Of a stretch of DNA of 39,328 bases, positions 1 to 39,328 are shown in pieces. The position numbers and the translations under genes are program-made. The number at the start of each line of letters is the position of its first letter. Position 1 is the first letter of the stretch. This stretch comes from Collimonas sp. OK607 (GTDB lineage Bacteria > Pseudomonadota > Gammaproteobacteria > Burkholderiales > Burkholderiaceae_D). The stretch spans positions 1 through 39,328 of the forward strand of contig NZ_FOKF01000041.1 in assembly GCF_900111995.1 (NCBI RefSeq), read 5' to 3'. Under the pieces are notes generated by a model, which had not been told where the DNA came from, made no database searches, and saw only the letters and a list, made by a program, of their open reading frames with translations.

Positions 1-60
1 AGCTCATGCATGCAACTGACAATTCAAAATCATTAGCCCTTTGATTTTTATCGATTATTT

Positions 61-90
61 GAGGGGAAGGGTCAGACTCTGACCCCATTT
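61..90 (-). repeat. REP-like hairpin downstream of upp
   Basis: On the minus strand, just past the upp stop, GGGTCA and TGACCC flank a 5-nt centre. The hairpin begins GGGGTCAGAGT, one base different from the GGGGACAGAGT that opens the repeat at 5425. No T-run follows, so it is more likely a REP-type element than an intrinsic terminator. The rest of 1-99 shows nothing I can name. Confidence 0.45.
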
Positions 91-99
91 AACTACTGC

Positions 100-750
100 T
101 TATTTGGTACCGAAAATACGATCGCCGGCATCGCCTAAACCTGGAACGATGTACGCGTGCTCGTCGAGATGCGAATCCAGACTCGCCACATACAGCTTGA
201 CCCCAGGATGCGCATTCTGGAACACCTGCACACCCTCAGGCGCAGCCACCAGCGCCAGGAAAATGATTTGCTCGTCGCCGACGCCACGCTTCTTCAGCAC
301 ATCAACCGCATGCACCGCCGAATTACCAGTCGCCACCATCGGATCGCACACGATAAAGATACGCTCCGCCAAATCCGGCAAACGCACCAGATACTCAACC
401 GGCTGATGCGTCGCAGGATCCCGATACACCCCGATATGCCCCACACGCGCCGAAGGCACCAGATCCAGCAAGCCATCACTCATGCCAATCCCCGCCCGCA
501 ACACCGGCACCACCGCCAGCTTGCGCCCCGCAATCACCGGCGCCTCCATGCTCTGCATCGGCGTCTCGATCAACTGCGTCGTCAAGGGCAAATCACGCGT
601 GATCTCATACCCCATCAACAGCGTGATTTCACGCAGCAGCTGACGGAATGTGCGGGTAGAGGTTTCCTTACTCCGCATGTGCGTCAGCTTATGCTGGATC
701 AGCGGATGGTTGAGGATGAAAAGATTGGGAAAACGTGGGTCGCTGAGCAT
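100..750 (-). CDS. upp: Uracil phosphoribosyltransferase
   Basis: This pyrimidine-salvage enzyme makes UMP from uracil and PRPP in the cytoplasm. The 216-residue product carries the PRPP-binding loop [14 protein letters not shown] about 60 residues from the C-terminus and the family N-terminal stretch [11 protein letters not shown] placed the start at the ATG at 748-750 (MLSDPRFPN), because the 25 residues available upstream have no counterpart in the family. The usual length is about 208-216 residues. The gene is separated from the merR gene upstream by a terminator, so it has its own promoter within 751-833, where I could not pick out convincing -35 and -10 boxes. Confidence 0.95.
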
Positions 751-833
751 GATGATCGGGGAATAAATAAAAGGGGCGGATGGAGGTCGATGGAAAGCGG
801 ACAAGGCAAAATCCGAACTCAACATCCCAAATA

Positions 834-865
834 CAAAAAAGGGAGATTTCTCTCCCTCGTTTTTT
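834..865. terminator. Bidirectional intrinsic terminator after merR
   Basis: The stem GGGAGA/TCTCCC (841-846 and 851-856, loop TTTC) is flanked by A6 on the left and T6 on the right, so it works on either strand. It sits 7 bp beyond the stop of the merR gene and ends the long minus-strand translation operon. Confidence 0.85.
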
Positions 866-871
866 CAGCAT

Positions 872-1279
872 TCACTCAACTGCTTGCTCTACCTTAGGCA
901 TCAGCAAATCGAGTATCTGTTCCAGCTCGTGACGCACTTCGACAAGATTGATTTCGTCTTGCTTCGGCTCGGCGGCAAGCTCTGCTTCAGCGCTGCCGCC
1001 CAGGCGGCCATCAAGCTTGTTACGGGCGCCACTGATAGTGAAACCATGTTCGTACAGCAGTTCGCGGATACGGCGAATCAACAGCACTTCGTGGTGCTGG
1101 TAATAGCGACGATTGCCGCGCCGCTTAACCGGCTTAAGCTGGGTAAACTCCTGCTCCCAGTAACGCAGCACATGCGGCTTGACACCGCACAGCTCGCTGA
1201 CCTCGCCAATGGTGAAATAGCGCTTGGCCGGGATCGGCGGCAATACGACAAGCTCGGACTTACTCACTTTATCGTTCAT
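872..1279 (-). CDS. MerR-family regulator in the ihfA operon
   Basis: This 135-residue cytoplasmic DNA-binding protein has an N-terminal MerR winged helix-turn-helix (about residues 18-88). The segment [20 protein letters not shown] is followed by WEQEF and a basic RRGNRRYY wing. A short coiled-coil tail ([16 protein letters not shown]) probably dimerises it. There is no cysteine cluster or ligand-binding domain, so it does not resemble a metal or drug sensor. Its ATG overlaps the ihfA stop by 4 bases (ATGA), so the two are translationally coupled. The pairing of ihfA with this short MerR protein is common in beta- and gammaproteobacteria, but its target is not known to me. Confidence 0.9.
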
Positions 1280-1719
1280 GAATTAGTTTGGAGAACGGCG
1301 GCAAACTGCTGGATAGGCTGGATTGGTTGCAGGCTTGCGGCTTCAACCATGCCCTTGAGTTTTTGACTGGCGTGAAAAGTCACCACGCGACGCGCAGTGA
1401 TAGGAATTTCTTCCCCGGTTTTTGGATTACGGCCCGGACGTTGCGGCTTGTCGCGCAATTGAAAATTACCGAAACCCGATAATTTCACCGACTCGCCACG
1501 TTCCAGCGCGTCGCGGATTTCATCGAAAAACGTTTCAACCATGTCTTTGGCTTCACGCTTGTTGAGGCCAACTTGTTCAAACAAAAGTTCAGCCAGTTCC
1601 GCCTTGGTTAATGTCGGCAAATTCTTTTCTGCCTGCGAACGGGCTTGCGCTTCACGCATCGCCCGATTCAGATCGGCGTCCAGAACGGATTGAAATTCTA
1701 CTGTCTGCATGTCATTCAT
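1276..1719 (-). CDS. ihfA: Integration host factor alpha subunit
   Basis: This is the alpha subunit of the IHF heterodimer, which bends DNA in recombination, replication and sigma54 transcription. The core [20 protein letters not shown] through [20 protein letters not shown] is a full DNABII domain (about residues 37-130). The product is 147 residues against about 99 in E. coli. It has roughly 36 extra N-terminal residues (charged, Gln/Ala-rich) and a C-terminal tail with two QPIQ units. N-terminal extensions of this kind occur in Burkholderiales IHF-alpha. ihfA follows pheT as in E. coli, with a 117-bp gap, and overlaps the merR gene. The start at 1719 is the only one that keeps the extension; a shorter internal start is possible. 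Confidence 0.95.
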
Positions 1720-1756
1720 TCTGTTGTTACGCCCCTGTCTTTTTGAGATTGCGGCC

Positions 1757-1788
1757 GCCGGTGCTGCGGGTAAAACGCGTGCACCGGC
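1757..1788. other. Stem-loop between pheT and ihfA
   Basis: A perfect 8-bp inverted repeat, GCCGGTGC/GCACCGGC (1757-1764 and 1781-1788), lies in the 117-bp gap between pheT and ihfA. No T-run follows in the direction of transcription, so it is not a standard terminator. It could be a processing or mRNA-stability hairpin. Confidence 0.5.
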
Positions 1789-1836
1789 ATTTTGCTGCAG
1801 GTTTTATCATTATTACTAAAGCCATTCAATTACAGA

Positions 1837-4263
1837 TCAGGTGCGCAGTTTTGCTGTCGGCACCTTACCGACAGCCGCAATCAAAGCCGACATGGCGGCT
1901 TCGACGGTGTCTTCTTGAAGGGTATTTTCAGTATCTTGCAAGGTAAACCGGAAAGCAAGACTTTTTTCGTCATTTTCCAGCCCTTTGCCATGATATTCAT
2001 CAAATAAAACAATGGCTTGCAGAATTCGGCAGTCAGGATTATGTTGCTGCTCAGCAGCAAAAACGTCCAATAAATCCTGTGCATAAACCGCCTGTTTGAC
2101 TACCACGGCGAGGTCCCGCACCACGGCCGGGAATTTCGAAATTTCGACATAAGCAGGCACTTGCCGTTGCTGCAACGCCAAGCCGTCGACTTCGAACAAA
2201 ACCGGCGCCAATGGCAGTTCATATTTCTGTTGCAGACGCGGATGCAGTTCGCCGATGAAGCCGACTACCTGATCGCCCAGCAGCACTTGCGCCGAACGGC
2301 CGGGGTGCAGCGCCGGGTGTTCGATTTTGGCAAAACGCAAAGCGGCAGGTGCAAACAAGGCTTCCAGATCCGCTTTCACATCGAAGAAATCGACGGTACG
2401 GCTGGCCTGGCCCCATTGTTCGTCAGCTTGCGGGCCGTAAGCCAGGCCTGTTACACGCTTAGGCTGATCGTATCCGGCCACAGCCAGCGGGCCGTTCTGG
2501 ACTTCCTGGTTACGCATGTAAACAGCGCCGGTTTCAAAAATCCGGACCCGGTTCAGCTTGCGGTTGAGATTGTATTTAACGTTCGCAATCAGGCTGCCCA
2601 CCAGCGTTGAACGCATTACGCCCATCTGGCTGGCGATCGGGTTGACCACCTTGATCGGCGCCAGATTGCCGGCAAAATCGGCCTCCCAGGCTTCTTCGAC
2701 GAAGCTGAAATTGATCACTTCCTGATAATCCAGGTCAGCCAGCTGACGACGAATCGTAAACAGCGAACGCTGGTTTTCCGGCGCGATATACATGGCGTTA
2801 GGCGCCACCGGCGGCAAGGCAGGGATATTTTCAAAGCCGTAGACGCGCGCGATTTCTTCGATCAGGTCTTCCTCGATCTCGATATCGAAACGATACGATG
2901 GCGGCGTCACGGAAAATACACCGTTCTCTTGCGTGAAGGCCAGGCCCAGGCGGGTGAAGATGTCGGCGATCTGGCTATCCGACAAAAGCACGCCGATGAC
3001 CCGGACTGCACGCGCAGTACGGACCTTGACCGGATCGCGCTTTGGCAAGTTGACGCTTTGATCGTCAATCGGACCGATCTGGGTCGCAGGCGTACCGCAA
3101 ATTTCAACCAGCAAGGCAGTGATGCGCTCGATGTGTTCAACCGTGGTCGCGAAATCGACGCCACGCTCGAAGCGATGACCGGCGTCGGTCGAGAAATTGA
3201 AACGACGGGCACGGCCCTGTATCGCTTGCGGCCACCAGAATGCGGCTTCCAGATAGATATTCTGCGTTTCCAGCGAGACAGCAGTAGCGTCGCCGCCCAT
3301 GATGCCGGCCAGCGATTCGATTTGCTGGTCATCGGCGATCACGCCGATCCACTCGTCGACGCTGACAGTATTACCGTTCAACAGTTTGAGCGATTCACCT
3401 GCCTTGCCCCAGCGGACATCGAGGCCGCCGTGGATCTTGTCGAGGTCGAACACGTGCGTCGGACGGCCCAGCTCCAGCATCACATAGTTGGAAATATCGA
3501 CCAGGGCCGAAATCGAACGCTGACCGCTGCGCTCCAGGCGCTGCTTCATCCAATGCGGCGTGGCGGCTTTGGCGTTCAAGCCGCGGATCACGCGACCGGA
3601 AAAACGGCCGCACAAATCCGGCGCCGAAATCTTGACTGGCAAGGTTTCTGTAATGGTCGCAGCCACGGCCTTGAACACCGGCTGCTTCAGCGGGGTACCG
3701 GTCAGCGCCGATACTTCACGCGCTACACCCAGCACCGACAGGCAATCGGCCTTGTTCGGCGTCAACTTGATGGTGAACTTGAGGTCGTTCAGTTCGTAAT
3801 AATCACGGAAATTCTGACCTACCGGCGCGTCGTCAGGCAACTCGAGCAAGCCGCCCTGATCTTCCGACAGTTTCAATTCACGCGCTGAACACAGCATACC
3901 TTGCGACTCGACGCCGCGCAGCTGGCCGAGCTTGATCTCGAACGGCTTGCCGTCCGCACCGGGCGGCAGGATGGCGCCAACCGTGGCGCAAGGAACCTTG
4001 AGGCCGGGACGCACATTCGGCGCACCGCACACGATATTGAGCATGGTGCCGGTGCCGACATCGACCTGGCAGACGTTCAGGCGATCGGCATTCGGATGTT
4101 TGGCAGTCTCGACCACCAGGCCGACCACGATATTGGTAAAGGGCGGCGCAACCGGCTCGACCTCTTCCACTTCGAGACCGGACATGGTCAGCAGATGGGA
4201 CAATTCGTCCGAAGTCATCTTCGGATCGACCATGGAACGCAGCCAGCTTTCAGAGAATTGCAT
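1837..4263 (-). CDS. pheT: Phenylalanyl-tRNA synthetase beta subunit
   Basis: This is the large subunit of the alpha2-beta2 PheRS that charges tRNA-Phe; it carries tRNA-binding and editing modules. The 808-residue product has the N-terminal [14 protein letters not shown] segment, the OB-fold tRNA-binding domain (about residues 39-150, [13 protein letters not shown] and CGAPNVRPG), then the B3/B4 editing and B5 domains and a C-terminal FDX-ACB anticodon-binding domain ([18 protein letters not shown] onward). The length is close to the roughly 795 residues of the E. coli protein. I chose the ATG at 4261-4263: it aligns with the family start and has AAGG 8-9 bases upstream. The five extra residues before it would need a TTG start. 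It follows pheS after about 98 bp. Confidence 0.97.
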
Positions 4264-4361
4264 AGGTAAAACCTTCAAAAACCTTTAGTCACAGAAGCAG
4301 GGAACGCTGGCTTGTCGGAGCAAAATTCCAAGACAATCCAAGCGTCTTCGGCGAGGAGCTT

Positions 4362-5378
4362 TTAGTTAAATTGTTTCAGGAAGCGCAGATCGCCTTCGTA
4401 GAACAGGCGCAGATCGTTGATGCCATAACGCAGCATCGTCAGGCGTTCGATACCGGAGCCGAACGCGAAACCGATGAACTGTTCCGGATCCAGGCCCATG
4501 TTGCGCACCACGTTAGGATGCACCTGGCCGGCGCCGGAGACTTCCAGCCAGCGCCCTTTCAGCGGACCGCTGCCGAAGGCAATGTCGATCTCGGCCGAAG
4601 GCTCGGTGAACGGAAAGTAAGATGGACGGAAACGCACTTGCAAGTCGTCGGTTTCAAAGAACGCCTTGACAAAATTCAGGTACACGCCCTTGAGGTCGGC
4701 GAAGCTGATGTCTTCGGCGATCCACAAACCTTCAACCTGATGGAACATCGGCGAATGGGTGGCGTCGCTGTCAACGCGATAAGTACGGCCCGGCGCGATA
4801 ACCTTGATCGGCGGCTTGTTCATGCGCGCATACCGCACCTGCATCGGGCTGGTATGGGTACGCAGCAGCAGTTGCTTGCCGTCGCTATCCTTGCCATCGA
4901 TATAGAAGGTATCCTGCATCGAACGCGCTGGATGATTCTCCGGGCTGTTCAATGCAGTAAAGTTGGTCCAGTCTGTTTCGATTTCGGGGCCGTCAGCCAC
5001 ATCGAAACCGATCGAACGGAAAATTTCTTCGATACGCTGCCACGAGCGCATCACCGGATGGATACCGCCTACGCCACGGCCGCGGCCCGGCAAGGTGACA
5101 TCGATCGCTTCGGCATTCAGACGCTCTTGCATCTGCGCGTTGGCCAAGGCATCACGGCGCGCTGTCAGCGCGGCTTCGATCTGCTCTTTGGCCTGGTTGA
5201 TGACTGCGCCCTGGACTTTGCGTTCGTCCGCAGCCAGTTTGCCCAACCCCTTCATTTGCTCGGTGATCTGACCGGTCTTGCCGAGATACTTGGCCTTCGC
5301 ATTTTCCAGCGCGGCGGCATCGACAGCGGCAATGAAATCAGCTTGGGCTTGCGTTACTAGTTGTTCTAGGGAGTTCAT
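4362..5378 (-). CDS. pheS: Phenylalanyl-tRNA synthetase alpha subunit
   Basis: This is the catalytic class II subunit of PheRS. The 338-residue product has an N-terminal coiled-coil domain (about residues 1-90) that contacts tRNA and a class II core. Core motifs visible include [23 protein letters not shown], the motif-2-like [19 protein letters not shown] and the C-terminal motif 3 [15 protein letters not shown]. The ATG at 5376-5378 matches the family start (MNSLEQLV) and has an AGGA Shine-Dalgarno about 8 bases upstream; an upstream TTG is less likely. There is no Phe-rich leader ORF before it, unlike E. coli pheM. Confidence 0.97.
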
Positions 5379-5424
5379 GCAGTTTTCCTGCTCCAATGAA
5401 GCCGAAATACGCCAATCTACATAT

Positions 5425-5476
5425 AGTTGGGGACAGAGTAATTCGCCACGCTGCGGTGGCTCTTAAACTCTTTCCC
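5425..5476. repeat. REP-like palindromic repeat, copy 1
   Basis: The element opens AGTTGGGGACAGAGTAATTC and closes GGCTCTTAAACTCTTTCCC, so its ends are imperfect inverted repeats (GGGGACAGAGT against GGGAAAGAGTT). Inside is a perfect hairpin GCCAC/GTGGC with loop GCTGCG. A diverged copy is at 6375-6434. It lies between rplT and pheS. Confidence 0.6.
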
Positions 5477-5499
5477 GCAAATATGAAGATTGACGGTTA

Positions 5500-5538
5500 A
5501 AAACACAAACGGGGCACAAGGTGTTGACCTCTGCCCCG
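5500..5538 (-). terminator. Possible intrinsic terminator between rplT and pheS
   Basis: On the minus strand CGGGGCA pairs with TGCCCCG (5538-5532 and 5516-5510) across a 15-nt loop, followed by TTTGTGTTTTT. It could end part of the rplT transcripts or act as an attenuator before pheS. The interrupted T-tract makes partial read-through likely. Confidence 0.55.
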
Positions 5539-5547
5539 CTCGGGATT

Positions 5548-5580
5548 GCCACGCTGCAGAATGAACCCTGCAGCGATGGC
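5548..5580 (-). other. Stem-loop just after rplT
   Basis: GCCACGCTGCAG (5548-5559) pairs with CTGCAGCGATGGC (5568-5580) with one bulged base and an 8-nt loop. It starts 18 bases past the rplT stop and precedes the terminator-like hairpin. Its role may be 3'-end protection or processing between rplT and pheS. Confidence 0.5.
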
Positions 5581-5597
5581 AAAACTACGTAAGTAAC

Positions 5598-5957
5598 TTA
5601 CGCAGCGATGTTGGCCTTGACTTGATTGACAATCGCAGCAAACGCTGGCTTGTCCATCACTGCCATATCAGCCAGAACCTTACGGTCCAGTTCGATCGAA
5701 GCACGCTTCAGACCGTTCATGAATACGCTGTATGTAACGCCATGCTCACGGGAAGCGGCGTTGATACGGGCGATCCACAATGCACGGAATACGCGCTTCT
5801 TGTTACGACGGTCACGGTATGCGTATTGACCAGCGCGCATAACCGCTTGCTTGGCTACGCGATAGACTTTACTGCGACGACCGCGGTAACCCTTGGCTTG
5901 CACCAAGATTTTTTTATGACGGGCACGAGCTGTAACCCCACGTTTTACTCTAGGCAT
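5598..5957 (-). CDS. rplT: 50S ribosomal protein L20
   Basis: L20 is an early 23S rRNA-binding protein of the large subunit. In E. coli it also represses its own operon by binding the rpmI leader. The 119-residue basic protein starts [16 protein letters not shown] and has the expected [15 protein letters not shown] and [21 protein letters not shown] segments; the family length is 117-119. It lies 20 bp after rpmI in the usual infC-rpmI-rplT order. It has a good Shine-Dalgarno (AAGGAG) before the ATG. Confidence 0.98.
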
Positions 5958-5977
5958 AATAACTCCTTAGTATGAGG

Positions 5978-6175
5978 TTAAGCGTTCGGCAACATGCGCG
6001 AAACGGATACCATGTTGTGGTCATTGACCCCAACGGAACCGCGCAATTGACGTTTGTTTTTGGTGGTCTTCTTGGTCAGGATGTGGCGTTTGAACGCTTG
6101 ACCGCGCTTAACTGTTCCACCCGGACGCACACGAAAGCGCTTTTTGGCGCTGCTTTTCGTCTTCATTTTTGGCAT
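5978..6175 (-). CDS. rpmI: 50S ribosomal protein L35
   Basis: This 65-residue basic ribosomal protein of the 50S subunit begins [15 protein letters not shown] and contains the family [14 protein letters not shown] segment. Its translation start is unusual in context: the best Shine-Dalgarno (GGAG, 6204-6201) is 25 bases from the ATG, and a 6-bp hairpin occupies the space between them. In E. coli this gene is the point where L20 represses the operon. Confidence 0.97.
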
Positions 6176-6204
6176 GACACTATCTGTCCTCTAGGGACAG
6201 CTCC
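6176..6204 (-). promoter_or_regulatory. Looped-out Shine-Dalgarno hairpin of rpmI
   Basis: CTGTCC/GGACAG (6200-6195 and 6189-6184, loop CTAGA on the RNA) lies between GGAG (6204-6201) and the rpmI ATG. Folding removes 17 nt and leaves 8 nt between the SD and the start codon, a normal spacing. A second, weaker SD (AGAGGA) would be buried in the stem. This is a plausible translational control site, possibly for L20. Confidence 0.45.
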
Positions 6205-6443
6205 TTTTTTAACATGATTGCAGGTGGCAACATATCGTTACGCTTGGATGCCTGCTCTCACTTGTTTAAACCCAGCTGAACGACAACCACAACTGGATTT
6301 CGCAGCAGAATCTGGTCTGCTGCTTTTTGGATGGCTTGCCTGAGTAAACCTGCATGCCACCACAAAACTTGATCAGTTGAGGACAGAGTCGCCCGGACAA
6401 GGGTAATTCGCCCCGGCTCTTAAACTCTTTCCCCAATTTGTTA
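6205..6443. other. infC-rpmI spacer with no gene
   Basis: This spacer holds a perfect 8-bp stem GCAGCAGA/TCTGCTGC (6302-6309 and 6316-6323) and the REP-like copy at 6375. On the plus strand the stem is followed by T5, but no plus-strand gene ends here. On the minus strand it has no T-run, so I read it as part of the rpmI leader rather than a terminator. No coding ORF is evident. Confidence 0.4.
6375..6434. repeat. REP-like palindromic repeat, copy 2
   Basis: It shares AGTTG(A)GGACAGAGT, GTAATTCGCC and GGCTCTTAAACTCTTTCCC with the copy at 5425-5476, but has extra bases (CGCCCGGACAAGG) inserted near the left end. It ends 9 bp from the infC stop. Confidence 0.55.
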
Positions 6444-6968
6444 TTATTTTTTCTTCTTAGGGCCAATGATCATGATCATCTGACGCCCTTCCATCTTCGG
6501 CCACTGCTCGACCTGTCCGTACGGCTCCAGATCTTGCTTCAGACGCTCAAGCATGCGCACACCGATATCCTGGTGAGCCATTTCACGACCGCGGAAACGC
6601 AGGGTGATTTTGACTTTATCGCCGTCCTCATCCAGGAATCGGGTCAAATTGCGCAGCTTGATGTTGTAATCCCCATCATCGGTACCCGGGCGGAATTTGA
6701 CTTCCTTCACCAGAATGACCTTCTGCTTCAACTTGGCTTCGTGCGCCTTCTTCTGCTCCTGGTACTTGAACTTGCCGTAGTCCATCAGACGGGCTACCGG
6801 CGGCTGTGCCGTCGGCGCGATTTCCACCAGATCGACGTTTGCCTCTTCCGCCAGGCGGAAGGCCTCAGCCAGGCTGACGATACCGAGTGCTTCGTTCTCG
6901 ACACCGGATAAGCGCAATTCTGGCGCAGTAATTTCGCCGTTGATGCGATGTGACTTGTCCGTAGCTAT
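6444..6968 (-). CDS. infC: Translation initiation factor IF-3 (ATA start)
   Basis: IF-3 binds the 30S subunit and monitors start-codon/initiator-tRNA pairing. The 174-residue reading has the N-domain ([27 protein letters not shown]), a Lys-rich linker and the C-domain ([42 protein letters not shown]). The only start that gives the family N-terminus is an ATA codon at 6968-6966, with AAAGGA 7 nt upstream. An in-frame stop lies at 6989-6987, and no ATG, GTG or TTG lies between. The first canonical codon (TTG at 6917) is inside the conserved N-domain and would remove 17 residues. Non-AUG starts in infC are known and let IF-3 limit its own synthesis. The gene follows thrS by about 60 bp. Confidence 0.95.
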
Positions 6969-7028
6969 TGCAGTTTCCTTTAAAAATCAAATGATTAAGC
7001 CGTGCTCTGGCGCTTCGGGTTGCCCCGT

Positions 7029-8936
7029 TCAGGCTTTGGTTTCGACCTCATTCCTGAGGCGCTCCACCAGTACATCGATAGGCATTACACCCAGATCGAC
7101 ATTACCCCGCGCTCGCACGGCCACTGTGTTTGCATCCCGCTCTTTATCACCGACAACCAGTATATAAGGCGGCTTCTGCAAAGAATGCTGCCGTATTTTA
7201 TAGGTAATCTTCTCATTACGCAAATCGGTCTCTACTCTAAACCCTTGTTTTTTCAGCGTTTGTGCAACATTTTGAACATATTCCGACTGTGCATCAGAGA
7301 TATTCAAAACAACAACTTGCACAGGAGCAAGCCACAAAGGCATCGCACCTGCGTGGTTTTCGATCAGCATCCCGATAAAACGCTCCAGCGAACCGACGAT
7401 AGCACGGTGCAGCATGACCGGCACTTTACGACCATTGTCTTCAGTTACATATTCTGAACCGAGACGGCCCGGCATCGAAAAATCGACCTGCATGGTACCG
7501 CATTGCCAGGAACGGCCGATCGAATCCTTCAGGTGGTACTCGATTTTCGGACCGTAGAAGGCGCCCTCGCCCGGCAATTCTTCCCACTCTGCGCCGGAAG
7601 CACGGATTGCTTCACGCAAGGAATTTTCAGCCTTGTCCCAGACATCGTCTTCGCCTACCCGCTTCTCAGGACGCAAAGCCAGCTTCACCGCCACTTCGGT
7701 AAAGCCGAAGTCGAGATATACCTGGCGCACCAGCTTGTCGAAGGCCGCAACCTCATCCTGCACTTGTTCTTCAGTACAGAAAATATGACCATCATCCTGG
7801 GTAAAGCCGCGCACCCGCATCATCCCGTGCAAGGCGCCCGACGGCTCATTACGATGGCACTGGCCGAATTCGCCGAAACGCAATGGCAAGTCGCGATAGC
7901 TATGCAAACTGGAATTGAAAATCTGGATATGACCAGGGCAGTTCATCGGTTTCAGCGCGTAGCTGCGGTTTTCTGACTCGGTTGTAAACATGCTTTCGCG
8001 GTAGTTCTCCCAGTGACCGGTCTTTTCCCACAACGAGCGATCCAGAATCTGCGGCGCCTTGACCTCCTGATAACCATTGTCATTATAGACACGACGCATG
8101 TACTGCTCGACCTGTTGCCAGATAGTCCAACCCTTGGCATGCCAGAAAATCAAGCCAGGCGCCTCATCCTGAAAATGGAACAGATCCAGCGCGCGCCCCA
8201 GCTTGCGATGGTCGCGTTTCTCCGCCTCTTCCAGCATGTGCAGATAAGCCTCTTGCTCATCCTTCTTCGCCCAGGCAGTGCCATACACACGTTGCAACAT
8301 TTCATTTTTTGCATCGCCGCGCCAGTAGGCGCCGGCCAGCTTCATCAACTTGAAGACTTTCAGCTTGCCAGTCGACGGCACGTGCGGGCCACGGCACAAG
8401 TCGGTGAACTTGCCCTCTGTGTACAGCGAAACTTCCTGATCTTGCGGGATCGAGCCGATCAGTTCCGCCTTGTAGGCTTCGCCGATCGATTCGAAATAAG
8501 CGATCGCTTCGTCACGCGCCACGACCTTGCGGGTAACCGGCTCATCCTTCTTCGCCAGTTCAGCCATCTTCTTTTCAATTTCCAGCAAGTCTTCCGGGGT
8601 AAACGGGCGCTTGTAGGCGAAGTCGTAGTAAAAGCCGTTTTCGATTACCGGGCCGATAGTTACCTGCGCATCCGGAAACAGCTCCTTGACCGCGTACGCC
8701 AGCAAATGCGCTGTCGAATGGCGAATCACTTCCAGGCCGTCGGCATCCTTGTCGGTGACGATAGCCAGCTCGACATCGCGCTCGATCAGGAACGAAGTAT
8801 CCACCAGCTTGCCGTCGACCTTGCCGGCCAACGCCGCTTTTGCCAGACCGGCGCCGATACTGGCGGCGACCTGCGCCACAGTCAGCGGCGCCTCGAATTG
8901 ACGTTGTGAACCATCAGGAAGTTTGACTGCTATCAT
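7029..8936 (-). CDS. thrS: Threonyl-tRNA synthetase
   Basis: This class II synthetase charges tRNA-Thr. The 635-residue product has an N-terminal TGS domain (about residues 1-60), the editing domain ([25 protein letters not shown]) and the catalytic core. Zinc-ligand and motif residues are visible: MNCPGH, motif 2 [20 protein letters not shown] followed by [11 protein letters not shown], and motif 3 [14 protein letters not shown]. An anticodon-binding domain ([14 protein letters not shown] onward) closes it. I chose the ATG at 8934-8936 ([11 protein letters not shown]) because it aligns with the family; an ATG four codons upstream is also possible. It leads the translation operon and has a long 5' leader with a Thr-rich ORF and a terminator. 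Confidence 0.97.
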
Positions 8937-9025
8937 TTTGAGCCCCATATCGGCGGTCACTCTGGACAACGCCGGATTGAATTAAATTGAATTGAATTGC
9001 CGTGTGCATTACAAAAATGCGGACG

Positions 9026-9056
9026 AAAAAAAACGCGGACCAGCCGCGCTTTTTTC
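9026..9056 (-). terminator. Candidate thrS attenuator terminator
   Basis: On the minus strand GAAAAAAGCGCGG (9056-9044) pairs with CCGCGTTTTTTTT (9038-9026) around CTGGT, giving an intrinsic terminator with an 8-T tract about 90 nt before thrS. Upstream segment 9077-9069 (GCCTTTTTC) can instead pair with the 5' arm GAAAAA. It can also pair with 9142-9134 (GAGAAAGGC) over all 9 bases, one of them G-U. This gives the 1:2, 2:3 and 3:4 choices of a classical attenuator. Confidence 0.7.
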
Positions 9057-9082
9057 ATCATGCAAGTAGAAAAAGGCCTCGA

Positions 9083-9124
9083 CTAGTGTCGCTCACAGAT
9101 TGTGGTGGTAGTTCGCGGTGTCAT
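9083..9124 (-). CDS. Threonine-rich leader peptide of thrS
   Basis: This 13-codon ORF reads MTPRTTTTICERH, so five residues are Thr (ACA, ACT, ACC, ACC, ACA), four of them consecutive. AAAGG lies 10 nt before its ATG. It sits between a candidate extended -10 promoter (9220-9250) and the terminator hairpin at 9026-9056, all upstream of threonyl-tRNA synthetase. By analogy with E. coli thrL, ribosome stalling at Thr codons when charged tRNA-Thr is scarce would favour the antiterminator and raise thrS expression. The ORF and pairings are seen directly; the regulatory role is inferred. Confidence 0.65.
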   Translation of the reverse strand: MTPRTTTTICERH

Positions 9125-9219
9125 AACCGGGATGCCTTTCTCGCTCTTACAGATGTTGAATTCGTTTTAGTTGACCAGCTGCAAATAAAGATAACAGCGA
9201 CGACAACAGAATGCTACCG

Positions 9220-9250
9220 ATCATACCAGAAAACCGGTGCGGCATGGCAA
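9220..9250 (-). promoter_or_regulatory. Candidate thrS promoter
   Basis: On the minus strand TTGCCA (9250-9245) and an extended -10 TGGTATGAT (hexamer TATGAT, 9225-9220) are spaced by 19 bp. Transcription would start near 9213 and give a leader of about 275 nt covering the Thr-rich ORF and the attenuator. It begins just past the stop of the outer-membrane factor gene. Confidence 0.5.
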
Positions 9251-9264
9251 GTGCACAATATATT

Positions 9265-10743
9265 CTATTGTGTGCTGCCTAAACCCTCACCTCCTGCGCG
9301 ATTCCACCAACCTCCTCCCAAGGCCTGGAACAAGGCCGCCGTATCGGCGAACCGCGCCGCCTGCGCTTGCGCCAGGTTGATCACCGCTTGTTGGTAGGCT
9401 TGTTGCGCAGCCAATAAAGTCTGCGGACTGGACGCACCCAGCTGCACCGATTTTCGCGAGATCTCAAGGCTGTGTGCGGCAGCGCGTTCGACGAAGGCCT
9501 GCGCCTGCAACGCATCGGCATCGTATTGCAAGGCGCGCAAACTGTCGGCGACGTTCTGGAAGGCGAGGATCACTGTGCTTTTATATTGTGCCGCGGCCTG
9601 CTCCAGCAAAGCTTCCGAAGCACGCTTCTTATGCAACAGCGCGCCACCGGCAAACAGCGGTTGCGTCAGACCGCCGACAAGACTCCACAAACCGGTACCC
9701 GAGGTAAATAAATTCCCCATCTCCGCCGCCGCACTGCCGATATTTGCGCTCAAGGTAATCTGCGGCAGCATGCTTGCCGTAGCAACACCGACAGCGGCGC
9801 TGGCAGCGTGCAACTGTGCTTCAGCAGCACGTACATCCGGCCGTTGCTGCACCAGGCTGGACGGCAAGCTGACCGGCAATTGCTGCGGCAGACTGAGGCT
9901 AGCAAGATCAAATTTCTGCTCCAGCTCCTGGCTTGGGAAGCGCCCGGTCAAAGCGGTCAGACGATCCCGTTGTTGCGCCAGGGATTTCTGCAATGGCGGC
10001 AAACTGGCCCGGGTCTGCGCCAGTGCTGTCTGTTGCGTCAGGACATCAGCTTGTGCGACATCGCCTAATGCATACTGGCGCTGCAACAATTCAAGCAATC
10101 CGGCCTGGACCTTGAGTACCTCCTGGGTGGCGGTTATCTGCGCGCGCAGTCCTGCTTCCTGTATCACGGCCTCCACCACATTCGAGGTCAACGTCAGGTA
10201 AGCCGCTTCCAGCAGAAATTTCTGCTGTTCGGCTTGTGCCTGCAAACCTTCCACCTGGCGCCGATTACCGCCAAACGCATCCAATGTATAAGACACGCTG
10301 ACCTGCGCCGTATGCAAATTGAATGGCGAAGTGCCCTGCCCGGCCGACTCCGGCTGTTTTTGCCTGGTCGGCGTCAGGCTGGCATTGACGCTCGGGAAAA
10401 ACGCCCCCTGCTGCACCGACACTTGTTCCTGCGCCGCACGTAGTGCCGCGTGCGCCGATTGCAGATCGGGGCTGGCCTTGAGTGCTTCCTCGATAACAGC
10501 GTTCAATGCCGGTGAATTGAACAGCGTCCACCACTGGGCAGGAATATCCATGCCATCGACAAACTGCTGCGCATCGCCGCCCAGCGTAGCTGCGGACGAA
10601 GTTTTTGCTTGCAACGGCTCTTTGGTATACCCCTGCACCTGGGGCGCATCCGGCTGTTTAAAATCCGGTCCGGCCGCACAGCCTGACAGTGCCAGTAGCA
10701 CCGCCAGCGCTGAAGCCCTGAGTTTAAAATCTATTGCGTTCAT
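9265..10743 (-). CDS. NodT-type outer-membrane efflux lipoprotein
   Basis: This is the outer-membrane factor of the tripartite RND system: a trimeric channel carrying substrate from periplasm to exterior. The 492-residue product has a signal peptide and lipobox (ALSGC, Cys22), then the two repeats of the TolC-like alpha-barrel. Each repeat is rich in Ala/Gln coiled-coil (LRAAQEQVSVQQGAFFPSV in the first, AQLHAASAAVGVATASMLP in the second). The C-terminal GGGWWNR tail is typical of the NodT/OprM lipoprotein subgroup. A good SD (AGGTGA) precedes the ATG at 10743. It is last in the operon, 36 bp after the pump gene. Confidence 0.93.
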   Translation of the reverse strand: MNAIDFKLRASALAVLLALSGCAAGPDFKQPDAPQVQGYTKEPLQAKTSSAATLGGDAQQFVDGMDIPAQWWTLFNSPALNAVIEEALKASPDLQSAHAALRAAQEQVSVQQGAFFPSVNASLTPTRQKQPESAGQGTSPFNLHTAQVSVSYTLDAFGGNRRQVEGLQAQAEQQKFLLEAAYLTLTSNVVEAVIQEAGLRAQITATQEVLKVQAGLLELLQRQYALGDVAQADVLTQQTALAQTRASLPPLQKSLAQQRDRLTALTGRFPSQELEQKFDLASLSLPQQLPVSLPSSLVQQRPDVRAAEAQLHAASAAVGVATASMLPQITLSANIGSAAAEMGNLFTSGTGLWSLVGGLTQPLFAGGALLHKKRASEALLEQAAAQYKSTVILAFQNVADSLRALQYDADALQAQAFVERAAAHSLEISRKSVQLGASSPQTLLAAQQAYQQAVINLAQAQAARFADTAALFQALGGGWWNRAGGEGLGSTQ

Positions 10744-10779
10744 ACTTTCACCTGCTCAAGATTGGTTCGATCGTCCGTT

Positions 10780-13700
10780 CTAGCGGCCGTCATTTTCTTT
10801 GCTGATCCCGCGACGTTTTTCAATCCAGCTCTCCAGCGAATAATAGAAGGCCGGCAGGATGAATAGCGTCAGCATAGTGGCGACAATCAGGCCGCCCACC
10901 ACCACCGTTGCCAGGCCGCGCTGAACATCGGTGCCGACACCGGTGGCCAGGGCCGCCGGCAACATGCCTACCGACGCCACGGTTGCCGTCATCAGCACCG
11001 GCCGGAAACGTTCGAAGGCGCCCGCCAGCACCGCTTCCAGCAATGCCACGCCTTGCCGCCGGACCCGATTGATATTCGATACCATGATGATGCCGTTCTG
11101 CACCGCCACGCCAAACAACGCGATAAAGCCGACGCCGGTAGCCACGTTGATCGTGCCGTTGGTAACCCGCAGCGCGATCAAGCCTCCGAGTGCGGCCAGC
11201 GGCACCACGCCCAGGATCAGCAACGCTTGCCGCAGCTTGCCGAAACCTGCATATAAAATAACCGCCATCAAGCCCAGTACCAGGCCGAATACCAATATCA
11301 AACGCGACTGCGCCCGCTCCTGGTTCTCGAATTGCCCGGCCCATTCGAGACGGTATTTGGTTTTGTCGAAATGCACCTTCTGCGCCACCTGAGCCTGTGC
11401 ATCCTGGTAATACGACAGTAAGTCGCGATTGGCATAGTCCAGGCGAACGGTCAGCTGCCGATGGGTATTTTCATGGGCAATCGTGCTCTCACCGGTGGTG
11501 GTTCGGATATGCGCCACCTGCGACAAGGGAATCCGTGCGCCGCCAGCTGTAGTCAACAACAAATCGCCCAGCGCTTCCGGACTGTTGCGGCTACTTTTAG
11601 GGAAGCGCACCGTAACGTTATGCACCTTATCCGCCAGATATAGCTGGGTGACCGGCGCACCGCCGATACCGGTTTGAATCAGATTGGCGATATCGGCCAC
11701 GTTAATCCCCAGGCGAGCGGCGGCGGCGCGACCGATATCGATCGACACTTGCGGCACCGGCGGCTCCTGGAAAATCGCCACGTCGGCAGAGCCTTTCACA
11801 CCATGCAACACATCGACGATTTGATTACCGATACGACGCAGTTCCTTGAAATCCTCGCCATACACGCGAATCACCAGCGGACTGTGCGCGCCGCCCAAAG
11901 CATCGTTGACGCCATCGCTGATCGGCTGGCTGATGCCCACTGAAAAACCAGGCAGCTGCGACAGACGCGCGTTGAGCCGCTGTACAAACTGTTCCTTGGT
12001 TTCACCGTTGGGCCAGGTGCTGTAAGGCTTCAAGCCGACCGGCACTTCCATATGTGACGGCGTCCACGGGTCGGTGCCGTCATCGCTGCGGCCGAGCTGA
12101 GTCACCGCATAAGACACCTCAGGAAATTCCAGCAATGTGCGGCGCAATTCGCTAGCCATCTCGCTGCCCTTGTCGAGCGACAAACCCGATGGCATTTGCA
12201 CCTGCAGCCAGAGCGTGCCTTCATCCAGATTCGGCATGAACTCACGGCCGGTAGCTGCGCCCAGCACGATCACGCCGGCCAGCGCCGCGGCACCAATCCC
12301 ATATGAAACCGCAGGATTATTCAACAAGCGCCCGAGGGTTTTACGGTAACCGGCACTGAGCCATTCAAGCGGCTTGTTATGAAAAATACGACGCGGCTTA
12401 TGCAATGCCATATAGGCCAGCCCGGGTACCAGTACGATGCTGCACAACAAGGCCCCGATCAATGCGTAAGCTACGGTGAAAGCCATCGGCGACAGCAATT
12501 TTCCTTCGGCACGCTCGAAGGCGAACAACGGCAAATAGGCAACGATGATAATCAGGGTGGCGAAGAAGATCGGCCGGATCACCTCGGTGGTGGCGTCGCG
12601 CACGTCGGTCTCGGTCAATTCCACCTCGGGCCTGGCTTCGCGCCTGCGCAAGATCGCTTCGGCGACCACAATCGCACCATCGACAATGATGCCGAAGTCA
12701 ATCGCTCCCAGAGAAAACAGGTTGGCCGGCATCTTGGTCAGGTACATCATGATAAACACTGTCACCAGCGCCAGCGGAATCGTCACCGCGGCCACCAGCG
12801 CGCTGCGCGGGCTGCCGAGAAACAGAATCAGGACGATGCAGACCAGGCCGATACCCTCCATGACGGTATGGCCAACCTTGTGGATGGTCAGCTGGATCAA
12901 ATCGTCGCGATCGATATACGGCACGATCTTGACATCCATCGGCGCCAGCTGCTTTTGCAACTGATCCACCTTGGCGTGCACATCCTTGATGACTTCCGAT
13001 GCGTTCTGATACTTCAGCAACTTGACGATGCCCTGGATGGTGTCGGGGTTATTGTCTTTGCCGAGAATGCCTTGCCGTTCCTGATGACTATATTGCAGCG
13101 TACCCAGATCACGCACCAACACCGGCACGCCATTGGTTTGCTTGACCACGACGTTGCCAAGGTCGGTCAAGCTGCGCATCAGGCCGATGCCGCGCACGAC
13201 ATAACCCTGTTCGCCGCGCGTGATGCGGCTGCCGCCGGCATTGGCGTTATTGTTGCTGATGGCTGTCGTCACGTCCGACAGAGAAACGCCAAAACGTTCC
13301 AGTTGCTTCTGATCGACTTCCAGTTGATATTCCATCGTCAGGCCGCCAAAGTTGCCGACTTCAGCAATGCCCGGAACCTGTTGCAACTCCGGGATCACGA
13401 TCCAGCGCTGGATCTCGGACAGCTCCATCAGATTCTTGCTGTCTGACTCCAGCGTATAGCGATAGATTTCTCCGGCGGGGCTGGTCACCGAGTCCAGGCT
13501 AGGTGTAATACCGGCGGGCAGCGCCGCTTGCGACATGCGTTCGGTGACGCGCTGGCGCTCCCAGTAATCTTCCGCGCCGTCTTTGAACGTCAATGTAATC
13601 AGCGACAGGCCGAAAGTACTGGACGAACGCATGTGCACCAGGCCAGGCGTGCCGCTCAACTGCCGTTCCAGCGGAATGGTGATCTGCTGCTCGATTTCCT

Positions 13701-13875
13701 CGGCAGCCAGGCCTGGCGCCTGAGTGGTCACTTGTGCTGTTACATCGGACAGCTCAGGATAGGCTTCAACCGCCATCCGGGTCCACGAGTAGTAGCCGAA
13801 CAGCGTCACCATCAAGGTCACCAGGATGACTGCATAGCGCTTTTGCAGGCAATAGCGAACGATATTGTTAATCAT
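10780..13875 (-). CDS. RND efflux pump, heavy-metal (CzcA/CusA) type
   Basis: This inner-membrane proton-driven pump forms the core of the tripartite exporter. The 1031-residue product has 12 predicted membrane segments and two large periplasmic loops. The fourth membrane segment carries DFGIIVDGAIVVAEA, with the Asp, Asp and Glu positions of the HME-RND proton relay. At the periplasmic site where CusA has a methionine (DMLSTG) and CzcA an acidic residue (NELIAG), this protein reads NDALGG. Silver/copper binding of the CusA kind is therefore unlikely and divalent or other substrates are possible; that comparison is from memory. The ATG at 13873-13875 (MINNIVRYCL) overlaps the adaptor stop by 8 bp, indicating coupled translation. 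Confidence 0.93.
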   Translation of the reverse strand: MINNIVRYCLQKRYAVILVTLMVTLFGYYSWTRMAVEAYPELSDVTAQVTTQAPGLAAEEIEQQITIPLERQLSGTPGLVHMRSSSTFGLSLITLTFKDGAEDYWERQRVTERMSQAALPAGITPSLDSVTSPAGEIYRYTLESDSKNLMELSEIQRWIVIPELQQVPGIAEVGNFGGLTMEYQLEVDQKQLERFGVSLSDVTTAISNNNANAGGSRITRGEQGYVVRGIGLMRSLTDLGNVVVKQTNGVPVLVRDLGTLQYSHQERQGILGKDNNPDTIQGIVKLLKYQNASEVIKDVHAKVDQLQKQLAPMDVKIVPYIDRDDLIQLTIHKVGHTVMEGIGLVCIVLILFLGSPRSALVAAVTIPLALVTVFIMMYLTKMPANLFSLGAIDFGIIVDGAIVVAEAILRRREARPEVELTETDVRDATTEVIRPIFFATLIIIVAYLPLFAFERAEGKLLSPMAFTVAYALIGALLCSIVLVPGLAYMALHKPRRIFHNKPLEWLSAGYRKTLGRLLNNPAVSYGIGAAALAGVIVLGAATGREFMPNLDEGTLWLQVQMPSGLSLDKGSEMASELRRTLLEFPEVSYAVTQLGRSDDGTDPWTPSHMEVPVGLKPYSTWPNGETKEQFVQRLNARLSQLPGFSVGISQPISDGVNDALGGAHSPLVIRVYGEDFKELRRIGNQIVDVLHGVKGSADVAIFQEPPVPQVSIDIGRAAAARLGINVADIANLIQTGIGGAPVTQLYLADKVHNVTVRFPKSSRNSPEALGDLLLTTAGGARIPLSQVAHIRTTTGESTIAHENTHRQLTVRLDYANRDLLSYYQDAQAQVAQKVHFDKTKYRLEWAGQFENQERAQSRLILVFGLVLGLMAVILYAGFGKLRQALLILGVVPLAALGGLIALRVTNGTINVATGVGFIALFGVAVQNGIIMVSNINRVRRQGVALLEAVLAGAFERFRPVLMTATVASVGMLPAALATGVGTDVQRGLATVVVGGLIVATMLTLFILPAFYYSLESWIEKRRGISKENDGR

Positions 13876-15025
13876 TAAGCAAAACTCCACCCTTGATCAC
13901 AACCCGGTCGCCTACCTGCAATCCCTTTTGGATCCGCACGCTGCCATCTTCTTCGTTGCCGGTTTCTATCGTGCGCCGGACAAATGTCCAGGGAACGACT
14001 TCTACGAATACGGTGGTGTTTTCGTTATTCATCAACAAGGCCGATGGCGGAATTACCGGTGCCGAAGCCTGCGCCACTGCAAAGGACACATTGGCAAACA
14101 TGTTCGGCTTGAATTTTCCATCCGTATTGGGCACGCTGATACGTACCAGCGCCCTGCGCGTATCTGCTTGCAGCACGTCACTGATAAACGCCACGTTGCC
14201 ACGGAACTGTTCGCCCGGATAAGCCGGTAAGCCGATGCTCGCGGCCTGCCCTTTCTTGATCGACGCCAGCATGTTTTCCGGGACGCCGGCAGTAATCCAG
14301 ACCGTGTCCATGTTGGCAATCGTCATCAAGACCGCGTTCGGATCGTTGGCGGCTTGTCCGGCGCCGATGGCCAGCGCGGTGATGCTGCCGGAAGCTGGCG
14401 CCACCAGATTCAAGCGTTGCCCGCCGCTGTAAGCGGCAGTGGCACCACCGGCGCTGAGCGATTTGAGGCGCGTATCGGCACGGTCAAATTCGGCCTGCGC
14501 CTGGACATAAGCACTTTCAGCTTGCTCCAGGTCTTTGGCCGCACCGGCGCCCGCCTGTTGCACGCCGCGCTGCCGCTCCAGTATCCGCTTCGCCAATTGC
14601 AATGCATCGCGGGCTTTTTGCAAATCCGCGGTGGCCTGGGCGAAATCGCCAGAAGTCATCACCAGCAGCAACTGTCCTTTGCGAACACGATCGCCAAGAC
14701 CAACCTTCAACTCCAGCACTTTGCCGGCAACCGGCGGCAGGATGTTAATGGTGCGCGCAGGATCGGCCTCCACCTGCGCCGGCAGCTCCAGCGCATGCGC
14801 GGCGTCCAGCGATGCCACCGTTTGTACCGCAATGCGCTGGCGCAAGGGCGAATGCTGCGGAATTGTGATGCGATCACCTTGTCTGGTGAAGTTCGCGGCC
14901 GGCTCACTATTGGCGGCGCTGGCGGAAGCCTTGCTGCCGGACTCGACGAAAGCTAGTCCGCCGGCGATCAATAAGGTGATGGCAAGAATCGCCAGAGGTT
15001 TATGTCGGGAAATATTATTGTTCAT
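13868..15025 (-). CDS. RND efflux periplasmic adaptor
   Basis: This CzcB/HlyD-type membrane fusion protein bridges the pump and the outer-membrane channel. The 385-residue product has an N-terminal hydrophobic anchor (AILAITLLIAGGLAFVE). It then has a lipoyl-like half (VAGKVLELKVGLGDRVRKGQ), a coiled-coil hairpin (about residues 125-190, Ala/Gln/Lys-rich), the second lipoyl half (APASGSITALAIGAGQ), a beta-barrel and a membrane-proximal domain. No His-rich metal-binding tail of the CzcB kind is present. It is first in the operon (adaptor, pump, outer-membrane factor), and the promoter about 250 bp upstream has a tandem repeat array. Confidence 0.93.
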   Translation of the reverse strand: MNNNISRHKPLAILAITLLIAGGLAFVESGSKASASAANSEPAANFTRQGDRITIPQHSPLRQRIAVQTVASLDAAHALELPAQVEADPARTINILPPVAGKVLELKVGLGDRVRKGQLLLVMTSGDFAQATADLQKARDALQLAKRILERQRGVQQAGAGAAKDLEQAESAYVQAQAEFDRADTRLKSLSAGGATAAYSGGQRLNLVAPASGSITALAIGAGQAANDPNAVLMTIANMDTVWITAGVPENMLASIKKGQAASIGLPAYPGEQFRGNVAFISDVLQADTRRALVRISVPNTDGKFKPNMFANVSFAVAQASAPVIPPSALLMNNENTTVFVEVVPWTFVRRTIETGNEEDGSVRIQKGLQVGDRVVIKGGVLLND

Positions 15026-15070
15026 GATCGTGCTCGCGCTTGTGCTCGTGTCAGGAGATTGTTTTTCACG

Positions 15071-15247
15071 TCAGCCCCTAGCTATGACGCTGTGCGGAGG
15101 GCGGGAAGTCGTTTTTTCAACCGGGATAGTTGCCAGAGCTTGCTGGCGATACTGGTTTTGGTCAGCGCGGCTGAAAAGCGGCGCACCGAGCTCGCGTGCG
15201 GCGGCATAACATGCATGCCGTTCGCCGCGGCTCTGGATGGTGGTCAT
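15071..15247 (-). CDS. Possible small protein upstream of RND adaptor
   Basis: This 58-codon ORF starts MTTIQSRGERH and ends SVIARG. Its third codon positions are mostly G or C, like the neighbouring genes, and a G-rich stretch (GGTGGGG) lies upstream of the ATG. It lies in the transcribed leader between the candidate promoter (15272-15299) and the adaptor ATG. I recognise no family, and it may be spurious. The rest of the 15026-15639 gap holds regulatory sequence. Confidence 0.25.
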   Translation of the reverse strand: MTTIQSRGERHACYAAARELGAPLFSRADQNQYRQQALATIPVEKTTSRPPHSVIARG

Positions 15248-15271
15248 GGAAAGCCCCACCAATCTGGGACT

Positions 15272-15299
15272 CGTATAGGCTACAGACCTATCCTGTCAA
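15272..15299 (-). promoter_or_regulatory. Candidate promoter of RND efflux operon
   Basis: On the minus strand a perfect TTGACA (15299-15294) and TATACG (15277-15272) are spaced by 16 bp. The -35 overlaps the first unit of the 11-bp repeat array. A small dyad, ATAGG/CCTAT (15275-15279 and 15287-15291), overlaps the -10 region. Confidence 0.5.
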
Positions 15300-15335
15300 A
15301 AACCTGAAGGAAAGCTGACAAAATCCTGACAAACC
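15292..15335. promoter_or_regulatory. Four tandem 11-bp repeats, Pho-box/OmpR-type site
   Basis: Reading the plus strand, units start at 15292, 15303, 15314 and 15325: CCTGTCAAAAA, CCTGAAGGAAA, GCTGACAAAAT, CCTGACAAACC. The consensus CTGACA at exact 11-bp (one helical turn) spacing is what PhoB/OmpR-family response regulators bind; the E. coli Pho box core is CTGTCAT at 11 bp. The array sits against the -35 of the RND promoter. A GATATA sequence also lies 4 bp to the right and could be the -10 of a plus-strand promoter. Confidence 0.6.
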
Positions 15336-15578
15336 GGATATACCGGCAGATCGCGCTACGCAGCGACCGTACAAGCGACAGCGCAGTGAGCTCTCAGTGC
15401 CGAAGTCGGGTGCGGAAGATGGGTTATTTAGTGTTGAAACCGACTGGCGCCGACGCGCCTTGTTTGACGGATATTACGTATGGATTGGCGTAAAGCTAAC
15501 CTGCGAACAGCACCGCTGTCATAAGGACATCCGTGCACATGGCCACCCTCAAATAAATGTAATCAATTGCATCATTCT

Positions 15579-15625
15579 TTGATTAATAAACAATCGGAAG
15601 TATAGTTGGTGCAATTCAACACCAA
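15579..15625 (+). promoter_or_regulatory. Candidate promoter and dyad before WXXGXW gene
   Basis: TTGATT (15579-15584) and TATAGT (15601-15606) are spaced by 16 bp. Immediately downstream TTGGTG (15606-15611) and CACCAA (15620-15625) form an inverted repeat, either an operator or a 5' hairpin, 14 bp before the ATG. Confidence 0.45.
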
Positions 15626-15639
15626 TAGAACAATAGAAA

Positions 15640-16065
15640 ATGACTATGAAAAGAATGCTATGTGCAGTCGCACTTGTCACCGTTAGCGTCACCGCCCTGA
15701 TGCCTACACAGGCGATGGCCCAGGTTGGCGTCAACATCATCATCGGTACGCCGCCACCGCCGCCACGATACGAGGTGATTCCGCCTCCACGCTACGGTTA
15801 TGTGTGGGCGCCCGGATATTGGAACTGGGATGGCCGCCGCCATGCCTGGGCTGGCGGGCACTGGGAAAGATCGCGTAGCGGATATATGTACAACCGACCA
15901 GAATGGCGCCAGGGACGCAACGGCTGGGAACTGCGTCGCGGCGGCTGGGAGCGTGGCGACGGTCGGGGACGGCATGACGACAGGCGCCATAATGACAGAC
16001 GGCATGACGACCGACGCGGTCACGGTGACAACGGCCACCACGGCAATGGCCGGCACGATCGTTAA
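15640..16065 (+). CDS. Secreted WXXGXW-repeat protein
   Basis: The 141-residue product has a signal peptide (MKRMLCAVALVTVSVTALMP..AMAQ, cleavage near residue 28). It then has a Pro-rich PPPPPRYEVIPPPRYGY segment and the WXXGXW motifs WAPGYW and WAGGHW, followed by Trp/Arg-rich repeats (MYNRPEWRQGRNGW). The last 35 residues are nearly all Arg, His, Asp and Gly, including HNDRRHDDRR. Proteins of this BcpO/WXXGXW family are periplasmic or outer-membrane associated, with no settled function. The His/Asp tail could bind metal, which is an inference. Two ATGs three codons apart are possible starts and no SD is clear. Confidence 0.85.
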   Translation: MTMKRMLCAVALVTVSVTALMPTQAMAQVGVNIIIGTPPPPPRYEVIPPPRYGYVWAPGYWNWDGRRHAWAGGHWERSRSGYMYNRPEWRQGRNGWELRRGGWERGDGRGRHDDRRHNDRRHDDRRGHGDNGHHGNGRHDR

Positions 16066-16117
16066 ACTGCACAAAAACAGGCAAAGGCCATGGCCGGCGC
16101 CTGAGTTCAGATAAACC

Positions 16118-16426
16118 ATGAATCCAATAATAATCATGAGAATGAATAAAATTCTTATCAGTGCGATGCTGCTGATGACGGCTGGCCTCTCTACCGCTCA
16201 GGCGCAGGATGCCGGCGCACGCGTATCTCTGGATGCAGAAAAACCGCAAGCCAGCGAAGAATGCCGGCGTTTGCAAGAACGTGTAAGCGAACTCGACAGA
16301 ATGGACGACGAGCGTATCGCCCGTGGCGGACGCACCGGCGCGCAGCAAAGCCCGGTGCAGACCAAGGAATGGATCGACAAGGAACGCAAAGATGCAAAGA
16401 CAAAGATGTTCTTTGCCAAGTGTTAG
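16118..16426 (+). CDS. Small secreted hypothetical protein
   Basis: The product is up to 102 residues with an N-terminal signal peptide (MRMNKILISAMLLMTAGLSTAQAQ, cleavage after AQA). The mature part is short, charged and helical (ECRRLQERVSELDRMDDERIARGG). It contains two cysteines, one of them the last residue (FFAKC). I do not recognise the function. The true start may be the seventh or ninth codon, since the signal-peptide n-region begins there; no SD distinguishes them. It lies 52 bp after the WXXGXW gene and may be cotranscribed with it. Confidence 0.7.
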   Translation: MNPIIIMRMNKILISAMLLMTAGLSTAQAQDAGARVSLDAEKPQASEECRRLQERVSELDRMDDERIARGGRTGAQQSPVQTKEWIDKERKDAKTKMFFAKC

Positions 16427-16494
16427 AAATCAAAAATCCTGCGCGAACTGAAAATTTGACATAGATTCCCCATCGCGCAGCGGACGCCTCGAAG

Positions 16495-16510
16495 TTCAAG
16501 TAAACTTGAA
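16495..16510. promoter_or_regulatory. SoxR-box-like palindrome
   Basis: TTCAAGTAAACTTGAA has 7-bp palindromic arms around AA. It matches the core of the known SoxR box (TCAAGTTAACTTGA) at all but one central position. It lies 25 bp before the soxR ATG, suggesting autoregulation. Confidence 0.65.
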
Positions 16511-16535
16511 GCAGATTACTTTTCGAGGAATCCGG

Positions 16536-17021
16536 ATGAGCGAGATATTGATCACCATCGGCGAACTGGCAAAACGGTCCGGCGTGGCCGCAAGCGCATT
16601 GCGCTTCTATGAAGAGCAGGGACTATTAAGCAGCAAGCGTGAAACAGGACGTCAGCGTCAATTTTCCCGCGATGTATTACGCCGGGTAGCCTTCATCCGC
16701 GTGGCACAGACGGTAGGCCTCAGCCTTGACGAGATCAAGACCGCCCTATCGACGTTGCCGCAAAAGCGCACGCCGACCAGGCAAGACTGGCAGCAACTGT
16801 CGCGTTCCTGGCATCCTCTGCTGCAACAGCGCATAGATACGCTGACAGCGTTGCGCGACCAGCTTACATCGTGCATTGGCTGCGGTTGCCTGTCGCTTAA
16901 AAAATGTGCGCTATACAATCCTGAAGATGCCGCACACCGGCGCGGCACCGGGCCGCGCTATTTATTGGGAGACGATCCAACCAAGGTTCTCATCGAGGAT
17001 GATACGGATGAGCACAACTAG
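16536..17021 (+). CDS. soxR: Redox-sensitive regulator SoxR
   Basis: SoxR is a MerR-family [2Fe-2S] activator that switches on when its cluster is oxidised by redox-cycling compounds or superoxide. The 161-residue product has the MerR winged helix-turn-helix (residues 5-75, TIGELAKRSGVAASALRFYE) and a dimer helix. Four cluster cysteines lie at about positions 113, 116, 118 and 124 (CIGCGC..KKC), the CX2CXCX5C pattern of SoxR. The ATG at 16536 has GAGGAA 5 nt upstream. There is no soxS next to it, as is usual outside enterics, where SoxR controls a small set of efflux and redox genes directly. A SoxR-type palindrome precedes it. Confidence 0.95.
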   Translation: MSEILITIGELAKRSGVAASALRFYEEQGLLSSKRETGRQRQFSRDVLRRVAFIRVAQTVGLSLDEIKTALSTLPQKRTPTRQDWQQLSRSWHPLLQQRIDTLTALRDQLTSCIGCGCLSLKKCALYNPEDAAHRRGTGPRYLLGDDPTKVLIEDDTDEHN

Positions 17022-17027
17022 GCCAGA

Positions 17028-17582
17028 TTAAATATCCACGATGCCCATGCGCGGATCAAGGCAAGAGTAAATCCAGAAGTTCCGCGGCTGGCCACGCACC
17101 ATACGGAAATTGCGCAACAAACCCTCACGCTGGAAACCGCATTTTTCCAACACTCTGACGGAACGCGTATTCGAGTCGAGTGCGGTAGCCTGGATCCGAA
17201 CTGCACCAAGATGAGAGAATCCCCAATTCGCCACGGCGGCACATACGGACGGTGCGATGCCCCTGCCCCAAACAGATGGGGCAAGGTCGTATGCTATTTC
17301 CGCAGTTTTGTGCAGCGGCGAGATACTGTGGAAGCCAATAGTCCCGACCAGCTTATCCGAGTCGCGCAAAGCAATTGCCAGGCGAACTTCTGAAGTGGGG
17401 TCCGTGGATTCCAAGGCATCGAATTTCAGCATCAGCTCGTCGATGGACCGCAGATTCCAGCTGGTATGTTCCAGCACATGCGGCATGGACAAATACGCAT
17501 ACCAGGCAGGCGCATCCACGCGACTCAGCGGACGCAGGTAAACCAGTTCATGTGCTAGCGCTGGCAGGTCCGTGTAGTGCAT
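17028..17582 (-). CDS. GNAT-family N-acetyltransferase
   Basis: The 184-residue cytoplasmic protein has the Acetyltransf_3 (RimJ/RimL-like) fold. The LVYLRPLSRVDAPAW start, central LVGTIGFHSIS and acetyl-CoA loop with WGRGIAPS are visible, followed by RIQATALDSNTRSVRVLEKCGF. Enzymes of this type acetylate protein N-termini, amino acids or antibiotics, and the substrate cannot be read from the sequence. It is convergent with soxR, with only 6 bp between the stops. The ATG at 17582 has no good Shine-Dalgarno close by. Confidence 0.88.
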   Translation of the reverse strand: MHYTDLPALAHELVYLRPLSRVDAPAWYAYLSMPHVLEHTSWNLRSIDELMLKFDALESTDPTSEVRLAIALRDSDKLVGTIGFHSISPLHKTAEIAYDLAPSVWGRGIAPSVCAAVANWGFSHLGAVRIQATALDSNTRSVRVLEKCGFQREGLLRNFRMVRGQPRNFWIYSCLDPRMGIVDI

Positions 17583-17616
17583 GGATTTGGATTGAATTTC
17601 CTATGAGAGCGAAGCT

Positions 17617-18342
17617 TCACTCACTCAATTTTAACGATTCCAGCTCCCCCGTATAACGCTCGGTACGAACACCGCCATTTCCATAATATTCTTCGACCGA
17701 TTTAACCCATCGTTTAACTTCAGGAACATACCAGAATGCTTTATAGGTTCTGCCGGTTACCGGTGCGGCTGCAGTTCTTTGCACCTGCGTAACCATGGTG
17801 GTGCCACCCTGCCCCATTTGCGCCCCTTGAACAACACTTTGACCGGGCTCCATCTCCGCATTCCATCGACCTTCTGCTTCGACTTTTATTGCCTTGAATT
17901 TTCCAGCCGGGACCTCCACCGTTTCGAAGCCGACAACCGTAAACTTGGTGTCCCACTGCTCGAACCGGTGCGCCTTATTGGGATGTTGCTCTGTATATTG
18001 CACTTCCCAGGTTTTCCCGGCAGTCAATGGAAATGAAAATGGCTTGTTGACCACTATCTCTTTACCGTTGACATCGCGGCTGCGGCTCCAGTCTGCACCG
18101 GAAAACACCTCCGTTGCGGCCTGCGTCGAACCGCTTTGTTTCGACGAATAGTAAATACTGGAAGACGTAACATGGGAAACCGTCACCTCGGAACGAGTCT
18201 GCCCCCATCCTGACGGACCTTTCTCCACCGTAGTTCGATAAGTCCAGCTATCCCCGGCCTTGACCGACGGAGCATCAACGGATTGCGCAAAACCAGGCAA
18301 TGCAAGGGCCGCGCCGATCAAACCTAGAACGATGTTTTTCAT
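17617..18342 (-). CDS. Secreted hypothetical protein
   Basis: The 241-residue product begins with a signal peptide (MKNIVLGLIGAALALPGFAQS, cleavage after FAQ or nearby). The mature part is a beta-rich chain (GDSWTYRTTVEKG, FPLTAGKTWEVQYTE, FTVVGFETVEVPAGKFKAIKVEAEG). This resembles lipocalin-like or DUF3108/TapB-like periplasmic proteins that measure or bind a hydrophobic ligand, but I cannot assign it firmly. The start at 18342 was chosen because the signal peptide begins there. It stands between the GNAT and DeoR-type genes on the same strand. Confidence 0.75.
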   Translation of the reverse strand: MKNIVLGLIGAALALPGFAQSVDAPSVKAGDSWTYRTTVEKGPSGWGQTRSEVTVSHVTSSSIYYSSKQSGSTQAATEVFSGADWSRSRDVNGKEIVVNKPFSFPLTAGKTWEVQYTEQHPNKAHRFEQWDTKFTVVGFETVEVPAGKFKAIKVEAEGRWNAEMEPGQSVVQGAQMGQGGTTMVTQVQRTAAAPVTGRTYKAFWYVPEVKRWVKSVEEYYGNGGVRTERYTGELESLKLSE

Positions 18343-18487
18343 AAAGAAAGATTTCCATGGGGAAAAATACATCATATCGACTTCAATCCCCTGCGTCATC
18401 ACGCCAATCCGGATGGAAACATTTAGAAACAACTTTGTTTCCATTTTGATTTCCGCTCTGTTCCGCGTTGCCAGAAAATCGCAACCG

Positions 18488-19243
18488 CTACGCCAAGGTG
18501 ACCGCTATTCCCATTTTTCGATATGGGGCAATCAAGCCTTCCGCCACATCGGTATTCACCACGATTTCACTGATTTGAGCCAGCGGCACAATCTGGTACG
18601 GCGATGCCGTATCCAGCTTTTCAGGTGACGCCAGCACCACGGTCCTCAAAGCCGCATTGCACAGTGCGCGCTTGACACAGGCCTCCTCGTAATCGCCAGT
18701 ACTGATGCCGGCCTCGGGATGCAAACTGCACACACCCATGAAATACAGGTCGGCACGGATCTGCCCGATGGCCTCGATCGCGGCCGCACCGACACCGACG
18801 ATCGAATGCTTGAACAAACGGCCGCCGATCATAATGACTTCAATGTGCGGATGCGTAACCAGCTCTATCGCAATCGACGGGCTGTGTGTCACCACGGTTG
18901 CCCGCAGCGCCTGCGGCAACTGCCGCGCCAGTTGCACGGCGGTGGTGCCGCCATCGATGAACACCACCTGCCCCGGCTGGATCATGGCCGCGGCGGCACG
19001 GCCGATGGCTGGTTTGGCCTCGCTCGAGATCTGCTGCCGTTCAACGAAGGGAGCGGCCGCGGGTGATGCAGGCAAGGCGCCGCCATGGACGCGCTGCAGT
19101 AACCCCTCTTTCGCTAGCTGGCGCAGATCGCGCCGAATGGTGTCTTCCGACAGGCCGAGCTGCTCACTAAGCGACTTGGCGACGATCTGCCCGTCTCGCT
19201 CCAGGATTTCCAGAAGATGTTGCTTGCGTTGTAATGTCAGCAT
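18488..19243 (-). CDS. DeoR/GlpR-family transcriptional regulator
   Basis: The 251-residue product has an N-terminal DeoR winged helix-turn-helix (residues 1-57, RKQHLLEILERDGQIVAKSL then LSEDTIRRDLRQLAKEGLLQ RVHGGA). A DeoRC sugar-phosphate sensor domain follows (VVFIDGGTTAVQLARQL, VVTHSPSIAIELV, IGGRLFKHSIVG, DLYFMGVCSL). These proteins usually repress sugar or nucleoside catabolism and are released by a phosphorylated intermediate. The start may be ATG 19243 or a GTG four codons earlier. It is divergent from nudK, 91 bp apart, and may control it. Confidence 0.9.
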   Translation of the reverse strand: MLTLQRKQHLLEILERDGQIVAKSLSEQLGLSEDTIRRDLRQLAKEGLLQRVHGGALPASPAAAPFVERQQISSEAKPAIGRAAAAMIQPGQVVFIDGGTTAVQLARQLPQALRATVVTHSPSIAIELVTHPHIEVIMIGGRLFKHSIVGVGAAAIEAIGQIRADLYFMGVCSLHPEAGISTGDYEEACVKRALCNAALRTVVLASPEKLDTASPYQIVPLAQISEIVVNTDVAEGLIAPYRKMGIAVTLA

Positions 19244-19334
19244 ATTTTTCTGCACGTTTTTTCTTGAAATTTAATGATATTGCATGATAAGTTATAGAAA
19301 CGCAAGTTCATGCAGCATCTACCGGAGATTTCCC

Positions 19335-19928
19335 ATGCAAGATGACAGAGTCAGGATCCGCAACGTTGAGGTATTGTCGAATGATTGGTATCTGCTGCAG
19401 AAAACCACCTTCGATTACCGCCGCACCGATGGCGACTGGCAAACCTTGACTCGCGAAACCTATGACCGCGGCAACGGCGCCACCATCCTGCTGTACAACC
19501 GCGAGCGTCGCAGCGTGATCCTGATTCGCCAGTTCCGTTTCCCCACTTACGGCAACGGCCACGACGGTTTTCTGATCGAAACCGCAGCCGGACTGCTCGA
19601 CCAGGCCAGCCCCGAGGTGCGGATTAAAGCCGAAGTGGAAGAAGAGACCGGTTATCGCGTGACGGAAGTACGCAAAGTATTTGAAGCCTTCATGAGCCCA
19701 GGCTCGGTCACTGAAATGCTGTATTTTTTTGTAGCCGAATACGACCCTGGTTCAAGAGTCAGCGATGGCGGCGGCCTGGAAGCGGAAGGCGAAGACATCC
19801 AGGTGCTGGAGCTGCCGCTGGAACAAGCGTTGCAAATGGTAGCCAACGGTCAAATCGCCGACGGCAAGACGATCATGCTGCTGCAATACGCGCAACTGCA
19901 TTTGCTGCCATCGCTTGCAATCGTGTGA
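19335..19928 (+). CDS. nudK: GDP-mannose pyrophosphatase, Nudix family
   Basis: NudK hydrolyses GDP-mannose and related nucleotide sugars to GMP plus a sugar phosphate. The 197-residue product aligns along its length with E. coli NudK/YffH: YDRGNGATILLYN, VILIRQFRFPTYGN, the Nudix box region AAGLLDQASPEVRIKAEVEE ETGY, FMSPGSVTEML and the C-terminal DGKTIMLLQY. The ATG at 19335 has GGAG 7 nt upstream; the 17 codons before it have no family match. It is divergent from a DeoR-type regulator, so its expression may respond to a sugar phosphate. I see only weak promoter-like sequence (TTGAAA near 19263). Confidence 0.92.
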   Translation: MQDDRVRIRNVEVLSNDWYLLQKTTFDYRRTDGDWQTLTRETYDRGNGATILLYNRERRSVILIRQFRFPTYGNGHDGFLIETAAGLLDQASPEVRIKAEVEEETGYRVTEVRKVFEAFMSPGSVTEMLYFFVAEYDPGSRVSDGGGLEAEGEDIQVLELPLEQALQMVANGQIADGKTIMLLQYAQLHLLPSLAIV

Positions 19929-20101
19929 CGATTTTTGATTGGCAAAACAACATCAAATCCCTGGCATATCCCAACTGCAAAACCAAGGTGTAAGCTAGAA
20001 CCTGGAAATCTGCTGATATGAGATGCCTCTCTCGTAAGGAAATCCAGACTTCGCCGACTAATTAGCAGTTCCGCAAAAACTTACCTTACTGAAGAGTGAA
20101 G

Positions 20102-20857
20102 ATGATGGATATCATGAATAACTTACCAACAAAAGCCAGGCAAACTTCCGCCACATCCTGGATCAAGGGATTGCTGACGGCATGCGGGCTCGGGCTGGTG
20201 CTGCTGCTTGGACAAAATCTCGCGTTATCGTCTGAGGCCGCGAAAATCGTTCCCCCGCCGGCCAGCGACGAACAGGTATCCGGCGCCGAACACTCGGCAA
20301 CCGCGGTCTTCGCAGGCGGCTGTTTCTGGGGCGTGCAAGGCGTGTTCCAACATGTGCACGGAGTCACCGACGTGGTCTCCGGTTACGCAGGCGGCAGCCG
20401 CGATACAGCACAATATGAACGGGTCAGCGAGGGCGATACCGGACATGCGGAATCTGTGCAAATCACCTACGATCCAACGCAAATCACTTATGGCAAGCTA
20501 CTTCAGATTTTTTTCTCGGTAGCCCATGACCCTACCCAACTGAATCGCCAGGGACCGGATTCCGGCACGCAATATCGGTCGGCAATCTTTCCTGCAAACG
20601 ACATGCAGCGCAAGATCGCTCAAGCCTACGTCGGGCAAATCGATAAAAGCAAAGTATTCAGCAAACCGCTAGCGACGCGTATAGAAAACTTCCACGGCTT
20701 CTATCCTGCCGAGGCCTATCACCAGAATTTCCTGACACGCAATCCCAGCTACCCGTACATCGTCGTCAACGACTTGCCCAAGATCGATGACCTGAAGCGC
20801 TTGTTCCCGACCCTGTATGGCGCTCAGCCGGTGCTTACCAAGGTCGCATCGCGCTAG
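20102..20857 (+). CDS. msrA: Exported peptide methionine sulfoxide reductase A
   Basis: MsrA reduces the S-form of methionine sulfoxide in proteins. The 251-residue product has the catalytic loop GGCFWG (Cys at about 74), the GYAGG, GHAESVQITYD and DSGTQYRSAIF motifs and a Tyr/His region ending FYPAEAYHQNF. No cysteine follows the catalytic one, so recycling must use a one-Cys scheme. An N-terminal hydrophobic segment (about residues 23-43, LLTACGLGLVLLLGQNLALS) indicates export or membrane anchoring, so it probably repairs periplasmic proteins. Several ATG/GTG starts cluster at 20096-20117, and AGAG fits the one at 20102 best. It is monocistronic by spacing. Confidence 0.92.
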   Translation: MMDIMNNLPTKARQTSATSWIKGLLTACGLGLVLLLGQNLALSSEAAKIVPPPASDEQVSGAEHSATAVFAGGCFWGVQGVFQHVHGVTDVVSGYAGGSRDTAQYERVSEGDTGHAESVQITYDPTQITYGKLLQIFFSVAHDPTQLNRQGPDSGTQYRSAIFPANDMQRKIAQAYVGQIDKSKVFSKPLATRIENFHGFYPAEAYHQNFLTRNPSYPYIVVNDLPKIDDLKRLFPTLYGAQPVLTKVASR

Positions 20858-20961
20858 TTCTGACTTTCGGCTTTAGATTGGTGTGCCGCATGTGATAAAT
20901 TCGGTGTGAGCCGTACTCTTGATCGCCCACCCATTTCTCTTATCGCATCCGGATTCAATTA

Positions 20962-21579
20962 ATGACCAAACCTAAGCCTTTTTCGATGATTCGCGAGTTT
21001 CATCTCGCCGACTGGTTCACCCTCAGCAACGCATTTTGCGGCGTCGGCGCCTTGTTTTCAGTGATGACGTATCTGCAGACGCGCGAAGTGCTGCACATTT
21101 TCATTGCATGCAGCTTGATTCCGGCAGCGCTGGTGTTTGACGTACTCGATGGCCGCATCGCGCGGTGGCGCGCTCAAAGCTCGGCCATGGGACGCGAGCT
21201 GGATTCACTGGCCGATATCATTTCGTTTGGCGTCGCCCCCGCAGTTATTGCCTACGGCTGCGGCATGCAAGGGCTGGTTGATCGCATCATACTGGTATTT
21301 TTTGTCGCTTGCGGCGTATCGCGCCTGGCGCGTTATAACGTCACCTCTGAAAAACTTTCCGAAGGCGGCGACAAAGTAAAATATTTTGAGGGAACGCCGA
21401 TTCCCACCTCATTGCTGCTGGTCATAGTGCTGGCCGCAGCTGCCTGGCACGGCGCCTTGGGCGAACAATTGTGGCTAGGCGTGGTATTTGTGGGCGGCTT
21501 TCAGTTTCACCCGCTGGTGTTGATGTTTGCCGCTTCAGGGGCTTTGATGGTGAGCCGGATTCGTATCCCGAAACTATAA
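20962..21579 (+). CDS. pssA: CDP-diacylglycerol-serine O-phosphatidyltransferase
   Basis: This enzyme makes phosphatidylserine, the precursor of phosphatidylethanolamine, at the inner membrane. The 205-residue product is a multi-span membrane protein of the CDP-alcohol phosphatidyltransferase family. The signature D-G-x2-A-R-x8-G-x3-D-x3-D is complete (Asp63, Gly64, Ala67, Arg68, Gly77, Asp81, Asp85). It belongs to the integral-membrane (type II) class rather than the E. coli PssA type. Psd is not in the window. The gene stands alone on the plus strand. Confidence 0.93.
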   Translation: MTKPKPFSMIREFHLADWFTLSNAFCGVGALFSVMTYLQTREVLHIFIACSLIPAALVFDVLDGRIARWRAQSSAMGRELDSLADIISFGVAPAVIAYGCGMQGLVDRIILVFFVACGVSRLARYNVTSEKLSEGGDKVKYFEGTPIPTSLLLVIVLAAAAWHGALGEQLWLGVVFVGGFQFHPLVLMFAASGALMVSRIRIPKL

Positions 21580-21701
21580 GACATAAGACCCCGGGCAATT
21601 TCGCGGCGTCGGCTCCCCCTGTCATAAAATTCTCCAAGAGCCCCACTTGCGGACGCATTAGGTCTACACTAAAAGCTAGCGTAAATGGGGGGAGCTACAT
21701 C

Positions 21702-22031
21702 ATGACCGATATCGATCCCAAGAGCAGTTTCCGAGGACTGCCGTTGACCCCGGAGCAAGACGCAGAAGTCAGGCACTACATCACGGTAAAAAAACGCCAT
21801 GGCGAGCCGTGGGACACGCCAGAGCTGAGCGCCATGCTGAAAGACATGCTGGAGCCGCCGAGCGAAGATGATGAGGACGATGACTTCGGTGCCAGCCTGA
21901 GCCTGGACCAGACCAAAGCGGTATCCGAGCGGGCTGCCGCAGCTATCGAAGATATCATCGACCCCATCGAGGCCAGCGAGGAGCGTAATGCCGCGATGGA
22001 ATCGGAAGCGATGAAGATACAGATGCGCTGA
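21702..22031 (+). CDS. Conserved small acidic hypothetical protein
   Basis: The 109-residue cytoplasmic protein has no membrane segment. The N-terminal half includes LTPEQDAEVRHYITVKKRHG and DTPELSAMLKDMLEPP, followed by an acidic run (SEDDEDDDFG) and a helical C-terminus (RAAAAIEDIIDPIEASEERN). I do not recognise a function. The ATG at 21702 has a strong GGGGGGAG Shine-Dalgarno 8 nt upstream. It sits between pssA and the trehalose genes. Confidence 0.75.
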   Translation: MTDIDPKSSFRGLPLTPEQDAEVRHYITVKKRHGEPWDTPELSAMLKDMLEPPSEDDEDDDFGASLSLDQTKAVSERAAAAIEDIIDPIEASEERNAAMESEAMKIQMR

Positions 22032-22098
22032 CCCGGCGACCAATCACCCGCGCTGCCGCATGGTTTTTAGTCGATTTCAAGTCGATTTTCAGCTTGAT

Positions 22099-22137
22099 TC
22101 CCATGACAAATTGGCATCGATAATTTTTGTCATGGGA
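22099..22137. promoter_or_regulatory. Perfect 12-bp dyad at ots promoter
   Basis: TCCCATGACAAA (22099-22110) and TTTGTCATGGGA (22126-22137) are exact inverted repeats around a 15-bp centre. The centre holds GATAAT (22119-22124), a 5/6 match to a -10 box, and TTGATT (22094-22099) could be the -35 at 19-bp spacing. The dyad would flank the -10 box, as an operator would. It lies 31 bp before the otsB ATG. Confidence 0.6.
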
Positions 22138-22168
22138 ACTAATCTGCCATTAATCCGCCATACATGAC

Positions 22169-22909
22169 ATGCCTCTACAAAATCGTGACTACGACTTTGC
22201 AGCCGATGCGTTGTTTCTGGATTTTGACAATACACTGGTCGATTTCGCTCCGCTGCCGGAAAGCGTAATGCTGCCGCCAGACTTGATGACAACTTTGCAA
22301 CGACTGCAACAAGCAACAAACGGCGCGCTGGCCATCATCAGCGGCCGCCCGATGGAACAGATCGATCATTTCCTCTCGCCCTTGCGTTTGCCTGTGGCCG
22401 GTGTCCATGGCGCCGAGCGGCGCAGTGCCGATGGGCGCGTGGTGCAACTGCAGGTACCAGACATAAAACGTTTGCTGGTTTATCTGCAACCGCTGGCGGC
22501 GCAGCATGCCGGCTTGCTGCTGGAGGTTAAACGCGGCGCACTGGCATTGCACTACCGCCGCGCTCCGCATCTGGAACAAATTTGCGTGCAAGCAATGAGC
22601 GATGCCTTGGCCCACGAGCAAGGCTTTGCGCTTTTGCGCGGCAGTATGGTGGTCGAAGCCAAAGCCGCCGATGCCGACAAAGGCAAGGCCATTGCGGCAT
22701 TCATGGACGAGGCGCCGTTTGCCGGCCGCCGCCCGGTATTTATCGGCGACGACATCACCGATGAAGCCGGTTTTGCCTGGGTCCAGTCACCATCTGCAGG
22801 CGGCCTCGGCATCAAGGTAGGCCCGGGTCCAAGTCTTGCCTATGCACGTATAGCCAACCCAGCGGCAGTACGCAGCATGCTGGCACAGGTATCTGGGCAA
22901 CCGCAATAA
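22169..22909 (+). CDS. otsB: Trehalose-6-phosphate phosphatase
   Basis: OtsB dephosphorylates trehalose-6-phosphate to trehalose in the cytoplasm. The 246-residue HAD-fold product has motif I FLDFDNTL (nucleophile Asp18, acid Asp20; Asn replaces the more usual Gly), motif II in AIISGRP, Lys in ADKGKAI and motif IV FIGDDITDEAGF. A cap segment (GLLLEVKRGALALHYR) is typical of OtsB. It starts the otsB-GH15-otsA cluster, and trehalose made this way commonly protects against osmotic and cold stress. Confidence 0.94.
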   Translation: MPLQNRDYDFAADALFLDFDNTLVDFAPLPESVMLPPDLMTTLQRLQQATNGALAIISGRPMEQIDHFLSPLRLPVAGVHGAERRSADGRVVQLQVPDIKRLLVYLQPLAAQHAGLLLEVKRGALALHYRRAPHLEQICVQAMSDALAHEQGFALLRGSMVVEAKAADADKGKAIAAFMDEAPFAGRRPVFIGDDITDEAGFAWVQSPSAGGLGIKVGPGPSLAYARIANPAAVRSMLAQVSGQPQ

Positions 22910-22928
22910 ACCAAACGCGAAAGAAATC

Positions 22929-24773
22929 ATGACCAAGCCACCGACCGAAACGTTGGTCGCTGCAGCAGAGATTGACAGCGGCGCAATCCCATCCACGTCC
23001 TCCCTCGACCTTGCCGTCATCGGCAACTGCTCCCTCAACGCCTTGATAGACAAGCTGGGACGCATGGTCTGGTGTTGCTTGCCTCGCTTTGACGGCGATC
23101 CTGTTTTTAACGCCCTGCTCGACCCCACTGAAAACGGCAGCCAGTGGAGTTTCCAGCTGGAGAATTTTTCACATAGCGAGCAATGGTATGAACCGAATAC
23201 CGCAGTGCTGCATACCCGCCTGTTCGACACTCTGGGGCAAGGCGTGGAAATCACCGACTTCGCCCCGCGTTTTCCCAGCCGCGGCCGCTACTTTCGGCCC
23301 TTGACCGTAGTGCGCCGCCTGCAAGCATTGAGCGGCGCGCCGCGGCTACGCGTATTATTGCGCCCGCGTTTCGACTGGGGGCGCGAAATACCGGTGATCA
23401 CACGCGGCAGCAATCACTTGCGCTATGTAGGATCGGAACAGACCCTGCGCCTGAATACCGATGCCCCCATCAGTTATCTGCTGGCCGAAACCGCATTCGT
23501 GATCAGCCGGCCATACAATTTCATACTGGGGCCGGATGAAACCCTGCTCAATGGTATCGGCGACACCGCAAGAACCTTCGAACAGGAAACCCTGACATAC
23601 TGGCGCAACTGGAGCCGTGCACTGGCCACGCCGCTGGAGTGGCAATCCGCTGTGATTCGTGCCGCAATTACCCTGAAACTGTCCTTGTGCGAAGACACCG
23701 GCGCAATTGTCGCCGCCATGACCACCAGCGTACCGGAAGCGCCCGGCAGCGCGCGCAATTGGGATTACCGCTATTGCTGGCTGCGCGATGCATTTTTTGT
23801 GGTGCGGGCGCTCAACAGCTTGTCTGAACTCGGCACCATGGAAGACTACCTGCGTTGGCTGGGCAATGTAGTTGTCAGGAGCGCCGGCGGTCATGTGCAG
23901 CCTTTGTACGGCATCGGCCTGGAAGATTCGTTACCGGAAATAACCCTCGATCACTTGCCAGGATATCGGCATCATGCGCCGGTCCGCGTCGGCAATCAGG
24001 CTTACCAACACTTCCAGCATGATGTGTACGGCAACATCGTGCTCGGTGCAGCGCAATCGTTTCATGATGAACGGCTGCTGCATCGTTCCGGTGTCGAACA
24101 ATTCCAGCATCTGGAGGCATGCGGCGAGCGCGCCTTTACGCTCTATGATCAACCGGACGCCGGTATGTGGGAGTTGCGCACCCGTTCGCGCATCCACACT
24201 TCATCGGCATTGATGAGCTGGGCTGCCTGTGACCGGCTGGCCAAGATCGCCGCCAAACTCGAACTCAAGGAACGCGCCGTCTATTGGCAGGAACGCGCTT
24301 CAACCATAGGCGACCGGATTCTGACCGAAGCCTGGAATGAAGACCGGCAGGCTTATGCCGAAAGTTTCGGTGGCCGCGATCTCGACGCCAGCGTGCTGCT
24401 GATGGTGGAAGTAGGCCTGGTCGCGTCAACCGATGAGCGCTTTATCGCCACCGTCGACGCACTGGAAAAATATCTGTGCGATGGCCCTTACATGCGTCGC
24501 TATGAGGCCCCCGACGATTTCGGCCGGCCGGAAACGGCATTCAATATCTGTACCTTCTGGCGCATCGATGCGTTGGCGCGCATCGGCCGCAAGGAACAGG
24601 CGCGCGAGATTTTCGAGACCATGCTGGCCACCCGCAATCATGTTGGATTGCTGTCGGAAGATACCCATCCTGTCACCGGCGAGATGTGGGGTAACTTCCC
24701 GCAGACTTATTCCATGGTCGGCATCATCAACTGCGCCATGCGTTTGTCGGCGGCGTGGGAGACTGCCATCTGA
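22929..24773 (+). CDS. Glycoside hydrolase family 15 (trehalase/glucoamylase-like)
   Basis: The 614-residue product is a cytoplasmic GH15 enzyme with an N-terminal beta-domain (LDLAVIGNCSLNALIDKLGR MVWCCLPRFDGDPVF) and an alpha/alpha-barrel. Signatures are RNWDYRYCWLRDA, PDAGMWELR (general acid Glu) and GLLSEDTHPVTGEMWGNFPQ (general base Glu). Relatives include bacterial trehalases and glucoamylases, and position inside the ots cluster favours trehalose or another alpha-glucan. No signal peptide is present. It is 19 bp after otsB and is followed by otsA 70 bp later. Confidence 0.92.
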   Translation: MTKPPTETLVAAAEIDSGAIPSTSSLDLAVIGNCSLNALIDKLGRMVWCCLPRFDGDPVFNALLDPTENGSQWSFQLENFSHSEQWYEPNTAVLHTRLFDTLGQGVEITDFAPRFPSRGRYFRPLTVVRRLQALSGAPRLRVLLRPRFDWGREIPVITRGSNHLRYVGSEQTLRLNTDAPISYLLAETAFVISRPYNFILGPDETLLNGIGDTARTFEQETLTYWRNWSRALATPLEWQSAVIRAAITLKLSLCEDTGAIVAAMTTSVPEAPGSARNWDYRYCWLRDAFFVVRALNSLSELGTMEDYLRWLGNVVVRSAGGHVQPLYGIGLEDSLPEITLDHLPGYRHHAPVRVGNQAYQHFQHDVYGNIVLGAAQSFHDERLLHRSGVEQFQHLEACGERAFTLYDQPDAGMWELRTRSRIHTSSALMSWAACDRLAKIAAKLELKERAVYWQERASTIGDRILTEAWNEDRQAYAESFGGRDLDASVLLMVEVGLVASTDERFIATVDALEKYLCDGPYMRRYEAPDDFGRPETAFNICTFWRIDALARIGRKEQAREIFETMLATRNHVGLLSEDTHPVTGEMWGNFPQTYSMVGIINCAMRLSAAWETAI

Positions 24774-24843
24774 ACACTCCCAGTCAGCATCAGCAGCACC
24801 GGCTTCGCATCGCCCATATCAAGAACAAGAAAGGAATCTGCCT

Positions 24844-26220
24844 ATGTCACGCCTGGTAGTAGTATCCAACCGGCTTGCCGATCCACGCAAGCCGGCAGCA
24901 GGAGGTCTGGCGGTGGCGTTGGGCGAAACCCTGAAAAAAACCGGTGGCCTCTGGTTCGGCTGGAGCGGCACGGTGGTCAAGGAAGGCACTCCCGGCGAAG
25001 GGGAACTGCGTGTGCATCAAGCCGGGCCGGTGACACTGGCTGAAATCGATTTATGCCAGGAAGACCACGACGCCTACTACCGTGGCTATGCCAACGGCGT
25101 GTTGTGGCCGATATTCCATTACCGGCTGGATCTGGCCCAGCTGGAGTCCGGCTATCTGGCCGGCTATCGGCGCGTCAACCATCTGTTTGCGCGCAAGCTG
25201 ATGCCGCTGCTGAAACCAGACGACCTGATCTGGATCCACGACTACCACCTGATCCCGCTGGCGGCGGAACTGCGCGCAATGGGCTGCGACAATCGCATCG
25301 GCTTTTTCTTGCATATCCCGCTGCCGCCGCAGCAAATCCTGGCAGCGATTCCATCGCATGAATGGTTGATGCGCGCCCTGTTTGCCTATGACCTGGTGGG
25401 TTTCCAGAGTGAAGCCGATTTGCTGAATTTTTCCAACTACGTCAAAGCCGAAGCCACTGCGGAAACCGTCGGCGTCGGCCAGTTCCGTGCGTTCAACAGC
25501 ACCGTCCAGGCTGGCGCGTTTCCGATCGGGATCGACGTTGACGACTTTCTCCGGATGGGACGCGCGCGCGAGTCGCAGGAAACGTATGAAACCACCTGTA
25601 GCGAATATTCGCGACGGCGATTACTGATCGGCGTTGACCGCCTCGATTACTCGAAAGGACTGCCGCAACGGATCCGGGCATTCGGCGAATTGCTCAACGC
25701 CTATCCGGAAAACCGGCATAGCGCTACCTTGCTGCAGATAGCCGCGCCGAGCCGCGAAGATGTCGATGCTTATACCGACATCCAGCACGAACTGGAAAGC
25801 CTGTGCGGCGCAGTCAACGGCGACTATGGCGATCTCGACTGGATGCCGGTGCGATACATCCATCGCGCCGTTACCCGGCGCCGCCTGCCCGGCCTGTACC
25901 GGGCTTGCGACGTGGCGCTGGTGACGCCGCTGCGCGACGGCATGAACCTGGTCGCCAAGGAGTTCATCGCAGCACAGGATGAAGCCGATCCGGGAGTGCT
26001 GGTGCTGTCCCGTTTTGCCGGCGCGGCAGAGCAATTGAAAGAAGCGCTGCTGGTCAATCCCTACGATATTCCCGGCACCGCCCAGGCGATCCAGCGCGCC
26101 TTGCAAATGCCCCTGGCCGAACGCCAGACGCGGCATGCTGCGCTGTTGGCCAATGTCCGCAAATACGATGTCCACTGGTGGTGCGGGAAGTTTTTGCAAT
26201 CGCTGAAAAATGTTCGCTGA
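24844..26220 (+). CDS. otsA: Trehalose-6-phosphate synthase
   Basis: OtsA condenses UDP-glucose with glucose-6-phosphate to trehalose-6-phosphate. The 458-residue GT20 product has the N-terminal loop [30 protein letters not shown], the Arg/Lys donor site [13 protein letters not shown] and the [13 protein letters not shown] motif near the C-terminus. The ATG at 24844 has AGGAA 7 nt upstream; the longer open frame runs back into the GH15 gene and is not coding. It closes the cluster, and the 261-bp region after it leads to a cold-shock gene. Confidence 0.95.
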
Positions 26221-26481
26221 AAGGCACGCAAGTGCGCCGATACAGCTGCAGTGCTTGCCTAATCGACATCAAACAATCGGACGGCAATATTTATTTCGAC
26301 AACTTTCTTGGCTAAACCGGAAGTTTTGGAGGATACTCATTGATGTTGAGGACAAAAAAATGCGACGACAGCACCGAAGCTTGTTTCCGCACGACCCGCG
26401 GCACTATGTTAGTTAACGTATAGAAGCAATCCCTCGACATGACTAACCTAGGCTCGCAGCTAACACATTTGAAAGATTATT
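26221..26481 (+). other. Leader region of the cold-shock gene
   Basis: This 261-bp stretch between otsA and the CspA-family gene has no credible ORF. Its length fits the long 5' untranslated leader of cold-shock mRNAs, which are regulated by structure. I see no clear promoter or cold-box match. Confidence 0.3.
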
Positions 26482-26685
26482 ATGGCAACAGGTACTGTTA
26501 AGTGGTTCAACGACTCCAAAGGCTTCGGTTTCATTACACCGGACGATGGTGGTGAAGACTTGTTCGCTCACTTCTCTGCAATCCAGATGGATGGCTTCAA
26601 GACGCTCAAAGAAGGCCAGAAAGTGAAATTCGATGTTACAGACGGACCAAAAGGCAAACAGGCATCCAACATTCAAAATCCTTGA
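26482..26685 (+). CDS. CspA-family cold-shock protein
   Basis: This 67-residue single-stranded nucleic-acid chaperone is a five-stranded OB fold. It has RNP1 GFGFITPD and RNP2 DLFAHFS, with the starting [11 protein letters not shown] and ending ASNIQNP. Such proteins melt mRNA structure at low temperature or in stationary phase. It follows the trehalose cluster by 261 bp, and both may serve cold tolerance. The paralogue class (CspA, CspD or CspE) cannot be set from the sequence alone. Confidence 0.97.
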
Positions 26686-27027
26686 AAATCGGTGACGGTT
26701 TAAGGATTGCGAATAGGAAACCTCGGAAGCTTTTCTGTAGCTGACGAATAAAAAGCCTGGTGCCGCAAGATTCGCCAGGACAAGACTGGACGCCTCTCGC
26801 TGATTCCGTTCAAAAGCGGATCAAACGGATGGCTCCAGGCATGGCACACGGCAAGCAAGACTGAGGGCCGCGACATACTCCCATTGCCGCGACGTTTACC
26901 TGTAAATACCTACGAATTTGTACTGCGCACCCGCCACGTTAAGGCTCCCCCGGATACCTCCCCGCGTACCACCTCCTCAGGCACCACTTTCTTAGATACT
27001 ACCTCTCCACATTCTGCAGTCTTGATC
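26686..27027. other. Gap after csp, little recognised
   Basis: A short inverted repeat CCTGG/CCAGG (26756-26760 and 26775-26779) is preceded on the plus strand by an A-rich run. On the minus strand it would therefore end in a T-run and could be a weak terminator for the 58-residue gene. TCCGTT/AACGGA also pair near 26805-26830. A degenerate 15-bp tandem repeat is listed separately. No convincing gene fills the gap. Confidence 0.3.
26952..27011. repeat. Degenerate tandem repeat of 15 bp, four units
   Basis: Units at 26952, 26967, 26982 and 26997 follow (T/G)A(C/T)(C/T)ACCTC-like patterns, e.g. TACCACCTCCTCAGG and TACTACCTCTCCACA. On the minus strand it lies inside a 45-codon ORF beginning MSNPESKIK and gives pentapeptide repeats of the form VVxxx. 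That ORF overlaps the end of the 58-residue gene. Confidence 0.4.
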
Positions 27028-27204
27028 TTACTTTCTGGATTTGACATATTGCAGTTCGCAAGTTTGCGCCGCCTGGTCTTTCTGGAAGAGTTCATTCCCG
27101 CTCACGCAAGATTCCATCCACGTACGCTTGTCGTAAGTGAGGCCCAGAAATACTGCTAACGCGATGATGGCGCATCCTATGATTATGGCGATTGGTAATT
27201 TCAT
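27028..27204 (-). CDS. Small single-span membrane protein (58 residues)
   Basis: The ORF starts MKLPIAIIIGCAIIALAVFL (one N-terminal membrane helix, about residues 4-22), then YDKRTWMESCVSGNELF and QTCELQYVKSRK. Two cysteines (33 and 49) lie in the part after the helix, which the positive residue Lys26 and the tail do not orient clearly. The ORF is too short for ordinary cut-offs, but it has coding-like codons and a coherent membrane-protein layout. No function is recognised. The Shine-Dalgarno is weak (TGAG). A terminator (27246-27284) separates it from the gene to its right. Confidence 0.55.
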   Translation of the reverse strand: MKLPIAIIIGCAIIALAVFLGLTYDKRTWMESCVSGNELFQKDQAAQTCELQYVKSRK

Positions 27205-27245
27205 ATGACTCAGATTATGTGGCGTGGAATTATCACGAACGCAAT

Positions 27246-27284
27246 AAAAAACAGCCGGCCTCGTTCATCGAGGTCAGCTGTTTT
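27246..27284 (-). terminator. Intrinsic terminator after DUF1488-like gene
   Basis: On the minus strand AACAGCTGACCTCG pairs with CGAGGCCGGCTGTT around ATGAA with small mismatches, and a T-run (TTTTTTATT) follows. It lies about 50 bp past the stop at 27333 and ends the minus-strand gene set to the right. Confidence 0.8.
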
Positions 27285-27332
27285 CAATATTACTGGAAAT
27301 TATGAGAGCCGGTCCCGGCTCCTGAAAAAAAA

Positions 27333-27599
27333 CTAGTCGTTAAAATCGGTGGCCAGCAACGTCACACCGCTGCGGCGCCCGGTTGCCCTTAGTTTGTGGG
27401 CAAGCGCTATCTGGATCTCGATCTTGTGTCCGCGATAGGTGGCAAGCCGGTCTTCCGGTTGCGGCCCCGCATAGAATTTATTATCCAGACATTCTTTTGT
27501 GACATTGCATTTTGTCAGCTTATTATCAATGACAACTGGAATGATGACGCTATCTGACTTTGGATCGTGAGTTATTGCGCCGAGAAAGGAAATTCGCAT
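27333..27599 (-). CDS. DUF1488-like small protein
   Basis: The 88-residue cytoplasmic protein reads MRISFLGAITHDPKSDSVII, then a beta-rich middle (VVIDNKLTKCNVTKECLDNK) and a helical end (GHKIEIQIALAHKLRATGRR). The pattern of a short beta-hairpin followed by an Arg-rich helix resembles DUF1488 proteins, whose role is unknown; my assignment is tentative. The ATG at 27599 has AGGAGAG 7 nt upstream, so the longer reading with 20 extra codons is rejected. A 6-bp stem AGGTGG/CCACCT (27619-27644) lies just before the SD. Confidence 0.7.
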   Translation of the reverse strand: MRISFLGAITHDPKSDSVIIPVVIDNKLTKCNVTKECLDNKFYAGPQPEDRLATYRGHKIEIQIALAHKLRATGRRSGVTLLATDFND

Positions 27600-27777
27600 T
27601 TTCTTCTCTCCTGAGAATAGGTGGCAAAACTGCAATTCCCACCTCCGCACTGGACACAAGAACTATCGCACTTGTCTCAACGCCAATGTCACAGGCGCTA
27701 ACGTGCTCGCGATGGGGCTGAGAACGTAAGACAGCGCGCCCGTTTAGCAAGTTCAAATCCGGATGCACGAATACCGA

Positions 27778-28203
27778 CTATTTTCGATCCGGCACAGTCA
27801 CAGTAAGTTCACGCAATACGCCACCCTCAAGGACGCTACCGCTAGTCGTACCTTCGCCATTTATCCGACGCTGACACGCATCCTTGTCATCCGGAGGCAA
27901 GGCATTACATCTTAACAAGGCATTTTGACTATCTGCGGTCGGATCGTCCTGGAGGCGCCCTCTTCTCGCCTCTTGCAGAGCAGCCCCGGCCTCTCTCAGG
28001 CAAGTCGCGCGAGACTGGTTCGACTGCCCGCTCATGCACGCCGCCCGTTCTGCCTGATATCGTGCATTCGCGTCCTGCGGACCAGTGGCGGCCATGGCTA
28101 CCCACGAGACACTCGATATGCACAGCGCCAGCAACAACTGCCGAGCCGTCCCGGGATTGAAATGCGTAACTGCTGAACTGGAAGAGTTTTGGTCATTTGG
28201 CAT
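27778..28203 (-). CDS. Secreted hypothetical protein with Cys-rich core
   Basis: The 141-residue product has a polar N-terminus of about 18 residues and then a signal-type hydrophobic segment (ARQLLLALCISSVSWVAMAA, cleavage after AMA). The mature chain has conserved-looking cysteines in RAACMSGQSNQSRATC, LLRCNALPPDDKDACQRR, suggesting two disulfides in the periplasm. I recall similar small proteins in Burkholderiales with the RxxCxxG..C layout, but no function. The ATG at 28203 has GGAG 8 nt upstream. It follows the DUF1294 fusion by about 80 bp. Confidence 0.7.
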   Translation of the reverse strand: MPNDQNSSSSAVTHFNPGTARQLLLALCISSVSWVAMAATGPQDANARYQAERAACMSGQSNQSRATCLREAGAALQEARRGRLQDDPTADSQNALLRCNALPPDDKDACQRRINGEGTTSGSVLEGGVLRELTVTVPDRK

Positions 28204-28285
28204 GATAATCTCCAAACTAAAATTTGAAGTTACCGAAATCAGCAGCTGCCGTATGTGCGCTACCGAGCTTTGCGCGTAGTTCCCC

Positions 28286-28909
28286 TTACGCCCATAGGGC
28301 AATGGCAGATCGCAAAAAAACAGAACCGGTCTTTGTAAATAACCAGCCGAGCGCACAGCAATTGAGAATGACGGTAGCCCAGAATACCGCTTGAAACTCT
28401 TTCTTCCGGGATTTGTGGCGTATGATTTTCTGAGCGAGCAAAGCACCCGGCCAGCCGCCAATCAGCCCCAGCATGTGTAATGTGCTCTCTTTGGTTCTCC
28501 ACCGATTGTTCTTTGCTGCATCTTTATCGAAGACATATGCGAGAAAGGCAATCGCGCTTGCGGCATGGTAAAGGACAAGTATTGCAAATGGGATCCACGC
28601 CATTAAAGCGGCCAGCAGCAGGAAACAATAAAACACGGCGGTAAAGACAAGCCCAAACGAAGCGGAACCGGGTTCAGAGGAAGCCGCCGACACCGCTTTC
28701 GTACCGGAGAATCGGATATTGTCGGCCCGAAGACGTCCCTTTTCATCCATGATCAATTCGTAGGTAATGAGATCACCGTCAACTGGCCTGCGCGAGCGGC
28801 CGGCAAAAGCCTTTATATGGACAAAGGCTTTTTCGTCGCGACCGTTCGGCGTGACGAAACCGAAACCTTGATCGTCTTTCCAGTTTGCGATTTTTCCTTG
28901 ATAGCGCAT
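28286..28909 (-). CDS. Cold-shock domain / DUF1294 membrane fusion protein
   Basis: The 207-residue product joins an N-terminal cold-shock OB fold (residues 1-67, GKIANWKDDQGFGFVTPNG and KAFVHIKAF) to a C-terminal DUF1294 membrane region of about three or four helices. That region carries the typical RTKESTLHMLGLIGGWPGAL and HKSRKKEFQ motifs. It would place a nucleic-acid-binding domain at the inner membrane. Its start is 1 bp from the idnD stop, so it could be translated by read-through from the idonate operon, an odd partner. The function is unknown. Confidence 0.9.
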   Translation of the reverse strand: MRYQGKIANWKDDQGFGFVTPNGRDEKAFVHIKAFAGRSRRPVDGDLITYELIMDEKGRLRADNIRFSGTKAVSAASSEPGSASFGLVFTAVFYCFLLLAALMAWIPFAILVLYHAASAIAFLAYVFDKDAAKNNRWRTKESTLHMLGLIGGWPGALLAQKIIRHKSRKKEFQAVFWATVILNCCALGWLFTKTGSVFLRSAIALWA

Positions 28910-28910
28910 A

Positions 28911-29948
28911 TCAGCTGAAGCTTAGCTGAACTTTCATCATCTTGGAACGGTCACCGGCAATTTCGAAAGCTTCCACTGATTGCTCAAATGGATAAGTGGC
29001 TGAAATCAGTGGTTTCACGTCGACCAGACCCTGATTCATTAATTCAACCGCAAGCGCGAATTCTTCGTGGAAGCGGAAAGCGCCGCGCCATTCTAATTCC
29101 TTACCGACCAGCAGGTTGGCGGGAAAATTGATATCGCCGCCGAGGCCGACCTGCACGATGACCGCGCCTGGACGCAAGGCGTCAAGCGCGCCGCGCAAAG
29201 CTTGCTCGTTGCCGCTGACCTCGAACAATACGTCGAAACTGCCTTTGTCTTTGGTGAAGGCTGCCAGCGCATCCGGTTGTTGTCCGACATCGATGGCTTG
29301 ATCGGCGCCGACCTTGAGTGCGGCTTCCAAAGGCATCTTGGCGACATCGGTCACAACAATCTGCAAAGCGCCGGCGCGGCGCGCGGCAATCACGGTCAAG
29401 GCGCCAATCGGGCCGCAACCGGTGACCAGTACGCGTTTGCCGAGCAGTGAACCGGCACGGCGTACCGCATGCAGAGCTACCGCTAACGGCTCGGCCATCG
29501 CGGCTTCGCCGTCACTTACATTGTCGGTGACGACATGCGCTTGTGAACGCTCGATCACAATCTCTTGGCGGAAGGCGCCCTGCACGTGCGGCGTGCGCAT
29601 CGCGCTACCGTAAAAACGCATGTCGAGACAATGGTTCTGCTTGCCTTCCTGGCAGTATTTGCAAACGCCGCACGGGAGGCTGGGACTGACGGAAATACGC
29701 GTACCCGGCGTAATGTCATCGACCGCCGAACCCGTCTCGGCGACCACGCCCGACACTTCATGCCCCAGTACCATCGGTTCCTTGATCCGCACCGTACCGA
29801 AACCGCCGTGGCGATAATAGTGCAGATCGGAGCCACAAATCCCGCCAGCCGTGATCTTGACTTTCAACTGACCAGGCTGCAGTTCTCCGGTTTCCAGTTC
29901 CTGTACGCGTAAGTCGTGCGGCGCATGAATCACAATTCCTTGTTGCAT
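28911..29948 (-). CDS. idnD: L-idonate 5-dehydrogenase
   Basis: This zinc-dependent medium-chain dehydrogenase is predicted to oxidise L-idonate to 5-ketogluconate with NAD(P). The 345-residue product has the catalytic Zn ligand Cys38 (GICGSDLHYY), His63-Glu64 (GHE) and the structural-Zn cysteines 93, 96, 99 and 107. A Rossmann motif VTGCGPIGALTVIA follows. The IdnD assignment rests on its place beside idnO, a gluconate kinase and a gluconate permease; sorbitol or threonine dehydrogenases share the fold. The ATG at 29948 has AAGGGC 7-8 nt upstream, and the 40 codons before it overlap the idnO end and are rejected. Confidence 0.88.
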   Translation of the reverse strand: MQQGIVIHAPHDLRVQELETGELQPGQLKVKITAGGICGSDLHYYRHGGFGTVRIKEPMVLGHEVSGVVAETGSAVDDITPGTRISVSPSLPCGVCKYCQEGKQNHCLDMRFYGSAMRTPHVQGAFRQEIVIERSQAHVVTDNVSDGEAAMAEPLAVALHAVRRAGSLLGKRVLVTGCGPIGALTVIAARRAGALQIVVTDVAKMPLEAALKVGADQAIDVGQQPDALAAFTKDKGSFDVLFEVSGNEQALRGALDALRPGAVIVQVGLGGDINFPANLLVGKELEWRGAFRFHEEFALAVELMNQGLVDVKPLISATYPFEQSVEAFEIAGDRSKMMKVQLSFS

Positions 29949-29961
29949 GTTATTGCCCTTC

Positions 29962-30747
29962 TTATAAAGTAGCCGTGACGCCGCCATCGACGTACAGGAT
30001 ATGACCGTTGACGAACTTCGATGCATCGCTGGACAAGAACACCGCGGCGCCAACCAGATCTTCCACATCGCCCCAGCAGCGTGACGGCGTGCGTCCGACC
30101 AGCCATTCGGTAAATTTCTGGTCGGCGACCAATGCCGCGTTCATTTCAGTCTTGAAATAGCCCGGCCCCAGGCCGTTGACTTGCAAGCCGTATTTGCCCC
30201 AGTCGATCGCCATCCCTTTGGTGAACATTTTCACGGCGCCTTTGGTGGCTGTGTAAGGAGCGATGTTGGGACGTCCCAGTTCGCTTTGCACCGAACAGAT
30301 ATTGACGATCTTGCCGCGGCCGCGTGGAATCATGCGTTGCGCGACAGCCTTGGCGACAAAGAATACGCTGTTGAGATTGGTCTGGATCAGTTCGTGCCAG
30401 TCGCTTTCCTTAAACTCTTCCAGCGGTGCGCGGCGCTGGATTCCGGCATTATTGAACAGGATATCGATGGCGCCGATTTCGGCTTCTATTTTTGCCACCG
30501 CAGCCTCTACCGAAACCGACGTTGTGACATCGAAGCAGGCTTCATGAATTGTGTAGCCTTCAGCACGCAACTGCGCCGCCACGCGCGCCAGCTTGTCCGC
30601 ATCGCGGCCATTGAGCACGATGGAGGCGCCGGCTGCAACCAGCCCGCGCGCCAGTGCAAGGCCGATGCCGCTGCTGGAACCGGTGATCAGCGCTAGCCTG
30701 CCGGATAATGAAAAACTTTGCAAACCTGCGGGTAATGTTGCTGTCAT
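29962..30747 (-). CDS. idnO: Gluconate 5-dehydrogenase (5-ketogluconate reductase)
   Basis: This short-chain dehydrogenase interconverts 5-ketogluconate and D-gluconate. The 261-residue product has the TGSSSGIG cofactor loop (22-29), NNAG (99-102), a serine in CSVQSELGR and the Tyr165-x3-Lys169 catalytic pair, followed by LGPGYFKTEMN. It is 13 bp from idnD and 53 bp after the gluconokinase gene, all on the minus strand. AGGAGAC is its SD. A 9-bp tandem duplication (TGGATGTCG twice) lies just upstream at about 30761. Confidence 0.92.
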   Translation of the reverse strand: MTATLPAGLQSFSLSGRLALITGSSSGIGLALARGLVAAGASIVLNGRDADKLARVAAQLRAEGYTIHEACFDVTTSVSVEAAVAKIEAEIGAIDILFNNAGIQRRAPLEEFKESDWHELIQTNLNSVFFVAKAVAQRMIPRGRGKIVNICSVQSELGRPNIAPYTATKGAVKMFTKGMAIDWGKYGLQVNGLGPGYFKTEMNAALVADQKFTEWLVGRTPSRCWGDVEDLVGAAVFLSSDASKFVNGHILYVDGGVTATL

Positions 30748-30800
30748 TTTGTCTCCTTGATGGATGTCGTGGATGTCGTGCTTATTCTGACCCTACGTTA

Positions 30801-32360
30801 TTACGATGTTTGCACCTCTGTGCATTGGCGTTGAAACTCGGACAGCGCCTGATATTCCTGCTGCAACTTGCCGGGAATCGACATGAAGATTGGACGCAAA
30901 CGGTCATAGACGGCGACGTTGGCGGGAACCGGTACGTGACGATTGGTCGACCCCACCATATCGGAAATCACATCCAGCGACGGCACCATGCCCAACGCGT
31001 ACAAACCCAGCACCGCAGCGCCAAGGCAAGACGATTCAACGCTTTCCGGCACCACCACTTCGCGGTTGAAAATATCGGCCATCATCTGGCGCCATAGAGC
31101 GGAACGAGCGAAGCCGCCGGTGGCCATCATCGTTTTGGTCGGCCCGATCAAGTCTTCCAGCGCCGGCAATATACTGTACAGATTGAAAATCACGCCTTCC
31201 AGCGCGGCGCGGATCATATGCTGCTTGCCATGATGCAGCGCCAGTCCGAAGAACGAACCGCGCAAATCGGCATTCCACAGCGGTGCGCGTTCGCCCGCCA
31301 TGAACGGATGGAACAGCAAACCGGCCGCACCGGGCGGAACCAGTTCGGCGATACGGGTCAGCGCGTCATAGGGATCGACCTCGGCGCTGCGTGCTGCAGA
31401 TGCTTCGGCCGTAGCCAACTCATCGCGCACCCAGCGAAAGATATTGCCGCCGTTGTTGACCGGCCCGCCGACCACCCAGTGCCGCTCAGTCAGCGCATAA
31501 CAGAAAGTGCGGCCGGACGGATCGGTGAGCGGTTTATCGATCACAGTGCGCATCGCGCCCGAGGTGCCGATGGTGACAGCGACCTGCCCCGGATGAATCG
31601 CGTTAACGCCAAGATTGGACAATACGCCGTCGTTGGCGCCTACGATAAATGGCGTATCGGCAGGCAATCCCAGTCGGGCGGCAATATCCGCATCCATTCC
31701 TGTGACGTGGTGCGTGGTCGGGACCGGCTCAGACAATTGCGCGGCACGGATACCCAGCAAAGCCAGCGCGTCTTTATCCCAGTTTAATTCCTGGAGGTTG
31801 AACAAACCGGTGGCCGAAGCAATCGAATAATCAACCAGCCATTTCCCGAACAAACGGAAAAAAACATACTCCTTGACGCCGACAAAACGCGCGGCACGGG
31901 CAAATACGTCCGGCTGATCGTGACGCAGCCACATCAGCTTGCACAACGGCGACATCGGGTGGATCGGCGTGCCGGTGCGCCGGTAAATTTGAATGCCGTC
32001 GAATTCGTCACGAATACGTTTGGACCACTCGCTGGCACGATTGTCGGCCCAGGTGATGCTGTTGGTCAGCAAACGGTTGTCGCTGTCGAGTGCTATCACG
32101 CTATGCATTGCGGCGCTGAAGGACACCAGAGCGACGCGGTGATTTCCCGTCTGTGTCGCCCGGGCTGCCTTGATCGCCTCGGCAATCGAAGTCAGTACCG
32201 CCTGGTAAATTTGCTGCGGATCTTGTTCCGCCATGCCAGGTGCCGAACACAACAATGGATATTCAACCGCGTGCTGGGCAACCACCCGCCCTTCCAGGGT
32301 GAATACGACCGTTTTGGTACTGGTGGTGCCGATATCGACGCCGAGCATGAAATTTGACAT
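30801..32360 (-). CDS. Gluconokinase, FGGY family
   Basis: This kinase converts D-gluconate to 6-phosphogluconate with ATP. The 519-residue product belongs to the FGGY sugar-kinase family (N-terminal GVDIGTTSTKTVVF, VGANDGVLSNLGVNAIHPGQ, GTSGAMR, AGERAPLW), not to the small GntK/IdnK P-loop type. Proteins of this kind with neighbouring gntP-like genes are gluconokinases; xylulokinase is the alternative. The start at 32360 lacks a clear SD. It lies 56 bp after the permease gene and upstream of idnO, completing the idonate-to-6-phosphogluconate route. Confidence 0.88.
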   Translation of the reverse strand: MSNFMLGVDIGTTSTKTVVFTLEGRVVAQHAVEYPLLCSAPGMAEQDPQQIYQAVLTSIAEAIKAARATQTGNHRVALVSFSAAMHSVIALDSDNRLLTNSITWADNRASEWSKRIRDEFDGIQIYRRTGTPIHPMSPLCKLMWLRHDQPDVFARAARFVGVKEYVFFRLFGKWLVDYSIASATGLFNLQELNWDKDALALLGIRAAQLSEPVPTTHHVTGMDADIAARLGLPADTPFIVGANDGVLSNLGVNAIHPGQVAVTIGTSGAMRTVIDKPLTDPSGRTFCYALTERHWVVGGPVNNGGNIFRWVRDELATAEASAARSAEVDPYDALTRIAELVPPGAAGLLFHPFMAGERAPLWNADLRGSFFGLALHHGKQHMIRAALEGVIFNLYSILPALEDLIGPTKTMMATGGFARSALWRQMMADIFNREVVVPESVESSCLGAAVLGLYALGMVPSLDVISDMVGSTNRHVPVPANVAVYDRLRPIFMSIPGKLQQEYQALSEFQRQCTEVQTS

Positions 32361-32416
32361 AGGTTGATTCGTATATCGTCGTCTCGCAGAAACGGCTCCC
32401 GAACGGAAGCCGTTCC

Positions 32417-33769
32417 TCAGACGACCAGATTAAGTAGCATGATAAAAATAATGGCGACTACCGAAATGATTGTTTCCATCGCGGTCCAGGTCTTGAAGGT
32501 CTCACCGACGCTCATGTTGAAGTACTCCTTGACCAGCCAGAAACCGGCATCGTTGACGTGCGACAGGATCAGCGATCCGGCGCCGGTCGCCAACACCAGC
32601 AACTCACGGTTGGTACCGGGAATCAAAGCCACCAACGGCGCTACGATGCCGGCGCCGGTAATCGTCGCCACCGTCGCCGACCCGGTTGCCACCCGGATCA
32701 CGCCGGCTACGAACCAGGCCAGCAGCAAGGGCGAAATCTGCGCATGCACCGCCAGTTCACCGATGGCGGTACCGACGCCACTATTGACCAGCATCTGCTT
32801 GAAGCCGCCGCCGGCGCCGATGATCAGCACAATCGCCGCGGTCGGCGCCAGGCTCTGATCGACGAATTTCAAGACCTGCTGGCGAGTGAAGCCGCGCGCC
32901 AGTCCAAAGGTGTACATCGACAGCAGCAATGCCGCCAGCAATGCCACGATAGGATTGCCGATAAATTCCATCAAGTCGCGCAGGCTGTTTCCTTCTGGCA
33001 GCGCAATATCGACGAAGGTTTTCAGCAGCATCAGGAACACAGGCAACAACACTGTAACCAGGGTGATGCCGAAGCCCGGCAAGTTTTTCGTTTCGGGTTC
33101 GCGCGCCAGTTGCCCCATCAACTCGTCAGATGGTTTTACGTCTACATGCCTGGAGATGAAAGCGCCGAACATCGGGCCGGCGATGATCACCGTCGGCAGG
33201 CCCACAATCAGGCCATAGAGAATGGTCTTGCCGATATCCGCACCGAATATGCCGATAGCCAGCAGCGGCCCCGGATGCGGCGGCACCAGGCCGTGCATCA
33301 CCGACAGGCTGGCCAACATCGGCATGCCGATTTTGAACAACGGTACGCCGGAACGTCGGGAGACGATAAACACCAGCGGGATCAGCAGCACGAAGCCGAT
33401 TTCGAAGAACAGCGGAATACCGACCAGGAAGGCGCCGATCATCATCGCCCAGTGCACCCGCTCCTTGCCGAAGGCGCGCACCAGCGTTTGCGCGATCTGG
33501 TCGGCGCCACCCGACTCCGCCATCATCTTGCCGAGCATGGTGCCTAGGCCGAGCACGATGCCGACAAAACCCAGCACGCCGCCAAAACCGTCCTGGAACG
33601 ACTTGACGATCTTGGGCAAAGGCATGCCCGACATCAGGCCGAGAAAACCCGAGGTGATGATCAGTGCGATGAAGGGATGGATGCGCAGGCGCGTGATCAT
33701 GATGATCAGCGCCAGGATCGCGAGAAATGCATTCAACAGTAATGTTGCGTCGTTGCTCAAGCCCAGCAT
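32417..33769 (-). CDS. Gluconate/idonate:H+ symporter, GntP family
   Basis: This inner-membrane permease imports gluconate or idonate with protons. The 450-residue product has about 12-14 hydrophobic segments, starts MLGLSNDATLLLNAFLAI and carries family motifs GFGGVLGFVGIVLGLG, ALVPPHPGPL-like GLVPPHPGPLLAIGIF and ATGSATVATITGAG. The ATG at 33769 has GGAGAC about 6-8 nt upstream; the 28 preceding codons are rejected. It is first in the operon, and the promoter at 33930-33959 overlaps a GntR-type operator. Idonate-specific (IdnT) and gluconate-specific (GntT/GntP) members cannot be told apart here. Confidence 0.92.
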   Translation of the reverse strand: MLGLSNDATLLLNAFLAILALIIMITRLRIHPFIALIITSGFLGLMSGMPLPKIVKSFQDGFGGVLGFVGIVLGLGTMLGKMMAESGGADQIAQTLVRAFGKERVHWAMMIGAFLVGIPLFFEIGFVLLIPLVFIVSRRSGVPLFKIGMPMLASLSVMHGLVPPHPGPLLAIGIFGADIGKTILYGLIVGLPTVIIAGPMFGAFISRHVDVKPSDELMGQLAREPETKNLPGFGITLVTVLLPVFLMLLKTFVDIALPEGNSLRDLMEFIGNPIVALLAALLLSMYTFGLARGFTRQQVLKFVDQSLAPTAAIVLIIGAGGGFKQMLVNSGVGTAIGELAVHAQISPLLLAWFVAGVIRVATGSATVATITGAGIVAPLVALIPGTNRELLVLATGAGSLILSHVNDAGFWLVKEYFNMSVGETFKTWTAMETIISVVAIIFIMLLNLVV

Positions 33770-33904
33770 AAAGATGTCTCCAAAGTTGATAGGCACGCGA
33801 GCATGATCACCATCGATATTTATCAACCGGCTACAACCCGACGTGTTCACCATCTTGCGTAGTGTTTTAAGAAAATATGATGCAGCGCCAGCATTGTCGA
33901 ATGA

Positions 33905-33945
33905 ATGTTAGCGTTAACATCGAGGGGCGATGATAACGCTACCAA
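33905..33945. promoter_or_regulatory. Two GntR-type operators
   Basis: Operator 1 is ATGTTAGCGTTAACAT (33905-33920), an exact ATGTTA-N4-TAACAT match to the known GntR operator pattern. Operator 2, ATGATAACGCTACCAA (33930-33945), is a weaker copy whose centre is 25 bp away. Operator 2 overlaps the -10 and spacer of the permease promoter and operator 1 lies near its start site, so repression by a LacI-family protein is expected. Confidence 0.7.
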
Positions 33946-33959
33946 AATTTATATGTCAA
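33930..33959 (-). promoter_or_regulatory. Promoter of gluconate/idonate operon
   Basis: On the minus strand TTGACA (33959-33954) and TATCAT (33935-33930) are spaced by 18 bp, a near-consensus sigma70 promoter. The start site would be near 33923, giving a leader of about 150 nt before the permease ATG. Confidence 0.6.
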
Positions 33960-34090
33960 ATCATTTCTATGAATATCAGGTGGGTTCCCAGGGGAATTCT
34001 CAGGCGGCTCGTGCAGGCAAATATGGCCAATCGGCTGCCTGCGGCCGGGTAAGAGTATGATGTCGGCAAACTTGAACTATTCAGCCAACC

Positions 34091-35140
34091 ATGAGCAAGC
34101 CCGTTGTCGCAAAACCTGCAATCAAACCAGCCAAAGGCAGCCGCACCACAGGCCGTGCCACCATAATCGACGTGGCGCAGCATGCCAAAGTCAGCGCAAT
34201 GACTGTTTCGCGCGCGCTGAAAACGCCGCAACTGGTGCAACAGGAAGCGCGCGACCGGATCGCCGCTGCGATCAAGAAACTCGGGTACGTTCCCAGCCAG
34301 GCTGCCAGCACATTGGCCTCGGCGCGCTCGCAAGTGATTGGCGTGCTGGTGCCGTCACTGACCAATGCCGTATTCATTGAAACCTTGAGCGGTATCCGCG
34401 ATTACCTGTCGCAAGCCGGCTATCAGTTCCTGATCGGCGAGACCGGGTATTCGAAGGCCAAGGAAGCCCAGTTGATTTCTACCTACATGGCGCACGCCCC
34501 GGATGGCTTCCTGCTATCCAGCGTGGGCCAGCACGAAATCCTGCGGCAACAACTGGCCTCCAGCAATATCCCTGCAGTGCGCATGTTCGATCTCGGCAAG
34601 AGCAACAGCGAGATGACGGTCGGCTTTTCGCAGACCAAGGCCGGCTATGCAGTGGCCCGGCATTTGATCGAACGTGGTTATCGCCGCCCGGCGTTCCTGG
34701 CGGCGCAGCTCGATCCGCGCATGATGAAGCGCCGCGAGGGATTCCGCAAAGGCTTGATGGAAGCGGGACTGGATCCGGATGTGGAAGCGTTGCTGTCGAC
34801 CCCGACCACCGTCGACATGGGTGCGCGGCTACTGAGCAGGATCCTCGAATTGAATCCGGATTGCGATGCCGTCTTTTGCTGCAACGACGATCTGGCGCTG
34901 GGCGCGCTGTTCGAATGCCAGCGGCGCGGTATCAAGGTGCCGCAGCAGATGGCAATCGCCGGCTTCAACGATTTGTCCTGGGCCGCCTGCGCGACACCGT
35001 CGATCACCACGATCATCACGCCGCGCTACGATATCGGCTACAAGGCGGCGGAGCTGCTGATACGGCAGCTTAAAGGCGAGACCATAGAAAAAGGCCGCCT
35101 CGATCTCGGCTTCCAGCTGGCTGTGCGTGAAAGTACCTGA
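34091..35140 (+). CDS. LacI-family regulator of gluconate/idonate genes (GntR-like)
   Basis: The 349-residue product has an N-terminal LacI helix-turn-helix (about residues 23-70, ATIIDVAQHAKVSAMTVSRA LKTP and hinge ASTLASARSQ). A periplasmic-binding-protein-like ligand domain follows (VIGVLVPSLTNAVFIETLSG through MAIAGFNDLSW). A Lys/Pro-rich 20-residue N-terminal extension precedes the DNA-binding domain. It is divergent from the permease operon, with two matching operators between them, so it probably represses that operon and is released by gluconate or a related ligand. It resembles E. coli GntR/IdnR. A weak SD precedes the ATG. Confidence 0.88.
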   Translation: MSKPVVAKPAIKPAKGSRTTGRATIIDVAQHAKVSAMTVSRALKTPQLVQQEARDRIAAAIKKLGYVPSQAASTLASARSQVIGVLVPSLTNAVFIETLSGIRDYLSQAGYQFLIGETGYSKAKEAQLISTYMAHAPDGFLLSSVGQHEILRQQLASSNIPAVRMFDLGKSNSEMTVGFSQTKAGYAVARHLIERGYRRPAFLAAQLDPRMMKRREGFRKGLMEAGLDPDVEALLSTPTTVDMGARLLSRILELNPDCDAVFCCNDDLALGALFECQRRGIKVPQQMAIAGFNDLSWAACATPSITTIITPRYDIGYKAAELLIRQLKGETIEKGRLDLGFQLAVREST

Positions 35141-35238
35141 CGCAGTTTGATGCTGTGAGCGCTACCACAGCACCCGCAAGCCAAATCCGACCTGGCGTGT
35201 TTGACAGCAAAGTTTTTTTTAAGCGATTGGCAGAGAAA

Positions 35239-35277
35239 TGAGCAGTAACTTCTCAAGAAGATACTGCTCACTTTTTC
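35239..35277 (+). terminator. Intrinsic terminator after gntR-like gene
   Basis: Perfect 9-bp arms TGAGCAGTA/TACTGCTCA (35239-35247 and 35262-35270) with an inner TTCT/GAAG pairing are followed by CTTTTTC. It ends the plus-strand regulator gene before the convergent alanine dehydrogenase gene. Confidence 0.85.
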
Positions 35278-35294
35278 ACCAATCTGGCTGATGC

Positions 35295-36410
35295 TTATCC
35301 CAGCAAGGAAACAGGTGCGACGTACTCGTAGCCGAGTGCTTTCGCGACCGCCTCATAGGTAAGCTTGCCAAGACAAACGTTCAGGCCGTTCCTCAAATGT
35401 GCATCGTCGCGCAAAGCCCGTTGCCAGCCCTTTTCGGCCAAGGCGATCGCATGGCCGATGGTGGCATTGTTCAGTGCAAACGTGGACGTACGGGCAACCG
35501 CACCGGGCATGTTCGCGACGCAGTAGTGGACGACGCCGTCGACCACAAACGTCGGTTCTGCGTGAGTCGTCGCGTGCGATGTTTCAAAACAGCCGCCTTG
35601 GTCGATCGCGACGTCAACCACCACGGCACCCTGCTTCATGCGCGAGATCATGCTGCGTGTAACCAGTTTCGGTGCCGCAGCTCCCGGCACCAGGACACCG
35701 CCAATGACCAGGTCCGCGCTCAAGACTGCCTCTTCAATCGATTGCGCATTCGAATAGAGCGTTGTAATCCGGTTTCCATAGACCAGGTCGAGTTGACGCA
35801 AGCGATCGATATTCTTGTCCAATACAGTTACGCGGGCACCCGCGCCTGCCGCCATCTGCAAGGCGTTGGTGCCTACAACACCGGCGCCGATAACGACGAC
35901 ATGCGCCGCAGCGACTCCCGGGACGCCACCTAACAGCAGTCCCATGCCACCTTTTGATTTTTCCATATGAGCCGCGCCGGCCTGGATCGACATGCGGCCG
36001 GCCACCTCACTCATCGGCGCGAGCAAAGGTAGGCCACCACCTGCGCCGGTAATGGTTTCATAGGCTATGCAGATTGCGCCTGATGCGATCAGCGCGGCAG
36101 TCTGCTCCGGATCGGGCGCCAAGTGCAGATAGGTATAGAGAATCTGCCCTTTGCGCAGCATTGCGCACTCGCTGGGTTGCGGCTCCTTGACCTTGACGAT
36201 CATATCGGCGCGCGCGAAAATTTCCTTGGCTGTGTCGATCAAGGTGGCGCCGGCCGCCGTGTACTGTGCATCGGATAAACCGATGTCGGCACCGGCGTTT
36301 GTTTGTACTATCACCTGGTGACCGCGCAAAGTCAGTTCGCGCACTGAAGCCGGTGTCAAGCCTACCCGGTACTCATGATTCTTAATTTCCTTCGGAACGC
36401 CTATTAACAT
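35295..36410 (-). CDS. ald: Alanine dehydrogenase
   Basis: Ald interconverts L-alanine and pyruvate plus ammonia with NAD. The 371-residue product has the family signature MLIGVPKEIKNHEYRVGLTP (Arg15), a catalytic Lys in MIVKVKEP, His in YTYLHLA, the Rossmann motif VVVIGAGVVGTNALQMAAG and Asp in VVDVAIDQGG. The ATG at 36408-36410 with GGAGAC upstream matches the family start, so the 14 earlier codons are rejected. It is convergent with the GntR-like gene. It lies upstream of a 540-bp gap and then phnY-phnA; a metabolic link through alanine is proposed below. Confidence 0.96.
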   Translation of the reverse strand: MLIGVPKEIKNHEYRVGLTPASVRELTLRGHQVIVQTNAGADIGLSDAQYTAAGATLIDTAKEIFARADMIVKVKEPQPSECAMLRKGQILYTYLHLAPDPEQTAALIASGAICIAYETITGAGGGLPLLAPMSEVAGRMSIQAGAAHMEKSKGGMGLLLGGVPGVAAAHVVVIGAGVVGTNALQMAAGAGARVTVLDKNIDRLRQLDLVYGNRITTLYSNAQSIEEAVLSADLVIGGVLVPGAAAPKLVTRSMISRMKQGAVVVDVAIDQGGCFETSHATTHAEPTFVVDGVVHYCVANMPGAVARTSTFALNNATIGHAIALAEKGWQRALRDDAHLRNGLNVCLGKLTYEAVAKALGYEYVAPVSLLG

Positions 36411-36578
36411 GATAAGTCTCCATTTTTTCGATTTATATAAGACAGGCCCCACCTGTCATGAATGCCAACGGATTTAAATGGCGAGGTGGGACCCCGCCCC
36501 AAAAATCAAACGCCCTGCTTCATCAAACGAATGCGGATATCCGGAAATACTTATATTCTGGCTGCTAAATTTTTGATA

Positions 36579-36815
36579 TCAAACTGGTTGAAGATCGGTA
36601 ACAGGCACTGACGCCAGGATGCCGGGAGGCGGATTGTCAACGGCGACGATTGCGAACGGTTGGGCATTTCCGACATCGCGAACTATATTCACTAACACGC
36701 CGCTCTGCGGTCCGCGATCACTATCAAAGACGACTCGACTACCGATCTCGGCACTGGGGTTATTACTTCGCTTACACACGGGGTTCTCCACGACAAATTC
36801 GAACCAGGAGCGCAC
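36579..36815 (-). CDS. Possible small protein between ald and phnY
   Basis: This 78-codon ORF with a GTG start reads MRSWFEFVVENPVCKRSN and ends FAIVAVDNPPPGILASVPVTDLQPV. Codons are sensible (GTG, CAG, GTC, GGC) and the C-terminal half has a beta-strand-like pattern. No family is recognised and no SD is strong. It may be real or a chance ORF. The remaining 36411-36947 gap contains only the terminator and hairpin listed next. Confidence 0.4.
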   Translation of the reverse strand: MRSWFEFVVENPVCKRSNNPSAEIGSRVVFDSDRGPQSGVLVNIVRDVGNAQPFAIVAVDNPPPGILASVPVTDLQPV

Positions 36816-36865
36816 ATACGGTCAGACAACCGCCGACCAGGTTAACCTGCGTGCTGCATCGAATC

Positions 36866-36900
36866 AAAAAAAAGGCGGCGTGCGTTTCGCGCAGGCCGCC
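36866..36900 (-). terminator. Intrinsic terminator after phnY
   Basis: On the minus strand GGCGGCCTGCGCG pairs with CGCACGCCGCC around GAAA, followed by eight T. It lies about 50 bp past the phnY stop and ends the phosphonate transcript. Confidence 0.85.
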
Positions 36901-36916
36901 ACATCCACCGTTACGA

Positions 36917-36941
36917 GTCGTCTATTCCCGGAATAGACGAC
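36917..36941. other. Perfect 11-bp hairpin beside phnY stop
   Basis: GTCGTCTATTC (36917-36927) and GAATAGACGAC (36931-36941) are exact inverted repeats with a CCG loop, 6 bp past the phnY stop codon. It has no T-run. Together with the terminator it may protect the 3' end. Confidence 0.6.
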
Positions 36942-36947
36942 ATCGGG

Positions 36948-38411
36948 TCAGTTCCAGGGCAGCGAGTACGTCTTGGTATTTGAGAAGCTTTTCATCGCTT
37001 CCAGCACGCCTTCCTTGTAGCCCAGACCGGAGTCCTTGATGCCGCCAAACGGTGTCAGCTCCAGACGATAGCCTGGCACCTCCCGGACATTGACGCTGCC
37101 CACTTCCAGTTCGCGGACGAAACGGGTGATGTAGTCCATGCGGTTGGTGCAGACCGATGACGACAAGCCGTATGGCGTCGAGTTGGAGATGCGGATGGCG
37201 TCGGCAATATCGGTACAACGAATCACCGGCGATACCGGACCGAACGTTTCTTCAGCAACCAGCTTGCAGTCGGCGGGAACATGGTCCAGCACGGTCGGCG
37301 AGTACACCGCGCCGTTGCGGATATTGCCATATAACAGTTTGGCGCCGTGACGTTCGGCATCCTTGACCTTGGCTTCAAACTCGATCGCTGCACGTTCGTC
37401 GATCACGGTGCCCATATCGTTGTTTGGATCCATCGGATCGCCGTATTTGATGGCCTTGGTTTTCTTCACCAGCAGCTCGACAAACTCATCGGCCACCGCC
37501 TGATGCACGATCATGCGTTTGATCGCTGTACAGCGCTGGCCGGAATTCTTGTATGAACCGGACACCGCCAACGTCGCTGCCTCTTCAATATCGGCATCTT
37601 CCATCACGATGATCGGATCGTTGCCGCCCAATTCCAGCACCTGACGCTTGTACACTGCCTTGCCGGCGATGTATTTGCCGATCGGCACGCCACCGGTAAA
37701 GGTCACCAGATCGACGTCGGCATTGGTCAGCATTTCATCGGCGATTTCTTTCGGGTCGCCAGTGACTACCGAAAACATCTCCGGCGGCAAACCGGCTTCG
37801 TACAGGATATCGGCCAGCAACAAGGCAGAAAACGGCGTTTTCTCGGTCGGCTTCAACACCATCCGGTTATTCGTCGCAATCGATGGCGCCACTTTGTGTG
37901 CGACTTGATTCAACGGGTGATTGAACGGCGTAATGGCCGAGATGGCGCCCAGCAGCGGCTCCTTCATGGTGTAGACCTTGCGCTGCTTGCCATGCGGTGT
38001 CAGGTCGCAGGAGAAGACCTGACCGTCATCGACCAGCGCCTGGTTAGCGGCAAACACGAAGACGTCACAGGCACGGCCGACTTCATACAGGCTGTCTTTC
38101 TTGCACAGCCCGGCTTCGGCGGTGATCAGATCGGAAACGGCATCGGTATTGGCGCGTAATATTTCCGCCGCCCGCAGCATGATCTTGGAGCGCTCGAAAC
38201 GCGTTAACTTCGACTTGAACTGGCGCGCGATACGAAAGGCGTCGCGGATATCGCCGACAGTCGCCTTCGGGATGGTCCCGACCAGCTTGCCATTGTAGGG
38301 GTTGAGCACTTCGATCAAACGGTCATTACCGACCAGTTTGCCGGCAATCCGCATCTTCTCGCGCAGCGGTTCACCATCTTTGATTTTGTGCAATTCGTTT
38401 AGTATGGACAT
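36948..38411 (-). CDS. phnY: Phosphonoacetaldehyde dehydrogenase
   Basis: This enzyme oxidises phosphonoacetaldehyde to phosphonoacetate, the middle step of 2-aminoethylphosphonate breakdown. The 487-residue aldehyde-dehydrogenase-fold product has the catalytic Glu in [14 protein letters not shown], the catalytic Cys in [11 protein letters not shown], the [15 protein letters not shown] cofactor region and [11 protein letters not shown]. Assignment to PhnY rests on resemblance to this subfamily and on PhnA next door. It lies 33 bp downstream of phnA in the same operon. An SD (GGAG) precedes the ATG at 38411. Confidence 0.9.
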
Positions 38412-38444
38412 GTCATCTCCAGATTCATTAATTATGTATTTGTA

Positions 38445-39328
<884 letters not shown>

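Follow-up and report, generated by a model that had tools for sequence, protein, structure and literature searches.

How thrS is controlled in Collimonas sp. OK607 is the question raised by a 39,328-nucleotide stretch of its genome (contig NZ_FOKF01000041.1, positions 1 to 39,328; hereafter, the window). In E. coli, thrS is the textbook synthetase gene whose product uses a tRNA mimic, the thrS operator, to repress its own translation. For the Collimonas gene, the original prediction had instead proposed a leader-peptide/terminator switch, and the comparative and folding evidence below supports it. We consider it very probable that this leader controls thrS as a ribosome-mediated transcription attenuator sensing charged tRNA-Thr; most likely the switch raises threonyl-tRNA synthetase (ThrRS) when charged tRNA-Thr is short.

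The elements of the leader and the surrounding genes are collected in Table 1. The predicted Thr-rich ORF is present in the leader, with the codons ATG ACA CCG CGA ACT ACC ACC ACA ATC TGT GAG CGA CAC TAG, and its five Thr codons occupy positions 2, 5, 6, 7, and 8. The AAGG within the purine block 5' of the ORF lies at a workable Shine-Dalgarno distance. The promoter-like site has TATGAT as its -10 hexamer (TTGCCA-19-TATGAT), and an extended -10-like motif was found 60-115 nt 5' of the leader ATG in 27 of the 29 leaders L002-L030, the window's own included; the site was absent from the output of a consensus promoter scan of the window. The predicted terminator with its eight T is likewise present in both the sequence and the fold, and can be written GAAAAAAGCGCGG-CUGGU-CCGCG-UUUUUUUU with a U8 tract (9056-9026, minus); a simple pattern scan returned only the plus-strand face of this hairpin and nothing on the minus strand.

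Table 1. Features of the thrS leader and neighboring genes in the window.
Feature	Position	Strand	Basis
Leader ORF MTPRTTTTICERH, 13 codons; stop TAG 9085-9083	9124-9083	minus	in 66/70 family leaders, window's own included
Promoter-like site: TTGCCA 9250-9245, 19-nt spacer, extended -10 TGGTATGAT 9228-9220	9250-9220	minus	sequence
Arm 1 GAGAAAGGC, including the leader ORF's Shine-Dalgarno-like AAGG	9142-9134	minus	sequence, fold
Arm 2a ACTAGTCG, overlapping the leader stop codon; partner 9046-9039	9087-9080	minus	MFE 3' of Thr5 ribosome
Arm 2b GCCTTTTTC; partner arm 1 or A-tract side of arm 3	9077-9069	minus	folds
Arm 3, 5' arm of the terminator with its loop, GAAAAAAGCGCGGCTGGT	9056-9039	minus	folds
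Arm 4 (CCGCG) and U8 tract of intrinsic terminator	9038-9026	minus	folds
thrS (ThrRS, 635 aa), controlled gene; start ATG 8936	8936-7029	minus	TIGR00418, 729 bits
infC, rpmI, rplT, pheS, pheT, ihfA, downstream of thrS	6968-1276	minus	order and strand

The ORF list also offers an alternative upstream TTG start for thrS at 8969. The same-strand gene 5' of the leader encodes an efflux outer-membrane factor and ends at 9265; after it, just 5' of the putative thrS promoter, is a near-palindrome, GCACACAATAGAATATATTGTGC, at 9280-9250 (minus). Downstream, the gene order thrS-infC-rpmI-rplT-pheS-pheT-ihfA was confirmed, and from order and strand these genes probably share one operon with thrS. The start codon of infC, the next gene after thrS, is apparently the non-canonical AUA (6968-6966, minus), with AAGGAAAC before it; infC is known elsewhere for a non-canonical start codon. 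A strong hairpin, GGGGCA..UGCCCC, and after it a T-rich stretch occupy the rplT-pheS gap (5531-5490, minus), and no Phe-rich leader ORF was obvious by eye near it. No tRNA genes were found in the window. None of the Rfam 15 covariance models reached its gathering score there, for T-box or any other Rfam element, the best sub-threshold match having an E-value of 0.16 (Leu_leader scored 18 bits against a cut-off of 50).

When 9250-9026 was shuffled with its dinucleotides kept, 35 of 3000 sequences contained a short ORF with at least five Thr codons, and none of 1500 had four Thr in a row; conservation, described below, is the main evidence against chance. The 277-nt fold that had been proposed for examination (minus 9213-8937) is only mildly stable (z = -1.5, with 15 of 200 shuffles as stable). 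The 131-nt fold of 9150-9020 has z = -4.0, and none of 200 shuffles was equally stable. Its minimum free energy structure includes the first predicted pairing, that of 9142-9134 with 9077-9069 (arms 1 and 2b), as nine pairs of which one is G-U, and the free RNA of the window folds as arm 1:arm 2 plus terminator. The second predicted pairing, of 9077-9069 with 9056-9050, can form, though it reaches no further than the A-tract side of the terminator. The antiterminator is longer than claimed, extending over the stop codon of the leader and the loop of the terminator, and its decisive helix, 9087-9080 with 9046-9039, was missing from the original prediction. With a ribosome holding Thr5 in its A site, the downstream RNA (9097-9026) folds into this antiterminator at -20.8 kcal/mol, against -14.9 kcal/mol for the terminator alone. 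The main helix joins ACUAGUCG (9087-9080) to CGGCUGGU (9046-9039), and further pairs are formed by GC 9077-9076 with 9049-9048, UUUUUC 9074-9069 with GAAAAA 9056-9051, and GCG 9092-9090 with CGC 9037-9035.

From this arrangement we infer a course of stalling, termination, and read-through that would respond to Thr-tRNA. The leader would be transcribed from a promoter 5' of the ORF. With ample Thr-tRNA, the ribosome would reach the UAG and cover arm 2, so that arms 3 and 4 would form the terminator; a ribosome terminating there should hide arm 2a, as this arm overlaps the stop codon of the leader. If the leader were not translated, arms 1 and 2 would pair, and the terminator would form too. When Thr-tRNA is short, the ribosome would stall at codons 5-8 and keep arm 1 off arm 2, its leading edge lying just before arm 2a (assuming a footprint that puts the edge at about nt 37 for a codon 8 stall, with arm 2a at nt 38-45 and the stop at nt 40-42). 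Arm 2 would then pair with arm 3 (9087-9080 with 9046-9039; 9074-9069 with 9056-9051), no terminator would form, and thrS would be transcribed.

This switch was computed for 66 family leaders and 46 other leaders by folding only the RNA downstream of the ribosome, which assumes no pairing across a stalled ribosome. The expected number of arm 2:arm 3 pairs in the family leaders was 0.9 in the free RNA, 8.7 with the ribosome stalled, and 4.7 with it at the stop codon; the corresponding values for the other leaders were 1.65, 7.2, and 5.8. Pairing was greater in the stalled than in the free state in 63/66 family and 44/46 other leaders, and greater than with a shuffled arm 2 in 64/66 and 37/46. 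It exceeded the stop-codon state in 63/66 family but in only 33/46 other leaders, and the 4.7 and 5.8 pairs left at the stop codon are sizeable. An order-level version of the test was given 34 of the 70 order leaders described below, of which 33 were counted; no terminator was found in L134, and L111 is among the 33 even though it was read in the wrong frame. In these 33, arm 2:arm 3 pairing in the stalled state was greater than in the free state in 32, than with shuffled arm 2 in 32, and than at the stop codon in 28, and arm 1:arm 2 pairing exceeded that of shuffled arm 2 in only 23.

We would like to note that the mutual exclusion of antiterminator and anti-antiterminator, which is characteristic of an attenuator, was found by computation only. 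When pairing across the ribosome was allowed, 6 of 7 family leaders, including the window's own, retained arm 1:arm 2 while the ribosome was stalled at codons 5-8, and the outcome was mixed in 14 other leaders. Additionally, the antiterminator covers the terminator's G+C core only in part, at 2.5 of 6 positions in the window's family and 4.4 in the others.

For comparison across relatives, a search for thrS at an E-value of 1e-150 identified the gene in 188 of 195 genomes of the family and 289 of 300 of the order. We examined 70 family leaders, of which 30 were returned automatically (the window's own included) and 40 were hand-picked for genus diversity, as well as 70 order leaders hand-picked from listed places. 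The short ORF with cognate codons expected of an attenuator was found in 66 of the 70 family leaders and not in the remaining four (L043, L063, L064, and L068). The original prediction had named orthologous leaders lacking both the Thr run and the paired arms as evidence that would count against it; these 66 have the Thr-codon ORF, and the arms are kept. The run of five Thr codons, on the other hand, is not conserved as such: Thr is present at position 5 in all 66 leaders and at positions 2, 6, and 7 in 64, 52, and 53, respectively, but at position 8 in only 26. Codons 6 and 7 vary among ACC, ACG, ACA, and ACT, which indicates that Thr itself is kept there, and codons 8-12 vary freely.

A point against the attenuator is that some leaders, such as L087 (MTPRTFLLKR), have only two Thr codons. 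Across the order, 28 of 70 leaders have a short ORF with Arg-Thr near its start, compared with a mean of 5.4 and a maximum of 10 in 50 shuffles. This dipeptide was the commonest; GS (22), VG (21), and GV (19) also exceeded the any-dipeptide shuffle maximum of 17, an excess that probably comes from frames through a tRNA-Val gene. A stricter pattern, RT.T in a short ORF, was too strict and retrieved 70 of the 140 leaders. By eye, the leader was recognized in 34 of the 70 order leaders, leaving about half without a recognizable ORF. In six order leaders in which no leader ORF was recognized (L110, L112, L117, L123, L130, and L139), a tRNA-Val gene is closely followed by a terminator and then thrS, an arrangement which, seen in several such leaders, suggests that the terminator may predate the leader peptide.

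The intrinsic terminator that an attenuator has before its structural gene is seen in the folds of the window's leader, and terminator-like hairpins within 260 nt 5' of thrS were found in 127 of the 140 leaders (69/70 family and 58/70 order), where shuffles averaged 2.5 of 140. The terminator might merely end transcription of the upstream gene, which in the window is the efflux outer-membrane gene and in many relatives tRNA-Val, with thrS having its own promoter after it and the ORF being incidental. The relatives in which tRNA-Val, terminator, and thrS follow one another without a leader ORF (L110, L112, L130, and L139) would fit such an arrangement, as would the 93 nt between the end of the window's terminator stem and the thrS start, which leave room for a promoter. 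We nevertheless consider it very unlikely, given that the ORF, its Thr codons, and the arms are conserved between the promoter-like site and the terminator and that the complementarity of the arms co-evolves, as described next. The stem ends within about 160 nt of thrS in 125 of the 127 leaders, and only 20-23 nt before its start in L077, L079, L081, and L101, which leaves little room for another promoter.

Co-evolution between families was assessed in 31 leaders, 29 from the order and two from the family (L002 and L048), leaving out three near-duplicates (L094, L097, and L099), L111 (read in the wrong frame), and L134 (no terminator found). For both arm 2:arm 3 and arm 1:arm 2, none of 5000 random re-pairings was as good as the observed partners. 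A leader's own partner beat the mean swapped partner in 21/31 cases for arm 2:arm 3 and 23/31 for arm 1:arm 2, and shuffled partners in 30/31 and 26/31, respectively, though it was the single best in only 3/31 and 4/31; the swap result may partly reflect base composition shared within a genome, which the shuffled control keeps. Other families build these helices from other sequences, such as UGAGCC with GGCUCA in L121, UGAACCCC with GUGCGGUUC in L135, and UUGAGCCCG with GCGGGUUUA in L137. Inside the family, the swap test gave no co-evolution and column shuffles gave little, because arm 1 and arm 2a hardly vary. Across 64 leaders, the helix equivalent to 9087-9080:9046-9039 was paired in 98.4% of cells and that of arm 2b with the A-tract of arm 3 in 76.5%; the value for arm 1:arm 2b, 87.1%, is a weak count taken alone, as a partner slid by two columns still gave 83.8%.

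The 18-mer core of the leader, TTATGACACCGCGAACTA, matched 118 stretches in the collection of named genomes. For 79 of the 80 matches listed, thrS follows on the same strand at a distance of 114-306 nt; the other lies at a contig end. Those listed include Massilia, Janthinobacterium, Duganella, Herbaspirillum, Cupriavidus, Variovorax, Acidovorax, and Comamonas, and a Collimonas fungivorans record (L245) has almost the same leader as the window. An RNA model of the element found one copy in the window's own genome (E-value 6e-29, next best 0.38), and phage records gave no match. This near-exclusive placement before thrS bears on whether the leader might chiefly act in trans, as a small RNA or through a functional small peptide, with attenuation secondary. 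Such a role could account for codons 2-5 and the block TAAGAGCGAGAAAGGC being nearly invariant at the nucleotide level, and yet 79 of the 80 listed core matches precede thrS, codons 8-12 are free to vary, and the arms and terminator co-evolve, so we regard it as highly improbable.

The near-invariance itself is considerable. Among the 66 family leaders, codon 2 is ACA in 63, codon 3 is CCG in 65, codon 4 is CGA in 65, and codon 5 is ACT in 63 and ACG in 3; the nucleotides around CGA-ACU are conserved beyond the needs of the Thr run, and CGA is kept although only 6 of the 289 Arg codons in 12 genes of the window are CGA. Much of the order retains the dicodon CGA-AC[U/G]. The purine block that forms arm 1 is also kept 5' of the ORF in 53 of 79 core-bearing records, some of which have an arm 2 seemingly complementary to the CGCGAAC codons instead (e.g., L200). 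In some records (L185 and L222), CGCGAAC is complementary to a downstream GUUCGCG, which may explain part of the CGA-AC conservation, though not that in the window's own family. We tentatively suggest, while thinking it rather doubtful, that the leader carries a second signal besides its Thr codons: with CGA in the P site, the ribosome may be especially sensitive to a lack of Thr-tRNA, or the terminated RNA, roughly 190 nt long, may act in trans. The Arg codon is replaced by CTG (Leu) in five of the order leaders given to the order-level switch test (L079, L084, L090, L094, and L098), so CGA is not strictly required. Mimicry of a T-loop or of 5S rRNA by CGAAC was also considered but not adopted.

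The E. coli precedent suggests that ThrRS might instead repress its own synthesis by binding a tRNA-Thr-like leader hairpin, with the terminator loop CUGGU as an anticodon mimic. The loop is often CUNGU, resembling the Thr anticodon loop, and of five matches to GCGGN5CCGCNT5 in the window's own genome, only the thrS one has a CUNGU loop. In contrast, loops such as CUAGC, CUCGA, and CUGGC lack the U of the anticodon-like GU. One pattern scan covering 110 nt detected the operator-type hairpin (YUNGUA loop) of E. coli in none of the 140 order leaders, whereas outside the order, 17 of 40 leaders (L145-L184) had operator-like hairpins just before thrS, with loops such as CUCGUA and UUGGUA. Autorepression of this kind is, in our judgment, extremely unlikely for the window's leader. 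ThrRS binding to the terminator loop, which CUNGU had suggested, was set aside because the loop is explained by its pairing with CUAGUCG.

Two of these 40 outside-order leaders contained MSTT ORFs, and both belong to one family, f60, which is probably the Xanthomonadaceae. In a sample of this family, thrS was found in 37 of 40 genomes, and 30 leaders were examined (L308-L337), 28 of which have an MxT (MSTT-type) leader ORF. The first Thr codon is ACT in all 28, and the next codon encodes Thr in 26. The computed arm 2:arm 3 pairing was greater in the stalled than in the free state in 25 of 26 leaders and greater than with shuffled sequence in 24 of 26; in two more, no terminator was found. A Thr leader-peptide attenuator on thrS appears to be used in much of the order and, separately, in a second family, while operator-like hairpins are present in some of the other Gammaproteobacteria that were sampled. 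It looks as though one thrS feedback device has been replaced by another. The attenuator would tie the supply of ThrRS directly to the charging of Thr-tRNA, and perhaps also that of the distal products IF-3, L35/L20, and PheRS.

The thrS leader shares its gene and a feedback on ThrRS supply with the E. coli operator, and differs in that the latter is a protein-binding tRNA mimic acting on translation. The E. coli pheST leader is also an attenuator in which a cognate-codon leader peptide controls a synthetase operon, there for Phe and sited before pheS. In the literature searched, we found no thrS leader attenuator described for Burkholderiales or Xanthomonadaceae, while older comparative surveys may contain one; a survey of premature terminators mentions ThrRS as an autoregulated RNA-binding protein of E. 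coli (PMC2965389). The amino-acid operons trp, his, and thr are under ribosome-mediated attenuators that have, like the thrS leader, an ORF with regulatory codons, 1:2, 2:3, and 3:4 pairings, and a terminator with a U-tract (PMC1183508). Unlike these, the thrS leader controls a tRNA synthetase gene, has few regulatory codons, and has an arm 2 whose start falls at the stop codon of the leader ORF and whose partner is the loop of the terminator. Leader-peptide attenuation has been predicted for thrS, trpS, leuS, and alaS in Streptomyces lividans, where a Thr leader peptide with two Thr (MKRVRPFLETTPGFVPAR) is proposed 5' of thrS (PMC8079986). That thrL-thrS arrangement differs in belonging to an actinobacterium, in the leaderless transcription of its ORF, and in its peptide, and its authors found no U-rich stretch. 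The uORFC-8-2 motif 5' of cysS in Rhodobacterales is a predicted ribosome-mediated attenuator that likewise precedes a synthetase gene, with a pair of conserved cognate codons and a run of U like that of a terminator, and that differs in concerning Cys, in occurring in alphaproteobacteria, and in its gene and codons (PMC8632094). Attenuation of synthetase genes is already known in kind, and the thrS leader is a well-supported new case of it.
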